Shown here in pieces: positions 1 through 64,000 of a stretch of DNA of 64,000 nucleotides. The stretch is taken from assembly GCF_029338255.1 (NCBI RefSeq), contig NZ_CP119787.1, positions 310,001 through 374,000 on the forward strand. Reading direction: 5' to 3'. Source of the stretch: Haloarcula halobia (GTDB lineage Archaea > Halobacteriota > Halobacteria > Halobacteriales > Haloarculaceae). Under the pieces are notes generated by a model. It was not told where the DNA came from, ran no database searches, and worked only from the letters and a program-made list of their open reading frames with translations. Position numbers and translations under genes: made by a program. How positions within the stretch are numbered: position 1 is the first letter of the stretch; the number at the start of each line of letters is the position of its first letter.

Positions 1-71
1 TCGTCGAGGAGCGCGGCGACGAGTGCCGGCGGACGGGTGGGGAGACGTGTACGTACACGGTCTCGTGGTAG
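1..71 (+). CDS. C-terminal end of an upstream gene (partial)
   Basis: An open frame enters from the left edge (first full codon at position 3) and stops with TAG at 69-71. The last residues read as an acidic, cysteine-containing tail ending in CTYTVSW. Two cysteines lie eight residues apart, which would suit a small metal-binding or V4R-like ending, but too little is visible to name a family. The codon pattern (G/C in third positions) is like that of the neighbours. The gene converges on the regulator that ends at 90. This is an inference from 22 codons. Confidence 0.4.
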   Translation, partial: VEERGDECRRTGGETCTYTVSW

Positions 72-89
72 CGGCCCGGCGACAGATCG

Positions 90-671
90 CTAGTCGAGAT
101 CCGACTGCTCGATCGCAGTGATGAGGTCCTCCGGGGAGTGGTTCATCGCCATCGTGAGAAGCGTCTGGAACTGCTCGTAGGTCTCCGCGAGGTCTGCGAT
201 CTGCTCGCGGCGTCGGTCGCTCCGGTCCTCCTCGAGGTCCGCGAGGTCGTCGAGCGCTCGCTCGAACGTCCGCTGTGTCAGTTCCATCTCCCGGTCGACG
301 TACTGTCTGAAGACGTCCTGGACGACGAACCAGAGGTCCGGCTCCGGAGCGAAGCGGACGCGGCGACCGCCGCCCTGGGACGACCGCCGGTGGATCATCC
401 CGATACGCGTGAGTTTGCGGGTGACGGTGCTGATCGTGGACTTCGCGTAGCCCGTCTCCTCGACGAGTTCGGGGATCGAAAGGGGGCCGTCGGCAAAGTA
501 GAGCACGCCGTAGACGCGTCCGGCGCTCCGGCTGAGGCCGTAGACTTCGGCCGACCGTTCGATCGATTCGATCACGTCCTCCGTGACGACCGCCGTCTCG
601 TCGCCCGTCATCGGTAGCGGATCGGCGGCGTCGGGCAGTACGGTTGGGTCTCGTCCATCGGATTCATACAA
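90..671 (-). CDS. GbsR/MarR-type winged-helix transcriptional regulator
   Basis: A predicted DNA-binding repressor or activator of about 190 residues. Residues 50-105 form a winged helix-turn-helix with the recognition segment YAKSTISTVTRKL, followed by a basic wing (QGGGRRVRF). The C-terminal half is helical and charged, as expected for the dimerisation region of GbsR-like regulators. The longest frame starts at a TTG (671). The first ATG is at 611, and a TATA-like TTTAATA at 681-687 on this strand would place transcription start inside the TTG-started region, so the ATG at 611 may be the real start. It is transcribed away from the ArsR-like gene at 779, with nested inverted repeats between them that may be its operator. 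The ligand is unknown. Confidence 0.75.
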   Translation of the reverse strand: MYESDGRDPTVLPDAADPLPMTGDETAVVTEDVIESIERSAEVYGLSRSAGRVYGVLYFADGPLSIPELVEETGYAKSTISTVTRKLTRIGMIHRRSSQGGGRRVRFAPEPDLWFVVQDVFRQYVDREMELTQRTFERALDDLADLEEDRSDRRREQIADLAETYEQFQTLLTMAMNHSPEDLITAIEQSDLD

Positions 672-699
672 CAGACCGTAAGTATTAAATTGTTTGGAT

Positions 700-745
700 T
701 GTTTGTTCAGTACGAGCCGAACAAACAGAACAATCGGCTCGTACC
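700..745. promoter_or_regulatory. Two interlocked inverted repeats between divergent regulators
   Basis: GTACGAGCCGA at 710-720 is perfectly inverted as TCGGCTCGTAC at 735-745. A second perfect pair, TGTTTGTTC at 700-708 and GAACAAACA at 719-727, overlaps it, so the two hairpins are mutually exclusive. The site lies between the start of the GbsR-like gene and the ArsR-like gene. A shared operator bound by one of the flanking regulators is the simplest reading. The repeats are seen directly; the regulatory role is inferred. Confidence 0.6.
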
Positions 746-778
746 CGGCGGCACGTGACCGCCACCGGGCGTGATATC

Positions 779-1195
779 ATGTCAACACCATTCCCGCTTC
801 GCCCCGCTGTCGAACACACACCGGAGTCAGTGTCGACGTTCGCCTTCGGAGACGACGAGACGGCAGCAGTCCTCGAGACACTCACGTCGGAGAAGGCCCG
901 GGCCATCCTCGCAGCGGTGGCCGAACGGCCCGGGACCGCATCCGACGTCGCGACCCGCGTCGAGACCTCCCTGCAGAACGCCCACTATCACCTCACGAAC
1001 CTCTCGGACGCGGGTCTCGTCACCGACGCCGGAACCTGGTACTCCTCGAAAGGGACGGCGATGACCGTCTACGCGGTCACGAGTGAACGCCTCGAGCTCC
1101 ACCTCGAGCCGAACGACGCCTCGGCGGCGATGGAACCGACGCTGGCACCGGCCTCGGATTCGCCGCCGACCGACACCACGACGATGGGTGAGTGA
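779..1195 (+). CDS. ArsR-like helix-turn-helix regulator
   Basis: A small predicted transcription factor of 138 residues from the ATG at 779; an in-frame ATG at 755 lies upstream. A conserved haloarchaeal ArsR-like pattern is visible: DDETAAVLETLTSEKARAIL, then a recognition segment QNAHYHLTNLSDAGLV and a wing containing WYSSKGTAMTVYAV. The last 30 residues are low-complexity and rich in Pro, Thr and Ser. No cysteine metal site is present, so metal sensing is unlikely. It is divergent from the GbsR-like gene and shares its intergenic region with the nested inverted repeats. The regulated genes are not apparent. Confidence 0.75.
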   Translation: MSTPFPLRPAVEHTPESVSTFAFGDDETAAVLETLTSEKARAILAAVAERPGTASDVATRVETSLQNAHYHLTNLSDAGLVTDAGTWYSSKGTAMTVYAVTSERLELHLEPNDASAAMEPTLAPASDSPPTDTTTMGE

Positions 1196-1352
1196 CGCTC
1201 ACCGCTCACTGCTGGTATCCGGGTCTCGGCTGTGTCGTCTCTTCCTGCCGATCACACCGAGCAACCGGGGTCCGGCTGTCGGCTCACCCGACCCGGGCCG
1301 GCGCGGCGTTCGAACGGCAAGGGCTATCGGTCCCCCGGCGCTACCGGCGGGC

Positions 1353-1955
1353 GTGACAGACACGTACCGGACCGTCGCGGGCCGCGGCGAGGCCCGTTTC
1401 GAGGTGCGGGGGTCGGCGTTCATCGGTCACGTCGCGCCCGCGGCCACCGTCGAGGCGGCCGAGGCGTTCGTCGAGTCGGTCCGCGAGGAGTACGGCGACG
1501 CGACGCACAACGTCCCCGCCTACCGCGTCCGCGCCGACCCCTTCCGAGAGTACGCGAGCGACGACGCAGAACCCTCGGGGAGCGCCGGCAAGCCCGCACT
1601 GAACGTCCTCCAGCAGCGCGAGGTGGAGAACGTCGTCGCCGTCGTCACCCGGTACTACGGCGGGACCAACCTCGGGGTGGGCGGACTGGCCCGCGCGTAC
1701 TCGAGGGCCGTCAGGGACGGTGTCGACGCGGCCGGCGTCGTCGAGGAGGTGCCCCACGAGACGTTCGGCGTCACCGTCGAGTACGACGATTCGGGGAGCG
1801 TCCGGGGACTGCTCGAATCGGCCGGCGTTGAGTTCGAGGCCGCCTACGAGGCCGACGTGACCTTCGACGTGCGGGTACCGGTCGCCGAGGGCGCGGCCCT
1901 TCGCGACCGCATCCGGAGCGCGACTAGCGGGCGGGCAGACATCGACGTCGACTGA
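1353..1955 (+). CDS. YigZ/IMPACT (UPF0029) family protein
   Basis: A protein of about 200 residues of the YigZ/IMPACT family, in which eukaryotic members bind Gcn1 and modulate translation; the archaeal role is unknown. The family's N-terminal motifs are clear: a VPAYR-type segment, EPSGSAGKP, and VVTRYYGGTNLGVGGL. A C-terminal ferredoxin-like domain covers the last 70 residues. The open frame runs on upstream, but homology starts at the GTG at 1353 (VTDTYRTV), so I take that start. It stands alone, downstream of the ArsR-like gene, with no obvious operon partner. Confidence 0.8.
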   Translation: MTDTYRTVAGRGEARFEVRGSAFIGHVAPAATVEAAEAFVESVREEYGDATHNVPAYRVRADPFREYASDDAEPSGSAGKPALNVLQQREVENVVAVVTRYYGGTNLGVGGLARAYSRAVRDGVDAAGVVEEVPHETFGVTVEYDDSGSVRGLLESAGVEFEAAYEADVTFDVRVPVAEGAALRDRIRSATSGRADIDVD

Positions 1956-2170
1956 CGCCCTTCGACAACTGTTGACAAGTGTGACGGCTGTCCGGCGCCT
2001 GACCCGTCATGCGTGCGTCTGACGCGAGTTCGGGTGGAGATGTTAACCGGCCGCAAGCTATCGAATTTCCAATCGAAAGAAAGGGGTTCGACGCCTGACG
2101 AACAGGCGAGGTGAGTCGCCGAGTGCCTGCCTGTTGGCCCATCCCACGCAAAAGGGTGTCGGCTCGCGGG

Positions 2171-2848
2171 TCAGCCGGTCCGGAAGGCCCGGTCGCCCGC
2201 GTCGCCCAGGCCGGGGACGATGAAGCCGTCCTTGTCGAGTTCGTCGTCGATGGCCACGGTCAGCAGGTCGACGTCCGGGAACGCCTCGGTGAGGCGGACG
2301 ATGCCCGGCGGCGCGGCCACCGCCGAGAGGACGATGAGGTGTTCGGGCGTCGGCGCGTTCTCGGTGATCTCCTCTAAGACCGTGCACATCGTCGACCCCG
2401 TCGCGAGCATCGGGTCGGCGACGATGACCGTATCTTCGGGGGTGATCTCGGGCATCTTCACGTAGTCGACGGCGATGGGGAACTGGCCGTCCTCGTTCAT
2501 CCCGGCCGACTCGTCACGGCTCGCAGAGATGACGCCCTGCCGGGCGCGCGGGAACGCCTTCAGGAGCCCCTCGACGAACGGCGTGGCCGCCCGGAGGACG
2601 TTGACGATGACCACGTCGTCGAGGCCCACGACCCGCTCGCCCATCGTCGTGGTCAGTGGCGTCTCGATCTCGACGTACTCGGTCTCCATTCGTCCATCGA
2701 TTATCTCGTAGCCACAGATGCGACCCAGGCGGACCAGTCCCTTGCGAAAGGACACCTGTTCGGTCCCCACGTCGCGGATGCGGGACAGTTCGTCCTTGGC
2801 GAGCGCGTGGGTGACGAGCGAGGCCTCACCGCGCTGTTCGAGTGACAT
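2171..2848 (-). CDS. upp: Uracil phosphoribosyltransferase
   Basis: Pyrimidine salvage enzyme making UMP from uracil and PRPP in the cytosol. At 225 residues it has normal length. The PRPP-binding loop [13 protein letters not shown] is at residues 141-152, and [10 protein letters not shown] at 85-94 is typical of UPRT. The C-terminal region with [11 protein letters not shown] forms the uracil site. I start at the ATG at 2848 (MSLEQRGE) because family similarity begins there; an upstream in-frame start adds only seven residues. Its PRPP supply enzyme, prs, is encoded at 30.5 kb. The gene faces YigZ tail to tail across 215 bp in which I see nothing. Confidence 0.92.
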
Positions 2849-2886
2849 AGCCCGGCTGTCGACCGGCACGGTGTTAAGTCGTTCTC

Positions 2887-3111
2887 TCAGTCCGACTCGG
2901 GCGAAGACGGCTGGTCGTCCAGCGCGCGCCCCGCCTGTCGGTTCTTCCCGACCAGTGCCGCGAACAGGACCAGGTCCATCGCCAGGGTCATCTCGCCGCC
3001 GCCCAGCCCCAGCAGGCCGCTGATGTCGTAGACCGTCGGGAAGTTACCCACGAACAGCAGGGCGAAGATGCCCGCGAGTCGCGCGCGTCTCGTGCCGCTG
3101 TAGGCCGCCAC
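2887..3111 (-). CDS. Small membrane protein, function unknown
   Basis: A predicted 74-residue protein with two hydrophobic segments (around residues 12-34 and 42-56) and a hydrophilic acidic C-terminus ([10 protein letters not shown]). The start is uncertain: the best candidate is a GTG at 3111, which lies within a few bases of the point where a DJ-1-like reading frame is lost. The protein may be a small membrane protein that happens to abut the remnant, or the surviving tail of a larger gene. I do not recognise the family. It lies upstream of upp on the same strand. Confidence 0.5.
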
Positions 3112-3275
3112 GACCGCTCGTCCGGCACCGGCGGCGACCCGGTCGGCGCCGCGACGGTGACGTCGACGCCCGCCTCCGTGAGCGTTGTCAGTGGCCCGAT
3201 GCACTCCTCGCCCCAGTACCCGTGCTCGCTGACGACGAACAGTGCGGCAGGTATCGCGTCCGTGTTGTGTCTCAA
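3112..3275 (-). pseudogene. N-terminal remnant of a DJ-1/PfpI family gene
   Basis: The minus-strand frame encodes a recognisable first strand-helix unit of the haloarchaeal DJ-1/PfpI type: ALFVVSEHGYWGEECIGPL, then LTEAGVDVTVAAPTG and PPVPDERS. After DERS the frame goes into low-quality Arg/Ser-rich sequence, while a different frame becomes a membrane protein. The nucleophile-elbow cysteine and the rest of the roughly 220-residue domain are missing. The only start codons near the N-terminus are non-ATG. I read it as a truncated, non-functional gene. The alternative, sequencing error, is unlikely to remove some 170 residues. Confidence 0.6.
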
Positions 3276-3398
3276 GACGCAAATACGACCTGGCCCGCCG
3301 GGCGGAACAGTTATTCGACCCCAAGCCAAAGGGGGGCGGTAAGATGGACGGTCACAACGGAGCGACGCGGCGACTGCCCAGGGGTTCACGATTCTACG

Positions 3399-4109
3399 AT
3401 GGCTGACATCGAAGAGAGCGTCTCGGGGTTCAAGACGCAAGGCGGCTGGGTCGACGTCGTCGAACACGGCGAGCGCATCACGGAGGCACTGAAGGATGTG
3501 CTCGCCGACGGGGACGTCGACGCCGACATCGACAGCGACGCGCTCACCGAGTTCGACGAGTGGCGGCCCAAGAGCCACGAACGGCTCGACGAGGACGTCA
3601 ACAAAAAGACCGCAGAGCAAGCAAGCGTCAACGAGGGCAAGGGCGAGCAGGCGGGCAAGGACCCCGACGAGGACCTACAGACCGCCGGCGAGAAGCTGAG
3701 CGAGTCATACGAGAACCTGGACGAACCGAGCGAGGCGATGGACAAGTGGGGCGAGTCGGTCGACTACGTCACCCGCGCGGCCGACTCGGCCGGCCGGAAG
3801 GCGCTTCGCAAGGTCGAGGACGTCGTCTACAAGAACGTGATGACCCAGATCGCGCCCTACTACTTCGACAACGAGCTGGTCAGTGCGAACCTCCGGCGCA
3901 TCAACGGCGACGACCGGCCCGAGTACGTCTTCGAGGTCAACGTCAACGACGACGACCTGAAGATGCGCGTCTCGAACACGCTGGCGGACTTCGAGCAGTC
4001 GGTCGACCGCTGGCACGTCGACACGGAGAAGGCCACCGACGCGGTCGAAGCCGCGGAGGGCGTGGAGGCGACAGAACCCGGTGACGAGACCGACGCCAAG
4101 ACGAACTGA
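3399..4109 (+). CDS. DUF5828-type haloarchaeal protein
   Basis: A 236-residue acidic soluble protein beginning MADIEESVSGFKTQGGWV. It is highly charged, with a Lys/Glu-rich central linker (residues 65-125) and a more ordered second half containing YVTRAADSAGRKALRKVEDV and APYYFDNELVSANL. From memory this matches the family NCBI calls DUF5828; the function is unknown. The open frame extends upstream to 3222, but that segment is shadow sequence opposite the DJ-1 remnant. The ATG at 3399 is therefore chosen. No partner gene is evident. Confidence 0.7.
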   Translation: MADIEESVSGFKTQGGWVDVVEHGERITEALKDVLADGDVDADIDSDALTEFDEWRPKSHERLDEDVNKKTAEQASVNEGKGEQAGKDPDEDLQTAGEKLSESYENLDEPSEAMDKWGESVDYVTRAADSAGRKALRKVEDVVYKNVMTQIAPYYFDNELVSANLRRINGDDRPEYVFEVNVNDDDLKMRVSNTLADFEQSVDRWHVDTEKATDAVEAAEGVEATEPGDETDAKTN

Positions 4110-4207
4110 GCGGGCGGCCGAAGCGGGCCCGCCGGCGGGAGCGTGGTACTCCATCACAATCCCCTTCGCTTCGACTGGAGATAGCGGACGCGGAGCGGTA
4201 CCCTCAT

Positions 4208-4219
4208 TGCTCGCGAGCA
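4208..4219. promoter_or_regulatory. 12-bp perfect palindrome upstream of the Pit-type transporter
   Basis: TGCTCGCGAGCA is a perfect palindrome ending 16 bp before the ATG of the transporter at 4236. Its position fits an operator or a sequence in the 5' leader. It also resembles the GCGAGC-rich mini-element sequences elsewhere in this window, so it may instead be a fragment of such an element. The repeat is observed; its role is inferred. Confidence 0.35.
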
Positions 4220-4235
4220 GAAAGCGCCGGAACAG

Positions 4236-5435
4236 ATGGTAGCGACGAGTGTACTGGTGACGCTTGTGGTGGCGTCGATGGCGAGTCTGTTCATGGCCTG
4301 GGCCATCGGCGCGGGGTCCTCGGGGTCGACGCCGTTCGCGCCGGCGGTCGGCGCCAACGCGATATCCGTCATGCGCGCGGGCTTTTTCGTCGGCATCCTG
4401 GGGCTGGCCGGTGCGGTGTTGCAGGGCGCGAACGTCACCGAGACGGTCGGAAGCGGCCTCGTCCTCTTCCCCGACGGGGGCGGGCTCTCGGCGGCGGCCT
4501 CCATCGTGGCGCTGATCACGGCGGCCGTGCTTGTCGCCATCGGCATCTTCACCGGCTACCCCATCGCGACGGCCTTTACCGTCACGGGGGCCGTCGTCGG
4601 CGTCGGCCTGGCGATGGGCGGCCAGCCCGCCGTCGCGAAGTACACGCAGATAGCGGCGCTGTGGATCGCCGTCCCGTTCGTCGGCAGCGGCATGTCGTAC
4701 GCGCTGGCGTGGTCGCTACGCCACGAGCAGGTCCCCGAGCGACTGCTCGTGCCCGGCCTGGCGGGCCTCGTCGGGGCGGTGCTCGCGAACGTCGAGTTCG
4801 TGTTGCTGGCCCCCGGCGACGAGCAGGCGTCCGTCGCGCGGGCGGCGACACGGGCGCTCGGGACGGCCGGCACGCCGACGATGGTCGCGATAACGCTCGC
4901 CGTCGCGGCGGTCGCGGCGGGGTTGCTGTACCGGGACGTTGGTATCGACCCCGCCGCCGGCCAGCGACACTTCCTGCTGGTGCTTGGCGGCCTCGTCGCG
5001 TTCTCGGCCGGGGGGAGCCAGGTGGGGCTCGCGCTCGGGCCCCTGCTGCCCGTGCTGGGCGAGGGACCGATGGCCGGCGTGCCGATCACCGGCGTCCTCC
5101 TGTTCGGTGGGATCGGCCTCCTGGTCGGGTCCTGGACCGGGGCGCCACGGATGATAAAGACGCTCGCACAGGACTACTCCTCGCTCGGTCCACGCCGGTC
5201 CATCGCGGCGCTCATCCCGAGTTTCGTCGTCGCCCAGACCGCCGTCTTCTTCGGTATCCCCGTCTCGTTCAACGAGATCATCGTCTCGGCCATCATCGGG
5301 TCCGGCGCGGCCGCGGGCGACGGCGAGGTCAGCGGGGCGAAGATGGGCAAGACGGTGCTGGCCTGGATCGGGTCGCTCGTGCTCGCCTTCGCCCTGAGCT
5401 TTGGACTCTTCCGTGCCGTCGACGCCCTGCTCTAG
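4236..5435 (+). CDS. PiT-family inorganic phosphate transporter
   Basis: A 399-residue inner-membrane permease expected to import phosphate (or metal-phosphate) coupled to H+ or Na+. Both inverted PiT signature repeats are visible. The first is around residues 30-42 (STPFAPAVGANAI) and the second is in the C-terminal third (NEIIVSAIIGSGAAAGDGE). Ten or more hydrophobic segments are spread along the chain, with a charged loop near residues 165-175. The ATG at 4236 gives the family-typical start. A 12-bp palindrome lies just upstream. The stop codon overlaps the end of a small gene on the opposite strand. Confidence 0.85.
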   Translation: MVATSVLVTLVVASMASLFMAWAIGAGSSGSTPFAPAVGANAISVMRAGFFVGILGLAGAVLQGANVTETVGSGLVLFPDGGGLSAAASIVALITAAVLVAIGIFTGYPIATAFTVTGAVVGVGLAMGGQPAVAKYTQIAALWIAVPFVGSGMSYALAWSLRHEQVPERLLVPGLAGLVGAVLANVEFVLLAPGDEQASVARAATRALGTAGTPTMVAITLAVAAVAAGLLYRDVGIDPAAGQRHFLLVLGGLVAFSAGGSQVGLALGPLLPVLGEGPMAGVPITGVLLFGGIGLLVGSWTGAPRMIKTLAQDYSSLGPRRSIAALIPSFVVAQTAVFFGIPVSFNEIIVSAIIGSGAAAGDGEVSGAKMGKTVLAWIGSLVLAFALSFGLFRAVDALL

Positions 5436-5611
5436 CGCAGGACGACCAGGTAGGTCAGCGCCGCGAGCGCGAGCGTCGCGACGGCGACGGACTGCAGGGT
5501 GAACGTCGCGAGGTCCACGAGCGACAGCCCCCACAGGACCACGGTCGCGAACGCGGCCGACAGTAACAGGTCGAGCACCAGCAACACCCGGATGTCTCCG
5601 TCGGAAGCCAT
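5432..5611 (-). CDS. Small two-helix membrane protein
   Basis: A 59-residue protein starting at the ATG at 5611 (MASDGDIRVLL). It has two hydrophobic helices, around residues 8-30 and 38-58, and almost no loop. The stop codon overlaps the stop of the phosphate transporter, so the two genes are convergent. Haloarchaea carry many such short conserved membrane proteins of unknown function. The frame has the expected third-position G/C bias. No motif suggests a role. Confidence 0.55.
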   Translation of the reverse strand: MASDGDIRVLLVLDLLLSAAFATVVLWGLSLVDLATFTLQSVAVATLALAALTYLVVLR

Positions 5612-5694
5612 ACGTGACCTGGCGGACGGGAGGGACTTAGTTCGAACGTCGTCCGAGAGAGATATTTTTACTCCAGCAACACGTAGTGGACGCC

Positions 5695-6012
5695 ATGAAG
5701 GTGCGGAACAGTCAGGGACGGGCGGTCGACCCGGTCCCTTTCCTCGTCGTCGCGACGACCGGCGTCCTCCTGAGTTACGTCTTCTTCCCGGCGTACTTGC
5801 TGTCGTTCGGTGCGTCGCTGTCGGTGGCACTGGCCGGCGCGACGGCTATCGCTACCCTCGTGAGCATCGCCGCGTTTCACCGGTACTGCTGGTCGGTGCG
5901 GCCGGAGCTGCGCCGCGAGGTGCCCAGTCAGCAGCGGTTCAAGCGCCTCGTCTACGGGATGGGCATGCTCGCCGGCGTGTTACTGTTGCTGGCGCTACCG
6001 TTCTTCCACTGA
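5695..6012 (+). CDS. Small membrane protein, function unknown
   Basis: About 105 residues with three hydrophobic segments: near the N-terminus, in the middle, and a C-terminal helix ending LLLLALPFFH. A basic segment (RPELRREVPSQQRFKR) lies between helices two and three. A TATA-like ATATTTTTA at 5662-5670 lies about 28 bp before the ATG at 5695, which supports a leaderless start there rather than the GTG at 5686. It is divergent from the small membrane gene at 5432-5611. Family not recognised. Confidence 0.65.
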   Translation: MKVRNSQGRAVDPVPFLVVATTGVLLSYVFFPAYLLSFGASLSVALAGATAIATLVSIAAFHRYCWSVRPELRREVPSQQRFKRLVYGMGMLAGVLLLLALPFFH

Positions 6013-6048
6013 CCGGGTTTTTTCTCCCGGGCGGTCCACGTGAGCGCC

Positions 6049-6462
6049 ATGCGCACCGTCGAGGTCACGCGAACCGTCCCGGCCACCGTCGTCGCCGTCG
6101 ACCGGGGACTCTCGCCCGCGGCCGTCATCGAGGCCGAAGGGACGTTCAACGTCGTCGACACCACGGAACACGACGACGGGCGGACGACGGTGACCGCACG
6201 GGCGAGCGGTCTCGGGGCGACGTTCACCTTCGAACCGCTCGAGGACGGCTACCGGTACAGTCAGGAGGGCGCGGCCGGCCCCTTCGAGGCGATGGAGACG
6301 ACGCTCACCCGAGACCGTGCCGACGGCGGCGCGCGCCTGACCGCGCGGTCCTCGGTGAGTCTGGGACTCCCGCTGCCGTCGGTGACCGACCGGCTCGCCG
6401 GGTGGAAGCGACGCGGCGAGCTCGAGCGACTGCTCGACACCCTCGCGGTGGAGCTGCGGTAG
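6049..6462 (+). CDS. SRPBCC/CoxG-like lipid-binding fold protein
   Basis: A protein of about 137 residues with the pattern of the START/SRPBCC superfamily: an N-terminal beta strand (MRTVEVTRTVPATVVAV), a helix containing LSPAAVIEA, and a run of beta strands. The long C-terminal helix is WKRRGELERLLDTLAVEL. Such proteins bind hydrophobic ligands; the ligand cannot be read from the sequence. A TTTTTT tract near 6017-6022, about 29 bp upstream, supports the ATG at 6049 over the GTG at 6040. It may be co-oriented with the small genes that follow, but each seems to have its own promoter. Confidence 0.7.
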   Translation: MRTVEVTRTVPATVVAVDRGLSPAAVIEAEGTFNVVDTTEHDDGRTTVTARASGLGATFTFEPLEDGYRYSQEGAAGPFEAMETTLTRDRADGGARLTARSSVSLGLPLPSVTDRLAGWKRRGELERLLDTLAVELR

Positions 6463-6537
6463 GGCGCTGCGGCGGTTCTGTGTCGGCGGCGCAAACGTCC
6501 ACGAACGTTTATGTGAAACGGGGACAGACCCACAGCC

Positions 6538-6762
6538 ATGGGAATCCTCGGCACCGTGCGGGAGGTACTCGAAGCATCGACGGAGTCGGCCAACCGCGGC
6601 GACGTCACGGAGGGGGCCTCGAAGGGGGCCTACTGGTGTGACGACTGCGGGGAACGGATCAGGGACGTCGACGTCGAGGGCGAGGCGACGCCGGCGTGTC
6701 CGTCGTGTGGCGACGAGATGCGCTTCGAGCGGTCCCACACCTCGACAGGGTGTGCGTGCTGA
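6538..6762 (+). CDS. Small zinc-ribbon protein
   Basis: A 74-residue protein with two CxxC knuckles, CDDC at residues 34-37 and CPSC near residue 54. Together they would bind one zinc ion. A third Cys pair, GCAC, ends the chain. The N-terminal 30 residues form a predicted amphipathic helix. A TATA-like TTTATG about 28 bp upstream of the ATG suggests a leaderless transcript. It is followed after six bases by the gene at 6769, so the two and arsA may be co-transcribed. The function is unknown; nucleic-acid or protein binding is usual for such ribbons. Confidence 0.7.
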   Translation: MGILGTVREVLEASTESANRGDVTEGASKGAYWCDDCGERIRDVDVEGEATPACPSCGDEMRFERSHTSTGCAC

Positions 6763-6768
6763 CCGACG

Positions 6769-7065
6769 ATGAACCTCGCCGACCGCATCGACGCGTACCT
6801 CGACGTCCTAGAGGAGTGGCTCCACGGGCTCTACCACGGGATGATAGAGCACCCGTCGGTCGAGAAGATAGAGAAGGAGGCCGAGGACACGACGGACGTG
6901 TTCATGTTCGCGTGTTTCGCGGACGCCTTCGGCATCCCCAGTCCCGTCTCGTACTACACGGCCGAGCTCCTGCCGTACCTGGGAGAGGAGTTCGTCGCCT
7001 GGGAGCGACGGATGTGGGACCGGGAATCGCTGGTCGAACGCAAGGGACAGCAGTATCACTTCTGA
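6769..7065 (+). CDS. Conserved small protein upstream of an ArsA-type ATPase
   Basis: A 98-residue helical, acidic protein beginning MNLADRIDAYLDVLEEWLHG. A hydrophobic central part (DVFMFACFADAFGIPSP) could be membrane-associated. The stop codon ends two bases before the ATG of the ArsA-type ATPase, so the two are almost certainly translated from one message. ArsA/Get3-type ATPases deliver tail-anchored proteins in other organisms, so this protein could be a partner or client. That is inference from position only. I do not recognise a named family. Confidence 0.65.
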   Translation: MNLADRIDAYLDVLEEWLHGLYHGMIEHPSVEKIEKEAEDTTDVFMFACFADAFGIPSPVSYYTAELLPYLGEEFVAWERRMWDRESLVERKGQQYHF

Positions 7066-7066
7066 C

Positions 7067-8044
7067 ATGGACAAGTTCGTCTTCTTCGGCGGCAAGGGTG
7101 GCGTCGGCAAAACGACCGTCTCGAGCGCGTACGGGCTGAAGTGCGCCCGTGAGGGCATCGACACGCTCATCGTCTCGACGGACCCGGCCCACAGCACCTC
7201 GGACGTCTTCGACCAGCAGTTCGACGACGACCCGGCGCCGGTCGATGGGTACGACCACCTCTGGGCGATGGAACTGGACCCCGACGAGGAGGTCGAACGC
7301 CACATGCGCGAGATACGCTCGGAGATGACCGACCAGGTGAGTCCGGCCATCGTCAACGAGATAGACCGCCAGATAGAGCTGGCCCACCGGACGCCGGGCG
7401 CCTACGAGGCGGCGATGTTCGACCGGTTCATCGACGTCATGCGAAACAGCGACGACTACGACCGCGTCGTCTTCGACACCTCGCCGACCGGCGGAACCCT
7501 GCGCCTGCTGGCGCTCCCGGAGTTCCTGGAGTCGTGGATCGATCGGCTCGCCGAGAAGCGCCGCGAGAGCGTCGACCTCTTCGAGAAGGCCGCCATCGGC
7601 GACAAGGAAGCGCGCGCGAAACTCAGGGACGACCCCATCATCAAGCGCCTGGCCGAGCGCAAGGAGCTGTTCGAGTTCGCCGGCCGGACGCTCCGTGAGG
7701 AGGCGGCGTTCTACCTCGTGTTGAACCCCGACGAGCTCTCGATCGAGGAGTCACAGCGCGCGATAACGGAGCTGACCGAGGCCGGCCTGGAGGTCGGCGG
7801 CCTGGTGGTCAACAAAGTCGCCCCGGAACCGGACCCAGAGGAGTCCGGGACCGGCGCGACGTACTTGCGCAAACGTCACCGTACCGAACAAGAACGACTC
7901 GCGCGCATCCGCGGGGAGTTCAGCCAGCCGATCGTCGCGACCATCCAGCAGCGCGTCTCCGAGGTCAAAGGCGACCTGCTATCCACAGTCGCAGACGAGG
8001 TGGATATCAGCGTCGGCGCCGAAAAACATACACGTAGGAAATAG
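7067..8044 (+). CDS. ArsA/TRC40 (Get3)-type ATPase
   Basis: A 325-residue cytosolic ATPase of the ArsA/Get3 branch of the SIMIBI class. The deviant Walker A GKGGVGKT is at residues 9-16, the switch motif STDPAHS at 37-43, and VFDTSPTGGTLRLL forms the switch II region. A methionine-poor helical insert sits in the middle. Archaeal members are thought to handle membrane-protein targeting, whereas true arsenite pumps have two ATPase halves. This is a single-half protein with no arsenic genes nearby, so targeting is the likelier role. It follows the small gene at 6769 in an apparent operon. Confidence 0.85.
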   Translation: MDKFVFFGGKGGVGKTTVSSAYGLKCAREGIDTLIVSTDPAHSTSDVFDQQFDDDPAPVDGYDHLWAMELDPDEEVERHMREIRSEMTDQVSPAIVNEIDRQIELAHRTPGAYEAAMFDRFIDVMRNSDDYDRVVFDTSPTGGTLRLLALPEFLESWIDRLAEKRRESVDLFEKAAIGDKEARAKLRDDPIIKRLAERKELFEFAGRTLREEAAFYLVLNPDELSIEESQRAITELTEAGLEVGGLVVNKVAPEPDPEESGTGATYLRKRHRTEQERLARIRGEFSQPIVATIQQRVSEVKGDLLSTVADEVDISVGAEKHTRRK

Positions 8045-8149
8045 GATGTTATTCTGCACTTATCTGTATGGATTGTCGACAGGTTCGGGCTAAACCAACA
8101 CTAATAATTAAGTACCTTTTGCACACACGCAACATTGGGGAGACATACC

Positions 8150-9997
8150 ATGGTACAAGTAATCTGGCTCGTGTTGGCCACGCTGATAACATTCACGGCC
8201 GGATACCTCGGCTACTCGCGGTATCTGGCACGCTTCGTCGAGCTCGACGATAGCAACGAGACACCCGCACACAAGTACGAGGACGGGCAAGAGTACGTGC
8301 CGGCCAAGAAGCCGGTGCTGCTGGGACACCACTACTCCAGCATCGCCGGCGGGGCACCCATCGTGGGCCCCATCACTGCGGGCGTCGTCTGGGGGTGGCT
8401 GCCCGCACTCCTGTGGATCGCCATCGGCAACCCGCTGATGGGGAGCGTCCACGACTTCGTCTCGCTGTCGGGAAGTCTCCGGCACGAGGGGAAGTCCATC
8501 GGCTACATCATCGGCGAGTACGTCGGCGAACGCGGCAAGAAGATGCTCCTGTGGTTCGCGTTCCTGACCATCATCCTGGTGGTGGCGGTGTTCGCGCTGG
8601 TGGTCGCCATCGTCTTCAACGCGTACCCGCAGGCCGCGACGGCCAGCATGGTCTACATCGCGCTCGCGCTGCTGTTCGGGGTGTACCTCTACCAGCTCGA
8701 CCTCCCGTTCATCCCGGGGACGGCCGCGTTCGTCCTCGCGGTGTTCGGGGGGGTCTTCGTCGGCATCGAGTTCCCCATCGCGCTGTTCCCGGCCGCGGAG
8801 GCGGGCACCTACCCCGCCGGCACCATCGTGCTGTTCGGGTCGGGACTCAGCTCGATAATCCCGGCCGCGGGCACGCTCGGGGCGAACACCGCGGGCTGGA
8901 TTCCGGTCATCCTGCTGTACGCGGCTATCGCCTCGGTGCTCCCGGTGTGGACGCTGCTCCAGCCGCGTGACTTCCTCTCGTCGTTCCTGCTGTACGCGGG
9001 GGTCGGGGGCGCGCTGCTGGCGGTCATCGTCGGCACCATCCTGGGCACCTCGGCCGAACCGCTGGTCATCAACCTAGACGCGTACTACGGCTTCATGGGG
9101 ACTGCGGGCCTGCCGCTGTTCCCGCTGCTGTTCGTGACCATCGCCTGCGGGACCATCAGCGGCTTCCACTCGCTGGTCTCCTCGGGCACCACGGCCAAAC
9201 AGCTCAACAAGGAGTCCGACGCCCGGACCATCGGCTACGGGGGCATGCTCGGTGAAGGGTTGCTCGCGACGGTCGCGCTGGGAACCGTCGCCATCGCCGG
9301 CGTCACGGCCGGCGGGGGAATCGGGCGCGCACTCCCGAACTTCGCGTCCGGTGGCTCGGTCATGCTCACCAGCTTCGGCATCCCGACGGCCGTCGGCGCG
9401 CCGTTCATGGCGCTGGTCCTGGTTAGCTTCCTGCTGACCTCGACGGACACGGCGGTGCGGCTCGGGCGCTACATGGCCGAGGAGATCGTCGGCACGCCCG
9501 ACGCGAGTTCGAGCGCCATGCGCTCGGTCCAGGAGATCGGCGTCAACCGCTACTCCAACGCCGTCATCCAGTGTGTCATCGCGTACGCGCTCGTCGCGAG
9601 CGGGTCGTGGGCGAGCCTCTGGCCGCTCTTCGGTGGCGCAAACCAGCTGCTGGCCGCACTGGCGCTGCTGACCGCGACGGTCTGGCTGGCCAACTGGGAT
9701 GACGACAAGCAGCTCATCAGCACGGGCGTCCCGATGGCGCTGATGACGACCATCACCGTCGTCGCCCTGCTGTATCTCGCGCTGTACCAGAACCTCTACC
9801 AGCAGTTCATCCAGGGTGGCTTCGCGGAGAGCGCGGGCCTCGCGGCGCGCATCTCCGTCGGCGTCCAGATCGTCCTGGCGCTGGTACTGGTCGGCCTGGC
9901 GCTGTCGCTGGTCAAGATCGGCTACGACAACATCCAGAACGTCCGCGGCCAACCCGGTGCCGTGGCCGCAGACGGCGGCGAACCGAGCGACGACTGA
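8150..9997 (+). CDS. cstA: Carbon starvation protein CstA (peptide/pyruvate transporter family)
   Basis: A polytopic membrane protein of 615 residues with the CstA hallmarks: VLLGHHYSSIAGGAPIVGP near the N-terminus, then VHDFVSLSGSLRHEGKSIG, and GFHSLVSSGTTAKQL in the middle. In bacteria these proteins import peptides or pyruvate during starvation. About 15 hydrophobic segments are present, with a short polar C-terminus. The ATG at 8150 has a purine-rich GGGGAG just upstream. An AT-rich box (TAATAATTAAG) at about 8102-8112 is a likely promoter. The gene stands alone between arsA and convergent genes. Confidence 0.9.
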   Translation: MVQVIWLVLATLITFTAGYLGYSRYLARFVELDDSNETPAHKYEDGQEYVPAKKPVLLGHHYSSIAGGAPIVGPITAGVVWGWLPALLWIAIGNPLMGSVHDFVSLSGSLRHEGKSIGYIIGEYVGERGKKMLLWFAFLTIILVVAVFALVVAIVFNAYPQAATASMVYIALALLFGVYLYQLDLPFIPGTAAFVLAVFGGVFVGIEFPIALFPAAEAGTYPAGTIVLFGSGLSSIIPAAGTLGANTAGWIPVILLYAAIASVLPVWTLLQPRDFLSSFLLYAGVGGALLAVIVGTILGTSAEPLVINLDAYYGFMGTAGLPLFPLLFVTIACGTISGFHSLVSSGTTAKQLNKESDARTIGYGGMLGEGLLATVALGTVAIAGVTAGGGIGRALPNFASGGSVMLTSFGIPTAVGAPFMALVLVSFLLTSTDTAVRLGRYMAEEIVGTPDASSSAMRSVQEIGVNRYSNAVIQCVIAYALVASGSWASLWPLFGGANQLLAALALLTATVWLANWDDDKQLISTGVPMALMTTITVVALLYLALYQNLYQQFIQGGFAESAGLAARISVGVQIVLALVLVGLALSLVKIGYDNIQNVRGQPGAVAADGGEPSDD

Positions 9998-10022
9998 CTG
10001 CCGCGCCCGAGTCCCGATTTTT

Positions 10023-10430
10023 TTAGTGCGTCACCCCGGCCAGGAGCCGCCGGACCCGGTCCCGGTCGAGCGTCGCCGGCCCGGTGCTCGTTCGCGCGGT
10101 CGTCTCGTTGCCGAGCACGGTCACCGTCGTCGTCGACCGACGCTCGAGCGACTCGACGGCGTACGTCGCCTGGACGTACCCCACGAGGTGGCGCGTCCCC
10201 GCGGTGACCGACCGCCGGGCGTCCATCTCCACGTCGCCGCTGATCGTCGCCCGCACCGTCGTGTTCAGCGTCCGGTTCGTCCGCGAGACGCGTTCGTACC
10301 CGGTCGCAGCGAGTGCCGCGTCCTCGACGGCCGCCGGCGACCCGCTGGCGACGACGCGGTCGGACGCGCCGCCACAGCCGGCGAGCACGAGCGCGCCCGC
10401 GAGGGCGAGGGCGAGGGCGCGCCAGTCCAT
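10023..10430 (-). CDS. Predicted lipoprotein
   Basis: A 135-residue protein with a short hydrophobic signal and a lipobox, LVLAGC, with Cys at residue 19. It should be lipid-anchored on the outer face of the membrane. The mature part contains ALAATGYERVSRTNRTLN and several Asn-x-Thr/Ser sequons. It resembles haloarchaeal lipoproteins of the DUF6517 kind but is shorter, so that assignment is tentative. The start ATG overlaps the stop codon of the gene at 10430-11065 (TGATG), which implies translational coupling. The gene is convergent with cstA. Confidence 0.65.
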   Translation of the reverse strand: MDWRALALALAGALVLAGCGGASDRVVASGSPAAVEDAALAATGYERVSRTNRTLNTTVRATISGDVEMDARRSVTAGTRHLVGYVQATYAVESLERRSTTTVTVLGNETTARTSTGPATLDRDRVRRLLAGVTH

Positions 10431-11065
10431 CAGCCAAGGAGCCGGCGCAACCGTCCCAGCAGCCCGGTCTGTTCCGCCTCGCCGTCGCGCCAGAGTTCGA
10501 ACGCCGCGGCGACGTCGGCCTCGCTGCTAGCCACGCTCGCTTCCCGGTCGGGCGCGACGACGACGAGGTTCACCTCGTAACTGCCGTAGTAGCCGTAGCG
10601 CAGCAGGGTCCGGTCGCGGAACCCGGCGACGAACGAGCGCACCGCCTCCGGTATCGAGGGGACGACGAGGACGAAGGTCAGCTCCGTCTCGCGGTGTTCC
10701 TCGTCGGCCTCGATGTACTCGTCGGCCAGGTCGTGGCCCAGGTCGACCAGCGCCTCGAGGTCGGCCACCGAGACGCCGCGGGCCCGGCGGGCAAAGAGGT
10801 GCTCGTTGGTCCGGTAGTTCGCCCAGTTGAGCGACTGGTGGAGCACCTGCTTTTGACTCTCGATGTGGAGGCGGCCGTACAGGTCAAAGCGCTCGCCCCC
10901 GGCCGTGGAGTCACGCCTGAGGTCGTAGCTGAACTTCAGCCGGTCGGCCACCCGGTCGAGGTACTCGTCGTCCCATTCGGGGACAGGGTCCCCGGCCGCG
11001 TCGACGGCCTCGTCGCCCTCCTCGCGGCCCTCGGCGGCGGGGCCGGCGTCCTCCGACTCGCCCAT
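10430..11065 (-). CDS. Conserved haloarchaeal protein, function unknown
   Basis: A protein of about 211 residues from the ATG at 11065 (MGESEDAG). After an acidic, low-complexity N-terminus (residues 1-30), the body contains LKFSYDLRRD, FDLYGRLHIESQKQVLHQSL and EEHRETELTFVLVVPSI. The fold looks alpha/beta and soluble, with a basic tail (LLGRLRRLLG). A longer frame to 11164 is shadow of the cupin gene. It overlaps the downstream lipoprotein start, and the cupin gene ends four bases upstream, so the three genes form one minus-strand operon. No known family recognised. Confidence 0.6.
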   Translation of the reverse strand: MGESEDAGPAAEGREEGDEAVDAAGDPVPEWDDEYLDRVADRLKFSYDLRRDSTAGGERFDLYGRLHIESQKQVLHQSLNWANYRTNEHLFARRARGVSVADLEALVDLGHDLADEYIEADEEHRETELTFVLVVPSIPEAVRSFVAGFRDRTLLRYGYYGSYEVNLVVVAPDREASVASSEADVAAAFELWRDGEAEQTGLLGRLRRLLG

Positions 11066-11069
11066 CCGC

Positions 11070-11441
11070 TCACCCCCCGTCGTAGGCGTGGGCGTCGTCG
11101 ACGGCCGGCGCTCCGACGACGAACGCCCGGGCCGGGCCGTCCGCGTCCGCGGGGACGAACGCACGCTGGGGGCTCTCGGGCTCGACGGCGAAGGCCTCGT
11201 CGGCGCCCACGCTGTAGGTCCCCTCGGGCGTCTCGACGCTGAGTGTCCCCTCGACGACGTAGAACAGCTCCTCCTGGTCGTCGTGGTAGTGGTAGGCCAG
11301 CGGTACCTGCTCGCCGGGGTCGACCTCGTAGACGTGTGCGCTCAGGTTCTCGAGGCCCGCCGCGGCGCTGACCGGGCGCTGCGTGCTCGGCCGGTCGGAC
11401 GTCGGCTCGAGGTCCTCGACGGCGACGTGATGGTACGCCAT
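11070..11441 (-). CDS. Cupin-domain protein
   Basis: A 123-residue single-domain cupin. Cupin motif 1 is present with the metal ligands in HYHDDQEELFYVVEG (His, His, Glu), followed by the conserved Gly. Motif 2 is weaker, around PESPQRAF. Such small cupins bind a divalent metal and act as isomerases, dioxygenases or sensors; the substrate cannot be told. The gene starts at the ATG at 11441 and is first in a three-gene operon with the hypothetical protein and the lipoprotein downstream. Confidence 0.8.
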   Translation of the reverse strand: MAYHHVAVEDLEPTSDRPSTQRPVSAAAGLENLSAHVYEVDPGEQVPLAYHYHDDQEELFYVVEGTLSVETPEGTYSVGADEAFAVEPESPQRAFVPADADGPARAFVVGAPAVDDAHAYDGG

Positions 11442-11611
11442 GTCCTCTCTCTGGACGCCCGTCTACCTAAAACGTCGGTGTGTGCGGGGGTCGTGGGGGC
11501 TCGATTGCAGCCCCGCCGTCGGGTAGCCCCGCCGGCCCCCGACCCGTCCCCGCGGCAACGCGGTCGGCAGGAACTTTTATTCCATTGAGCCGAGAAATGG
11601 GACTTAGTAGC

Positions 11612-11818
11612 ATGGGCAAAGACACCGAAGCCTGTGGTCGGTGCAGCATGACCACCGTCGTCGACGCAACGGACGGCGGCGAGCGCGAGGACCCGTTCGG
11701 CGACCGCCGCATCGAGGTCGACGACTCGGCGGCCCGACTCGTCTCGCCCGCGGCCTGGCTCTCGGGGCTGAAAGGGCGCGTCGACGACGTCGCGACGCGG
11801 CTCACGTACGGGCGCTAG
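11612..11818 (+). CDS. Small acidic protein with one CxxC motif
   Basis: A 68-residue protein starting at the ATG at 11612 (MGKDTEACGRCSM). A CxxC pair lies at residues 8-11 and a conserved-looking C-terminal helix contains AAWLSGLKGRVDDV. The sequence upstream in the same frame is low-quality. A TATA-like CTTTTATT at about 11573-11580 is a plausible promoter. One CxxC alone could bind metal only as a dimer. It is divergent from the cupin operon. Family not recognised. Confidence 0.55.
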   Translation: MGKDTEACGRCSMTTVVDATDGGEREDPFGDRRIEVDDSAARLVSPAAWLSGLKGRVDDVATRLTYGR

Positions 11819-11899
11819 GTCATAGAGCCGGCACAGAACGAGCGAGCCGTGAGCCCCTGCTGTCGTCACAGCGCCACCGAAGAGCGCCCGCAGTGCACG

Positions 11900-13321
11900 T
11901 CAATCGGTCGAGACTTCCTCGGGATCCGACTGCTCCGCGTCGCCGTCGTCGCCGTCGTCGCCGTCCTCGCCAGCGCCCGGGTCGCGACGGACGACCCGAG
12001 CCTTCATGATGCGGGTGTTCTCGACCTGTTCGACCCGGATCTCGACGCCGTCGTAGGTGATGACCTCCCCTTCCTCGACGAGGCGGCCGGCGCGGTTGAA
12101 GATGAAGCCCGCGATGGTCTCGAACTCCTCGCCCTCCGGGAGTTCCAGGTCCAGAGCCTCGTTGACCTCCTCGATGTTGACCTCGCCTTTGACCATCACG
12201 GTGTCGTCGCCGATGTAGTCGATTGGCTCTTCCTCCTCGCCCTCCAGGATCTCGCCGACGATCTCCTCGGTGAGGTCCTCCATCGTCACCAGGCCCTCGG
12301 TGGTCCCGAACTCGTCGATGACGATGACCATGTGGAGCCGTTCGGCACGCATCTCGGTCAGCAGGTCGTCGACGTTCTTGGATTCGGGGACGTGCAGGGT
12401 CGGTTCGATGAGGTCCTCTAGCACCATGTCCTCGGGGATGGCCTCGCCGTAGTTGAGGTCCCGCACGAGGTCGCGGATGTGGACCACGCCGATGACGTTG
12501 TCCAGGCTCCCCTCGTAGACCGGCACGCGGGCGTGCCCGCTGTGGATGCAGGTCTCCAGGGCCTCCTCGATGGTGTCGTCTTTCGCGACGGCGGTCATGT
12601 CCAGTCGCGGGGTCATCACCTCCTTGGCGATGGTATCGTTGAACCGGAGGGTGCGCTGGAGCATCTCGCGTTCCTCCTCGTCTAAGACGCCCTCTCGCTC
12701 GCCCGTCTCGATGATGTCCTGTATCTCCTCGCGCGTGACATAGGAGGTCTCGATGGCCGAGCGGCCGCCGGTCACCTTGTTGACCAGGCGGGTCAGATAG
12801 TCGAACAGCAGGATGAGCGGGAGCAGGACCTTCTCGGCCAGCTTCAGCGGCTTCGAGATGGTCAGCGCCCACGACTCCGTGTTCTCGACGGCGTAGCTCT
12901 TCGGGGCGCTCTCGCCGAACAGCAGGACGATAGCGGTGATGCCGAAGGTGGCGACGGCGACGGCCTGGCCCTGTGAGAGATAGAGCGCGAGCAGCCCGGT
13001 GGCGATAGACGACATCGCGATGTTGACCAGGTTGTTGCCGACGAGGATGGTCACGAGGAGGCGGTGGGGGTCGGCCTTGAGCTCCTTGAGTATCTGCGCG
13101 CCGGGCACGTTGTCCTCGACCAGCGCCTCTGCGCGGTGGGCCGGCAGCGAGAACATCGCTATCTCGGACGACGAGAAGAACGCAGAGAGGATGATGAGGA
13201 CGACGATGGTGGCGGAGCCGGCGACCAGAATCAGACTCCGGGAGAGGGGCACACCGGCGAACTCGACGGACTGGAGCAGCGCTCCGGACAGCATCGTCAC
13301 CGTGGGTGGGTCCAGGGCCAT
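11900..13321 (-). CDS. CNNM/CorC-family membrane protein with CBS domains
   Basis: A 473-residue protein. The CNNM (DUF21) transmembrane domain spans residues 30-190 with FFSSSEIAMFSL and LFGESAPKSYA. A CBS pair spans about 235-360 (KEVMTPRLDMTAV; HARVPVYEG), and a CorC/HlyC domain follows to about 455 (EGEEFETIAGF). The last 20 residues are an Asp/Glu tail. The family is linked to Mg2+/Co2+ efflux and was formerly mis-named hemolysin. A TTAATC box about 32 bp before the ATG at 13321 supports that start; an in-frame ATG at 13363 lies upstream. The gene is divergent from the glutaredoxin gene. Confidence 0.88.
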   Translation of the reverse strand: MALDPPTVTMLSGALLQSVEFAGVPLSRSLILVAGSATIVVLIILSAFFSSSEIAMFSLPAHRAEALVEDNVPGAQILKELKADPHRLLVTILVGNNLVNIAMSSIATGLLALYLSQGQAVAVATFGITAIVLLFGESAPKSYAVENTESWALTISKPLKLAEKVLLPLILLFDYLTRLVNKVTGGRSAIETSYVTREEIQDIIETGEREGVLDEEEREMLQRTLRFNDTIAKEVMTPRLDMTAVAKDDTIEEALETCIHSGHARVPVYEGSLDNVIGVVHIRDLVRDLNYGEAIPEDMVLEDLIEPTLHVPESKNVDDLLTEMRAERLHMVIVIDEFGTTEGLVTMEDLTEEIVGEILEGEEEEPIDYIGDDTVMVKGEVNIEEVNEALDLELPEGEEFETIAGFIFNRAGRLVEEGEVITYDGVEIRVEQVENTRIMKARVVRRDPGAGEDGDDGDDGDAEQSDPEEVSTD

Positions 13322-13419
13322 CAACGGTCTGAGTTGTAATGCACGCGGATTAAGGCTTGTCATGGCCCGGCAGGTGCCGAAGCCCTTACACGGACCTCGC
13401 ACGTACGCAACTCCGAAGA

Positions 13420-13677
13420 ATGAGCGAGCCAGACATCACGCTGTACCGGTTGCAGGCGTGCCCGTTCTGTGAGCGCGTCGTCCGGCGCCTCGAGGAGTAC
13501 GGCATCGAGTACCGGTCGCGGTTCATCGAACCGATGCACTCCGAGCGCGACGTTGTCAAGCGGCTCACGGGCAAGCGGACGGTCCCGGCCATCGTCGACG
13601 AGTCGACCGGCGTCACGATGAGCGAGAGCGCCAACATCGTCGCGTACCTGGACAGGACCTACGGGGGGGAGACCTGA
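13420..13677 (+). CDS. Glutaredoxin-like thiol protein
   Basis: An 85-residue thioredoxin-fold protein with the active-site CPFC at residues 14-17, the cis-proline motif TVPAIVD, and the C-terminal SANIVAYLDRTYG typical of the glutaredoxin/GST N-terminal domain. Haloarchaea use gamma-glutamylcysteine, so the natural thiol is probably not glutathione. The stop codon overlaps the ATG of the redoxin gene (TGATG at 13675-13679), so the two proteins are made together. The ATG at 13420 is preceded by a weak TTACA box about 30 bp upstream. Confidence 0.85.
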   Translation: MSEPDITLYRLQACPFCERVVRRLEEYGIEYRSRFIEPMHSERDVVKRLTGKRTVPAIVDESTGVTMSESANIVAYLDRTYGGET

Positions 13678-14189
13678 TGGACCTCGAGTTCGACGTCGTG
13701 GACCTGGACGCGGCCGACCACCCCGAGGCGGGCGACCGCGCCCCCGACTTCACGCGCCCGCTGGTCAACGAGGAGTTCTGGGAGGACGTTTCCCTGTCGA
13801 CGCTCTGTGCGGACAGCGACGGCCCCGTCGTGCTGGTCTTCCACGCGATGGACGGCGCGTTCCCGGCGACGTACGTCTGGAACGAGATCCGCGACCGCGG
13901 GTGGCACGCGGACGCCACCGTCGTCGGCCTCTCCATCTCGACGCCCTACGAGCACAAGACGCTGCTCGAGGAGCGGGACATCGAGGGACAGTACCGCCTG
14001 TACTCGGACCCCGCCAACGGCGTCGCCGAGGCCTACGGCATCGACATGGACCTAGACGGGATGACCGGCCTCGCCGAGCCGCGTCCGGCGGTGTTCGTCC
14101 TCGACGGGGACCGGACCGTCGAGTACGCGTGGGTCAGCGAGCAGTGGCCGGACTTCCCCGACTACGACGCCGTCGAAGCACAGCTGTGA
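13677..14189 (+). CDS. Peroxiredoxin-like (AhpC/TSA) protein lacking the usual catalytic cysteine
   Basis: A 170-residue redoxin-fold protein: GDRAPDFTRP near the start, VVLVFHAMDGAFPATYVW in the active-site region, and a C-terminal sheet with PAVFVLDGDRTVEYAW. In true peroxiredoxins the segment after the third strand carries T-x-x-C; here it reads FPATYV, with no cysteine. The only Cys is in the preceding loop (LCADS). It may be non-enzymatic or use another thiol. It is coupled to the glutaredoxin upstream (TGATG) and to Sua5 downstream (GTGA). Confidence 0.75.
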   Translation: MDLEFDVVDLDAADHPEAGDRAPDFTRPLVNEEFWEDVSLSTLCADSDGPVVLVFHAMDGAFPATYVWNEIRDRGWHADATVVGLSISTPYEHKTLLEERDIEGQYRLYSDPANGVAEAYGIDMDLDGMTGLAEPRPAVFVLDGDRTVEYAWVSEQWPDFPDYDAVEAQL

Positions 14190-14779
14190 CCGGGGACGAC
14201 GTGGCGGCGGCCGCCGAGGCGATTCGCCGGGGCGAGCTCGTCGTCTACCCGACCGAGACGGTCTACGGCCTGGGCGCCGACGCCACCGACCCCGCGGCTA
14301 TCCAGCGGGTCTACGAGGCCAAGGGACGGGACCGGGACGACCCCGTCTCGCTCGCGGTGCCCGACGTGGAGACGGCACTGGCCTACACCCGCCCGACCGA
14401 GCGCGAACAGCGGTTCATGCGCGAGTTCCTGCCCGGGCCGGTGACGGTCGTCGTCGAGCGCCGGGCGTCGGTCCCGGACGAACTGACCGCCGGGCGCGAT
14501 CGGGTGGGCGTCCGCGTCCCCGACCAGCCGGTGGCACACGAACTGCTCCGGGCGGTGGCGCCACTGACCGCGACGAGCGCGAACGTCTCGGGGTCGCCCA
14601 GCGCCCGGTCGGTCGACGAGCTGGACGCTATCCGCGACCGCGTCGCGGTCGTCCTGGACGGCGGGGAGACCGGCGGGACCGGGTCGACGGTGGTCGACGT
14701 CGAGGCCGGGACCGTCCATCGCCGGGGGGCCCGGGCCGACGCCGTCGAGCAGTGGCTCGCCGATACAGCGGAGCGCTGA
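14186..14779 (+). CDS. Sua5/YrdC-family threonylcarbamoyl-AMP synthase
   Basis: A protein of 197 residues that makes threonylcarbamoyl-AMP, the substrate for the t6A modification of ANN-decoding tRNAs. Motifs seen are VYPTETVYGLGADATDP, KGRDRDDPVSLAV and PLTATSANVSG, matching YrdC. There is no separate C-terminal Sua5 domain, so this is the short form. The start is GTG at 14186, overlapping the stop of the redoxin gene; the longer upstream frame is shadow. The next step of the pathway, Kae1-Bud32, is encoded at 60.2 kb in this window. Confidence 0.88.
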   Translation: MTGDDVAAAAEAIRRGELVVYPTETVYGLGADATDPAAIQRVYEAKGRDRDDPVSLAVPDVETALAYTRPTEREQRFMREFLPGPVTVVVERRASVPDELTAGRDRVGVRVPDQPVAHELLRAVAPLTATSANVSGSPSARSVDELDAIRDRVAVVLDGGETGGTGSTVVDVEAGTVHRRGARADAVEQWLADTAER

Positions 14780-14812
14780 CGCGTCGAGACGGGGGGCCGG
14801 CCCACGTCCCGT

Positions 14813-15475
14813 TCACAGTATCGAGCGCAGCGACCGGGTCCGCACCCCGCAGTCCTCGCGGTAGTCACAGGGGGAACACTTCGCGTCGTTGGCGACCCGG
14901 GCCGGCGGGCCGTCGACGCTGTCCGCGGTCCGGACGGCACGGCGGTACCGCCCCGTCCGGCGGGCCGAGAGGTCGATGCGCCGTATCGTGCCGTAGGCCG
15001 GGTACTCGGCGTAGGCCCGCTCGACCGCACCGCCGTGTTCCCAGGCCAGGGCCTTCGCGGCCGCGACCAGACGGACGCTCTGGGGCTCCCAGACCCCCTG
15101 GTCGGGCGGCGCGCCGGCGAACGCCAGCGACGGCCGCGGGCCGTCTTCGGGGGGCGCGAGCACCTTGTGTGCGACGCCGCGGGCGTCCTTCCCCGAGAGG
15201 AAGACGTCGCGGCCGGCCGGGTCGACGAGACGGTCCCAGTGGTCGAGGCGGCCGCGTGCGGCCCGGACCCGTTCGCGGAAGGTATCGGGGGCGACCTCGA
15301 TGGGGGCTGCCAGCAGCGCCGCGTCGTCGGAAAGCAGGCGCTCGTAGTCGAAGGCGAGGTCGCGCACCTGGCCCACCTCGTCGGGGACGTCCGGCGGCCC
15401 GTCACGCCGACGGTAGTAGAGTTTCCGCGGGCAGTAGGCGGCCGTCTCCAGGTCCCGGAAGGTGTGTGGCGGCAT
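14813..15475 (-). CDS. Stand-alone Cas4-like (PD-(D/E)XK) Fe-S protein
   Basis: A 220-residue protein with the four-cysteine layout of Cas4-type nucleases: AAYCPRKLYYRR at residues 11-22, and CSPCDYREDC near the C-terminus, which together would hold an Fe-S cluster. A middle segment DARGVAHKV could hold one acidic catalytic residue. The place where the E-x-K strand is expected reads PSLAFAGAPP, with no Lys, so catalysis is doubtful. There is no CRISPR array or other cas gene nearby. A role in DNA repair or a structural role is possible. The ATG at 15475 starts at the conserved region. Confidence 0.65.
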   Translation of the reverse strand: MPPHTFRDLETAAYCPRKLYYRRRDGPPDVPDEVGQVRDLAFDYERLLSDDAALLAAPIEVAPDTFRERVRAARGRLDHWDRLVDPAGRDVFLSGKDARGVAHKVLAPPEDGPRPSLAFAGAPPDQGVWEPQSVRLVAAAKALAWEHGGAVERAYAEYPAYGTIRRIDLSARRTGRYRRAVRTADSVDGPPARVANDAKCSPCDYREDCGVRTRSLRSIL

Positions 15476-15517
15476 GGGAACGGGTGGGCCCGTCCTGGGT
15501 CAAAAACGTTCGCCGGC

Positions 15518-16135
15518 TCACATCGAGACGTCGGCGTCGGAGTCCAGCGAGTCGATGTCCTCGGTGGCCTCCTCGAGGCCGTCGTCGCGGACGGCCGCGG
15601 TGTGCTGTGTCGCGAGGCCGGCGTCGGTCAGCACGTCCTCGAACTCGCTCTGGAAGCGGTGGCTGACGCGGCGCGCGGCCGTCTGTGCCTCGACGACCCG
15701 GCGGTAGCGGGCCACCGTCGCCTCGTCTGCGTCGAACGCGTCGGCCAGGTCGGCGTCGTCGGCGCCCTCGCCGACCCGGCGGCGGAACTGCGCGACGTCG
15801 AAGGGGGCGTCGTCGTCCGTCTCGCGGACGAGGTGGAGGTCGAGTCGGGCCTCGCGAACCGCCGCGGCCGAGACCCCGAGGTCGGCCGCGATGGCCGCGT
15901 CCGCCCGGCCCTCGTAGACGGCTCTGACGAGCGCCACGAGCGACTCGTCGTCGAGGTCCGTGTGGAACTCGTAGCGGTCGCGCATCCGGGCGACGACGTC
16001 CCCGAGGCGCTCGTCGACGGTCGCTTCGTCGACGTCGGTCAGCGACCCGCGACCCGCGTCCTGTGATTCCGTGACCGAGTCCTCGCCGGCGACGTCGATG
16101 AAGAGGTCACGGAGTGATTCGGTCTTCTCGTCCAT
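15518..16135 (-). CDS. Conditioned medium-induced protein 4 (Cmi4)-like protein
   Basis: A 205-residue acidic protein beginning MDEKTESLRDLFIDVAGEDS. The start and the overall pattern match, from memory, the haloarchaeal Cmi4 proteins first described as induced by conditioned medium. Two HTH-like repeats can be read: DAAIAADLGVSAAAVREARL and ADLADAFDADEATVARYRR. A regulatory, DNA-binding role is therefore plausible. The C-terminal 60 residues are acidic. It is divergent from the Fe-S oxidoreductase gene, with 145 bp between them. Confidence 0.65.
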   Translation of the reverse strand: MDEKTESLRDLFIDVAGEDSVTESQDAGRGSLTDVDEATVDERLGDVVARMRDRYEFHTDLDDESLVALVRAVYEGRADAAIAADLGVSAAAVREARLDLHLVRETDDDAPFDVAQFRRRVGEGADDADLADAFDADEATVARYRRVVEAQTAARRVSHRFQSEFEDVLTDAGLATQHTAAVRDDGLEEATEDIDSLDSDADVSM

Positions 16136-16280
16136 CGGACCGGAGAGAACCGGGTCCGCACGTATATAGTTGTCGGCTATCCGACGTTATCTCTGGTAAA
16201 CTCTCAACGGACGCAAAATTCCCGCCGGACGGCGCGGGACCGTGGCAAGGTTTAAGCCCGAGCCTCTCGCGTGAGAATAC

Positions 16281-18401
16281 ATGTCAGTCGCGCTCCAGAC
16301 GGTCACGCGACCGACGTTCTGGCGCATCGGGGACGTCGGCAAGGCCGTCTTCTACTACCTGGCGGCCGTCGCCCTCCTGGTGTTCCTCTTTGGGACCTAC
16401 GAGCGCGTCCGCCGGTACACGCGCGGGAGCGAGGACCCGTTCGATCGCCTCGACGACCTGCCGGGGCGGACGCTCGCGGCCGCCCGCCTCGCGCTGTCGA
16501 ACCGCAAGCAACTGGACCGGGACGTCGTCGCCGGCGTGATGCACGCCTTCGTCGTCTGGGGCTTCCTGACGCTGCTCATCGGCACGACGATACTGGGCAT
16601 CGACATGGACCTCTACCGGCCGCTGACCGGCGACTCCTTCTTCGTCGGGGACTTCTATCTCTCCTATTCGTTCGTGATGGACGCGATGGGGCTGTTGTTC
16701 GTCGTGGGGGTCGGTGTCGCGCTCTGGCGGCGCTACGGGCGCCGACTGGAGCGGCTCCACGGCCGGCACACCTCGCGCGAGGACGGGCTCTTTCTCGGCG
16801 CGCTGTTCGTGCTGGGCGTCGGCGGCTACGTCACCGAAGGCCTGCGCATCCTGGGGACCTCGGCGGTCCGGGACGTGAGCTTCGAGACGGTGAGCTTCGT
16901 CGGGTGGTCGATCGCAGAAGCGTTCTCGGCCGCCGGCGTCACCCCCCAGATGGCCACGACGGCCTACCCCGCCGTCTGGTGGAGCCACGCGCTCGTCGCC
17001 CTGTGGTTCGTCGCCTGGGTCCCCTACGCCAAGCCGTTCCACATGCTCTCGTCGTTCGCGAACCTCGTGACCCGCGACGAACAGGCCGGCGTCCGCCTCC
17101 CCGGCGTGCCCGCCGACGCCGCGCCCGAGGACATCGGCCCCAGCGAGATCGACGACTTCTCCTGGAAGCAGTTGCTCGACCACGACGCCTGCACGAAGTG
17201 TGGCCGCTGTTCGTCGGTCTGTCCCGCGAAGGCCTCGGGCCGGCCGCTCGACCCGCGGGACGTCATCCTGGACCTGAAACGCTACCGCGAGGACGTCGAC
17301 GCCGGCGGCGAGTCGGTCCCCATCGTCGCCGACGGGGGTGCCGCGAGCAGCGCGAGGGGCACGTCGTCGGACGCCTCCGACGGAAGGACCTCGGTCATCG
17401 ACGCGGAGACGATGGAGTCCTGTATGTCCTGCATGGCCTGCATGGACGCCTGCCCCGTCGACATCGAACACGTCACGCAGTTCACCGAGATGAACCGCCG
17501 GCTCACCGAATCGGGCGAGATGAACGAGCACGTCCAGGACGCGATGATGAACGTCTTCCAGCACGGCAACACCTTCGGCGACCCCGGGCGCACGCGACCC
17601 GACTGGACCGACGACCTCGCGTTCGAGGTGCCCGACGCCCGCGAGGAGCCCGTCGAGTTCCTCTGGTACGTCGGCGACTACCCGAGTTACGACGAGCGCA
17701 ACCGGCGCGTCGCCCGGGCGCTCGCCCGCGTCTTCGAGGCCGCCGACGTGGACTACGGGATCCTCTACGAGGCCGAGCAGACCGCCGGCAACGACGTCCG
17801 CCGCGTCGGCGAGGAGGGCCTCTACGAGATGCTCGTCAAGGACAACGCCGCCGCCATCGGGGACTGCGAGTACGACTCGATCGTCTGTACCGATCCCCAC
17901 GCCTACAACACCTTCAAAAACGAGTACCCCGAGTTCGAGGCCTGCGAGTGGGAGGCCGGCGACGTCTACCACTACACGCAGGTCGTCGCCGACCTCGCCG
18001 AATCGGGCGCACTGGGGCTGCGGGGCGACGAACTGGACTACACCGTCACCTACCACGACCCGTGTCACCTGGGGCGGTACAACGACGTCTTCGAGGCTCC
18101 CCGCGACCTCGTCCGGGCGACCGGTGCCGACCTCCACGAGATGCCGCGCAACCGCGCCGACTCCTTTTGCTGTGGGGGCGGTGGCGGCGGCCTCTGGATG
18201 GACTTCGAGGAGGACACCAAACCCAGCGAGGAGCGCCTGCGCGAGGCGCTGGAGGACACCGACGCCCCGGTCGAGACGTTCGTCGTCGCCTGCCCGATGT
18301 GCATGACGATGTACGAGGACGGCCGCAAGACCGGCGGCTACGAGGACGACATCGAGGTCGTGGGCATCACCGAGCTGCTCGCCGAGGCCGTCGACGCCTG
18401 A
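16281..18401 (+). CDS. Membrane-anchored heterodisulfide reductase-like Fe-S oxidoreductase
   Basis: A 706-residue electron-transfer protein. Residues 1-250 form a NarI-like membrane domain with several helices and His residues suited to haem b. Two 4Fe-4S motifs follow: CTKCGRCSSVCP near residue 304 and CMSCMACMDACP near 381. A C-terminal CCG-domain half has HDPCHLGRYN and FCCGGGGGG (about 630), then CPMC. It probably passes electrons between quinone and a soluble donor or thiol substrate. A TTTAAG box about 28 bp before the ATG indicates a leaderless start. Between the two Fe-S motifs sits a palindromic insert (residues about 353-369) listed separately. No partner flavoprotein gene is adjacent. 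Confidence 0.85.
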   Translation: MSVALQTVTRPTFWRIGDVGKAVFYYLAAVALLVFLFGTYERVRRYTRGSEDPFDRLDDLPGRTLAAARLALSNRKQLDRDVVAGVMHAFVVWGFLTLLIGTTILGIDMDLYRPLTGDSFFVGDFYLSYSFVMDAMGLLFVVGVGVALWRRYGRRLERLHGRHTSREDGLFLGALFVLGVGGYVTEGLRILGTSAVRDVSFETVSFVGWSIAEAFSAAGVTPQMATTAYPAVWWSHALVALWFVAWVPYAKPFHMLSSFANLVTRDEQAGVRLPGVPADAAPEDIGPSEIDDFSWKQLLDHDACTKCGRCSSVCPAKASGRPLDPRDVILDLKRYREDVDAGGESVPIVADGGAASSARGTSSDASDGRTSVIDAETMESCMSCMACMDACPVDIEHVTQFTEMNRRLTESGEMNEHVQDAMMNVFQHGNTFGDPGRTRPDWTDDLAFEVPDAREEPVEFLWYVGDYPSYDERNRRVARALARVFEAADVDYGILYEAEQTAGNDVRRVGEEGLYEMLVKDNAAAIGDCEYDSIVCTDPHAYNTFKNEYPEFEACEWEAGDVYHYTQVVADLAESGALGLRGDELDYTVTYHDPCHLGRYNDVFEAPRDLVRATGADLHEMPRNRADSFCCGGGGGGLWMDFEEDTKPSEERLREALEDTDAPVETFVVACPMCMTMYEDGRKTGGYEDDIEVVGITELLAEAVDA
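17338..17388 (+). repeat. In-frame palindromic mini-element inside the Fe-S oxidoreductase
   Basis: Two hairpins can be drawn. GTGCC at 17338-17342 pairs with GGCAC at 17358-17362, and CGTCGGA at 17365-17371 pairs perfectly with TCCGACG at 17376-17382. The insert encodes a Ser/Ala/Gly/Asp-rich peptide (ASSARGTSSDASDG) between ADGG and TSVIDAETMES, where, from memory of homologues, the two flanks are usually adjacent. It aligns in the same frame with an insert in kae1-bud32 at 60.9 kb: 32 of 41 bases by my count, with a 9-base gap. The first stem differs but still pairs. Confidence 0.65.
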
Positions 18402-18441
18402 GTCGGGGAACCCTTATCCCGCCGACCCATCTCCCCGGGGT

Positions 18442-19179
18442 ATGGAAGTCGCGCTGCTCACCGTCGGCGACGAACTGCTGTCCGGCGACACCGAGAACAC
18501 GAACGCGACGTGGCTCGCCCGGCGCCTCTCGGCGGCCGGCGCGACCGTCCCGCGAATCCTCACCGTCCCGGACGACGAGGCCGTCATCGCCGAGGCCGTC
18601 CGCCGGTTCCACGGGGCCTTCGACGCCGTCATCGTCACCGGCGGCATCGGCGGGACGCCCGACGACGTGACGAAGGCCGGCGTCGCGGCCGCCTTCGACC
18701 GCGACGTCGTCGTCCCCGAGGACGTCCGGGCGCACCTCGTGGCCAAGGCCGAGCGCTTCGCCGACGAGAACCCCGACGTGGTCGACCGCTACGAGCTGGA
18801 CCTCGACCTGGACGCGTGGGCCGCGATCCCCGAGGGCGGCGAGCCACTGCTCACCGAGGAGAGTTTCGCCGCCGGCTGTGTCGTCGAGTCGGTGTACGTC
18901 ATGCCGGGCATCCCCGAGGAACTGAAGGCGATGTTCGCCACCGTCGCCGCGGACTTCGGCGGCGACCGGACGACCGAGACCATCCACACGCCGGCCCCCG
19001 AGGGCGCCGTCGTCTCGACGATTATCGAGGCCCGCGAGCGGTTCAGCGTCGCCGTCGGCTCGTACCCCCGGAACGGGGACACGCCCGGGCGAGTGAAGGT
19101 CACGGGCGACGACGCGACGCTCGTCGCGGAGGCGGCGGCGTGGCTCCGGGAGCGCATCGAGACGGTCGACGGCGAGTAG
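18442..19179 (+). CDS. CinA-like molybdopterin-binding domain protein
   Basis: A 245-residue protein with the MoCF-biosynthesis/CinA N-terminal domain: TVGDELLSGDTENTN at residues 7-21, then VIVTGGIGGTPDDVTK, and YVMPGIPEELKAMF. Only this domain is present; the deamidase domain of bacterial CinA is absent, as is usual in archaea. Proposed functions of the domain are nucleotide pyrophosphatase or pterin-related, and cannot be decided here. The ATG at 18442 follows a weak TTATCC box. It ends tail to tail with the DedA gene. Confidence 0.8.
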   Translation: MEVALLTVGDELLSGDTENTNATWLARRLSAAGATVPRILTVPDDEAVIAEAVRRFHGAFDAVIVTGGIGGTPDDVTKAGVAAAFDRDVVVPEDVRAHLVAKAERFADENPDVVDRYELDLDLDAWAAIPEGGEPLLTEESFAAGCVVESVYVMPGIPEELKAMFATVAADFGGDRTTETIHTPAPEGAVVSTIIEARERFSVAVGSYPRNGDTPGRVKVTGDDATLVAEAAAWLRERIETVDGE

Positions 19180-19818
19180 TCACAGCAGCTCGAGGACGCC
19201 CATCGCCGCGCCGGCCAGCAGCAGCTCGAACGAGAGGGTCCCGAGCGCCGACAGCGCGACGAACCGCCGGGTCGACATCCCGGCGACGCCGGCCGGGACC
19301 GTCAACATGCCGCGGGTAAACAGCAGCGTGTTCGAGAGCGGCAGGGCGAGCACGCCAAAGCGGTCGAACATGTGTCCAAAGCGGTCCAGGCGGTCCTCGT
19401 CGACGCGGAACCAGGGCCGGGCGAGCAGCCACTCGCGGCCGCCGCGTTTCGCCAGCAGGAACAGGCAGGTCTGTCCGACGGTCGCGCCGGCGACGGCCAC
19501 GCCGAGGATGGCGGCGACGACGGGCAGGTCGTAGCCGCCGGCCGTCCGCGCGAGCACGGCGACGGCCGCCGGGACGAGCGCCTCGCTGGGGGCGAAGTAC
19601 AGCAGCATCGCACCCTCGAGGACGAAGACGAAAAAGAGCGCGGCCAGCCCGTAGCGGTCCAGCAAGGTCCGGGCGTATGCGGTGTCACCGAAGACGTACA
19701 GGCCGACGCCGGCGACGCCCAGCACCGCGAACAGGCCGGCGACCACGAGCAGGCCGTAGTCCTCGGCGAAGGTCCGGACCGGGCCGCGGGCCGTGACCTC
19801 GGAGGCGTCGGTAGCCAT
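19180..19818 (-). CDS. DedA/VTT-domain membrane protein
   Basis: A 212-residue integral membrane protein of the VTT (SNARE-associated/DedA) family. The diagnostic segment [19 protein letters not shown] is in the first half, and [20 protein letters not shown] with [10 protein letters not shown] in the second. Relatives act as lipid scramblases or help maintain envelope potential. I start at the ATG at 19818 (MATDASEV); the extra upstream frame overlaps the hemB leader. A TATATG-type box about 30 bp upstream supports this. It is divergent from hemB. Confidence 0.8.
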
Positions 19819-19910
19819 TCGTTCGTCCAACCGTCCAACGCGGCTATATGTTTTCTGCATCCCACCGGGAGAGCGGAGCCTTGATTGGGGCGAGTACCCA
19901 CACGACCGGT

Positions 19911-20891
19911 ATGGACATGTCACGGCGACCGCGCCGCCTGCGCCGCGACGGCGTGCGACCGCTGGTGCGCGAGACCGACCTCGCGGCGTCGGACCTCATC
20001 GCTCCGGTCTTCGTCGACGCCACGACAGACGAGCGGGTGCCCATCGAGACGATGCCCGGCCACGAGCGAGTCCCCGTCGACGAGGCCGTCGCCCGAGTCG
20101 AGGAGATCCGCGAGACTGGCGTCGAGGCGGTCATCCTCTTTGGCGTCCCCGAGTCGAAGGACCCGGAGGGCAGTCGCGCCTGGGCCGAGGACGGCGTCGT
20201 CCAGGAGGCCACGCGGCGCATCACCGCCGAGACCGACGCCTACGTCGTCACGGACGTCTGTCTCTGTGAGTACACAGACCACGGACACTGCGGGGTCCTC
20301 GAGGCCGACGCCGAGGCCGACCCACGACTCACCGTCCGGAACGACGACACCCTCGAACTGCTGGGCCGGACCGCCGCGAGTCACGCCCGCGCCGGCGCCG
20401 ACATGGTCGCGCCGTCGGGCATGATGGACGGGATGGTCGGGGCCATCCGCGAGTCCCTCGACGGCGACGGCTTCACCGACGTCCCCATCATGAGTTACGC
20501 CGCGAAGTACGAGTCGGCCTTCTACGGCCCCTTCCGCGACGCGGCGGACGGCGCGCCGGCCTTCGGCGACCGGCGGCACTACCAGATGGACCCCGCGAAC
20601 GCACGCGAGGCAAGCAGGGAGGTCGCCCTGGACGTCGAGCAGGGCGCGGACGTGCTGATGGTCAAGCCCGCGCTTCCCTACCTCGATATCGTCCGGCAGG
20701 TCCGCGAGGAACACGACCACCCCGTCGCCGCCTACAACGTCTCGGGCGAGTACGCAATGTTGCACGCCGCCGCCGAGAAGGGGTGGCTGAACCTGGAGGC
20801 GGTGGCCTACGAGTCGCTGCTCGGGATAAAGCGGGCCGGCGCCGACCTGATTCTCACCTACTTCGCCGAGGACGTCGCCGACCGCCTCTGA
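19911..20891 (+). CDS. hemB: Delta-aminolevulinic acid dehydratase (porphobilinogen synthase)
   Basis: Condenses two 5-aminolevulinate molecules to porphobilinogen in the cytosol. It is about 326 residues. The zinc site [14 protein letters not shown] and both active-site lysines ([15 protein letters not shown] and [11 protein letters not shown]) are present, so it is the Zn-dependent type. ATGs at 19911 and 19917 are both possible; the upstream extension to 19848 is the DedA promoter region. HemL, which makes the substrate, is at 27.8 kb. It is convergent with the histidine kinase gene. Confidence 0.95.
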
Positions 20892-20897
20892 GCAGGA

Positions 20898-22244
20898 TCA
20901 CTGCTCGGCGGACCGGGCGCCCGCGGCCGACCGCTCGACGTCCGGGACGAACACGTCGTCGGCCTCGGAGGTGCGCAGTCCCAGCGAGACGGTCGTCCAG
21001 CCGTCGCTGCGGTCGTACCGGATGTCGCCGCCGGCCGTCTCGGCGACCCAGCGGGCCAGCCAGATACCCAGGCCGCTCCCGTGTTGCAGCGAGGTGATGT
21101 CGGCGTCGTCGAAGACGACGGCCCGCTCGATGGCCGGGATGCCGTCGCCGGCGTCCGCGACGCGGAGGACCGTCTCCTCGCCGGTGACGTCGACACCGAT
21201 CCGGACGGACGTCCCGGGCGGCGTGTGCTCGACGGCGTTCTCGACGAGGTTGTCGAGCGCGGTGTAGAGGGTCGTACTGCCCGTGACCGGCGCCGTGTCC
21301 GGGATGGCCGTCTCGACGGGCGCGTCGTCGCGGTAGTCGTCGGCGACCATCCGGGCCAGCGCCGCGGCATCGACGGGTCGGTTCGAGACGCCGTCCAGCG
21401 CGCTCTCGACCTCGCGGGCCTGTTCGCTGACCGAGGCGAGGCGGTCGGCGGCCGCGAGGATTCGGTCGAGTGCCGCACCGACGTCCGGGTCGGCAGTCGT
21501 CCGCTGTGCGTGCTCGGCCATCCCCAGCACCACGGAGAGCTCGTTGCGGAGGTTGTGGCGCAACACGCGATGGAGGACGTGCAGCTGGCGTTTCCGCCGC
21601 CGGCTCTCGGTGACGTCGGTGTAGATGGCGAAGCCGAACCGCCGGCCGTCGTCGGTCTCGTAGGGCAGTCCGCGGTAGATGAACTCCCGGGGGCCGTCGA
21701 CCGTCTCGCGCGAGACGGTGGCGTAGTTGACCTTGCCGCGGGCGGTCCGCTCGTCTAGGTCCGCCGCCTCGCTTGCATGGCCCGCGGGGACGATGAAGTC
21801 GTTGAGCGACTCGCCGACGACCTCCGTGGCACTGTAGCCGAACGTCTCCTCGAAGGCGGGGTTGACGGCCCGGACGATCGGCACCGTATCGTCCATCTCG
21901 AACCGGACGACGGCGTCGTGGACCAGGTCGAACAGGTGGCGGAACCGCTCGTTGGGCGAGGAGACGTGGACGCTGCCCACCACGCGGGCGCCACCGGCTG
22001 CCGTGAGCTCGACCGTCGCTGGGACGTGTTCGCCGTCGTCGACGACGTCGACGTGACACCGGCGCGTGGCCCCCTCCCCGCTCCCGCGGACGGCCTCGGC
22101 GGCCGTCTGGACTCGCCGCGCGTCCGCCGGCGTGAGCAGCGACTCGAGTGTGGCCCCCCGGACCGATTCGGGCCGGCGCGAGAGCACCGACGCGAACGCC
22201 TCGGTCGCGAACGTCACGCGGCCGGCCTCGTCGAGGCCGAACAT
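20898..22244 (-). CDS. PAS-domain histidine kinase (haloarchaeal type)
   Basis: A soluble 448-residue sensor kinase. A first PAS-like unit lies at residues 1-40 and a second, clearer PAS at about 100-215 (RFGFAIYTDVTESRRRKR). The phosphoacceptor region is LHRVLRHNLRNELSVVLG with His230, the form usual in haloarchaea. The N-box ENAVEHTPPGTS and G-box GSGLGIWLARW follow. There are no membrane helices. Its ATG overlaps the stop of the transducer/KaiC-like gene upstream (TGATG), so the two are translationally coupled and probably work in one pathway. No response regulator is adjacent. Confidence 0.85.
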   Translation of the reverse strand: MFGLDEAGRVTFATEAFASVLSRRPESVRGATLESLLTPADARRVQTAAEAVRGSGEGATRRCHVDVVDDGEHVPATVELTAAGGARVVGSVHVSSPNERFRHLFDLVHDAVVRFEMDDTVPIVRAVNPAFEETFGYSATEVVGESLNDFIVPAGHASEAADLDERTARGKVNYATVSRETVDGPREFIYRGLPYETDDGRRFGFAIYTDVTESRRRKRQLHVLHRVLRHNLRNELSVVLGMAEHAQRTTADPDVGAALDRILAAADRLASVSEQAREVESALDGVSNRPVDAAALARMVADDYRDDAPVETAIPDTAPVTGSTTLYTALDNLVENAVEHTPPGTSVRIGVDVTGEETVLRVADAGDGIPAIERAVVFDDADITSLQHGSGLGIWLARWVAETAGGDIRYDRSDGWTTVSLGLRTSEADDVFVPDVERSAAGARSAEQ

Positions 22245-23848
22245 CAGTGGGGGCCCACGCGGAGGAACGGCGGCCGCTGGCGGACCCGCACCGGCCGCTC
22301 GACGCCGGGCCGGCCAGACGGTGAGGCCCGAACCGCCACGTACGGCCCTCGTTCGTTCGTCCCGAGCAGGAGGTCCTGGTCGGCCGCGCCGGCGTAGAAG
22401 GCCGCCAGCGTCTCCGGGACCTCGCCGTCGGCGACGACGTTCAAGACGGTGTCGGCGGGTTCGAAGACGCCGTCGTCGTTCTCGTAGCGAGCCTCGCGGG
22501 CGGCCTGTTCGCCGACGGTCGCGACCTCGCCGGCGACGTTGCCGACCACCAGCAGGGGGGCGTCGCGCCGCTGGGCGGTCGTCTCGTTTGCCGCCGACAG
22601 CGAGGTCCGCCCCAGGTCGAAGACGTTCCGGCCGGGGTCCCAGGCGTCGAAGGCGTCGAGGACGAACAGTCGGTCCGTCGCCAGCGCCCGGTCGAGGCCG
22701 GCGTCCGTCGCGTCGAAGGCCGCCGCGAGCGTCTCGCGCTCGAGGGTCGCCGTCGGCGTCAGCGAGACGGCCCGACCGGTCGCAACCGCGTTCGCACACA
22801 CCTGTGCGAGGAACGCGTCGACCGGTGCGCCCTCGGTGTAGCGGACGACGGCCTGGCCGCCGACGACGAGGCCGCCGCCACAGAGGTCATCGAGGCCGTC
22901 GATACCGGTACCGAGCGTCGGGGCGTCAGCCAGTCGGTCGCGGCGGTCGGCGTCGGCCACCGCGAGCACCTCGTCGATCTCACCGAGCATCGCGGTCTGT
23001 TCGGTCCGGGCCGAGCGGATGCGCGAGAGGTCCCCCTCGATTGCGGTCGCGCGCTCGGCGAGGGTCTCGCAGCGCTCCGCGACGGCCTCGCTGGTGCTCG
23101 CCTGTTCGTCGGTCGCGTCCGAGACCGACGTGACGCCGTCGGCGGTCTCGGCGACGGTGTCGGCGAGGCTGTCCAGGTTCGTCATGGCGGTCTCGACCTG
23201 GTCGGCCCCGTCGTCGATGGCGGCGACGGCGGCCTCCAGTTGCTCGACGGTGTCTTCGGTCGCCGTCCGGACCGCCGACAACGCGGTGTCGATGTCGTCG
23301 GCCTGGGCCTGTGACTCCTCGGCGAGTTGCTTTATCTCGTCGGCGACGACCGCGAACCCGTCGCTCTCGCCGCCGGTGCGTGCGGCCTCGATGGAGGCGT
23401 TCAGCGCCAGCATGTTCGTCTGGTCGGCGATGCGGTCGATTCCCCCGAGCGCCGCTGCGATGCGGTCGATTCGGTCGCTCAGCGCATCGACCTCGGTGAG
23501 AACCGCCTCGCCGACCTCGCGGACCTCGTCCATCGTCTCGATGGCCTCGCGGGCGGCCGCGCGCCCCTCACTTGCCTCGGCGGCCGCCCGGTCGCTCTGC
23601 TCGCTGACCTCGGCGGTCGTGGCGGCGATCTCTTCGATGGTCGCCGAGAGCGCCGACATCTCCTCGACGACCCACTGTGCGTCCGACGCCTGCGCGCTCG
23701 CCCGGTCGTCGATGGCCGCGAGCTGGTCGTCGACCTCGTTCGCGGCGACCTGGACGACGTCAAGCGCTCCCTGTGCGTTCGCGACGGTGCGCTCGTCGGT
23801 TGCGGACCCGTCCGGCGCCCGCTTCGTCCCGGAGTCCTGCATCGTCAT
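22244..23848 (-). CDS. Soluble transducer (MCP signalling domain) fused to a KaiC-like domain without a P-loop
   Basis: A 534-residue protein with no membrane segment. Residues 25-300 are a methyl-accepting signalling coiled coil whose hairpin tip is at 138-158 (ADQTNMLALNASIEAARTG). Residues 310-510 read as a KaiC/RecA-like unit: TLGTGIDGLDDLCGGGLVVG, with a strand LFVLDAF (394-400) in the Walker B position. Where Walker A should be, the sequence is RYTEGAPVD, without GKT, so ATP hydrolysis is unlikely. It resembles haloarchaeal HTR-like (DUF7504-type) proteins from memory. It overlaps the histidine kinase gene. The N-terminal ATG at 23848 is clear. Confidence 0.8.
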   Translation of the reverse strand: MTMQDSGTKRAPDGSATDERTVANAQGALDVVQVAANEVDDQLAAIDDRASAQASDAQWVVEEMSALSATIEEIAATTAEVSEQSDRAAAEASEGRAAAREAIETMDEVREVGEAVLTEVDALSDRIDRIAAALGGIDRIADQTNMLALNASIEAARTGGESDGFAVVADEIKQLAEESQAQADDIDTALSAVRTATEDTVEQLEAAVAAIDDGADQVETAMTNLDSLADTVAETADGVTSVSDATDEQASTSEAVAERCETLAERATAIEGDLSRIRSARTEQTAMLGEIDEVLAVADADRRDRLADAPTLGTGIDGLDDLCGGGLVVGGQAVVRYTEGAPVDAFLAQVCANAVATGRAVSLTPTATLERETLAAAFDATDAGLDRALATDRLFVLDAFDAWDPGRNVFDLGRTSLSAANETTAQRRDAPLLVVGNVAGEVATVGEQAAREARYENDDGVFEPADTVLNVVADGEVPETLAAFYAGAADQDLLLGTNERGPYVAVRASPSGRPGVERPVRVRQRPPFLRVGPH

Positions 23849-24299
23849 TTTTCCGTGTTTTCGTCGATTTTGTCCAATGGTTGGTCCAGTAGGGGAGATA
23901 TACTATACGAATTTCTTATTATCCTACCCATTCGAGTCAGTTTATCGAATTGCAGCCGCCCCCATAATTCTGCCGGCAGCGACAATCTTGCCGGCCGGGG
24001 CGCGCACGAGCGAAATCGGCCTTCGCGGCCCACAGCGGTAGAATAGGCGGTCGACGTTCGTCCAGAATTCCGGTGGCCAGATGCAGTCTTTCTTTACGGA
24101 GAACAACCTTATATCCATAATATCATACCCTAATTTGGACATTCGTCTACCAAACTCCCCCCAATCGGCGAGTCTCTAAAGCAAATCTTTATGTATGGAA
24201 CGGTGGAGAGGTTTTCCCGTGAACGACTTGACGAAGTTGGCACTCGCGACGATAAAGTTGGACATTCAAACGCAATAAAAACGAAAACCGAAACAAACA
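23849..24299. other. AT-rich intergenic region between the transducer gene and amt
   Basis: This 451-bp stretch has no convincing gene and is markedly more AT-rich than its surroundings. It holds TATA-like boxes for the transducer (around 23895-23912, minus strand) and for amt (CAATAAAAAC near 24270, about 28 bp before the ATG). The decamer TTGGACATTC occurs at 24136-24145 and again at 24258-24267, a possible binding site for a nitrogen regulator. A frame from 24191 runs into amt as shadow only. Confidence 0.6.
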
Positions 24300-25637
24300 A
24301 TGGTACTATCACCACTCCAAGCAACGCCGGAAACGCTCGAAACGATAGTCACGGGGGTCAACCTCCTGTGGGTACTCGTCGTAACGTTCCTGATCTTCTT
24401 CATGCACGCTGGCTTCGCGATGCTCGAGGCCGGCCAGGTGCGCTCGAAGAACGTCGCGAACCAGCTCACGAAGAACCTCCTGACCTGGTCGGTCGGGGTA
24501 TCGGTGTTCTTCGTCATCGGGGCTGGCATCTCGTCGCTCGTCGGCGGGAGCGGCTTCTCGCCGGCCTTCGTCGCCGAGAACCCCAACGACTGGGTCGGCT
24601 GGCTGTTCGGTGCCGTCTTCGCGATGACGGCGGCCACCATCGTCTCCGGGGCCGTGGCCGGCCGCGCGAAACTCCGCGCGTACGTGGCCTACACGTTCCT
24701 GCTGGCGGCGGTCATCTACCCGGTCGTCACCGGCATCACCTGGGCCGGCGGCTACATCAGCTTCGGCGGCGCCGTCTTCCACGACTTCGCGGGCGGCATG
24801 ATCGTCCACGGGATGGGCGGCATCGCCGGCCTCACCGCAGCGTACGTCCTCGGTCCGCGCATGGGCCGGTACAACGAGGACGGCAGCGCGAACGTCATCC
24901 CCGGTCACTCGCTGACCTTCGCGGTCCTGGGGACGCTCATCCTCGCCTTTGGCTGGTACGGCTTCAACGTCGGCACGGCCGCGAGCGTGTTCGTCTTCAC
25001 CGACGGCGGCATCGAGCTCGGTGCCTTCGCGTCCGTCGGTCGCGTCGCCATGACGACGACCATCGCGATGGCCGCCGGTGCGATGGGCGCCGGACTCTTC
25101 GCCTGGTCCAAGACCGGCAAGGTCGACACGCTCTACGTCGCCAACGGCCTGCTGGCCGGCCTGGTCGGCATCACCGCGATTCCGGACACCACCGCGTGGT
25201 GGGGTGCGTTCGTGGTCGGCGGCCTCGCCGGCGCCCAGCTCCCGATGGTCTTCGAGTTCGTCGAGAAGCGCCTGAAGATCGACGACGTCTGTGCGGTCTT
25301 CCCCGTCCACGGCAGCGCCGGCGTCCTGGGGACGCTCCTGTTCCCGTTCGTCGCCGCGCCCGGCGTGGTCGACTCGGTGCTCAACGCGTTCATCGCGCAG
25401 GTCATCGGCGTCGCCGCCATCGGCATCTGGACCATCGCCGCAACCGCGCTGGTCTGGTACGTCCTCAAGGCGGTCGGCCAGTCCCGCGTCACCCCCGAAC
25501 ACGAGCAGGAGGGCCTCGACGTCAGCGAACACGGCGTCGAGACCTACCCCGAGTTCGGCTCCGGCGACAGCGTCGTCGCCGACGGTGGCATGGTGAACGG
25601 GACCGTGCGGACGGACGGAGGGTCCAAAGATGACTGA
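24300..25637 (+). CDS. amt: Ammonium transporter (Amt family)
   Basis: A 445-residue Amt/Mep/Rh channel with about 11 membrane helices. [20 protein letters not shown] is the conserved first signature, and the twin pore histidines sit in [13 protein letters not shown] and VFPVHGSAG. The C-terminal 50 residues are cytosolic, the region PII proteins contact. The gene starts at the ATG at 24300 with a likely promoter box about 28 bp upstream. Its stop overlaps the glnK start by eight bases. Amt and GlnK are a standard pair: GlnK blocks the channel when nitrogen is plentiful. Confidence 0.95.
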
Positions 25638-25986
25638 CGAAACCGAGATCAAGATGGTGGTTGCGATGGTTCGCCCGGACAAGCTCAGCGACGTCAAACA
25701 GGCACTGGCCGAAGTCGGCGCCCCCTCGCTGACAGTCACGAACGTCTCCGGTCGCGGCTCACAGCCCGCAAAGAAAGGGCAGTGGCGCGGCGAGGAGTAC
25801 GTCGTCGACCTCCACCAGAAGGTCAAAATCGAGACCGTCGTCGCGGACATCCCCGCCGAAGACGTCGTCGACGCCATCGCCGAGGGCGCTCACACGGGCG
25901 AGAAAGGCGACGGCAAGATCTTCGTCCTCCCCGTCGAGGACGCCTATCAGGTCCGGACCGGCAAGAGCGGCCCCGAGGCTGTCTGA
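25630..25986 (+). CDS. glnK: PII nitrogen regulatory protein GlnK
   Basis: A 118-residue trimeric signalling protein. The N-terminal strand is [19 protein letters not shown], the T-loop is [18 protein letters not shown] with a Tyr at the usual modification position, and the B-loop is [18 protein letters not shown]. It senses ATP/ADP and 2-oxoglutarate and regulates Amt and, in haloarchaea, glutamine synthetase. The reading frame starts inside amt (ATGACTGA), so the two are co-translated. The lrp-type gene follows after nine bases. Confidence 0.95.
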
Positions 25987-25995
25987 GCGCGGGCG

Positions 25996-26454
25996 ATGGT
26001 CGACGACATCGACAGACAGGTCGTCAACGCACTCCTCCGGGACGGCCGGGCCAGCGCCCGCGACGTCGCCGCCGAGACAGGCGTCGCGGCGACGACCGTC
26101 TCACGACGGATGGACGAACTGGTCGCGTCCGGTGTCATCGAAGGGTACACGCCCCAGGTCGACTACGGGTCGCTCGGGTACGAGGTCACCGCCGTGTTCC
26201 ACCTCTCGGTGGAGGGGACGGGACTCCAGCCGGTGACCGACCGGCTTCGAGACACGCCGAACATGATCGCCGTCTACGAGGTGACCGGGAGCCACGACGT
26301 CGTGGCCATCGGCAAGTTCCGGGACACCGCGTCGCTGAACGCCGCGATCAAGGACCTGCTCACCGACGACGAGATACGGTCGGCGTCGACGTCGGTCGTG
26401 CTCAACGCCGTCCGCGAGTACGAGCAGTTCCCGGTCGAGGAATCGGGCGGGTGA
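25996..26454 (+). CDS. Lrp/AsnC-family transcriptional regulator
   Basis: A 152-residue regulator with an N-terminal HTH (DIDRQVVNALLRDGRASARD, then GVAATTVSRRMDELVASGVI) and a C-terminal RAM domain with MIAVYEVTGSHDVVAIGKF. It sits nine bases behind glnK and is probably in the same message, so it is a good candidate for a nitrogen- or amino-acid-responsive regulator of this cluster. The target site is not known. The last ten residues are acidic. The frame and ATG at 25996 are unambiguous. Confidence 0.88.
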   Translation: MVDDIDRQVVNALLRDGRASARDVAAETGVAATTVSRRMDELVASGVIEGYTPQVDYGSLGYEVTAVFHLSVEGTGLQPVTDRLRDTPNMIAVYEVTGSHDVVAIGKFRDTASLNAAIKDLLTDDEIRSASTSVVLNAVREYEQFPVEESGG

Positions 26455-26606
26455 CGCCGGGTCGCTGCCATCGTCGGGCTACTCCGGCGTCCGAAGTCAC
26501 ACGACGAGTTCTACTCGGGTAGCACGGCCGGCGAGCGCTCGTCGGCTGTGCGGTTCTCGGATCACGGGTCCCCAACGCCCAACACCGAGCGCGCCACAGT
26601 GGGCCC

Positions 26607-27522
26607 ATGGCCCACACCCGCCTGATCGAGGACTATCTGCTCGGGTGGGTGCTGCTGGCCGTCGCTATCGGCGTGGTCGTCCCCGAGGTGGCGATAGTCT
26701 CCCAGGCGGCCACGCCGATTCTCGCCGTGATGGTCGGCAGCGTCTCGCTGACGCTGTCCGTCGAGCGGTTCCGGGCGATCGACCCCGGACCGCTCTCGAC
26801 GACGCTGCTCGGCCACCTCGCGATGCCGGTCCTGGCGTTCGGCGTCGCTCGCCTGCTCTCGCTGTCCCCCGCGTTGACCGTCGGGTTCGTCCTGCTGGGC
26901 GCGGTCACGCCGGAACTCGTGACGCCGACGATGACCGAACTGGCCGGGGGAAACACCGCCCTCTCGTCGGTCGTGCTCGTCGTCGCGGGCGTGGGCAGTA
27001 CGGTCGTCGTCCCCGTCGCGACGGGGCTGTTCGGCGGGGGCGTGACCGTCGCCACGTGGCCCATCGTCGAGCAGTTGCTCGTGGCCCATCGTCGAGCAGT
27101 TGCTCGTGGCCGTCGTCGGACCGATGGCCCTCGCGATCGTCGTGCGCAACCGATTTCCGGCCCGGGTCGAACCACACGAGGACGTCTATCCGGCGATCTC
27201 GGCGGTGATGGTGGTGCTCATCATCGGCGGCGTGACCGGCGCGAACGCGGCGCTCCTCCGGGACGCGGCCGGCGTGCTGGCAGCCGTCACCGTCGGGGCG
27301 CTGGGACTCAACCTGGCCGGCTACGCGCTGGGCTGGCTCTCGACTGCCGGGAGCGATCGGCCGACGCGTATCGCCGGCGCGCTGTCGGTCGGGATGCGCG
27401 ACTTCGCCGTCGCAGCGGCGCTGGTCGTCGCGGCCGGGTTCCCGCCGGCCGCCGCGGTCCCTGCCGTCGTCTTCGGCGTCGTCGAGATGACGACGAGTGC
27501 GGCGGTCGCGAGATGGATATAG
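26607..27522 (+). pseudogene. Membrane transporter gene (bile acid:Na+ symporter-like) with a frameshift
   Basis: Two frames together encode one polytopic protein. From the ATG at 26607 the first reads MAHTRLIEDYLLGWVLLAVA and continues through four to five helices to WPIVEQLLVA near 27085. The second resumes with VVGPMALAIVVRNRF and runs to the TAG at 27520-27522. The break coincides exactly with a 25-bp tandem duplication (27056-27105). Removing one copy gives a continuous frame of about 296 residues, normal for the BASS/arsenite-transporter-like fold (GVTGANAALLRDAAGVLAA; GMRDFAVAAALVVAAGF). As sequenced, the product would be truncated. It could be decayed, or switched on and off by slippage. 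Confidence 0.75.
27056..27105 (+). repeat. 25-bp perfect tandem duplication
   Basis: A 25-base unit starting GTGGCCCATCGTCGAG occupies 27056-27080 and is repeated without change at 27081-27105; six further bases (27106-27111) start a third copy. Since 25 is not a multiple of three, the second copy shifts the reading frame of the transporter gene. The perfect identity suggests a recent event. An assembly or library artefact cannot be excluded from one sequence. Confidence 0.9.
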
Positions 27523-27800
27523 AACGTTCGAATCGGCACCGTCGCCGTTCAGCCGTCGGCTCCCAGTCGCTCACTGCGACGTACGTGCCCGGTGCGCGCT
27601 CGTTCAGCCACTGGAGGGGCGTGGTCGGAACGCGTTCGAATAGTCTGTAACTAGTTGGTAGGATAGAATCGTGGTCGAAAACAGAATCTCTGAACGGGAT
27701 TCGACATCCACAGTCGGCTCTGCACGTTCGTTCCGATCCGGATGTCACGGCGCGAACTACGAGGGGTAACTTCTTTCTTCGGGCAGGCGAACCCCGAGAT

Positions 27801-29138
27801 ATGAACCACGAGCAGTCGCGTTCGCTGTACGACCGGGCGCTGTCGGTCATGCCGGGCGGTGTCAACTCCTCGGTGCGAGCGGTCCGCCCGTACCCCTTCT
27901 TCGTCCAGTCGGGCGACGGCGGCCACGTCGTCGACGCCGACGGGAACCGCTACATCGACTTCGTGATGGGCTATGGCCCGCTCTTGCTTGGCCACGACCT
28001 GCCCGAGCAGGTCCAGTCGGCCATCCAGCAGCGCGCGGCCGAGGGGCCGATGTACGGTGCACCGACGGAGGTCGAGGTCGAACTCGCGGAGTTCGTCACC
28101 CGGCACGTCCCGAGCGTCGAGATGGTCCGGTTCGTCAACAGCGGGACCGAAGCGACGGTGTCGGCCGTGCGCCTCGCTCGCGGGTACACCGGTCGCGATA
28201 AAATCGTCGTGATGCAGGGAGGCTACCACGGTGCACAGGAGTCGACGCTCGTCGAGGGCGAGGGCGCCCACACCGCCCCGTCCAGTCCGGGCATCCCCGA
28301 GAGCTTCGCCGAGCACACGCTGACGGTGCCGTTCAACGACCCCCGGGCCGCCCGCGAGGTGTTCGAGGAACACGGCGACGACATCGCCGCGGTCCTCACC
28401 GAACCCATCCTCGGGAACTACGGCATCGTCCACCCGGTCGAGGGGTACCACGAGACGCTGCGCGAGCTCTGTGACGACTACGGCGCGCTGCTGGTCTTCG
28501 ACGAGGTCATCACGGGCTTCCGCGTCGGCGGCCTCCAGTGTGCCCAGGGCAGGTTCGATATCGACCCCGACATCACGACGTTCGGGAAGATCGTCGGCGG
28601 GGGCTTCCCGGTGGGCGCCATCGGCGGCAAGAGCGAGATCATCGAGCAGTTCACGCCCGCCGGCGAGGTCTTCCAGTCGGGCACCTTCTCGGGCCACCCG
28701 GTGACGATGGCCGCCGGCCTCGAGACGCTGCGTTACGCCGCCGAGAACGACGTCTACGCCCACGTCAACGCGCTCGGCGACCGCATCCGCTCGGGCCTGC
28801 AGGACCTCGTCGAGGACCGCGCGCCCGAGTACACCGTCGTCGGCACGGACTCGATGTTCAAGCTCGTGTTCACCCGCGACGCCCCCGACTCCTTCGAGGG
28901 CCACTGCGAGGCCGGGTGTACCCAGCGGGAGTCCTGTCCCCGCTTCGACCACTGCCCGAAGACCGGCGCGGACATCAAGCGAGCCGAGACCGAGCGCTGG
29001 GAGCGGCTGTTCTGGCCGGGGATGAAAGACCGGGGCGTGTTCCTCACCGCCAACCAGTTCGAGTCCCAGTTCGTCTGTGACGCCCACACGGAGGAAGACA
29101 TCGACGAGGCCCTGGAGGCGTACAAGGAGGCGATATGA
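27801..29138 (+). CDS. hemL: Glutamate-1-semialdehyde 2,1-aminomutase
   Basis: Converts glutamate-1-semialdehyde to 5-aminolevulinate, the C5-pathway entry to haem and cobamide. It is a PLP enzyme of 445 residues. The N-terminal [12 protein letters not shown], the phosphate-binding region [27 protein letters not shown] and the PLP lysine in [15 protein letters not shown] are all present. A Cys-rich stretch ([17 protein letters not shown]) near residues 370-390 is unusual outside haloarchaea. The ATG at 27801 is clear. The stop overlaps the start of the beta-propeller gene by ATGA. Confidence 0.95.
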
Positions 29139-29938
29139 ACGACGACGACATCGCCCTCTCCGAGAAGCGGCTGTACGGCGAGAAGCGCCCGGAGACCCAC
29201 GCCTACGTCGCCTCGGGCCTGGGCGTGACCCGCGTCGAGACGGCCGGCGGCCAGGTCGGCCGGTTCAGCCTGGCAGAGCGCTGTACGGCCCGCGACGTCG
29301 CCGGGTCGACCGGCGAGGTGGCCGTCGCCACCGACGAGGACGTGCTGGTCACGACAGACGACGGGTTCGCCCCCACCGGGTTCGGCCCGGCGACGGCCGT
29401 GGGATACGACAACGACGGCCTGCTCGCGGCCGGCGCGGCGGGCGCCGTCGCCCGCTACGTCGACGGCGAGTGGACGACGCTCGGGACCGTCGCCGACGTC
29501 CGCGCCATCGACGACGGCCTGCTCGGGGCCGACGGCGGCGTCTACGCCCTGCCCGCGCTCGACCGCCTCGGCCTCGCGGACGTGACCGACGTGGCCCCCG
29601 GCTACGCCGCGACGACCGCCGGCCTCTCCGAACGGGACGGCGACGCGTGGACCGAGGTCCGGGCGGGGGGCCACCGGGCGATCGCCAGCGACGGCGAGCG
29701 CGTCCACGCCGCGGCCGACGACGGGCTGTTCGAACTGGCCGACGGCGCGTGGGAACGGTGTGCGCTCCCGGTCGACGAGCGCGTGGTCGACGTGGTCCAC
29801 GGCGTGGACACCTACGCCGTCACCGAGGCTGGGACCTTCCTCGTCGAAGCCGACCCCGAGGCGACCGCCGACGGTCGCGGTGGCTGGCGACAGCGCTCGC
29901 TGGGCGTCCCGGACGTCGTCGGCGTCGCCGTGGCCTGA
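29135..29938 (+). CDS. HVO_0234-type beta-propeller-like protein
   Basis: A 267-residue soluble protein of repeating beta-strand units, each with a pattern such as [13 protein letters not shown] or [13 protein letters not shown], spaced about 40-45 residues apart. From memory it matches the haloarchaeal HVO_0234 beta-propeller family. Composition is very acidic, with no signal peptide. Its ATG overlaps the hemL stop, so it is translationally coupled to tetrapyrrole synthesis. A scaffold or regulatory role there is possible but only inferred from position. Confidence 0.75.
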
Positions 29939-30068
29939 GGACGCGGCGCGGCCCCGGACACAGCCGCTGGCCTGCTCACGGTTGGACGGCTACGCATGTA
30001 CTCACTCAGACAGACGTCCGTGACCTAACCGCGCGCCACGGGCGGGTGTCCGGCGGTGAATTCGGCGC

Positions 30069-30371
30069 TCAGAACGGGAGCCGATCCTGAAGGTGCTCGG
30101 CGAGCGACCTGTCCTCGGTCCCGTGCCACTGCACCTCGTGTGTCTGTCCCTTCCCGGCACTCAGATACGGGACGGTCTCCGCCGGGTGGTCGTGGTACGC
30201 TTGCACCGCGTAGACGAGGTTCGTGCGGGCCGCCTTCTCGAACTCGCCGACGCCCCGGCAGTCCGTCTCGGGGTCGACGGCGACCCACGTCATCCCCTCC
30301 GCGCCGCCGGGGAGGGGGTCGCCGGGTCGGTGGATCAGCTCGGCCCGTTCGAAGATAGCGTCTGGGTCCAT
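30069..30371 (-). CDS. Conserved small haloarchaeal protein
   Basis: A 100-residue protein from the ATG at 30371 (MDPDAIFERAELIHRPGDPL). It includes WVAVDPETDCRGVGEFEKA and ends HLQDRLPF. The fold looks alpha/beta and soluble, and only one Cys is present. A much longer upstream frame on this strand is shadow of prs. The gene is divergent from prs across about 118 bp. I do not recognise a named family and see no motif that gives a function. Confidence 0.6.
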   Translation of the reverse strand: MDPDAIFERAELIHRPGDPLPGGAEGMTWVAVDPETDCRGVGEFEKAARTNLVYAVQAYHDHPAETVPYLSAGKGQTHEVQWHGTEDRSLAEHLQDRLPF

Positions 30372-30488
30372 GGGTACACTTCGCACGCGAGCGTAATGGC
30401 CGTTCCTCCTGGCCAGGCGCCGAAGGCTACAGCAGCGGAGAACGCTCGAATCGAAAAGTGGTTTAGCCCGGCCGGAGACCCATCGCAC

Positions 30489-31343
30489 ATGATTATCCCC
30501 GGCGCGGAGACACAGGCGTTCGCGGCGGCGCTGGCCGACGCGGCCGAGGAGCGACTGGGTCGCGTGGAGTACGAACGGTTCGCCGACGGCGAACACGTGG
30601 TCCGGGTGCCCGAGGCCGTCGCGGGCGAGCGGGCCGTCGTCGTCGCCTCCACAGTCAGCAGCGACGCCCACGTCCAGGTACTCCAGTTGCAGGACGCCGT
30701 GCGCGAGGTCGGCGCGAGCGAGGTGGTCACCGTCCTGCCGTACATGGGCTATGCCCGCCAGGACGAGGCCTTCCGGACGGGCGAACCGGTCTCCTCGCGC
30801 GCGATGGCGCGGGCCATCTCCTCGGGCACCGACCGCGTGGTCACGGTCAACCCCCACGAGCCCGCGGTCTGTGACTTCTTCGACGTGCCCGCGGCCCACG
30901 TCGACGCGGCGAGTGTGCTGGCCGACCCGCTGCCCGAGACGCTCGAGGACCCGCTGTTCCTCTCGCCGGACTCGGGAGCCATCGACCTCGCAGAGACGGT
31001 GCGGGACGCCTACGGCGAGGGCGAGACGGACTACTTCGAGAAAGAGCGGGACTACGACACCGGCGACATCGAGATCCGGCCGAGCGACGCGCCGGTCGAG
31101 GGCCGGGACGTCGTGCTGGTCGACGACATCATCGCCACGGGGTCGACGATGAGCGAGTCGGTCGCCGTGCTGAACGAGCGGGACGCCCAGCGCGTCTACG
31201 TCACCTGCGTCCATCCGATGCTGGCGAGCAACGCTCTGACGAAGCTCTCGGCGGCCGGCGTCGAGGCGGTCTACGGGACCGACACCCTGGAGCGGGCCGC
31301 GAGCGCGGTCAGCGCCGCGCCGGTCGTCGCCGAGGAACTGTAG
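30489..31343 (+). CDS. prs: Ribose-phosphate diphosphokinase (PRPP synthetase)
   Basis: Makes PRPP from ribose 5-phosphate and ATP for nucleotide, histidine and archaeal-type cofactor synthesis. It has 284 residues, the short archaeal form. Seen are FADGEHVVRVPE, YMGYARQDEAFRTGEPVSS (ATP site) and the PRPP loop VVLVDDIIATGST. A GGTTTAG box about 27 bp before the ATG at 30489 supports a leaderless start; the longer frame upstream is shadow. It is convergent with the MFS gene, with no spacer. Upp at 2.2 kb uses its product. Confidence 0.93.
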   Translation: MIIPGAETQAFAAALADAAEERLGRVEYERFADGEHVVRVPEAVAGERAVVVASTVSSDAHVQVLQLQDAVREVGASEVVTVLPYMGYARQDEAFRTGEPVSSRAMARAISSGTDRVVTVNPHEPAVCDFFDVPAAHVDAASVLADPLPETLEDPLFLSPDSGAIDLAETVRDAYGEGETDYFEKERDYDTGDIEIRPSDAPVEGRDVVLVDDIIATGSTMSESVAVLNERDAQRVYVTCVHPMLASNALTKLSAAGVEAVYGTDTLERAASAVSAAPVVAEEL

Positions 31344-32597
31344 TCACCACTGGGCCAGCCCGGTTCGTCCGTGCTGGTAGGTCAGGATGCCGAGGAAGAC
31401 GGCGACGCCGGTGAAGGCCGCCGCCGCACCGAGGTAGAAGACCCACTCCATGCCGACGTTCGTCGTGAGCCAGCCGCCGGCCAGCGGCGCGAGCACGGAG
31501 CCCGGCCGCCAGACGAGTGACCGGACGCCGAAACTGGAGGCGACGCCGTTGCCGGTGCCCTCGTCCGCGAACAGCGCCATACTCGCGGGTTCGCGGATGG
31601 AGTCGGCGACCCCGAGCAACGCGTTGAGCGCCACCAGCGGCAGGAAGGCTGCGGTGAGCGTCCCGAAGAAGGGGAAGGTCGCGGGCAGCGACAGCGCCCG
31701 GCCGATGGCGGGCGTGAAGGGGACGACGAGCGCCACGAGGCCGTAACAGAGGCCGCCGGCGAAGACGAACCGCGCCCGGCCGAAGCGATCGGAGAGCCTC
31801 CCCATGTAGGGCTGGGCGAGCATGTTGGTGAACTTCTCGGCAGCGAGGACGACGGCGACCGCCGTCGCCCCGTTGACGGCGGCGTTGAACCCCAGGCCGC
31901 CGCGAGCGGCGGCGACGCCGGCGAAGATGGGTACCCACGTCCGGACGAGCGTCACCGCGACGGCGTACTGGGCGCGAAAACTCGTGATGGTGAGGATTCG
32001 GCGGTTCATCGCCAGGTCGGCGAAGGCAAAGCCCTCGGTGGTTGTCTCGTCGGGGTCGACCCACCGCCAGACCGCGAGGAAGGCGACGCCGGTGATGACC
32101 ATGAGCAGCCCGAAGACGGCGTCGAAGCCGAACTGGTCGTACAGCAGGCCCGCCGAGAGCGACCCGCCGATGGCCGCCGCGAACCGCCAGGCGTTCGCCG
32201 TGCCGATGGTGGTCCCTCGCTCGGTCTCGCGGGCGAGTTGCCCCACCAGCGCCAGGCTGAGCAGGCTGGCGACGGTGAACGCGACCCCCTGGAGGCCGCG
32301 GACGAAGACGAACTCCCAGCTCGAGCCCACGAGCGGGAAGAGCCCGTAGACGACGGTGGCGAGGCCGAGGCCGCCGAGCAAAATTAGTCGCTTGTCGAAG
32401 CGGTCTCCCAGATACGAGACGGGGACGACGGCCCCCGTCTGAGCCAGCGTCAGCCCGGTGGCGAACATCCCCAGGACGAATCCCTGGGGGTCCAGCAGGT
32501 CGATGTACGTCGGCAGGAGCGTCAGCAGCGTCACGAAGCCAAAGGCGTTGGCGAACCGAGTGAGATACAGGGCGTAGAGTTCGCGGGAGGTGGTCAC
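31344..32597 (-). CDS. MFS transporter
   Basis: A 12-helix major facilitator of about 417 residues. The loop 2-3 signature is YLGDRFDKRLILLGG and the equivalent loop in the second half is PYMGRLSDRFGRARFVF. An acidic loop (DPDETTTEG) lies between the halves. The substrate is unknown; drug or sugar-phosphate efflux are common for this branch. A TTAGAC box about 29 bp upstream favours the GTG at 32597 (VTTSRELYAL) over the TTG at 32609. It is transcribed in the same direction as ileS, which ends upstream of it. Confidence 0.82.
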   Translation of the reverse strand: MTTSRELYALYLTRFANAFGFVTLLTLLPTYIDLLDPQGFVLGMFATGLTLAQTGAVVPVSYLGDRFDKRLILLGGLGLATVVYGLFPLVGSSWEFVFVRGLQGVAFTVASLLSLALVGQLARETERGTTIGTANAWRFAAAIGGSLSAGLLYDQFGFDAVFGLLMVITGVAFLAVWRWVDPDETTTEGFAFADLAMNRRILTITSFRAQYAVAVTLVRTWVPIFAGVAAARGGLGFNAAVNGATAVAVVLAAEKFTNMLAQPYMGRLSDRFGRARFVFAGGLCYGLVALVVPFTPAIGRALSLPATFPFFGTLTAAFLPLVALNALLGVADSIREPASMALFADEGTGNGVASSFGVRSLVWRPGSVLAPLAGGWLTTNVGMEWVFYLGAAAAFTGVAVFLGILTYQHGRTGLAQW

Positions 32598-32671
32598 TAC
32601 CGCCGCCAATGAGGGTGCCTGTCTAACACTTTTCGAATCGGTTCAGACGCCGACCGCTTGTCCGGCCTGTC

Positions 32672-35600
32672 CTATTCGGATGCTTCGGCGGTAGCCACAG
32701 GTGCAATCGCGATGTCCATCTCGGTGTCCTCGACCTTCCAGGTCTTGCGGTGGCCGTCCTCGACGGCGCGGAACTCGTCGGCCCGGACCTCCTCCCTGAT
32801 GAGGTCCTCGTGGGCGCGCACGAGGTCGTCGACACGTTCGTCCGAAACTTCGAGGTCGACGGCGATACGGGCCTCGATATCGAGTTCGAGGTCTTTCCGC
32901 ATCTCCTGGACGCGGCGGATGACCTCGCGGGCGTACCCCTCGCTCTCGATGTCCTCGGTCAGTGTCGTGTCGACGTAGACGACGCCGCCGCCGTCCAGCG
33001 CGGTGAACTCGGTGCCGGTGACGCCGTCGGGGGTCTCCCGGCGGAACGTCACCATCTCGTCGGTCAACTCGACGGCCTCGCCGAGCGTCTCTGCCACATC
33101 GCCTTCGAGGGCATCGATCGACGGCTCGTCGATGCGGGCCTCGTTGAACGCCTGCATGACGCGGCCGGCGTCGTCGCCGAAGGTCGGGCCGAGTTCGCTC
33201 ATGTCGGCCTCGGCGGAGTAGTGGAGCTCGCCCCACGTCTCGTCGGGGCCGACGACCTCGACCGCGCGGGCGTTGAGGCGGTCGCCGATGATGCCTTCCT
33301 GGGCACGAACCGCGTCTGCGACGGCCTCGCTGTCGACGTCGACGACGACGCGAGTGACGGGCCAGCGGAGTTTGCGTTCGGCCTGCTGGCGGGCGTTGGA
33401 CCCGGCCTCCTCGACCTCGCGGACGACCTCGATCTCCTCTTCCAGCTGCGGGTCACGTAGGTCTTCGTCGGCCTCGGGCCAGTCGCACATGTGGACCGTC
33501 GGGTGACCCGACTCCCCGGTGAGCGCGCCGTAGACCTCCTCGGCGACGAAGGGCGTGAACGGGGCAAAGAGGGCGGCGACCTCCTCGAGGACGCGGTAGA
33601 GCGTGGCGTAGGCCGCCAGTTTCGAGTCGCTGTCCTCTTCTTCCCACATCCGCTCGCGGACGACCTGGATGTAGAAGCGGGAGACGTCCTCGACGACGAA
33701 ATCCAGCAGTTCGCCGGCCGCCTTGTCGTTCTCGAAGTCGTCCATGTGCTCGGTCATGGCCGCCTCGACGCTCTGGAGCCGGGAGAGGACCCACTCGTCG
33801 GCGAGTTCGAGGTCCTCGCGGACGTCCTCGACGGTCGTCTCTCCGGCGGCTTCTTCTCGCGGGCTCTGCCCGCTCGAAGTGTCCGAGGCGCTCCGCGCCT
33901 CGCTATCGCCGCCTCCGACTCGTTGCCCTGAGAGGGCAACGCTTTCGGGGTCGAAGTCGTCGGCACGCATGTACGGCAGCGGGAACCGGGCGACGTTCCA
34001 GAGGATGTTGAGCCGCCGTTGCATCTCCTGGGTCTCCTCCCAGGAGAAGTTCATGTCCTCGCCCTGGGCCGTGACCGAGAGCAGGAACAGGCGCATCGGG
34101 TCCCGACCGTGCTTCTCGATGACATCGTGGGGGTCGACGAGGATGCCCTTGGACTTGGACATCCCGCGGCCGTCGGGCATGTTGGCGTACCCGTGCATCA
34201 GCACCTGTTTGTAGGGGATCTCGCCCATCGCGGCGGTGCTCATGCCGAGTTGCGACCAGAACCAGCCCCGCGTCTGGTCGTGGGCCTCCATGATGAGGTC
34301 GGCGGGCCACAGCTCCTCGAAGGCCTCGGTCTCCTGGGGGTAGTCCAGCGTGCCCCAGGTCGCCACGGAGGAGTCGAGCCAGACGTCGAAGACGTCGGGG
34401 ACGCGGGTGTAGGTCGTCCCGTCTTCCGTGATGGTCAACTCGTCGACCGTACCCTTGTGGAGGTCGACGCTCTCGGGGTCGATGTCCTGGTCGACGCGTT
34501 CGGCGAGTTCCTCGCGGTCGCCGACCACGACGACGTCGTCCATCGACCCGTTCCAGCCTCCGGCGGCGTCGCCGCCTCCGTTCGCGGACGAGTCCGCGCT
34601 ACCCTCGGGCGTCCAGATGGGGATGGGGATGCCCCAGTAGCGCTGGCGCGAGACGTTCCAGTCGGGGGCGTCCTCGACGAAGTCCCGGAAGCGGTTGTCC
34701 CGTGCCCACTGCGGGTACCACTCGCTGTCCTCGATGTTCGCCAGCAGCTCGTCCTTGATGTCGGTTATCGTGATGAACCACTGGTCGGTGACGATGCGGA
34801 CGATGCCCGTGTCACAGCGCCAGCAGTGGCCCTCGTTGACGGTGTAGCCCGACTCGCTGGCCAGCAGGTGGCCGTGGTCGTCGAGGTCGGCGATGACGTC
34901 GTCGTTGGCGTCCCGGACGAACGTACCTTCGTAGGCACCTCCCTCCGCGGTGTAGACGCCGTCGCTGCCGACCGGACAGAACACCTCGAGGCCGAGTTCC
35001 TGGCCGCGCTCGAAGTCCTCCTCGCCGTGGCCGGGTGCGGAGTGGACCAGGCCGGTCTGGTCCTCGGCGTCGACGTAGTCGGCGGTGTAGACCTGCAGCG
35101 CCCCCTCGCCGCTGGCGTGGGCCGGGACCTCCTCGGCCAGCGGGTGGTCGTAGGTCCAGCCGACCATCTCCTCGCCGGTGACCTCTTCGACGACCTCGTA
35201 GTCGTCGTAGCGGCCCGTCTTCAGGACCTCTTCCACGCGGGGTTCGGCGACGTAGATGACCTCGCTCTCCCCGTCCTTCTCGGCGCGGACGCCCTGGTAG
35301 GTCACGTCGCCGTCGACGGCGACGAAGGTGTTTGCCGGGATGGTCCACGGCGTCGTGGTCCAGATGACGAGGTTGCCCTCGCGGTCGGCTAAGGGGAACT
35401 TGACGTAGATAGACGGCTTGCCGACCTCGCTGCGTTCGACCTCGTTGTTGGCGATGGCGGTCTCACACCGGGGACACTGGTTGATCGAGCGCATCCCCTG
35501 CTCGACCAGGCCGCGCTCGTGGGCGCGCTGGAAGCCCCACCAGGCGGCCTCCATGTACTCCGGATTCACGGTTTTGTAGGGGTCGTCCCAGTCCATCCAG

Positions 35601-36025
35601 ACGCCGAAGTCCTGGAAGTCGCGCTGGAGCCCCTCGAGTTGCTCCTCGGCGAAGGCCTTGCACTCGTCGATGAAGTTCTCCTCGCCGAAGGCCTCGATGT
35701 CCTTCTTGTTCTCGAAGTCAAGGCGCTCCTCGACTTTCGTCTCGATGGGCAGGCCGTGCATGTCGTAGCCCGGCCGGTCGGTCACGTCGTAGCCCCGCAT
35801 CCGCAGGTAGCGGATGTAGAGGTCCTTCAGCGTCTTGTTCCACGTCGTCCCCATGTGGGCGGCCCCGGACGTGTAGGGCGGCCCGTCGACGAAGAAGTAC
35901 GTCTCCCCGTCCTCGCGATGGGCTTTCGTCTGCTCGTAGGCGTCGACGTCGTCCCAGTACTCGAAAACGTCGTTCTCGACGTCCTCGGGGTCGTACTGGT
36001 CGTCGACCGCGGCGAACCGTTCCAT
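32672..36025 (-). CDS. ileS: Isoleucyl-tRNA synthetase
   Basis: A class I aminoacyl-tRNA synthetase of about 1117 residues with isoleucylation and editing domains. The HIGH-type motif is HMGT at residues 57-60, and GMSKSKG near residue 620 is the KMSKS loop. DSSVATWGTLDYP and WFWSQLGMSTAAMG belong to the catalytic core. Two low-complexity inserts interrupt it: one before the KMSKS loop (residues about 471-490) and one after it (about 690-725). Both correspond to DNA palindromes listed separately. The ATG at 36025 (MERFAAVDDQ) is preferred over 36049 by similarity. It is a single-copy essential gene here. Confidence 0.93.
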   Translation of the reverse strand: MERFAAVDDQYDPEDVENDVFEYWDDVDAYEQTKAHREDGETYFFVDGPPYTSGAAHMGTTWNKTLKDLYIRYLRMRGYDVTDRPGYDMHGLPIETKVEERLDFENKKDIEAFGEENFIDECKAFAEEQLEGLQRDFQDFGVWMDWDDPYKTVNPEYMEAAWWGFQRAHERGLVEQGMRSINQCPRCETAIANNEVERSEVGKPSIYVKFPLADREGNLVIWTTTPWTIPANTFVAVDGDVTYQGVRAEKDGESEVIYVAEPRVEEVLKTGRYDDYEVVEEVTGEEMVGWTYDHPLAEEVPAHASGEGALQVYTADYVDAEDQTGLVHSAPGHGEEDFERGQELGLEVFCPVGSDGVYTAEGGAYEGTFVRDANDDVIADLDDHGHLLASESGYTVNEGHCWRCDTGIVRIVTDQWFITITDIKDELLANIEDSEWYPQWARDNRFRDFVEDAPDWNVSRQRYWGIPIPIWTPEGSADSSANGGGDAAGGWNGSMDDVVVVGDREELAERVDQDIDPESVDLHKGTVDELTITEDGTTYTRVPDVFDVWLDSSVATWGTLDYPQETEAFEELWPADLIMEAHDQTRGWFWSQLGMSTAAMGEIPYKQVLMHGYANMPDGRGMSKSKGILVDPHDVIEKHGRDPMRLFLLSVTAQGEDMNFSWEETQEMQRRLNILWNVARFPLPYMRADDFDPESVALSGQRVGGGDSEARSASDTSSGQSPREEAAGETTVEDVREDLELADEWVLSRLQSVEAAMTEHMDDFENDKAAGELLDFVVEDVSRFYIQVVRERMWEEEDSDSKLAAYATLYRVLEEVAALFAPFTPFVAEEVYGALTGESGHPTVHMCDWPEADEDLRDPQLEEEIEVVREVEEAGSNARQQAERKLRWPVTRVVVDVDSEAVADAVRAQEGIIGDRLNARAVEVVGPDETWGELHYSAEADMSELGPTFGDDAGRVMQAFNEARIDEPSIDALEGDVAETLGEAVELTDEMVTFRRETPDGVTGTEFTALDGGGVVYVDTTLTEDIESEGYAREVIRRVQEMRKDLELDIEARIAVDLEVSDERVDDLVRAHEDLIREEVRADEFRAVEDGHRKTWKVEDTEMDIAIAPVATAEASE
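33853..33941 (-). repeat. In-frame palindromic insert 1 in ileS (three hairpins)
   Basis: Three palindromes lie in a row. 33853-33879 is a 12+3+12 stem with two mismatches. 33884-33902 is a perfect 8-bp stem, CGAGGCGC/GCGCCTCG, with a 3-nt loop. 33921-33941 is a perfect 9-bp stem, CGTTGCCCT/AGGGCAACG, with a 3-nt loop. The segment encodes a Ser/Gly/Arg-rich linker including SEARSASDTSSGQSPREE between conserved ileS sequences. It keeps the frame open. It shares CGGAGGCGGCGA and GCCGCCGGAG, in the same frame, with insert 2 of the same gene. Confidence 0.65.
34560..34598 (-). repeat. In-frame palindromic insert 2 in ileS
   Basis: GGCGGC at 34562-34567 pairs with GCCGCC at 34571-34576, and CGCGGAC at 34583-34589 pairs with GTCCGCG at 34592-34598. 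The coding product is a Gly/Ala/Ser-rich stretch (GSADSSANGGGDAAGGW) between IPIWTPE and the MDDVVVVG segment, where homologues, from memory, have only a few residues. The two 10-12-base motifs shared with insert 1 lie directly next to each other here, as if insert 1 carried extra sequence between them. Confidence 0.55.
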
Positions 36026-36532
36026 ACCCGGGGTAATCCGCGCCGGCAATAAAGGACAATCGGTTAGTCACGCGGTGACCCCGCCGTCGGCCCCACAGCG
36101 GCAACGGGTATTGGCTGTGAGCAGTAGAGTATGTTCATCGTATTGATACGACGTGGGTCGAACAGCCAGGCACGAACAGCGGCCTGATAGCACGTCGGAG
36201 GCGGGTCGACGGTGGATAGCGACAGGGCGGTCGGCGACGACGTGCGAAGCGGCGCGGACGCGCCGGCGGACCACGGGCGAGGCGCTGGCCGACTCGCTCG
36301 ACATCGCCGCCTCGACGAGCACGTCTCCCTGGCGTCGAGAGCGACGACCTGCCCCTTGAGGAGGGCGAATGGCTCGAGATGCCCGTCGTCGAGGCGCTCG
36401 AGGAGTGGAACGGCTACCGGTAGTCGGGGGAGACCCGGCGACGACAGTCTCGGCACTGCCACGGTCTCCCGGAGGGGGGCAGGCCGACGGGCGGCGGCGG
36501 GAGACGCCGTCCACGCACGACCGCGTGGGCGG
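36026..36532 (+). pseudogene. Intergenic region with a degraded reading frame (about 36260-36423)
   Basis: No intact gene is present between ileS and 36533. On the plus strand, well-biased coding-like pieces occur in different frames: GEALADSLDIAAST, then LDEHVSLAS, then VESDDLPLEEGEWLEMPV, ending EEWNGYR with TAG at 36421-36423. They read as one small acidic protein interrupted by at least two frameshifts. I do not recognise the family. The remainder (36026-36200 and 36424-36532) shows nothing I can support beyond the ileS leader. Confidence 0.4.
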
Positions 36533-36703
36533 CTACGCCTCTCGCTTGAGCACGAGCGCGGCCGTCTGACCGCTCTTCTCGGTTATCGGTGCGACGACCT
36601 CCCAGCCGTCGGCGCCCAGCTCGTTCAGCCGTGCCTCGGGGACACTACTGGAACCGAACATCCCCGTCTCGACGGCGAGGACGCGGTACTCGAAGGAGGG
36701 GGT
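36533..36703 (-). CDS. DUF4177-like small protein, start codon not found
   Basis: The minus-strand frame ending at the TAG (36533-36535) encodes TPSFEYRVLAVETGMFGSSS, then a middle with LNELGADGWEVVAPI and the end TAALVLKREA. This is the pattern of the small DUF4177 family, about 55-60 residues. There is no ATG, GTG or TTG in frame upstream of the conserved region; the first ATG is internal (residue 15 of this stretch). Either an unusual start is used or the start has been lost. It is divergent from proC. Confidence 0.55.
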   Translation of the reverse strand, partial: TPSFEYRVLAVETGMFGSSSVPEARLNELGADGWEVVAPITEKSGQTAALVLKREA

Positions 36704-36803
36704 ACAGTCGTCGGTGTCGGCGTCTCGGAAAAATCTTGTGCCGCCGCCGGACGCGAGATGAAAACACAGTTAGTCCCTGCATCTCGTGGGATGGACTAAG
36801 AAC

Positions 36804-37577
36804 ATGGTACGTACGTGTGTCATCGGCTGTGGAAATATGGGCAGTGCGCTGGTCAGGGGCCTCGACAAGGCGGGCGACCACTCCGTCATCGCCATCGACC
36901 TCGACCCGGACGCGCTGGCCGCCGTCGAAGACTACTGCGAGGAGACGACCGACGACCTCTCGCGGGCGAGCGAGGCCGACGTGGTGTTCGTCGCGGTCAA
37001 GCCCGACATCGTCGAAGCGGTGCTCGACGGACTCGACCTCTCGGCGGACCAGACGCTGGTCACCATCGCCGCCGGCGTCCCCACGGACTTCGTCGAGCCG
37101 CGGACCGACGCCACCGTGGTCCGGATCATGCCGAACCTGGCGGCCGAGACCCGGGACATGGCGACCGCCGCGACCGGCGACCTCACCGACCAGGTCCGCG
37201 AGATACTCGACGACGTCGGCGAGTTCGCCGAGGTCGAGGAGGCACAGATGGACATCGCGACCGCCGTCAACGGGAGCGGCCCGGCCTTCGTCTTCTACTT
37301 CATCAAGGCCATGACCGAGGCGGCCATCGCGGGCGGCATGGACCACGAGGAGGCCCAGTTGCTGTCGGCCCAGACGTTCAAGGGTGCCGCCGAGACCGTC
37401 GTGCAGGACGAGCGCACCGCCGACGAACTCATCGACGCGGTCTGCTCGCCGAACGGGACGACGATCGAGGGCATGCACGTGCTCTGGGACAGCGGCGCCG
37501 ACGAGGCCCTGAAAGACGCCGTCGCAGCCGCCGAACGGCGCTCGAAAGAGATGGCGGCCGACTTCGCAGATGACTGA
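36804..37577 (+). CDS. proC: Pyrroline-5-carboxylate reductase
   Basis: Last step of proline synthesis: reduction of pyrroline-5-carboxylate with NAD(P)H. At 257 residues it starts [18 protein letters not shown], a Rossmann motif, and contains [20 protein letters not shown] and the signature near [12 protein letters not shown]. The ATG at 36804 is chosen because homology begins there. The stop lies inside the start of proB (ATGACTGA), so translation is coupled. Together with proB and proA it gives the full glutamate-to-proline route, a pathway many haloarchaea keep. Confidence 0.93.
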
Positions 37578-38403
37578 CGCCGTCGACGCCCAGACCATCT
37601 CGAACGCGCGCCGACTGGCCGCCGACGCCGAGCGCGTCATCGTCAAGGCCGGGACGAACTCGCTGACCGACGAGGACTCGAATCTCGACGACGCGAAACT
37701 CGACAAGCTCGTCGACGACATCGAGGACCTGCTCTCGCGGGGCAAGGAGGTGCTGCTGGTCTCCTCGGGGGCCGTCGGGGCCGGCATCGGCCGGGTCGAC
37801 CACGAAAGCGGGACCTTAGAGGAGTCACAGGCGCTCTCGACGGTCGGTCAGAGCCACCTGATGCACCGCTACACCGAGAGCTTCGCTCGCTACGACCGCA
37901 AGGTCGCCCAGATACTCATCACGGAACACGACCTCGACAACCCCGAGCGGTTCACCAACTTCCGCAACACCGTCGAGACGCTCCTGGAGTGGGGTATCGT
38001 CCCCATCATCAACGAGAACGACGCCGTCGCCACCGAGGAGCTCCGGATCGGCGACAACGACATGATCTCGGCCTCCATCGCCATCGGCGTCGAGGTCGAC
38101 CTCCTCATCACCCTGACCGACGTCGGCGGCGTCTACACGGACAACCCCAAGGAGAACCCCGACGCCGAGCGTATCGAGGTCGTGAGCGACAACTACGACC
38201 GGATCGAGGAGATCGTCTCGGCCAGTGGGACCGGCGAGTTCGGCGGCATCCAGACCAAGGTCAGCGGTGCGCGGGACGTCAGCGAACACGGCATCCCCGC
38301 CATCATCGCCGAGTCGACCGAACCCGACGTGCTCCGGAAAGTCGCCGACGCCGAATCGGTGGGCACAATATTCGTCCCGGTAAACGGTGAGACAGATGAC
38401 TGA
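37570..38403 (+). CDS. proB: Glutamate 5-kinase
   Basis: Phosphorylates glutamate to gamma-glutamyl phosphate. The 277-residue protein has the amino-acid-kinase fold: [29 protein letters not shown], and the substrate motif FGDN-like [18 protein letters not shown]. There is no C-terminal PUA domain, so it is the short form. It starts inside proC and ends inside the proA start (ATGACTGA), so the three are tightly coupled. Feedback control by proline, known for the family, cannot be judged from sequence. Confidence 0.93.
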
Positions 38404-39724
38404 GACGACCGAACAGCAGGTCGAGGCCGCACAGTCCGCAGCCCTACGGCTCGCCAACGTCGACGCCGACGAGCGCGACGCGGCGCTCGCGGCCATCGCC
38501 GACGCCCTCCGCGAGAACAGCGAGGCCATCCTCGCGGCCAACGGGGACGACGTCGAGGCCGCCGAGGAACTGCTCGCGGAGGGCGAGTACACCCAGGCGC
38601 TGGTCGACCGCCTCAAGCTCGACGCGGGCAAGCTCGAGTCCATCGCCGAGATGGTCGAGTCCGTCGCCGAGCAGGACGACCCGCTCGGCAAGACGCTCGC
38701 GGCGCGCGAACTCGATGAGGACCTCGAGCTGTACAAGGTCGCGGTCCCCATCGGCGTCGTCGGGACAATCTTCGAGTCCCGCCCCGACGCACTGGTCCAG
38801 ATCGCCGCGCTCGCCCTGAAGTCGGGCAACGCCGTCATCCTCAAGGGCGGCAGCGAGGCCAGCGAGTCCAACCGCGTGCTCTACGAGACGATCATGGAGG
38901 CCACCGGGGACCTCCCGGACGGGTGGGCGACGCTCATCGAAGCCCACGAGGAGGTCGACCGCCTGCTCGAGATGGACGACGAGGTCGACCTGGTGATGCC
39001 CCGTGGCTCCTCGGAGTTCGTCTCCTACATCCAGGACAACACCCAGATTCCGGTGCTGGGCCACACCGAGGGCGTCTGTCACGTCTATATCGACGACGAG
39101 GCCGACCTCGAGATGGCCGCGGACGTCGCCTTCGACGCGAAGGTCCAGTACCCCGCGGTCTGTAACGCCGTCGAGACCCTGCTCGTGAACGAGGGCGTCG
39201 CCGAGACGTTCCTGCCGGACGTAGTCGAGCGCTATCGCGACGCCGGCGTCACCCTTCGCGGCGACGCGGCCACCCGCGACGTGGTCGACGTCGACCCCGC
39301 GACCGACGACGACTGGGCGACCGAGTACGGCGACCTCGAACTCTCGATCAAGGTCATCGGGGACGTCTACGAGGCGATCGACCACGCCAACACCTTCGGG
39401 TCGAAACACACCGAGTCTATCATTACAGAGAACCCCGACCACGCCGAGGCGTTCATGACCGGCATCGACGCCGCCAGCGTCTTCCACAACGCCTCGACGC
39501 GCTTCGCCGACGGCTACCGCTACGGCCTCGGTGCCGAGGTCGGCATCTCGACGGGCAAGATCCACGCCCGCGGCCCCGTCGGCCTGGAGGGGCTGACGAC
39601 CTACAAGTACTACCTCGAGGGCGACGGCCAGCTCGTCGCCTCCTACGCCGGCGAGGACGCACTGCCCTTTACCCACCGCGAGTTCGACGGCGAGTGGACG
39701 CCGGGTCATCTGGCCGACGAGTGA
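38396..39724 (+). CDS. proA: Gamma-glutamyl phosphate reductase
   Basis: Reduces gamma-glutamyl phosphate to glutamate-5-semialdehyde with NADPH. The protein has about 442 residues. [32 protein letters not shown] and the catalytic cysteine in [14 protein letters not shown] identify it. The C-terminal [20 protein letters not shown] is also conserved. I use the ATG at 38396, which overlaps the proB stop; a GTG nine bases earlier is possible. It ends 12 bases before the uracil-DNA glycosylase gene, which may share the transcript. Confidence 0.94.
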
Positions 39725-39736
39725 GTCGCGACGGCG

Positions 39737-40351
39737 ATGGAGTTCCCCGACGCGAGCCGTCGCAACGCGCTCGCCAACGACTGTCGGCGCTGTGCCGAAC
39801 TTTCCGAGAGCCGGACCTGCATCTCCTGGGGGAACGGCCCGCTCGACGCCGACGTGGTCGTCGTCGGCGAAGCACCCGCCGAGGGCGACCCCGATGCCGA
39901 CGAGTGGCGCGGCGGCAACCTGACCGGGCTGGCCTACACCTCCCGTCGGTCGGGCCGGAAGATACGGCGCGTGCTCGACGACGCCGGGTTCGGCCCCGAC
40001 CGGACGTACTACACGAACGCCGTGAAGTGCCATCCGCCGGGGAACCGCGACCCGACGGACGAGGAACTGGCGAACTGTCGGCCGTATCTCGTCGAGGAAG
40101 TCGAGACCGTCGAGCCGCGGGCGGTACTTCCGACCGGGAAACACGCCACCCGGACGGTTCTCGCGCTCGACGGCGAGTCGCTGAAGGGCTTCCTCGACAG
40201 CGTTTTGACTGCACACCGGAGCGAGACGCTCGGCGTACCCGTGGTACCGCTGTTGCACCCGAGCTACCAGGAGGTCTGGTTGTCCAGGCTCGGGTATTCC
40301 TACGAAAGATACGTCGATGAACTTTCGGCAGTTGTGAAAGAAATCGCTTGA
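39737..40351 (+). CDS. Uracil-DNA glycosylase (Fe-S, family 4/5-like)
   Basis: A 204-residue DNA-repair enzyme that removes uracil. Four cysteines suitable for the 4Fe-4S cluster are visible: CRRC at residues 16-19, then NAVKCHPP and ELANCRPYL. Motif 1 is VVVGEAPAEGDP and motif 3 is PLLHPSYQ. The spacing matches the family 4/5 superfamily; the GEAPAEGD form does not let me choose between them with certainty. It follows proA closely and could be co-transcribed, though no functional link is evident. Confidence 0.85.
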   Translation: MEFPDASRRNALANDCRRCAELSESRTCISWGNGPLDADVVVVGEAPAEGDPDADEWRGGNLTGLAYTSRRSGRKIRRVLDDAGFGPDRTYYTNAVKCHPPGNRDPTDEELANCRPYLVEEVETVEPRAVLPTGKHATRTVLALDGESLKGFLDSVLTAHRSETLGVPVVPLLHPSYQEVWLSRLGYSYERYVDELSAVVKEIA

Positions 40352-40546
40352 CTGTCGCCCACCGACCAACCGACACGGGTGGGACTGAAAGGCATCGAGT
40401 GACCGGCGGTCCCTCGGGCCGTGCGGACGGGCACGGCGCCCGTGAGCAGAGGCCGTGTTCTGGTTCTCTACGAACGAGGCACTGCGAGAGCGAACACCAC
40501 CGCACGCGGGCCAACCTTGATGTAACGCCCGTTCCACCCCTCGAAT

Positions 40547-40969
40547 ATGAGCGCTGACTGCATCTTCTGTCAGATCGTCGACGGCGACATCCCGAGCCGG
40601 ACCGTCTACGAGGACGACGACGTGCTGGCGTTCCTCGACGCCAACCCGCTCTCGCCGGGCCACACGCTCGTCATCCCGAAGGCCCACCACGAGCGGCTAA
40701 ACGACCTGCCCGCGGACGTCGGGAGCGCGGTGTTTCGCACGCTCCACGAACTGACACCCGCCGTCGAGGACGCCGTCGACGCGCCCGCGAGCACCGTCGC
40801 GTTCAACAACGGCGAGGAAGCGGGCCAGGAGGTCCCCCACGTCCACGGCCACATCGTCCCGCGGTTCGAAGCCGACGGTGGGCGCCCCATCCACGCGCTG
40901 GTCAACGACCGGCCGGACCTGAGCGACGCGGAACTGGACGAGATCGCCGACGCCATCGCAGGCCACTAA
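40547..40969 (+). CDS. HIT-family nucleotide hydrolase
   Basis: A 140-residue histidine-triad protein. CIFCQIVDGDIPSRTVYEDD at the N-terminus carries a zinc-binding Cys pair, and the triad HVHGHIVPR is near residue 100. Such proteins hydrolyse nucleoside phosphoramidates or dinucleoside polyphosphates. The ATG at 40547 gives the usual start, and a CTTGATGTAA box some 30 bp upstream may be the promoter. The 195 bp before it show no gene. It stands alone. Confidence 0.9.
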   Translation: MSADCIFCQIVDGDIPSRTVYEDDDVLAFLDANPLSPGHTLVIPKAHHERLNDLPADVGSAVFRTLHELTPAVEDAVDAPASTVAFNNGEEAGQEVPHVHGHIVPRFEADGGRPIHALVNDRPDLSDAELDEIADAIAGH

Positions 40970-41035
40970 ATTCTTCGTCGGCTGGCGCGAAAGAATCCAC
41001 ACCTTTTTGTCCGAAGACGGCCCCCAGCATCGCCT

Positions 41036-41758
41036 ATGGGGGTATCCACACTCGCACTCGTTGGTGCGACGGGCGGTGCGGGCACCACGACGGTCGCGGT
41101 CGAACTGGCGGCGACGCTCTCCCGGGCGGGCCGGTCGGTCGCCGTCGTCGACGCCGCGTTCGCCACGCAGGGGCTCTCGACGTACGTCTCGGGGCGCATC
41201 GACGGCGACGTGACGGCGGTCGCGACCGGGGAGGTGTCGACCGAGGAGGCGGTGTACGACCTGGAGTTCGAGACGTCGGGGGAGGCGCTGGCCGTGCCGG
41301 CACACGCGTCCTTCGAGCGCCTGGCCCGCGCGAAGGCACCGGAGCACGCACAGCGGTTCGAGTCGCTGGTCACGGACCTCACTGACCGGGTCGACCACGT
41401 CCTGGTGGACGTCCCGCCAGTGGCGGCCAACCAGGCCGTCGCCGCCGTCACGGCGGCGGCGCGGCGGGCGCTGGTCGTCCCGGCGACGCGTCGGGGCGCG
41501 GACCTGTTCCCGCGACAGCAGGGCCGCCTGCGGGACCTGGGCGCCCCGGCCGACACCGTCGTGGCGACGCGGACCGACGCCGACGGCGCGGTCGACGTCG
41601 CGGACGCCGACCACGACCTGCCGGTCGCAACGGGTGACCCGCTCCAACCGTCGTCGCTGGACCCGGAGACCGACCTCGCGCCGGCGGCGGCCGACCTGGC
41701 CGAGGAGACGCTGGCGGTCTCGCTCGGTCTCGAGTTCCCCGACGGCGGGTGGCTCTAG
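41036..41758 (+). CDS. MinD/ParA-like protein with altered P-loop
   Basis: A 240-residue SIMIBI-class protein: LALVGATGGAGTTTVAVELA at the N-terminus, VAVVDAAFATQG, and HVLVDVPPVAAN as Walker B/switch. In MinD/ParA the P-loop reads KGGxGKT; here both lysines are replaced (ATGGAGTTT). Similar changes occur in TadZ/CpaE-type relatives, which bind but may not hydrolyse nucleotide. There is no amphipathic C-terminal helix clearly like that of MinD. Role unknown; positioning or pilus-like functions are possible. The stop overlaps the convergent usp gene. Confidence 0.75.
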   Translation: MGVSTLALVGATGGAGTTTVAVELAATLSRAGRSVAVVDAAFATQGLSTYVSGRIDGDVTAVATGEVSTEEAVYDLEFETSGEALAVPAHASFERLARAKAPEHAQRFESLVTDLTDRVDHVLVDVPPVAANQAVAAVTAAARRALVVPATRRGADLFPRQQGRLRDLGAPADTVVATRTDADGAVDVADADHDLPVATGDPLQPSSLDPETDLAPAAADLAEETLAVSLGLEFPDGGWL

Positions 41759-42132
41759 AGGGACGGCAGCGGCACGACCACGACCGGCCGGTCCACCTCG
41801 CCGAGCAGCGCCCGCGCCGTCGACCCGACGCCCTCGCTGCCGGCGGTCCCGCGGTGGGCACCGATCAGCACCTCGTCGGGGTCGTGGGTCTCGATAGCCG
41901 CCCGTATCTCGGGCACGGGGTCGCCGTCGTTTATCTCGGTCGTCGGCGCCAGCGACGCGAGCCGCGAGCGGGCGACGTTGACGGCGTCGCCGGCGTCGCG
42001 CTGGGGGGCGTCGGGGTCACGGACGCCCACGACGACGACGTCGTCCGTCGCCGGGTCGGCACGGGCTGTCAGGTAGTCGGCCGCCGCCGCGGTCACGTGG
42101 ACCGACGACGTGGCGACGAGGAAGTCGGTCAT
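41755..42132 (-). CDS. Universal stress protein-like (UspA fold)
   Basis: A 125-residue protein with the Usp alpha/beta fold. The ATP-binding motif is near the C-terminus: IGAHRGTAGSEGVGSTARAL then VDRPVVVVPLP. The N-terminal strand reads DFLVATSSVHVTAAAADYL rather than the usual LVPVDGS form, so nucleotide binding may be modified. The ATG at 42132 is preferred; the longer frame upstream lies opposite other sequence. The stop codons of this gene and the MinD-like gene overlap. Confidence 0.75.
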   Translation of the reverse strand: MTDFLVATSSVHVTAAAADYLTARADPATDDVVVVGVRDPDAPQRDAGDAVNVARSRLASLAPTTEINDGDPVPEIRAAIETHDPDEVLIGAHRGTAGSEGVGSTARALLGEVDRPVVVVPLPSL

Positions 42133-42274
42133 ACCCGCCGTTGGGGGGCCGGCGGCTTCGTCGTTTCGACCGGGGACAGGACGTGCCCGCGGGGATATAC
42201 AGATAGCGGCGGCGCCGTGGGAGGCGAATACACGTAGCGAGGAGCGAGTTGCCCGCGGGGACCGAAGGCGAGGT

Positions 42275-42439
42275 ATGTCCACGACGGCGACCCAGCCCCG
42301 GACGCGGTACGTCTGCCCGCTCTGTGAACGGACCTTCGACCGCCCGCACGACGCGTGTGCCCACTGCGATAGCACGCTCGTGGTGCCCCTCGAGAACCGG
42401 TCGGTCTACGCCTCGGTCCTCCCGATGTGCGGGGAGTAG
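42275..42439 (+). CDS. Small zinc-finger protein
   Basis: A 54-residue protein starting at the ATG at 42275. CPLC at residues 14-17 and CAHC at 28-31 form a likely zinc ribbon, followed by a short hydrophobic tail (VYASVLPMCGE). Such one-domain CPxCG-type proteins are abundant in haloarchaea and often needed for stress or biofilm phenotypes. The preceding 140 bp is shared with the divergent usp gene. The RNase H-like gene begins 59 bases downstream. Confidence 0.65.
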   Translation: MSTTATQPRTRYVCPLCERTFDRPHDACAHCDSTLVVPLENRSVYASVLPMCGE

Positions 42440-42498
42440 CGTCGCCGGAGTCCGGCCCACCGACGAGCTTACATACGCGGCCGCTGGTACCGGAGAGC

Positions 42499-43236
42499 GT
42501 GCGCGTCGAGAACAGCTTCATCGGAGTGGACGGCGTCGGCGAGAAGACCGAGCGGTCCATCTGGGAGCAGGGGGTCACCCACTGGGACGAGTTCGAACCG
42601 GGCGTCGTCGGCGGCAAGCGCGGCGAGCGAATCCAGTCGTTCATCGGCGAAGGGCGGGACCGTCTCGCGTCGACGGACGTCGGCTTCTTCGACAGCGCCT
42701 TCCCCAGCGGGGAGCGCTGGCGCCTCTACCAGACGTTCCCGGAGCGAACCTGCTTTTTCGACATCGAGACCACCGGCCTGGACCAGCACCGCAACCGGGT
42801 GACGACGGTGAGCCTCCACCAGGACGGCGACACCCGGACGCTCGTGGCCGGCGACGACCTCACAGCGGGGAACCTCCGGGCAGCCTTCGCCGACGCCGAC
42901 CTGCTGGTGACGTTCAACGGCAAGCGCTTCGACGTCCCCTTCCTCGAGGCGAACTTCGACGTCGACCTCCAGCGGCCCCACCTGGACCTGATGTACACCT
43001 GCAAGCAGCTGGGGCTCTCGGGCGGCCTGAAACAGGTCGAACAGGACGTCGGCATCGAGCGCGACCGGCCGGACATCTCCGGGCGGGACGCCGTGCGCCT
43101 CTGGCACGAACACGAGCGGGGCGCCGACGGCGCGCTCGAGACGCTCATCTCGTACAACCGCGAGGACACCGTGAACCTCCGGACCCTCGCCGACGAGGTG
43201 ACCCAGCAGCTCGACGAGGAGCGGTTCGTCCGCTGA
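42499..43236 (+). CDS. DEDD-type exonuclease (YprB/RNase H-like)
   Basis: A 245-residue protein with an RNase H-like 3'-5' exonuclease domain. CFFDIETTGLD carries the D-x-E pair, VTFNGKRFDVPFL the second Asp, and SYNREDTVNLRTL the final Asp with its Tyr. Before this, residues 1-70 form a helix-hairpin-like region (GVDGVGEKTERSIWEQGV). A CTTACATA box about 28 bp upstream of the GTG at 42499 supports a leaderless start. It likely acts in nucleic-acid repair; the substrate is unknown. Confidence 0.82.
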   Translation: MRVENSFIGVDGVGEKTERSIWEQGVTHWDEFEPGVVGGKRGERIQSFIGEGRDRLASTDVGFFDSAFPSGERWRLYQTFPERTCFFDIETTGLDQHRNRVTTVSLHQDGDTRTLVAGDDLTAGNLRAAFADADLLVTFNGKRFDVPFLEANFDVDLQRPHLDLMYTCKQLGLSGGLKQVEQDVGIERDRPDISGRDAVRLWHEHERGADGALETLISYNREDTVNLRTLADEVTQQLDEERFVR

Positions 43237-43311
43237 CCCCTCCCTTCGACTGCAGATACGCCGGACGAAAGCGCCGTCTCCCGGCCCCATACCAGTCGTT
43301 CTGTTTACATA

Positions 43312-43914
43312 TCATGCAGGCCGGAGCAGGTGGCGCCGGCCGGACAGCACACCCAGCAACAGGCCGGTGAAGTGCGCGACGAGGGCGACGCCGGGCGTCG
43401 CCGTCCCGAGGGTTATCGCCACCGCCAGCACGCCGGCCAGTGCCAGCTGGGTGCGCGGGGCGAGTTCCAGTCCGGCGACGACCATGTCGGTGACCCGGTT
43501 CGACGCGAGCACGTAGCCAAAGAGCGCGAAGATGGCGCCGCTGGCACCGAGGACGCTGACGTTCGCCGCCAGGCCGGGCACCAGCGGCCCGAGGACGGCG
43601 GCGGCCGTGACCTGTGTGACGCCCGCGAGCATCCCCGTCCCGAGGAAAAAGAGGTGGTACCGGCCGCGTGTGGTCTGGCGCTCGACCAGCAGGCCGACCA
43701 GCGCGAGCATCAGGGCGTTGGCCAGCAGGTGCGAGAGGCCGGTGTGGGCGTAGACGCTCGTCACGAGCGTCCAGGGCCGGACCAGCAGTGGCAGCGAGAG
43801 GGCGAGCAGCGCCCGCTGCGGGACAAACAGGCCCAGCACCTGCTGGCAGGCGAAGACGGCGACGAGTACCGACAGCGTGACCGCGGTGGGGCTGTCGGTC
43901 AGGCGGCGACCCAT
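43312..43914 (-). CDS. Rhomboid-family intramembrane serine protease
   Basis: A 200-residue membrane protein with six helices. The catalytic Ser lies in LGASGAIFALFGY and the His in ALVAHFTGLLLGVL. The conserved HLLANALMLALVG after the first long loop supports the fold. It cleaves membrane proteins within the bilayer; haloarchaeal relatives influence glycosylation and motility. The ATG at 43914 is the only good start. It is divergent from the DUF123 gene. Confidence 0.87.
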   Translation of the reverse strand: MGRRLTDSPTAVTLSVLVAVFACQQVLGLFVPQRALLALSLPLLVRPWTLVTSVYAHTGLSHLLANALMLALVGLLVERQTTRGRYHLFFLGTGMLAGVTQVTAAAVLGPLVPGLAANVSVLGASGAIFALFGYVLASNRVTDMVVAGLELAPRTQLALAGVLAVAITLGTATPGVALVAHFTGLLLGVLSGRRHLLRPA

Positions 43915-44052
43915 CGGCCGGAGGTAGGGCCACCAGACTCAAGAATCGTCCGGCCGGGCGGGGTCCAGAACGCCTACGCCGCCCCGGGTCCTGTGCCCGC
44001 CCATGGCAACGAACGGGACGTCGACGGGACGGGTCTCGACGGGGGATCGGTG

Positions 44053-44475
44053 ATGGCCGGGGGCACCTACACCCTCGTGCTCGAACGGTCGCGTGAATCG
44101 ACCATCGAGGTGGGCGCACTCGGCGACCACCGGTTCCCCGCCGGCTGGTACGCCTACACCGGGAGCGCGCTCGGCACCGGCGGCTTCGGCCGCGTCGACC
44201 GCCACCGTGCGGTGGCCGCCGGCGAGAACGACACCCGCCACTGGCATATCGACTACCTGTTGGGCGAGGCCGCGACGCGCCTCGAGACGGCGGTGACGAC
44301 GCCGGCCGACGTCGAGTGTGCGGTGGCCGAGCGCGTCGACGACGGTCTCGAGACGCCGGTGGCGTACGACGACTTTGGCTGTTCGGACTGTGGCTGTCGC
44401 TCGCACCTGGCCTTCCACCCGGACCGGAAGGCGTTGCTGGCGGCCGTGCGGCGGGCCCACGACGCGGTGGCGTAG
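44053..44475 (+). CDS. DUF123 (GIY-YIG-like) protein
   Basis: A protein of about 140 residues. GWYAYTGSALGTGGFGRVDRH matches the DUF123 branch related to GIY-YIG nucleases, followed by RHWHIDYLL and a Cys cluster GCSDCGCRSHLAFHP near the C-terminus that may bind metal. Some homologues are fused to endonuclease III-like domains, which suggests a DNA-repair role. The ATG at 44053 is chosen; a GTG precedes it by three bases. It ends one base before the convergent HMA-domain gene. Confidence 0.82.
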   Translation: MAGGTYTLVLERSRESTIEVGALGDHRFPAGWYAYTGSALGTGGFGRVDRHRAVAAGENDTRHWHIDYLLGEAATRLETAVTTPADVECAVAERVDDGLETPVAYDDFGCSDCGCRSHLAFHPDRKALLAAVRRAHDAVA

Positions 44476-44682
44476 TCAGGCGACGAGCTCGTACCCCGCG
44501 TCCTCGATGGCCGCCGCCAGCGCGGCCTCGTCGACGTCGCCGCTCGTCTCGAGGTCCACCTCGTCGGCGTTCTGGTCGGCGGTCGCCGATTCGACGCCGT
44601 CGAGGTCTTCGAGCGCCCCTTCGACAGCCTCCTCACACCCGTCGCAGGCCATCCCCGTGACTGTGAGCGTTCGCGTTGCCAT
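44476..44682 (-). CDS. Heavy-metal-associated (CopZ-like) metallochaperone
   Basis: A 68-residue ferredoxin-fold protein with the metal-binding motif GMACDGCEEAVEGAL at residues 10-24, the usual site for Cu(I). The rest follows the beta-alpha-beta pattern (VDLETSGDVDEAALAAAIED). It would carry copper to a P-type ATPase, but none is encoded in this window. The ATG at 44682 is clear. It is divergent from the thioesterase gene. Confidence 0.88.
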   Translation of the reverse strand: MATRTLTVTGMACDGCEEAVEGALEDLDGVESATADQNADEVDLETSGDVDEAALAAAIEDAGYELVA

Positions 44683-44778
44683 ACCCGGTCGTAGGACCCC
44701 ACGGGACAAAGGTGCTCGGCTCCCGGCACGACGCACGGACACCACACGGTTATCTCGCGGGCGGGCCAACTGTGGCCC

Positions 44779-45222
44779 ATGCCCACCATCTCGCATACGC
44801 ACATCGTCAACCGCGAGCGCGTCCAGCCCAGCCACGCCAACAACTACGACAGCGCCCACGGAGGCATCGTGATGAAGTGGATGGACGAGATCGGCGCGAT
44901 GGCCGCCATGCGGGCCGCCCGCGAGTCGTGTGTCACCGCCCAGATGTCCCGCGTGGACTTCGAGCGGCCCATCCCCATCGGCGACAACGCGCTTGTCGAC
45001 GCCTACGCCTACGAGACCGGGCGCACGAGCGTCAAGGTCCGCATCCAGGTCGAGCGCGAGCACCCCCACACCGGCGAGACGGAACAGACGACCAGCGCCT
45101 ACGCCACCTTCGTCGCCATCGAGGACGGCAAACCCACGCCGGTGCCCGACCTCACCGTCGAGACCGAGGAGTGCGAGCGCCTGCGCGAGGCCGCACTGGC
45201 CGACGGACCCGACCGGGAGTGA
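44779..45222 (+). CDS. Hotdog-fold acyl-CoA thioesterase
   Basis: A 147-residue protein of the YciA/BFIT branch. NNYDSAHGGIVMKWMDEIGA carries the conserved Asn/Asp near the active site, and VDFERPIPIGDNALVDAYA is typical of the hotdog sheet. It hydrolyses acyl-CoA; chain preference cannot be read. The promoter is short (about 95 bp from the HMA gene). The luciferase-like gene follows after 56 bases and may be co-transcribed. Confidence 0.88.
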   Translation: MPTISHTHIVNRERVQPSHANNYDSAHGGIVMKWMDEIGAMAAMRAARESCVTAQMSRVDFERPIPIGDNALVDAYAYETGRTSVKVRIQVEREHPHTGETEQTTSAYATFVAIEDGKPTPVPDLTVETEECERLREAALADGPDRE

Positions 45223-45278
45223 CAGCCCGACCGTCTGCTCGCCGCGACTGTTATCTTCGTTGACAGCATCTCGGTAGT

Positions 45279-45731
45279 ATGGCATCCGAACGCGAGGCAG
45301 TGGCGGAGACGGTCGAACGGCTCGTCGACGACGTGGCGGCCTGGGAGGGCGTCACCGTCGGCGAACACCGCTTTGGCGGCACGGAGTTCCGCGTCGGTCC
45401 CCGCGAGATCGGGCACGTCCACGTCTGGGGGATGCTCGACATCGCCTACCTGCGGAAACTGCGCGACGTGCTCGTCGAGGCGGGCCAGACCGGCGTCCAT
45501 CACCTGCTGACCGAATCCGGGTGGACGACGTACCTCATCGAGTCACCCGACGACTACGGGCACGCCCGGTGGCTGCTCCGGCTGTCGTATCTGTATCACG
45601 TCGCCATCGCGAAGCAGACGCCCACGGGCGCCGAGGAACTGGCCAGCGTCGACATCGCGGCGGAACTGGCCGAACTGGACCCCAGCGAGGCGGTCCAGGC
45701 AGCCTTCGAGCGTCGGCCGGTCAGCGAGTGA
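45279..45731 (+). CDS. Luciferase-domain (DUF5519-like) protein
   Basis: A 150-residue soluble protein. The central segment FGGTEFRVGPREIGHVHVWG matches the domain annotated as luciferase-like in bacteria and archaea; it is not linked to light production here. A helix pair follows (DIAYLRKLRDVLVEAG; ARWLLRLSYLYHVAIA). The biochemical role is unknown. Its 3' end overlaps the end of the convergent membrane protein gene by eleven bases. Confidence 0.7.
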   Translation: MASEREAVAETVERLVDDVAAWEGVTVGEHRFGGTEFRVGPREIGHVHVWGMLDIAYLRKLRDVLVEAGQTGVHHLLTESGWTTYLIESPDDYGHARWLLRLSYLYHVAIAKQTPTGAEELASVDIAAELAELDPSEAVQAAFERRPVSE

Positions 45732-46728
45732 GGCGGCGGTTGGCGACTCGCGCCGGGACCACCGCCGCCGCCAGGAGGAGCGCGGGCCCGACGAGGTAGC
45801 CGGCCCACGTCAGGACGCTCAGCACGGCGGCGCCGGCGAGTCCAGCGCGCGCGAGTGTCGTCAGCGGCCCCGTGCCGACGGCGACCCTGAGTGCCCACGT
45901 GCCACAGACCAGCGGCACGACGACGAAGACGGCCGTCACGACCGCGCCGGCGGTCGGTCCGGTCTTCGACAGCGCGATGCCGGTCTGGACGAGCGTCCCG
46001 GCGGTCGTTCCGAGTATCAGGAGCGCGCCGAGACCCAGTGCGTACCGGGCGACCGGCCTCGAGGGGGTCGCTGCCCGGCGTCGCCACCCGACCACGACCC
46101 CGCCCAGTACCGTCGCTACGAACGGCCCCACGACGACGAGCGGATGTTGCCCCTCCCAGAGGTGGACGCCCACGAGGTCGAACGGCACCCGGACGTACTC
46201 CGTCGGGGAGAACTCCTCGCGGTAGCCGATGGCGACGCCGACCTGTCCGCTCCGCCCCTGGGGTTCGTAGACGGCGACCAGGAACGCCGTCTCCTCGTCG
46301 ACCGGCCGGTCGAGGCTGGTCGTCTCGTAGGTGGCCGACGGCGCGAACGGCTCGTAGGACGCCCGCTCGGGCCGCTCGCCCTCGACGACGACCGCGCCCA
46401 TCCCCTCGGGGACCGTCACCCGGTCGGGCACGCCGTCTGTCGCCCCGAGCGACTCGCTCAGCACGACGAACGACGGTGTGAAGGGGCCGTCCTCGGGCGT
46501 GAACGTGCTCACCCGAAGCCGTTCGCCTGGCGACAGCGAGAAGCGGTAGTACGCTACCTCGCCCGTGTCGAGGTGGTCGTAGAACGACCACGACTTGGCG
46601 GCGTCGGGCACTTCGACGGCGCTGTCGGGCGTCGTGTTGTCCGTGGGGAAACTCGGGACGTGGGCGAGGGCCGGCGTTGCGAGGAGCGCTATGGCGAAGA
46701 CGAGGAGGACGGGCCGCAAGGTAGTCAC
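45721..46728 (-). CDS. Membrane protein with signal peptide and extracellular beta domain
   Basis: A 335-residue protein. A signal peptide ends near residue 22 (LLATPALA-HVPSFP). Residues 25-180 form a probable extracellular beta-rich domain (YYRFSLSPGERLRVSTFTP). The remaining part has four to five membrane helices and a short basic end (VPARVANRRLTR). The layout suggests a surface-exposed sensor or binding domain fixed in the membrane. The family is not recognised. The 326 bp upstream carry a decayed fragment. Confidence 0.65.
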   Translation of the reverse strand: MTTLRPVLLVFAIALLATPALAHVPSFPTDNTTPDSAVEVPDAAKSWSFYDHLDTGEVAYYRFSLSPGERLRVSTFTPEDGPFTPSFVVLSESLGATDGVPDRVTVPEGMGAVVVEGERPERASYEPFAPSATYETTSLDRPVDEETAFLVAVYEPQGRSGQVGVAIGYREEFSPTEYVRVPFDLVGVHLWEGQHPLVVVGPFVATVLGGVVVGWRRRAATPSRPVARYALGLGALLILGTTAGTLVQTGIALSKTGPTAGAVVTAVFVVVPLVCGTWALRVAVGTGPLTTLARAGLAGAAVLSVLTWAGYLVGPALLLAAAVVPARVANRRLTR

Positions 46729-46836
46729 ATCGCTCCGTAGGCGGGGCGACGATATAGAGGCCCTGCCGACAGCGCACGACCCGCGAGACGACGGGCTCGG
46801 TCAGGACAGTCTTTGCGTGGCAACCCTGAACAGACG

Positions 46837-47058
46837 TCACAGGAGCGAGGGCCGACTGTTCACGCGGGCCGACGAATCGAGTACTGGACGTGGCAGCGTC
46901 GGGACCGACTCGTCCATCGTCGCGAGTGCCGCGACTTCGGCCGCGGAGAGGACACGGTCGTCGATGCCGACCTCGTCGAGGAGCAGGCCGGTAGCCGGGA
47001 GCGGGAACCGATAGCGTCGCGTCGTCGGGAACAGGATGCGTTCGCTCTCCGAACTCAG
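46837..47058 (-). pseudogene. Coding-like fragment without a start codon
   Basis: One minus-strand frame reads SSESERILFPTTRRYRFPLP, then a helical stretch LLLDEVGIDDRVLSAAEVAA, and stops at TGA (46837-46839). Codon bias is as in real genes, but no start codon lies in frame before it runs into the 3' end of the small membrane gene at 47055. It may be the tail of a gene truncated when the adjacent island was inserted or lost. The family is unknown. Apart from this, 46729-47054 shows no gene. Confidence 0.4.
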
Positions 47059-47330
47059 CGGTCGAGGTCCCGCGGCGTGTCGAAGTAATCGAGCATGTCC
47101 AGCACCGCACCCATGACGAAACTGAGGACGGTGATGACCAGGACGAGCCCGGTGAGCAGTGTCGAGATCGGGGGATTCAGCGTGAACTGGAACGCGGCGA
47201 TGAAGACGCAGGTTACCATCCCGACGACCAGCAGGAACGACCCGGCGCTGGGGTCGTCACCGGTGAGGAATTCGAGCCCGGCGAGGAATCCGGAGGTCTG
47301 TGGCGGTTCCTCGGCGACGTCCTCGGTCAT
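47055..47330 (-). CDS. Small membrane protein of the tRNA-Thr island
   Basis: A 91-residue protein with two to three hydrophobic segments (SFLLVVGMVTCVFIAAFQF; TLLTGLVLVITVLSFVMGAV) and a polar N-terminus of about 30 residues. Its ATG overlaps the stop of the preceding gene by four bases, so it is the third gene of a three-gene operon. Such runs of tiny membrane proteins are typical of viral or plasmid-derived islands. No family is recognised. Confidence 0.6.
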   Translation of the reverse strand: MTEDVAEEPPQTSGFLAGLEFLTGDDPSAGSFLLVVGMVTCVFIAAFQFTLNPPISTLLTGLVLVITVLSFVMGAVLDMLDYFDTPRDLDR

Positions 47331-47566
47331 TGCTCGGCCTCGGGCTGTGGCGTTGCCGCGGCCCGCTGAACGATCTGTACCAGGTGTGACACCCAGAGCC
47401 CGCCGGTGAATCCGAACAGCGCGGAGACGACGACGGCTTTCGTGAGTGTGTCAAGCGGGGCGGCCGCCGCTAGTAAGCAGAGTCCTCCGAAGAGGAGCAT
47501 CATCCCGTACTGGATTCGGGTGTCAAGGTCGAGGCGTGTTATGGTCTGGGCGAGGGTTGAGCGCAT
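47327..47566 (-). CDS. Small membrane protein of the tRNA-Thr island
   Basis: A 79-residue protein with two hydrophobic helices (GMMLLFGGLCLLAAAAPL; KAVVVSALFGFTGGLWVSHL) and a polar C-terminus (ATPQPEAEQ). It overlaps the next gene by ATGA and follows the 47644 gene by 77 bases. No motif is recognised. Position between tRNA 3'-end copies and a decayed fragment suggests it came with an integrated element. Confidence 0.6.
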   Translation of the reverse strand: MRSTLAQTITRLDLDTRIQYGMMLLFGGLCLLAAAAPLDTLTKAVVVSALFGFTGGLWVSHLVQIVQRAAATPQPEAEQ

Positions 47567-47643
47567 GTGGCGATAGTGCTGGGTGGTCGAGCGGCGGCTG
47601 GTTGTAACGCGATACGACGGCGGAAACCGGCGGCAGCACCTGT

Positions 47644-47889
47644 TCAGTTAGCGCCCTCTTCGAGGAGTCGTTTGACTTCGCCGAGTTTGCGGTACGCAGC
47701 GAGGCCGAGAATCGTCGCGGGCCAGAGACCGACGAACTGCCCCCGCTGTTTGTCGCCGCGGACGTAGTAGAAGTACAGTGCCAGGGCGACGGACGCGACA
47801 GATGCCAGCGTGGTGGGGTCCATGCGGCGGCCGCTCCCGTCTTGTGATACCGCGTCTGTCGTCTCGTCGTGTGTGCTACTCACATGCAT
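47644..47889 (-). CDS. Small membrane protein of the tRNA-Thr island
   Basis: An 81-residue protein with a polar N-terminus of about 23 residues, a hydrophobic helix (TLASVASVALALYFYYV), a basic loop (RGDKQRGQ), a second helix and a charged C-terminal helix. A GATATACACC box about 28 bp upstream supports the ATG at 47889 rather than the GTG at 47901. It is first of the three small membrane genes. The family is unknown. Confidence 0.6.
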   Translation of the reverse strand: MHVSSTHDETTDAVSQDGSGRRMDPTTLASVASVALALYFYYVRGDKQRGQFVGLWPATILGLAAYRKLGEVKRLLEEGAN

Positions 47890-48044
47890 GGTTAGGTCCA
47901 CAGGTGTATATCCCTTTGCAAAAGGTCAGCAGAACTGGAGGTTCCGGAAGTCCCACGCTTCGGTCTCGTTTCGGGAGATCAACTGCCCCTGGCGTGTCCT
48001 GCGTACGGCAATCCGCCGCTCTGTACAGCTAGTTCGTCACAGGA

Positions 48045-48347
48045 AGCCCCGGCCGGTATGTGAACTACGCGAAGACGGTCGCCTCACTCTGTTCGGCGCT
48101 GGGTCTGCTCTCGATTCGAATGCCGCGTCAGTCCCACACGTCGAGCGGGACGCCGCGACGGGACGCGCCGCTCGCAAGTCGTCTCCCAGAAGAGCCTAGG
48201 CCGGAATTTGAACCAGAGTCAGACGTGCTCGCGTTGCTGCGTGCGACTGACAGGGATTCAAATCCGCGTCCGGCGGTCCACTCGCGACGGACCCGTCGCT
48301 GCCGCTCCGGGTCAGTCGCTCGGAGAAAGCCTAGGCCGGAATTTGAA
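48045..48347. repeat. Repeated copies of the tRNA-Thr 3' end (candidate attachment sites)
   Basis: The last 20 bases of the tRNA-Thr gene (AGCCTAGGCCGGAATTTGAA on the plus strand, 48328-48347) recur exactly at 48193-48212 and with four mismatches at 48045-48064. All three have the same orientation, spaced 148 and 135 bp. This is what successive integration events at a tRNA leave behind. The sequence between the copies encodes nothing recognisable, so the elements themselves are mostly gone. This also accounts for the gene-free stretch 47890-48327. Confidence 0.75.
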
Positions 48348-48399
48348 TCCGGGGTCTCGTCCTTACCAAGGACGCGCTTTACCGCTAAGCTACCCAGGC
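48328..48399 (-). tRNA. tRNA-Thr (anticodon GGT)
   Basis: The minus strand folds as a full cloverleaf. The acceptor GCCTGGG pairs with CCTAGGC, with one G-T pair. The anticodon stem CGTCC/GGACG holds the loop TTGGTAA, so the anticodon is GGT, and the T-arm has the loop TTCAAAT. The discriminator base is U, as is usual for archaeal tRNA-Thr. CCA is not encoded and no intron is seen. Its 3' end is duplicated upstream on the plus-strand coordinate (see the repeat entry). Confidence 0.95.
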
Positions 48400-48464
48400 G
48401 CACCTGATTCTTTCCGGCAAATGTCTTTAGGCGTTTCGATTCGGGCCCGGTATGGCGGTCGGTG

Positions 48465-49118
48465 TCAGTGGTCGGCGGCGGCCTCGGTGCCGTCAGGATG
48501 GTAGTCTGAGTTGGCGCGGGTCACGAGCGCGTCCCCGACCTCCTCGCCGAGGATCCAGGCGTTCTCCGGGAGGCCGTCGGCGGCGAGGCGGGCCGCGTAC
48601 TCGCGCAGCGAGGGCGAGGGATGGACGCCGGCGGCGGTGACGCCGGCGACGACGGCCAGTTCGCAGATGTCGGCCTCGAGGTTCTCGTCGATGGTCTCGT
48701 CGCCGGTGGTCTCCCGGACGGTCTGGTCGTGGCCGAACGAGCGGACGACGTCGACGGCCGCCTCCGCGGCCTCGGTGCGAGCGAGCAGGTAGAAGCCACG
48801 CGAGACGAGGACGTCGGCGATGAGGATGTCCAGGTTGGCGGCCTCGCGGTCGCCACCCTCCCAGGGGTCGTCCTGTGCGAGGTGGCGGGTGAGGGTGAGG
48901 CCCTCGTAGATGAGCTGGACGCCGGCGGCGCGGCCGGTGATGCCGTCGTCGAGGTCGGCCGGCCCGTCGGGGGCGGCCCGGGCGCTCACCAGGGTCAGCA
49001 CGCCGGGCGTGAGCGGGGCATCGGAGAGGCGGTCGGTGATCCGGTCGCGGAACCGGTCAGGCTCGACGTCCTCGACCGCGGCCAGGGCTGCTCGGCGAAC
49101 CGCCGCGACTTCCTGCAT
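48465..49118 (-). CDS. Haloarchaeal helical protein, prenyl-synthase-like
   Basis: A 217-residue all-helical protein. The segment NLDILIADVLVSRGFYLLAR resembles the helix that precedes the active site in polyprenyl diphosphate synthases or their non-catalytic partners, but no DDxxD motif is present. It may belong to the family labelled DUF7114; I am not certain. The ATG at 49118 fits. It is divergent from the enoyl-CoA hydratase gene across about 60 bp. Confidence 0.6.
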   Translation of the reverse strand: MQEVAAVRRAALAAVEDVEPDRFRDRITDRLSDAPLTPGVLTLVSARAAPDGPADLDDGITGRAAGVQLIYEGLTLTRHLAQDDPWEGGDREAANLDILIADVLVSRGFYLLARTEAAEAAVDVVRSFGHDQTVRETTGDETIDENLEADICELAVVAGVTAAGVHPSPSLREYAARLAADGLPENAWILGEEVGDALVTRANSDYHPDGTEAAADH

Positions 49119-49179
49119 TGGCCCTTTCTAGCGGCGGGAAGGCCAAAGACCTTTGGAAACGGCAGAGACAGGGGAAGGC

Positions 49180-49857
49180 ATGATACGGACGACGGCAGCC
49201 GGTGACGTCTGCGAGGTGCGCCTCGACCGGCCCGAGCGGCGCAACGCGCTCACACGCGAGGGGCTTTCGGCCCTGGAGTCGGCCGTCGCGGACGCCACGG
49301 CACCCGTGCTCTACCTCGCCGGCGCGGGCCCGGCCTTCTGTGCGGGGGCTGACCTCGACGTCGTCCGGTCGCTGGATGCCGAGTCGGCAAGCGAGTTCGC
49401 CGCGCTGGGCCAGCGGGTAGCACGCAGGCTGGCGACCTACGACGGGGCCGTCGTCGCGGGCGTCGACGGGGCCGCCCGCGGGGGCGGGGTCGAGCTGGCG
49501 CTGGCCTGTGACCTGCGGGTGGCGACACCCGACGCGACGTTCGCCGAGACGGGCGTCAAACTCGGCCTGTTCGGGGCCTGGGGCGGGACGGCGCGACTCC
49601 CGACTGTCGTCGGGCAGGGCGAGGCGCTGGACCTGGCACTCTCCGGGCGCACCGTCGACGCCGAGGGGGCCCTGCGGATGGGGTTGGTCTCGCGAGTGAC
49701 TGACGACCCACAACGGGTGGCCGACGAGCTGGCGAGCGTCGACCACGACGCCCTCCGGCGGGTGAAGGCGCTGGTCCGCGAGGACACCCCGCTGGCGACC
49801 CAGGAGCGACGCGAACGCGAGGCCTTCGCCGCGCTCGTGTCCGCGGGGGCCCCGTGA
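49180..49857 (+). CDS. Enoyl-CoA hydratase/isomerase family protein
   Basis: A crotonase-fold protein of about 225 residues. The oxyanion-hole segments AGAGPAFCAGADLDVV and DGAARGGGVELALACDLR are present, followed by FAETGVKLGLFGAWGGTARL. It would act in fatty-acid or amino-acid degradation, hydrating or isomerising enoyl-CoA. It is shorter than the usual 255-260 residues, mainly at the C-terminus. I start at the ATG at 49180 with GGGGAAGG just before it; a TTG 27 bases upstream is less likely. Confidence 0.85.
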   Translation: MIRTTAAGDVCEVRLDRPERRNALTREGLSALESAVADATAPVLYLAGAGPAFCAGADLDVVRSLDAESASEFAALGQRVARRLATYDGAVVAGVDGAARGGGVELALACDLRVATPDATFAETGVKLGLFGAWGGTARLPTVVGQGEALDLALSGRTVDAEGALRMGLVSRVTDDPQRVADELASVDHDALRRVKALVREDTPLATQERREREAFAALVSAGAP

Positions 49858-49906
49858 CCCGCGGCGGACCGCACGTTGAAACCCCCCGGCCGCCTACGGG
49901 ACCCAA

Positions 49907-50617
49907 ATGGTCGATTGTGACTACTGTGCGGCGTCCTTCGAGGACGAGGACGACTACCTCGACCACCTGGCCGCCGAACACGAGGAGGAGCTCGGGTCGA
50001 TAGACCGGCGCCGGGTGGCACAGCACACGAGCGACGACGAGAGCGGGCCGCCCCTCGCCCTGCTCGCTGTCGGCGCCGTCGTCGTCATCGGGGCCGTCCT
50101 GGCGGTGTATCTCACCACCAGCAGCGACGGCCCGGCCGTCAGCGGTATCGAGGGGCAGTCCCTCGACGAGCGAGGCGACAGCGACCTGCTCGCGGGCGTC
50201 GAGGCGTTCCCGAACCAGGGCACCGAACACGTCGAGCGCGGGACCGAGGTCCAGTACGACCAGATGCCGCCGCTCTCGGGCCCCCACTACACCGGCACGG
50301 TCGACGCGGGCCTGTACACCGACGAGCAACCGCTCGGCGACCTGGTCCACACGCTCGAGCACGGTGCGGTCGTCGTCTACTACGACCCCGCGGCGCTGAC
50401 AAACGAGTCCCGACAGAGTCTGGAATCGTTCGCCTCGATCCACACCGGGACCTGGCGCAGCGTCGTCGTCGTCCCCAACCCCGACGAGAACCCCGAGGCC
50501 GACTTCGTCCTGACCGCCTGGCGCCACCGCCTGTACCTGGACCGGTACGACGCCGAGACGGTCCACGCGTTCCTCTCGGAGTATCTCGGCCGCGGCCCCG
50601 AGAACCCGGTCCGCTAG
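49907..50617 (+). CDS. DUF3105 protein with an N-terminal zinc finger and membrane anchor
   Basis: A 236-residue protein. Residues 1-27 form a C2H2-like finger (CDYCAASFEDEDDYLDHLAAEH). A single membrane helix follows at about 48-70 (LALLAVGAVVVIGAVLAVYL), then a DUF3105 domain with MPPLSGPHYTGTVDAGLYT and LVHTLEHGAVVVYYDP. The finger would be cytosolic and the DUF3105 part outside. The combination is known in haloarchaea; function unknown. It is convergent with nadE. Confidence 0.8.
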   Translation: MVDCDYCAASFEDEDDYLDHLAAEHEEELGSIDRRRVAQHTSDDESGPPLALLAVGAVVVIGAVLAVYLTTSSDGPAVSGIEGQSLDERGDSDLLAGVEAFPNQGTEHVERGTEVQYDQMPPLSGPHYTGTVDAGLYTDEQPLGDLVHTLEHGAVVVYYDPAALTNESRQSLESFASIHTGTWRSVVVVPNPDENPEADFVLTAWRHRLYLDRYDAETVHAFLSEYLGRGPENPVR

Positions 50618-50618
50618 C

Positions 50619-51452
50619 TCAGTACAGCGGGTCGGGGCCCGGCGGCATCGCGCGCTTGTGCGCGCTGGACTCGTACATCTCCCTGACCTGCTCGATCAGG
50701 GACTCGGGGACGCCGATGTGTTCGGCCGTGGCGGCCTGCGGGACGCCGCCGTCGACGTGGAGCGCGAGAATCGAATCGAGGGTGTCGTAGTCCATCCCCA
50801 TCTCGTCGGCGTCGGTCTGGCCGGCCCACATCTCGGCGCTGGCGGTCTTCTCGGCGAGGTCTGCGGGGACGCCGAGGTGGCGGGCGAGCTGGCGGACCTG
50901 CTGTTTGTACAGCGTCGCGATGGGGTTGCAGTCGACGGCGCCGTCGCCGTACTTCGTGTAGTAGCCCACGAGCGCCTCGCTGCGGTTTCCGGTCCCCAGC
51001 ACCAGCGCGTCCTCGTGGTTGGCGACGAGGTAGTTCAGCACCGCGCGACAGCGCACCCGGAGGTTGCCCACGGCCAGCTGGTCGCCGTCGGCGTCGGGGT
51101 AGGCCTCGAGGAATGCGTCGACGAGCGGGTTTATCTCGACGACGTCGTACTCGATGCCCAGCAGCTCGTCGGCGACGCGTTCGGCGTCGCTCATGTTCTC
51201 GGCGCGGTTGACCTCGCTTGGCATCACGAGGCCGCGGACGGCGTCTGCCCCCAGCGCCTCGACGGCCAGATGAGACGTCAGCGTGCTGTCGATACCGCCC
51301 GAGAGGCCGATGACCGCGCGGTCGGCGCCCGCTGCCTCGAGCTGGTCCCGGATAAACGCGGTGGCGTGCTCGCGGTGTGCCTCGAGCTCTGCCTCGGAGA
51401 AGGTCAGGTCCAGTGGCGTGTCCGCCCTGACGACCGTTTCGGCGTCTGCCAT
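50619..51452 (-). CDS. nadE: NAD+ synthase (ammonia-dependent)
   Basis: Converts nicotinic acid adenine dinucleotide to NAD+. It has about 277 residues without a glutaminase domain, so ammonia is the nitrogen donor. The PP-loop GLSGGIDSTLTSHLAVEAL is at residues 40-58; LVLGTGNRSEALVGYYTKYG and GDGAVDCNPIATLYK are typical. The C-terminal KRAMPPGPDPLY is also conserved. The ATG at 51452 is chosen; upstream frame is shadow around the tRNA-Gly. Confidence 0.93.
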   Translation of the reverse strand: MADAETVVRADTPLDLTFSEAELEAHREHATAFIRDQLEAAGADRAVIGLSGGIDSTLTSHLAVEALGADAVRGLVMPSEVNRAENMSDAERVADELLGIEYDVVEINPLVDAFLEAYPDADGDQLAVGNLRVRCRAVLNYLVANHEDALVLGTGNRSEALVGYYTKYGDGAVDCNPIATLYKQQVRQLARHLGVPADLAEKTASAEMWAGQTDADEMGMDYDTLDSILALHVDGGVPQAATAEHIGVPESLIEQVREMYESSAHKRAMPPGPDPLY

Positions 51453-51623
51453 ACGCGTTGGTAGGTCGGTGTGAACTAATAGCCACTCATCGTGGCGACA
51501 TTTTCGAACGGACGTCCACTCCCGACCGCCGGCGAGTCCAGCGACGGCGCCCGGAAGCGCTACGTTGAAGTGCGACCGACGTGGACTCTGGGATGCAAAC
51601 CGAGTGACGTGCGCCTGTGGTGA

Positions 51624-51674
51624 GCGATTCCGCAGGAATCGCGAGCCTCGGGGCGCGAACGAAGTGAGCGCGCC
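51624..51674. repeat. Palindromic sequences just upstream of tRNA-Gly
   Basis: GCGATTCC at 51624-51631 pairs perfectly with GGAATCGC at 51635-51642 (3-nt loop). GGCGCG at 51652-51657 pairs with CGCGCC at 51669-51674 around a loop AACGAAGTGAG. The second unit resembles the GCGAACGACGTG core of the kae1-bud32 insert. The right arm runs into the first bases of tRNA-Gly. It may be a non-coding relative of the in-frame palindromic inserts, or a processing or promoter structure. Confidence 0.5.
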
Positions 51675-51740
51675 GGTGGTCCAGTGGTAGGACATTGGCT
51701 TCCCAAGCCAATAGCCCGGGTTCAATTCCCGGCCGGCGCA
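51670..51740 (+). tRNA. tRNA-Gly (anticodon CCC)
   Basis: A complete cloverleaf. The acceptor GCGCCGG pairs with CCGGCGC, the D-arm GTCC/GGAC is normal, and the anticodon stem TTGGC/GCCAA carries the loop TTCCCAA, so the anticodon is CCC. The T-stem CCGGG/CCCGG carries TTCAATT. The discriminator is A; CCA is not encoded and there is no intron. Codons read: GGG. It lies alone downstream of nadE on the opposite strand. Confidence 0.95.
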
Positions 51741-51830
51741 TCCTGCAGGGCTGCTCGCGACAGTTTTCTGGCTTCGTCGGGACACAAGAAAGATAGCACC
51801 GATAGCACAGCCGGTAACACACAGTCTCCA

Positions 51831-51989
51831 ATGCCGCCGCCATCTTGTGATCCGGTGGTGTGGCAGACCGAGTATAGAAACCAGCAGACAGCGAAGATAC
51901 TCGAACGCATGGAGGGCCGCGATGCGGGGAAGCGAGACAGAAGCCCACTGGTTCCAGTAACCGTCGCGCACACAGACCACTGCTATTGA
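51831..51989 (+). CDS. Possible small protein after tRNA-Gly (doubtful)
   Basis: A 52-residue frame from the ATG at 51831 (MPPPSCDPVVWQTEYRNQQT) to the stop at 51989. Base composition here is lower in GC than in the neighbouring genes, and third-position bias is weak. It could be a short real gene or a piece of foreign DNA next to a tRNA. I see no motif. If rejected, 51741-52142 is a gene-free stretch of about 400 bp with nothing else recognisable. Confidence 0.3.
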   Translation: MPPPSCDPVVWQTEYRNQQTAKILERMEGRDAGKRDRSPLVPVTVAHTDHCY

Positions 51990-52142
51990 CCTCGCCGAGC
52001 GGTTCCGCTGATCGTCGATACGAGCGGGATGTTGGATACCATCGGTGGCGTCTCGGTGGCCTCATCAGCGGGGTCGCTCCTGGGACGCTCGGCCGTCTCG
52101 AGACGGAGTCGGCGAAGGCGACCAGGCAGAGTACGACCTGGC

Positions 52143-53156
52143 TCAGGTTTCGGCGACGCCGACGACCTGTTTCCCGACGTTGTCCCCCGAGAACAACCCG
52201 AGGAACGCCTCCGGTGCGTTCTCCAGCCCGTCCACGACGGTTTCGCGGTGCGCGAGGTCACCCGAGGCCACCCAGGTACCGAGTTGGTCACGCGCTTGGC
52301 CGAACCGTGTTTCGAAGTCGCTGACGAGGAGTCCCTGTACCGTCGCCCGCGGTGCGATAAGCTGTGGTAGCTTTCGTGGGCCCGTAGGGACCGATTCGTC
52401 GTTGTAGTGGGCGATCTGCCCGCAGACGGCGACACGTGCGTCGAGATTCAACTGCGTGAACACCGCGTCGGTGATCGGCCCGCCGACGTTGTCGAAGTAG
52501 ACATCGACACCGCGGGGCGCGACGTCCTCGAGGGCCGCTCGGTAGTCGTCGGTCGCGTTGTAGTTGATGCCGGCGTCGAACCCGAGGTCGTCCGTGAGCC
52601 ACGCGACTTTCTCGTCCGAGCCCGCGAAGCCGACGACGCGACAGCCGTTCAGCTTCGCGATCTGGCCGACAGTGGAACCGACAGCCCCGGCAGCCCCCGA
52701 CACCACGACGGTCTCTCCGGGGTCGGGGTCACCGACGTCCAGGAGCCCGAAGTACGCCGTCCGCCCGGGCATCCCGAGCACGCCGAGATACGCCGGTGGG
52801 GCCGCGATGGAGGTGTCGACGGGGGCGACGTCATCGGCGTCGAGGAGGCTGTAGTCCGCCCACGTCCCGGTTCCGGTCACGAGGTCCCCCGCGTCGTAGG
52901 CCACACTGTTGCTTTCGACGACCTCCCCGACGACGGCCCCTTCCATCGCGTCACCGACGTCCCACGGGTCCGCGTACGATGCGCTGTCCGACATCCGCCC
53001 TCGCATGTACGGGTCGACCGATAGGTACTGTACTTCGACGAGGAGTTCCCCGTGCCGTGGCTCTGGAACCGCAGTTTCGCGGAGTTCGAAGCTACGCAGA
53101 TCCGGTTCACCGGTCGGCCGCGCAGCGAACACCCATTGTCGCGTCGAATCGTTCAC
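52143..53156 (-). CDS. Zinc-independent MDR-family NADPH oxidoreductase (CurA-like)
   Basis: A 337-residue quinone-oxidoreductase-type enzyme. The N-terminal domain has LSVDPYMRGRMSD, typical of the leukotriene B4 12-hydroxydehydrogenase/CurA branch. The nucleotide-binding part has VVVSGAAGAVGSTVGQIAKL and FDNVGGPITDAV. No catalytic zinc ligands are present. It would reduce enones or curcumin-like substrates with NADPH. The C-terminal ENAPEAFLGLFSGDNVGKQV is conserved. It stands alone; the 245 bp upstream show no gene. Confidence 0.88.
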   Translation of the reverse strand: MNDSTRQWVFAARPTGEPDLRSFELRETAVPEPRHGELLVEVQYLSVDPYMRGRMSDSASYADPWDVGDAMEGAVVGEVVESNSVAYDAGDLVTGTGTWADYSLLDADDVAPVDTSIAAPPAYLGVLGMPGRTAYFGLLDVGDPDPGETVVVSGAAGAVGSTVGQIAKLNGCRVVGFAGSDEKVAWLTDDLGFDAGINYNATDDYRAALEDVAPRGVDVYFDNVGGPITDAVFTQLNLDARVAVCGQIAHYNDESVPTGPRKLPQLIAPRATVQGLLVSDFETRFGQARDQLGTWVASGDLAHRETVVDGLENAPEAFLGLFSGDNVGKQVVGVAET

Positions 53157-53401
53157 ACCTCACGTTGCGCTCGTCGCCGTAAGGGGGTGTTGCTTTCCGC
53201 AGCCGTCCGGCCGGACAGCGGGTCGCAGTCGCCCGCTCGTCGTCGCCGGGTGCGCCTCGCTGCCCACGAGAGGGGAGCGCAGAACGGGGTCGAGACGGCA
53301 TCGAACCGGCACCGAACGTCGGGTTCGTGACCGCAAGTGCCACCGCTCGAGGACGGCCCGCCCCCACATCTCTTAGTGCATCGACAGCGTAGCCCACGCG
53401 C

Positions 53402-54127
53402 ATGACCGACCTCCTGTATCTCCCCGACGAGGACGACGTCACGGAGTTCACCGCGACGGTCAGGGCGGCGACGGAGGAGTCCGTCGTGCTCGACGGCACG
53501 TACTTCTATCCGGAGGGCGGCGGACAGCCGGCCGACCGGGGCGAACTTCGCTGGGAGGGGGGCCACGCCGACGTCGTGGACGTGCGGAAGGACCACGGCG
53601 ACGTCCGTCACTACCTCGAGTCGCTCGAGGGGGACCCGCCCGCGGAGGGGACCGCCGTCGAGGGCCACGTCGACGCGGCCCGTCGAGACGTGCTTCGGCG
53701 GATGCACACCGCCCAGCACGTCGTCTCGCGGGTGGTGCTCGAGGAGTACGGTGCGACGACGGCCGGCAACCAGATCCACGAGGACCGCTCGCGCATCGAC
53801 TTCGAACCGGCGGACTTCGACGAGGAGGACCTGGCGTTCATCGAGCGCGAGACGAACGCCGTCATCGAACGGGACCTGCCGGTCGCGAAGGAAAACAGGG
53901 CACGGGCGGCCGTCGAAGCGGGGGTGGCCGAGGGCCGGACGCAGCTAGACCTCATCCCCGACCACGTCGACCCGCTTCGTGTCGTCGAGATCGACGACTA
54001 CGACATGTGTCCCTGTGGCGGCACCCACGTCGACCGACTGGGCGAGGTCGGCGCCGTCCACATCACGAACCGGGTGTCGAAAGGCGCCGACGTGGAGCGA
54101 ATCGAGTTCGAGCTGGTCGACCCGTAA
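53402..54127 (+). CDS. alaX: AlaX-type alanyl-tRNA editing protein
   Basis: A free-standing editing domain that hydrolyses mis-charged Ser- or Gly-tRNA(Ala). The protein has 241 residues. YFYPEGGGQPADRG is the N-terminal motif, HTAQH gives two zinc ligands, and CPCGGTHV gives the Cys and His ligands near residue 205. The size fits AlaX-M, with the N-terminal beta barrel but no synthetase core. The ATG at 53402 is clear. No partner gene is evident. Confidence 0.9.
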   Translation: MTDLLYLPDEDDVTEFTATVRAATEESVVLDGTYFYPEGGGQPADRGELRWEGGHADVVDVRKDHGDVRHYLESLEGDPPAEGTAVEGHVDAARRDVLRRMHTAQHVVSRVVLEEYGATTAGNQIHEDRSRIDFEPADFDEEDLAFIERETNAVIERDLPVAKENRARAAVEAGVAEGRTQLDLIPDHVDPLRVVEIDDYDMCPCGGTHVDRLGEVGAVHITNRVSKGADVERIEFELVDP

Positions 54128-54314
54128 CCGCCTGCCAGAGCGGCACTCGGGAGGCCCGTCGAGCGCGTCGGACGGACAGCGCCGTGAGGATGGCGGACGC
54201 GACGCCACGCCCGTCCAGGCACGGCCGCTGAGCCCGACCGATACCGTTCCGCGGTGTGGCCCACGGGTGTAATCACACAAACAATTTTGCCGGTGGGGGA
54301 AGTAGTGAACGGTG

Positions 54315-54470
54315 ATGCTCGACACAGAAGCCGTCTCACAACTGACGTGTCTCAGCTGCGGGTTCGAGGCACCGGCCGGCGACGCGTGGGACAGGGTCGC
54401 CGTCCCGCCGCTGGGCGTGACCACGCAGTGTCCCGAGTGTGGCAGTACCAACATCCACAGCCACCAGTAG
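54315..54470 (+). CDS. Small CPxCG-type zinc-finger protein
   Basis: A 51-residue protein from the ATG at 54315. CLSCGFEAP and CPECGSTNIHSHQ give two CxxCG knuckles about 26 residues apart, one zinc ribbon. An AATTTT box about 28 bp upstream suggests a leaderless transcript. It belongs to the set of tiny haloarchaeal zinc-finger proteins; the exact function is unknown. The surrounding gaps (54128-54314 and 54471-54639) show no other gene. Confidence 0.7.
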   Translation: MLDTEAVSQLTCLSCGFEAPAGDAWDRVAVPPLGVTTQCPECGSTNIHSHQ

Positions 54471-54639
54471 GGCACGTCGGCGGCGCGCTCACGGGCACGG
54501 GAACAGCGCGTGTCGCCGTCAGAAAACTACACGAACGAGGACGTTTTTCTGTCGTAGTTGTGTGAACGGGCGGTATCTCCGCCAATATCGTACAGAACCA
54601 TAGTTTTAAGACGGTGTGTCAACAATACACACGCCAGGT

Positions 54640-54789
54640 ATGGCAGAGTGTGACCACTGCGGGAACGACGTAGTACACGTCTGGAAACACCGGCGAGCCA
54701 CCGGTACGATGACCTACCGGACAACCGAGTGGCTCTGTTCCGGGTGTCACCCCGAGATGGGCGAGGTGTTCGCTGGCGGCCACTGTTGA
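54640..54789 (+). CDS. Small zinc-binding protein
   Basis: A 49-residue protein starting at the ATG at 54640 (MAECDHCGNDVVHVWKHRR). CDHC near the start and CSGCH near residue 33 form a possible treble-clef or ribbon site; the chain ends GGHC. A TAGTTTTAAG box at 54601-54610 is a candidate promoter about 35 bp upstream. The sequence before it is AT-rich. Function unknown; it may be a partner of the regulator gene that follows 160 bp later. Confidence 0.65.
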   Translation: MAECDHCGNDVVHVWKHRRATGTMTYRTTEWLCSGCHPEMGEVFAGGHC

Positions 54790-54949
54790 GGGGGAGCCGG
54801 ACTGTCTCGGCCCGGCGGTCACTGGCCGGAAAGGCGGAACCGGACGGACGTCGTTCTCGGGCGAATGCTTCGACCGATAGCCGCCCAACCGAACACGGCC
54901 GGGTGACCGACCCGTACCTTCATATGTAGTCGTTGCTAACCAGTTAGGT

Positions 54950-57346
54950 ATGGGCAGCGGAGCGTGCGTGCTGGTGTGTGGCGACGACGAGGCGCAGGTC
55001 TCTCGGGCGGCAGCTGCGCTCGAGCGCGTGGGTGCGGGGTTCGACGTGCGGACGGCCGGACGCAACGCCCCTGCGGCAGGGCTCGAGGACGTCGACTGCG
55101 TGGTGAGCACGCAGGTCGACCTCCCGGCGTTCGTGACCGACCTGCGGTCGGACCGGCCCGACCTCCCGGTCGTCGTCTTCGGGCACGACGACGCGGCCAT
55201 CGTCCGTCGGGTGTTGCGCGACCGGGACGTCGAGTACGTCCAGCGCGGCCCCAGCGAGCAGTACGTCGTCCTTGCCGACCGCATCGAACGCGTACTCGAG
55301 GACGGGGCGGCCGACGACGGGACCTTCGACCGGCACGAGGAGGTCATCGGGGCGCTCGACGACGGCGTCTACGCGCTCGACGACGATGGACAGTTCGTCT
55401 TCGTCAACGGCGCGATGACCCAGCTGACGGGCTACACCGGGGCTGAACTGCTCGGCGAGCACACGCGCATCATCAAGGACCGGACGACGGTCGAACTCGC
55501 CGAGGACAAGCTCCGGGAACTCCTCTCGGGCGACGGGCGCGACGACGTCGGGACGACCTTCGAGTTGACCATCCACCGCAAGGACGGCGAGAAGGTCCCC
55601 TGCGAGGACCACATGACGGTGCTGTACGGGGACGACGGCGAGTTCCGCGGGACCGCAGGCGTCATCCGGGACATCACCGAGCGGAAGCGCCGCGAGGAGA
55701 TGCTGTCTAGCCTCCAGGAGACGTCCCGGGCGCTGATGCAGGCCCCGAGTCGGGAGGAGGTGGCCGCCATCGTCTCCGGGGCGGCCCAGCGGACCCTGGG
55801 CCTGGACCTGAACGTCGTGCGCCTCTACGACGCCGAGGACCAGGTCCTGCGGCCGGCCGCGACCACCGAGGCCACCGACGAGCGACTGGGCGAACGCCCG
55901 GTCTACGCACTCGACGAGGGGTACCCCGGCGAGGTATTCGCGACCGGCGAACCGGTCTTCTACAGCGACGCGGACGGCATCGACGTGGGCGGCGACGAGC
56001 GAATCCGGTCGGCGATGTTCTTCCCCATCGGCGTCCACGGGACGCTGAGCGTCCTCTCGACGGAGCCGGACGCCTTCGACGACATCGACCGCCAGGTGGC
56101 GAGCCTGCTCGTGACCAACACCGCGGCGGCCTGCAACCGCGCGAAACGGGAACAGGAGGTCCGCGAGACCCGCGAGCGCATCGCCACCATCCTCGAACGG
56201 ATAAACGGCCTCATCGAGAACACCGTAGAGGTGCTGGTCGAGGCCACGACTCGGGAGGCCGTCGAGTCGGGCGTCTGTGACGAACTGGTCGCGACCGACC
56301 CCTACGTCTTCGCGTGGGTCGGCCGGCCCGACGTCCGCGACGAGCGCCTGGAGGCGACCGCGTGGGCGGGCGACGTCGACGTCCGGACCGAATCTGTCAC
56401 CCTCGCGGACGACACCGTCGGCGCCCGGGCGCTGGCCGAAGACGACCCGGAGATACACACCGCCCTCGAGGAGAGCGGGACCGAGTGGGTCCGACAGGCC
56501 CACGCCGCCGGCGTCGAGTCGGTGATGGCCATCCCGCTTTCGTACACAGACTCGACGTACGGCGTCCTGTTCGTCTGTGCCGACCAGGCCGACGCGTTCG
56601 ACGACCGCGAACAGGTCGTCCTCGAGGCGCTGGGGCGAGCCGTCGCCAACGCCATCAACGCCATCGAGAGCGGGAAGATACTCTCGGCGAACAAGGTGGT
56701 CGAACTGGAGTTCACCGTCGACGACCGGCGCCTGCTGCTGAGTCGCCTCTCGGCGAATACCGGTGCGACGCTCACGTCCGAGGGGACGGTCATCAACGAC
56801 GACGGGTCGCTCCGGCTGTACCTGACCTCGACGGGGGCCGACTCCGACGAGGTGCTGGAGGGCTTCGAGGGCGACGAGTCGGTCACGAAGGTCAAGCGCG
56901 TCGCCGAACACGAGGGCGAGACCCTCTTCGACGTGACGGTCACCGGGTCGCTGCTGGCCAGGCTCGTCGACCACGGCGCCGTCCCCAGGGCCGTCGGCGG
57001 TGAGAACGGCGTCGCCCGCTACACCGTCGAACTGCCCTACCAGGCCGACGCCCGCGAGGTCTTTGGCATCGTCGAGGACAGCTACGACGGCGTCGACCTG
57101 ACGAGCTACCACGAACACGAGCGGCCGGTCCGGACCCAACAGGAGTTCCGGGCCGCGCTGGCAGAGCAGTTCACCGACCGCCAGGAGACAGCGCTGCGGA
57201 CGGCCTACCTCGGGGGCTTTTTCGCCTGGCCCCGGGAGGTCGACGGCGACGAGCTGGCCTCGGCGATGGACATCTCCCGGCCGACCTACCACCAGCACCT
57301 CCGGGCGGCCCAGCAGAAGGTGTTCCGCGAGCTGTTCGAGAACTGA
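54950..57346 (+). CDS. Bat-type multi-sensor transcriptional regulator (PAS-GAF-GAF-Bat-HTH_10)
   Basis: A 798-residue soluble regulator. Residues 1-115 look like a degenerate receiver domain. A PAS domain spans about 125-240 (VFVNGAMTQLTGYTGAELLG), followed by two GAF-like domains (about 245-395 and 410-570). The Bat domain spans about 575-730 (VVELEFTVDDRRLLLSRLS), and a C-terminal HTH_10 follows (LTDRQ-like FTDRQETALRTAYLGGFF; MDISRPTYHQHLRAAQQK). Relatives activate bacterioopsin or other redox- or light-linked genes. The target is unknown. The histidine kinase gene follows after 51 bp and is probably functionally linked. Confidence 0.88.
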   Translation: MGSGACVLVCGDDEAQVSRAAAALERVGAGFDVRTAGRNAPAAGLEDVDCVVSTQVDLPAFVTDLRSDRPDLPVVVFGHDDAAIVRRVLRDRDVEYVQRGPSEQYVVLADRIERVLEDGAADDGTFDRHEEVIGALDDGVYALDDDGQFVFVNGAMTQLTGYTGAELLGEHTRIIKDRTTVELAEDKLRELLSGDGRDDVGTTFELTIHRKDGEKVPCEDHMTVLYGDDGEFRGTAGVIRDITERKRREEMLSSLQETSRALMQAPSREEVAAIVSGAAQRTLGLDLNVVRLYDAEDQVLRPAATTEATDERLGERPVYALDEGYPGEVFATGEPVFYSDADGIDVGGDERIRSAMFFPIGVHGTLSVLSTEPDAFDDIDRQVASLLVTNTAAACNRAKREQEVRETRERIATILERINGLIENTVEVLVEATTREAVESGVCDELVATDPYVFAWVGRPDVRDERLEATAWAGDVDVRTESVTLADDTVGARALAEDDPEIHTALEESGTEWVRQAHAAGVESVMAIPLSYTDSTYGVLFVCADQADAFDDREQVVLEALGRAVANAINAIESGKILSANKVVELEFTVDDRRLLLSRLSANTGATLTSEGTVINDDGSLRLYLTSTGADSDEVLEGFEGDESVTKVKRVAEHEGETLFDVTVTGSLLARLVDHGAVPRAVGGENGVARYTVELPYQADAREVFGIVEDSYDGVDLTSYHEHERPVRTQQEFRAALAEQFTDRQETALRTAYLGGFFAWPREVDGDELASAMDISRPTYHQHLRAAQQKVFRELFEN

Positions 57347-57397
57347 CGCCGGGCGGCACCAAGCTATTTAGTCACCTGAACTGATAATTGTAGTACG

Positions 57398-58585
57398 ATG
57401 TCACGCTGGGTGGGGGGCGACCACCGGTGGGACCGTGTCGTGGAGTGGTGGGTCCCGACGGTGAGCCTGATGGCTATCGGGGTGCTGACGGTGGTGGTCT
57501 GGGTGCAGGTGCCAGACCCCGGGTACGCGCTGCTGGACATCGCGCTGCCGACGGCGTGTGCAAGCGTCGCCGTCTGGCAGGGCCTCCGGTTGCGCCAGCG
57601 TGCGACGGTCGAGGACACCGAGACGGTGGTCCGCTGGTTCACCGGCGGCCTGGTCGTCATGGGCTGTCTCGGCCTGTGGCCGGTCGCCCTGCGCGCCACC
57701 GGCCAGCCGGCGGTGCCGGTCGGGGTCAGGCTGCTGACCGAGATCGTCGGCGGCGGCCTCTTCGGCCTCGCGGTGGGCGTCTACAGCGTCAGGGCCCGCG
57801 AGTCGACGCAGCGAGCCACGGAGGAGGAGGTCAAGCGGGAGCTGCTCGAACGCCAGCGTGAGGCCAACGACCTGCTGAACCGAACGCTACGCCACCAGCT
57901 GCGAAACGGCCTGACGGTCGTGCGGGGTCGGGGCGAACTGCTCGCAGCCGAGGGCGGCACCGACCAGCGACAGTGGGCTCGGACCGTCGTCGACAAGAGC
58001 GACCAGATGGCCGAGACGGTCGACAAGATCGCCGACATCACCGAGGCGATGACCGAAGAGACCGACCTCGAGCCCGTCGGCCTCCCGACGGTCGTCACCG
58101 CCCAGGTCAGGGCCGTCCGGAGTGCGTACCCCGAGGCGTCGGTCACCGTCGAGTCGGTCCCGGACTGTGCGGTCCGGGCCGACGACCTGCTCGAGCGGGC
58201 CCTGTACAACGTCCTCGAGAATGCCGTCGAACACAACGACAGCGCCCGCCCGACGGTGGTCGTCGACGCGACGGTGACCAACGCGACGGCCCGGGTTCGG
58301 GTCGCCGACGACGGGGACGGCATCCCGGAGGCCGCCCGCGACCGGGTGCTCGAAGCCAACGAGCGGGGCCTCGAGAGCGACGGCGACGGCCTCGGACTGT
58401 TCCTGACGACGTCGATACTCGAGCAGTACGGCGGCGACGTGACGGTCTGTGAGAGCCGTCTGGGCGGAGCGCGCGTGGACCTCTCGCTCCCGCTGGCGGC
58501 CGTCGACCGCCCCGGCGTCGCGAGCGACGACGCGGCCGGGGCGGCAGTCGGCCTGCCCGACGGAGACCGGGGCACCCCGCTGTGA
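57398..58585 (+). CDS. Membrane histidine kinase
   Basis: A 395-residue sensor kinase. The N-terminal 130 residues contain four hydrophobic helices; a coiled-coil linker (STQRATEEEVKRELLERQR) follows. The phosphoacceptor region is LLNRTLRHQLRNGLTVVRG. The N-box ENAVEHND and the G-boxes ADDGDGIPEAARD and GDGLGLFLTTSILEQYGG complete the ATPase domain. The C-terminal 30 residues are low-complexity. No response regulator is adjacent; the Bat-type regulator immediately upstream is the likely partner. Confidence 0.87.
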   Translation: MSRWVGGDHRWDRVVEWWVPTVSLMAIGVLTVVVWVQVPDPGYALLDIALPTACASVAVWQGLRLRQRATVEDTETVVRWFTGGLVVMGCLGLWPVALRATGQPAVPVGVRLLTEIVGGGLFGLAVGVYSVRARESTQRATEEEVKRELLERQREANDLLNRTLRHQLRNGLTVVRGRGELLAAEGGTDQRQWARTVVDKSDQMAETVDKIADITEAMTEETDLEPVGLPTVVTAQVRAVRSAYPEASVTVESVPDCAVRADDLLERALYNVLENAVEHNDSARPTVVVDATVTNATARVRVADDGDGIPEAARDRVLEANERGLESDGDGLGLFLTTSILEQYGGDVTVCESRLGGARVDLSLPLAAVDRPGVASDDAAGAAVGLPDGDRGTPL

Positions 58586-58640
58586 CCCGGGCCGGGACCG
58601 CCGATTACTTGTCGGGTGGTGCCCTACCGGTCGACGACCA

Positions 58641-59645
58641 ATGGACGCACCGCTGTGGACCGAGACCCACGCCCCGACGCTCGCGGACATCCCCCAGCAG
58701 CAGGCCCGCGAGCACCTCCAGGGGGCCATCGAGGAGCCGATGAACCTGCTGGTCCACGGACCGAAGGGGGCGGGCAAGACGGCCGCCGTCCGCGCCTACG
58801 CCCGCGAGGTCCACGCAAACCCCGACGCCGACTTCACCGAGATAAACGTCGCCGACGTCTTCGACATGACGAAAAAGGAGGTCGCCAACGACCCCCGCTT
58901 TTCGTCGTTCATCGACAGCAAGCGCCGCCGCGAGTCCTCGAAGGCCGACCTCATCAACCACGTCCTGAAGGAGTCGGCCAGTTACGCGCCCGTCTCGGGC
59001 ACCTACAAGACCATCCTGCTGGACAACGCCGAGGACATCCGCGAGGACTTCCAGCAGGCGCTGCGTCGCGTGATGGAGCAGTACTACGAGGCCACCCAGT
59101 TCGTCATCGCGACGCGCCAGCCCTCGGCGCTCATCCCGCCCATCCGCTCGCGCTGTTTTCCGGTCGTCGTGCGCGCGCCGACCCACGAGGAGACGGTGGC
59201 GGTGCTCCGGGACATCGCGACCGCCGAGGGGGTCGACTTCGACGACGACGGCCTGGAGTACGTCGCCGGCTACGCCGAGGGCGACCTCCGGACCGCCATC
59301 CTCTCGGCACAGACGACCTACGAGGACGCCGGGGAACTGACGATGGACGCCGCCTACGAGACGCTGAACGCCATCGAGGCCGACGACCAGGTCGAGGCGA
59401 TGGTGGCGGCCGCCGAGGCGGGGCGGTTCTCCGACGCCCGCTCGACGCTCGACGACCTGCTCGTCGACGAGGGGTACGGCGCGTCGGACGTCCTCGAGGA
59501 CCTGCTCTCGGTCGCCCGGTCCCGGTACTCCGGGGCGCGCCTCGCCGAGGTCCACCGGCTGGCCGGGGAGACCGACATGGCGCTGGTCGACGCGGCCAAC
59601 GAACGCATCCACCTCTCGCACCTGCTGGCCCAGCTGGGCGAGTAG
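58641..59645 (+). CDS. rfcC: Replication factor C small subunit (RfcC-type)
   Basis: A 334-residue AAA+ clamp-loader subunit. Walker A is VHGPKGAGKTAAV near residue 40, and Walker B is ILLDNAEDIREDFQQAL (DNAE instead of DEAD/H). The arginine-finger segment is ALIPPIRSRCFPVVV. Haloarchaea have several small RFC subunits, and the diverged Walker B fits RfcC. The ATG at 58641 (MDAPLWTETHAPTL) starts at the conserved TEKYRP-like motif; the longer frame is shadow. It loads PCNA at the fork. Confidence 0.88.
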   Translation: MDAPLWTETHAPTLADIPQQQAREHLQGAIEEPMNLLVHGPKGAGKTAAVRAYAREVHANPDADFTEINVADVFDMTKKEVANDPRFSSFIDSKRRRESSKADLINHVLKESASYAPVSGTYKTILLDNAEDIREDFQQALRRVMEQYYEATQFVIATRQPSALIPPIRSRCFPVVVRAPTHEETVAVLRDIATAEGVDFDDDGLEYVAGYAEGDLRTAILSAQTTYEDAGELTMDAAYETLNAIEADDQVEAMVAAAEAGRFSDARSTLDDLLVDEGYGASDVLEDLLSVARSRYSGARLAEVHRLAGETDMALVDAANERIHLSHLLAQLGE

Positions 59646-59720
59646 TGAACCCCGTTCGGTCGGATTCGGCGGCTTCGAAATCCTTTTACCCGTTTCGCGG
59701 GGAAGTAGAGCCAACGAACT

Positions 59721-60035
59721 ATGGACATCGACATCATCGAGGAAGACGAGAACCCGATGTTGCACCGGACGGACGTCCGCTTCGAGGTCGTCCACGACGA
59801 AGCGACGCCCTCGCGGCTCTCCGTGCGCGACTCGCTTGCGGCGAAGCTGAACAAGGACGCCGAGGAGGTCGTCGTCCACAAGCTGGACACGAAGTTCGGC
59901 ATGCGCAAGACCGTCGGCTACGCGAAGGTCTACGACAGCCCCGAGGACGCCCGCGACGTCGAGCAGGACCACATGCTCGAGCGCAACAAGATCGTCGCCG
60001 ACGGCGAGGCCGACGAAGAGGCCGAGGAGGCCTAG
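59721..60035 (+). CDS. rps24e: Ribosomal protein S24e
   Basis: A 104-residue archaeal/eukaryotic small-subunit protein. The N-terminal [19 protein letters not shown] and the central [19 protein letters not shown] are diagnostic. The C-terminus is an acidic haloarchaeal tail ([11 protein letters not shown]). The gene is one base away from rps27ae, its usual partner, and a plausible TTTTACC box lies about 35 bp before the ATG. The product is expressed with the two genes that follow. Confidence 0.96.
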
Positions 60036-60036
60036 C

Positions 60037-60168
60037 ATGGCCCGCAACGAGTACTACGAGGACGGCGAACTGACGCGGGAGACCTGTCCCCGGTGTGGCG
60101 ACACGCTGCTGGCGGAACACGAGGACCGTCAGACCTGCGGGAAGTGCGGCTACACCAACTGGAAGTAA
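60037..60168 (+). CDS. rps27ae: Ribosomal protein S27ae
   Basis: A 43-residue zinc-ribbon protein: [20 protein letters not shown] and GKCGYTNWK, with four cysteines in the S27ae pattern. The ATG at 60037 begins one base after the S24e stop. In eukaryotes it is fused to ubiquitin; here it is alone, as in archaea. The Kae1-Bud32 gene begins nine bases after its stop, so the three form one transcript. Confidence 0.96.
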
Positions 60169-60176
60169 GGCCCCAC

Positions 60177-61955
60177 ATGCGCGTTCTCGGTATCGAGGGG
60201 ACCGCCTGGGCAGCCAGTGCTGCGATATTCGAGACCGACCGGTGGGCGGGCGCGACTGCGCGGGAGAACGACCGTGCTCCCGGTGGTTTCGAGACGACGG
60301 ACCCGACAGCCGCGAACGACGCCGATCACGCGTTCATCGAGACCGACGCCTACCAGCCCGAGAGCGGCGGCATCCACCCGCGCGAGGCCGCCGAGCACAT
60401 GGGCGAGGCCATCCCGCAGGTCGTCGGGACGGCGCTCGAGCACGCCCGCGAGCGGGCCCGGGCGGCCGGTGACGACGGAGGCGCGCCCGTCGACGCAGTC
60501 GCCTTCTCCCGCGGCCCCGGCCTCGGCCCCTGCCTCCGTATCGTCGGGACCGCAGCGAGAGCGGTCGCCCAGCGCTTCGACGTGCCGCTCGTGGGCGTCA
60601 ACCACATGGTCGCTCACCTGGAGGTCGGGCGCCACCAGTCGGGCTTTTCCTCGCCGGTCTGCCTGAACGCCTCCGGCGCGAACGCCCACCTGCTGGGCTA
60701 CCGCAGCGGCCGCTACCGCGTGCTGGGCGAGACGATGGACACCGGCGTCGGAAACGCCATCGACAAGTTCACCCGTCACCTCGGCTGGTCCCACCCCGGC
60801 GGGCCGAAGGTCGAGGCCCACGCGAAGGAGGGGGAGTACCACCCGTTGCCCTACGTCGTCAAGGGGATGGACTTCTCCTTTTCGGGCATCATGAGCGCCG
60901 CCAAGCAGGCCGTCGGCGACGGCGTCTCCGCGAGCAATGCGAGCGGAGGCTCGTCGGGCGAACGACGTGCGTCCGACGGTGTACCGGTCGAGGACGTCTG
61001 TCGCGGCTTGGAGGAGACCATCTTCGCGATGCTCACCGAGGTGTCGGAGCGCGCCCTCTCGCTGACAGACGCCGACGAACTGGTGCTGGGCGGCGGCGTC
61101 GGCCAGAACGAACGCCTCCAGGGGATGCTCCGGGAGATGTGCGAGCAACGTGGCGCGGACTTCTACGCCCCCGAGAACCGCTTTCTCAGAGACAATGCCG
61201 GCATGATCGCGATGCTCGGCGCGAAGATGTACGCGGCGGGCGACACGCTGGCAATCGAGGATTCGGGCATCGACGCGGACTTCCGGCCCGACGAGGTGGC
61301 GGTGACCTGGCGCGGCGACGAGGCGGTCGGGGCCGGCCACCGCGGCGCGGCCGCCGACGCCGCAGTCCAGGGCGCGGAGGCGACCGTCTCCTTCGAAGGC
61401 GACCGTGTCGTCAAGGACCGCGTCCCCCGCTCGTATCGTCATCCCGAACTCGACGACCGCCTGCGCGTCGAGCGCACCCGCCAGGAGGTCCGGCTCACAA
61501 GCGAGGCGCGCCGTCACGGCGTCCCGACGCCGCTGGTCCGTGACGTCGATCCACAGAACGCTCGCATCGTCTTCCAGCGCGTCGGCGACTGCGACCTGCG
61601 GGCAGCGCTGACGGCCGACAGGGTCCGGGACGTGGGCCGGCACCTCGCCCGCATCCACGACGCCGGGTTCGTCCACGGCGACCCGACGACGCGGAACGTG
61701 CGGGTCGGGACTCAGCGGGAGAACGCCGACCGCCCGCGGACCTTCCTCATCGACTTCGGGCTGGGCTATTACACCCGGGAGGCCGAGGACCACGCGATGG
61801 ACCTGCACGTCCTCTCGCAGTCGCTGGCGGGGACGGCCGACGACGACGCGGCGCTGGTCGCGGCCGCCGAGGAGGCCTACCGAGAGACGAGCGACCACGC
61901 CGACGATGTGTTCCAGAGCCTGGCGGACATCGAGGGACGCGGGCGGTACCAGTAG
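60177..61955 (+). CDS. Kae1-Bud32 fusion (KEOPS t6A synthase and kinase)
   Basis: A 592-residue bifunctional protein of the t6A pathway. Residues 1-370 are Kae1/TsaD: MRVLGIEGTAWAASAAIF, the metal pair HMVAH near 142-146, and VLGGGVGQNERL. Residues about 405-592 are the Bud32 kinase/ATPase: VHGDPTTRNVRV and IDFGLGYYTREAED. The linker between is Ala/Gly-rich. Two extra stretches are present: residues about 19-45 (rich in Arg/Asp/Gly) and the palindromic insert at about 248-268. It uses the threonylcarbamoyl-AMP made by the Sua5-type enzyme at 14.2 kb. The ATG at 60177 is clear. Confidence 0.94.
   Translation: MRVLGIEGTAWAASAAIFETDRWAGATARENDRAPGGFETTDPTAANDADHAFIETDAYQPESGGIHPREAAEHMGEAIPQVVGTALEHARERARAAGDDGGAPVDAVAFSRGPGLGPCLRIVGTAARAVAQRFDVPLVGVNHMVAHLEVGRHQSGFSSPVCLNASGANAHLLGYRSGRYRVLGETMDTGVGNAIDKFTRHLGWSHPGGPKVEAHAKEGEYHPLPYVVKGMDFSFSGIMSAAKQAVGDGVSASNASGGSSGERRASDGVPVEDVCRGLEETIFAMLTEVSERALSLTDADELVLGGGVGQNERLQGMLREMCEQRGADFYAPENRFLRDNAGMIAMLGAKMYAAGDTLAIEDSGIDADFRPDEVAVTWRGDEAVGAGHRGAAADAAVQGAEATVSFEGDRVVKDRVPRSYRHPELDDRLRVERTRQEVRLTSEARRHGVPTPLVRDVDPQNARIVFQRVGDCDLRAALTADRVRDVGRHLARIHDAGFVHGDPTTRNVRVGTQRENADRPRTFLIDFGLGYYTREAEDHAMDLHVLSQSLAGTADDDAALVAAAEEAYRETSDHADDVFQSLADIEGRGRYQ
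60924..60979 (+). repeat. In-frame palindromic mini-element inside kae1-bud32
   Basis: CTCCGC at 60926-60931 pairs with GCGGAG at 60943-60948, and CGTCGG at 60952-60957 pairs with CCGACG at 60973-60978. The encoded peptide is SASNASGGSSGERRASDG, placed in a surface loop between AAKQAVGDG and VEDVCRGLEET. It aligns in frame with the insert in the Fe-S oxidoreductase (A-S-x-A-x-G-x-S-S ... A-S-D-G), with three extra codons. The first stem differs between the two, yet pairing is kept. Confidence 0.65.
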
Positions 61956-61962
61956 GCGGCCG

Positions 61963-62250
61963 TCACCCGTAGTTCGGGTCGGCCTCCAGGTCCTGGACCT
62001 CGACGGTGACCCGGCCGTTCCCCCAGAGCACCACGATGGCGCCGTGTGTCGCGAACTCGACCTTTATTCGGTCGCCCTCGCCGTCCTGGCGGAAGATGCT
62101 GTCCAGGCCGTCGGGGTCGATGGTGTCGTAGAGGACACAGTCGTCCCGGGAGATGTCCCTGCCCTTTGCCTCCGAGAGCGCTGAAACGATGGCCGTACTC
62201 AGCGATTCGTTCTCTTCGACGGGGCGTCTGACGACGGATTCCGTGTTCAC
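61963..62250 (-). CDS. HalOD1 output-domain protein
   Basis: A 95-residue protein that matches the HalOD1 domain: ESLSTAIVSALSEAKGRDI, LYDTIDPDGLDSIFR and a C-terminal strand pair (VEFATHGAIVVLWGNGRVTV). In haloarchaea this domain is an output module of two-component and Bat-like pathways; stand-alone copies are common. The start is GTG at 62250. It is the last chromosomal gene before the integrated element and is convergent with kae1-bud32. Confidence 0.8.
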   Translation of the reverse strand: MNTESVVRRPVEENESLSTAIVSALSEAKGRDISRDDCVLYDTIDPDGLDSIFRQDGEGDRIKVEFATHGAIVVLWGNGRVTVEVQDLEADPNYG

Positions 62251-62507
62251 GTGACGGGGTATGTAAGGTGGGAAGAAAGTATTGATGCCTTATTTATCCG
62301 ACGGAGCCGGGTCGACGACGGCGGCGAGGGTTCGAGACGGAATCGAACCCTGTGAGGACGCCGTTCGCATGGCGGTTCTCGCTCCCCTCAAACCGCCCAT
62401 TCGCCGCGCGCGACTGGCAGGGTTCGAATCTTCTGTTCACTACGGCACCCGCTCACGGAATGCGAGCACACGCGAGGCGGTGCTCGCCGGGTGGTTCGCG
62501 GAAGAAG
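62251..62507. repeat. Hairpin-rich, gene-free stretch at the edge of the integrated element
   Basis: No gene is supported here. AGGGTTCGA at 62327-62335 is inverted as TCGAACCCT at 62343-62351; each arm looks like a tRNA T-arm. GCGAGCAC at 62462-62469 is inverted as GTGCTCGC at 62480-62487. A further T-loop-like GGGTTCGAATC lies near 62420. They may be fragments of tRNA ends left by earlier insertions, as seen at tRNA-Thr. Confidence 0.5.
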
Positions 62508-62556
62508 TAGTCCCAGAAGGATTCGAACCTTCGTCGAAGCCCCCAGAAGGCTTCTG
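62508..62556 (-). other. 3' fragment of tRNA-Gln (CTG): attachment-site remnant
   Basis: The minus strand carries the second half of a tRNA. The anticodon arm GAAGCC/GGCTTC holds the loop TTCTGGG (anticodon CTG, Gln). The T-arm GAAGG/CCTTC has the loop TTCGAAT, and the 3' acceptor strand TGGGACT is followed by the discriminator A. The matching 5' acceptor and D-arm are absent, so this is not a working gene. With the integrase gene close by, it is the displaced 3' end left after integration. The intact tRNA-Gln should lie at the other end of the element, beyond 64000. Confidence 0.8.
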
Positions 62557-62682
62557 CCCATACCCGACCATATTTGCTAGTGTTTGTAAAAATATTCATC
62601 ATTAAACGGCTTCTCCGACACCCCTTAATACCATATTACTGAATCAATTCGGAAAAAGAAACACGAGCACAATTGCTGAGTT

Positions 62683-62928
62683 TCACTCCCGAGAAGCTTC
62701 GATGACTTCCGGCGATATGTCGAGCATCATCTCGGCCTTTGAGCCGAGCCTGTAGATGGCCGCCTGTTTACTTTCTCGGCGTAACCAGCCCTTGTCCTGC
62801 ATTTCTCGCAAGGTGCGCCTCACCGTGTGTCTCTGCTCCTCTTCGAACGGCAGGTCGCTTATCTTGAACTGCCCACGGTTGGCGACCTCCATCAAAGCCG
62901 CATCCCAAACGTCGTCTCTCAGGGTCAT
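62683..62928 (-). CDS. Winged-helix DNA-binding protein of the integrated element
   Basis: An 81-residue protein from the ATG at 62928 (MTLRDDVWDAALMEVANRGQ). A winged helix is clear: FKISDLPFEEEQRHTVRRTL, then a wing with GWLRRESKQAAIYRLG. It lies 15-33 bases downstream of the integrase stop, depending on the start used. Such small regulators or excisionase-like proteins often accompany integrases. Codon use is noticeably less GC-biased than in the chromosome to the left, which fits acquired DNA. Confidence 0.7.
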   Translation of the reverse strand: MTLRDDVWDAALMEVANRGQFKISDLPFEEEQRHTVRRTLREMQDKGWLRRESKQAAIYRLGSKAEMMLDISPEVIEASRE

Positions 62929-62961
62929 ATTTTCGCCCCCGGGCACGCCGCGAGTGTGGTG

Positions 62962-64000
62962 TTACTGGGAAGTCCCATTAAGTGCCTCCAGACTCCGCTT
63001 GATAGCCTCGGTATCATTCTGCACGTAGCGACGTGCTGTTTCCACATTATTGATGCGAAGCTGTGTCATCACCGCTGAGAGCCCCTCGGTATTCCCAATT
63101 ACGGTTCCGGTTCCCCTGCGTATCATGTAGAAGCCGGTCTCTCGATTGGTGGTATCGATGCCTGCCTCTTGCATCAGTCGCCCCATAACACCCTTCTCAC
63201 CGCCGAGAGAGTCCGCCGAATACGGGTTGCCCTCGCGCGTGAGCCACATCTCGTCCCGCCCATCGTACATCTCGATGGAGTTACGCTCCTTGAGCCAGAG
63301 CTTGAGCAGGCGAACTGCCTCCTTTGAGAGGATGCACTTACGGTTATCCCCGCCTTCCTTGCTATCCTCCTCGGGATTTATCCCGATGTGACCCTCGTCG
63401 CCTCGGAGATTGAACCACGAGACCTTGGCATCCTCAATCTCGCAGGGGCGGAAGCCGAGGTCGAGCGCCGCGAAGGTCAGAGAGGGGATTTTATAGCTGT
63501 TTGCGCGCTCCCAATCCTCCTCTGTGAGGTCTAATACGGGCTTACGAAGCCTCTGGGCGAGGTGAGCCGCCCACTCCTGTTCTTTATCACCAGATTCCAT
63601 CTGTTCCCTGTCCGGTACAGCGTACGCTCGAAGTGCCGCAGACCTCACGTCTCGCAATTCAGTGGGCAGGAGGTAATCCGAAAAGCCCGTAACTTCCTCC
63701 TCAGCGATTTCTTGGTACACATCCTCGCTATCGGGAATCTCGTACTCGATGCCCCGACGTTTGAGGATAATGGCGACGTTGTTAATCGTCCGCCGGTCGG
63801 ATTTGAGCATGTTATCGCCCGGGGTGAGATGAGTCTTCCAGTATGCGTCGAGCATCTCTGGTTCGATAGCCGTGGTGAACCCGTACTCGTCCCACGCCCA
63901 CAGCAGGAACGTTTCAATACGGGACTTGATATTCCGCATACTCGCCTTCGAATAGCCCTTCGGCTTGACGTAGTTCGGCTTGCGGCCTCGGTCGAAGGCC
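62962..64000 (-). CDS. Tyrosine-type integrase/recombinase (5' end beyond the window)
   Basis: The frame is open to the window edge, so the N-terminus is missing; at least 345 residues are present. The N-terminal SAM-like core-binding part contains NIKSRIETFLLWAWDEYGF. In the catalytic domain the first Arg is in LTFAALDLGFRPCEIEDAKV, the second in FYMIRRGTGTVIGN (usual His replaced by Tyr), and the nucleophile Tyr in LRINNVETARRYVQ. It would integrate the element at tRNA-Gln. Base composition is lower in GC than in the chromosome. The winged-helix gene follows on the same strand. Confidence 0.85.
   Translation of the reverse strand, partial: AFDRGRKPNYVKPKGYSKASMRNIKSRIETFLLWAWDEYGFTTAIEPEMLDAYWKTHLTPGDNMLKSDRRTINNVAIILKRRGIEYEIPDSEDVYQEIAEEEVTGFSDYLLPTELRDVRSAALRAYAVPDREQMESGDKEQEWAAHLAQRLRKPVLDLTEEDWERANSYKIPSLTFAALDLGFRPCEIEDAKVSWFNLRGDEGHIGINPEEDSKEGGDNRKCILSKEAVRLLKLWLKERNSIEMYDGRDEMWLTREGNPYSADSLGGEKGVMGRLMQEAGIDTTNRETGFYMIRRGTGTVIGNTEGLSAVMTQLRINNVETARRYVQNDTEAIKRSLEALNGTSQ

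Follow-up and report, generated by a model that had tools for sequence, protein, structure and literature searches.

Two genes in the window, the 64,000-nucleotide stretch of Haloarcula halobia DNA analysed here, each carry a short in-frame insert that folds into two hairpins. The first host gene (16281..18401, + strand) is an open reading frame for a membrane Fe-S oxidoreductase of 706 residues with two 4Fe-4S motifs; it matched TfrB/LdhH-like NCBIfam families at scores under the family cut-offs. Its insert, located by orthologue alignment and by matches to two covariance models (R1 and R2, described below), lies between the two 4Fe-4S motifs, occupies 48 bp or 16 codons (17337..17384, +) and encodes the peptide GAASSARGTSSDASDG. 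Hairpin 1 of this copy (17337..17363, +; 27 nt), assigned from the fold and the family alignment, has a GTGCC/GGCAC stem and a GAGC-AGC-GCGA tip. Hairpin 2, assigned from the fold (17365..17382, +; CGTCGGA/TCCGACG), is 9 nt shorter than the full-length hairpin 2 that the family alignment displays in other copies. The second host gene (60177..61955, +) encodes bifunctional Kae1-Bud32, 592 residues long from this ATG (NF007174, 772.6 bits). Located by orthologue alignment and R2, its insert spans 57 bp or 19 codons (60924..60980, +), encodes VSASNASGGSSGERRASDG and forms two hairpins of 27 nt each (60924..60950 and 60952..60978, both +) supported by the fold and by covariation. Comparison with PDB 2vwb (E 5.8e-96) puts the Kae1-Bud32 insert at a gapped turn, at about 2vwb residues 211-216; the AlphaFold models of the two hosts, with mean pLDDT of 52 and 37.5, were too low in confidence for placing the inserts on structure.

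The two inserts align in frame, with 35 of 48 bases identical over the gapless parts (25/36 and 10/12) and a gap of 9 bases within hairpin 2. The hairpin 1 stems differ, GTGCC/GGCAC in the Fe-S copy versus CTCCGC/GCGGAG in the kae1 copy, with pairing intact in both, and the hairpin 2 stem CGTCGG/CCGACG is common to the two. The first-pass annotation, made from the letters of this DNA, had placed both inserts to within 1-4 bases of these limits; its in-frame alignment holds, at 35/48 over the gapless parts against its own count of 32/41, and the fold bears out its description of a first hairpin that differs yet pairs and a second whose stem is shared.

Filled and empty sites were compared for four genes, those for the Fe-S oxidoreductase, kae1, riboflavin synthase and the archaeosine enzyme RaSEA, at about 30 loci each; insert limits were drawn from translated alignment against relatives. 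The Fe-S insert is present at two of 30 loci, in the window's own genome (G000) and in G023, and is missing from the nearer G013, the closest relative with a protein 94% identical, as well as from 27 other orthologues. Its empty site reads GACGGG^GGC and the filled site is longer by 48 bp; an identity scan around the copy found no clear tract common with G023. In kae1 the insert is full in six of 30 loci and shortened in one, adding 57 bp to the empty site GACGGC^GTC, and riboflavin synthase (filled at 2/30 loci; empty site GGGGAT^GAC) likewise gains 57 bp. RaSEA, filled at 3/30 loci, offers the cleanest site: ACCGCCGAC^GAGGACGTC becomes ACCGCCGAC[GTC...GGT]GAGGACGTC, a gain of 57 bp with no loss and no duplication. 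Across the four genes the inserted unit is [GTC...GGT], cleanly inserted and free of target duplication, and the target motif resembles CGNN^G, alike in coding and non-coding copies. Because a G flanks most sites on both sides, the ends of the element are fixed only to within one base. Terminal inverted repeats and target-site duplication, by which classical MITEs are recognised, were both absent from these filled/empty comparisons, and in both respects the element is unlike a classical MITE. The entire RaSEA gene with its element occurs twice in identical form, at 48759-49880 and 3333825-3334946, near both ends of contig 1 of the window's genome, which could reflect either a genuine duplication or terminal redundancy in the assembly. 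At two other loci a copy sits inside a partial tRNA-Leu(CAA) duplicate, between GGG and GTCC, with the intact tRNA gene adjoining; a near-GTCC duplication adjoins these copies in the tRNA-Leu fragment, and reading it as a target duplication was rejected, since the protein-gene sites show none.

Two covariance models were used to follow the family: R1, derived from kae1 copies only, and the broader R2, built without the Fe-S copy and with the kae1-bud32 copy. R1 gave 10 matches in the window's genome with E no higher than 1, including the Fe-S copy (E 0.005, genome-wide search), and it matched 31 of the 32 genomes of the genus. R2 recovered the Fe-S copy at E 4e-4 in a search of the window, where the kae1-bud32 copy, itself part of the model, scored E 9.5e-15. 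At E 1e-4, R2 matched 51 of 295 phylum genomes, 50 of them from the window's order and one, a weak match, from outside it; three members of the order are listed without an R2 match. A scan of 85,000 species with a DNA pattern of 23 fixed bases returned 85 stretches, all haloarchaeal by record title. Similar sequence was found on plasmids from eight haloarchaeal genera, and the phage records searched held no match to the element. Most copies are non-coding, and some adjoin tRNA and RNase P genes. In agreement with the first-pass annotation, which knew of no named haloarchaeal family, Rfam at the gathering score matched only tRNA and RNase P in the element-bearing loci, leaving the element itself without a family, and no haloarchaeal description of it was found in the open-access papers searched. 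Apart from the two copies, a scan of the window for GAGCNNNGCGA gave chance numbers only. A weaker third match in the window (51617..51678, +; R2 33.1 bits, E 2.3e-5 in the window) is non-coding and of uncertain membership; it overlaps the 5' end of a tRNA-Gly(CCC) gene (51670-51740, ARAGORN) and is not among the matches listed in the whole-genome search. A similar match occurs at one further locus, at GCGCCGGTGGTCTAGTGG, and the right end of the element, CGGTGG, equals the start of tRNA-Gly(CCC), perhaps by chance.

The full element of 57 bp consists of hairpin 1 (27 nt), T, hairpin 2 (27 nt) and GT; each hairpin is built of 8 bp, a GA/GA internal loop, 2 bp and a triloop, and the 48-bp form has 9 nt less in hairpin 2. 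The initial GTC is the base of stem 1, with columns 4-6 paired in 80-100% of sequences, and the element ends in CGGT. Over 56 copies aligned without gaps, 97.4% of cells were paired compared with 80.2% after shuffling. Both partners had changed in 16 of 20 pairs, and the score for covariation was 0.51 against 0.17 for shuffled alignments and about 0.1 for slid structures. Because copies found by their structure could bias the pairing score, we also tested the DNA-pattern hits, for which pairing was no criterion: the free hairpin-2 positions were Watson-Crick in 205/219 cases (shuffled mean 115, maximum 133) and the hairpin-1 arms in 272/365 (shuffled mean 136, maximum 174). The folding energy of the Fe-S copy alone is unexceptional (z about -1), so the case for this copy is family evidence. 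At five loci the hairpin-1 loop holds another double hairpin, of a different kind and about 50-60 bp long, and the hairpin-1 arms remain fully complementary; one of these, L147, lies within a reading frame.

Could the inserts be ordinary variable Ser/Ala/Gly/Asp loops, alike through composition and codon bias? The peptide is low-complexity and typical of halophilic linkers, and the Fe-S copies alone fold no better than about 14-19% of their own shuffles; the same 57/48-bp ends, the pairs in which both partners have changed and the abrupt absence from close orthologues all speak against such loops, and the copies in non-coding DNA with the same ends and pairing refute them, which leaves this reading a negligible likelihood. 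The first-pass annotation had itself reasoned that a mere loop would appear across all related genera as one peptide at one position, with ordinary codon drift and no conserved pairing. The alignment of homologues that it proposed found the insert absent from most orthologues, close relatives included, with insertion points that differ between genes, and the covariance-model search that it also proposed found matches in nearly the whole genus and across the order, with strong paired changes. Its proposal of a mobile, structured sequence that tolerates translation is thus supported by absence in close relatives, differing insertion points and paired changes. Beyond that proposal lie the exact ends, the target motif, the two-hairpin grammar with C-GNA-G tips, the non-coding copies and the single reading frame.

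The tips of the hairpins bear on whether the structure acts as DNA or RNA. GNA triloops occupy loop 1 in 42 of 73 copies and loop 2 in 43 of 73, where equal triplet use predicts 4/64. C-GNA-G loops, best known as GCGAAGC, form exceptionally stable DNA mini-hairpins. We lean towards a role at the DNA level because C-GNA-G tips are so stable in this form; the concept of stable DNA mini-hairpins is set out in PMC10527192. The same covariation would come from RNA pairing, and covariation therefore makes no choice between DNA and RNA. A structured RNA element, acting in processing, termination or stability and copied round genomes with mobility incidental, would suit the non-coding majority of copies, some of them next to tRNA and RNase P genes, and the strong RNA folding of the kae1-type copies. 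A common RNA function leaves insertion into about 30 unrelated reading frames unexplained; together with a hairpin tip known for its stability in DNA and the lack of an Rfam match, this makes the RNA reading improbable.

Testing of 202 copies by flanking codon-position GC and acidity gave 45 that look coding, at 33 distinct putative sites. Hosts include TrpG, MetG, RaSEA, Kae1, GatA, MetE, riboflavin synthase, a DEAD-box-type helicase and histidine kinases, some named from NCBIfam and others from reading of the sequences. At 30 of the 33 putative sites the element stands in the same strand and phase, and the shared-frame peptide is V-x-A-S-E-A-S-G-G-S-x-D-E-R-S-E-S-x-G; the three exceptions, of which L124 and L201 are doubtful ORFs with basic products and L321 is an odd match, were judged spurious after the results had been seen. 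Among CGNN^G sites in element-bearing genes, 34% are in sense phase 0 and 41% in antisense phase 0, so the target accounts for phase 0 and not for strand. In sense phase 0 the peptide contains 6 acidic residues and 1 basic; in antisense phase 0 it contains 2 acidic and 4 basic residues and more hydrophobics. Selection against the antisense phase-0 peptide is the simplest reason for the one-strand pattern, and a strand-specific insertion step may also produce it. Within genes, the element is apparently a tolerated acidic linker that is translated. An acidic peptide that is always in one frame would also be consistent with a useful halophile-adaptation peptide spread via recombination between genes, a very improbable account in view of its absence from most orthologues in equally halophilic congeners and of hairpin pairing that is maintained in non-coding copies too.

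Among known systems, a close functional likeness is to the Rickettsia palindromic elements, which the first-pass annotation had named as a precedent. These are short palindromic mobile DNAs found in intergenic DNA, in frame in unrelated conserved protein genes, where they are tolerated as added peptide, and also in RNA genes (PMC2229807, PMC10969869). The present element shares these functional features: it is dispersed and palindromic, stands in frame in about 30 distinct genes besides its non-coding copies, and is absent from relatives' orthologues in the four genes compared. The precedent does not extend to sequence features such as size and terminal inverted repeats. Rickettsia palindromic elements measure 105-150 bp and have 12-bp terminal inverted repeats and a long stem-loop, whereas the present element, of 48/57 bp, consists of two tandem hairpins with no inverted terminal repeat, has GTC... 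and ...CGGT as its two ends, has a CGNN^G target and is nearly confined to the haloarchaeal order. It is functionally like the Rickettsia elements, yet a separate haloarchaea-specific family. Protein-coding palindromic repeats are also reported from Wolbachia (WPE) and from Methanocaldococcus jannaschii (Suyama et al. 2005); these resemble the present element in palindromy and coding potential, a comparison by description and not by sequence. The M. jannaschii repeats, cited in PMC2229807 and PMC2996958, are an archaeal precedent; that organism is not a haloarchaeon, and beyond the haloarchaea the model gave almost no matches in the sampled phylum. REP families, like the present element, are short hairpins, sometimes intragenic, and the CGTC-tagged REPs among them likewise have no dedicated transposase (PMC3733652). 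In the CGTC-tagged REPs the CGTC tag is unpaired and the tail is CCA-like, whereas in the present element the GTC pairs within stem 1 and the last bases are CGGT. The text of PMC3733652 contains no match to 'halo'.

Past movement of the element is shown by near-identical copies in unrelated genes and by the nested double hairpins; mobility is here a matter of history. The metE and helicase copies, in unrelated genes, are identical at 46 of 48 positions, the triloop being the sole difference. No dedicated transposase was linked to the element, and the genome holds one PF01797 (Y1) gene. The Y1 gene checked, in one genome, is flanked by different palindromes, CCCACGACT..AGTCGTGGG, and the Y1 transposase was rejected as mobiliser in its own genome, the sole gene carrying unrelated palindromes. 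Autonomous versions with far-apart arms and hairpins flanking a gene were not seen at the element loci examined, which yielded only the nested inserts of about 50-60 bp. Haloarchaea are known to harbour transposase-free repeats with palindromes and no target duplication, the Haloquadratum PATEs and SMRs (PMC3119063). The PATEs described there include 52-bp terminal-only forms with palindromes and without inverted terminal repeats or target duplication, and the present element likewise has near-terminal palindromes and lacks target duplication, which suggests that it might be a terminal-only relic of IS605-type transposons, moved by the TnpA of that family. We consider such an origin unlikely: PATE palindromes, as that source gives them, resemble IS605 ends and adjoin longer terminal sequence, whereas the present palindromes are not shared with the only Y1-type locus of the genome (one genome's Y1 gene) and the target is CGNN^G. 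SMRs differ in being 80-110 bp long with terminal inverted repeats, and in-frame coding use of PATEs or SMRs is not described in the passages of PMC3119063 consulted.

Taken together, the evidence is best explained, with a probability of roughly 0.8, by a family of non-autonomous mobile mini-elements that spans the haloarchaea and whose members normally measure 57 bp. Dispersed copies at unrelated sites, precise presence or absence, fixed ends and conserved pairing were all observed. Judging from the C-GNA-G tips and the absent target duplication, our best guess is a single-stranded-DNA element mobilised in trans. The element would be recognised as folded single-stranded DNA via its C-GNA-G tips (e.g. 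GCGAAGC), and an enzyme supplied in trans would cut and join it in an IS200/IS605-type manner. Survival in genes would follow from a length that is a multiple of three without stops, from a target mostly between GNN codons, and from a sense phase-0 reading that yields an acidic, small-residue linker tolerable to a halophilic protein, other readings presumably being purged by selection. It is conceivable, if doubtful, that the family represents a self-contained ultra-short mobile class, in which paired C-GNA-G DNA hairpins are recognised and insertion is possibly strand-specific relative to the gene; just as tentatively, a CGNN^G target, a length divisible by three and an acidic reading would make that class compatible with translation inside haloarchaeal genes. 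If such a class exists, it would call for a new recombinase, or for a known one acting in a way so far unrecognised.

The best-known examples of palindromic mobile elements that code for protein come from obligate intracellular bacteria. With a family in free-living haloarchaea, several of them genetically tractable, the movement of such elements and their absorption by proteins become testable. The family accounts for insertions in housekeeping proteins such as Kae1, RaSEA, riboflavin synthase, MetE, GatA and aminoacyl-tRNA synthetases, and the 57-nt covariance model serves as an annotation tool for such insertions.

Two further kinds of hairpin sequence were seen alongside. A form with a 4-nt hairpin-1 loop (two loci and plasmid hits H1-H7) occurs on Haloarcula plasmids, is non-coding and is mostly present once per plasmid; on pHH126 it adjoins a SOSS-B-like single-strand-binding gene. 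A second double-hairpin type, at eight loci of the window's own genome, has the order AGCAT-hairpin-GTTTCAC-hairpin followed by TTTTTCGCCCACGTTTTTC-like sequence, and includes one cluster of three at a spacing of about 164 bp (587622-588007).
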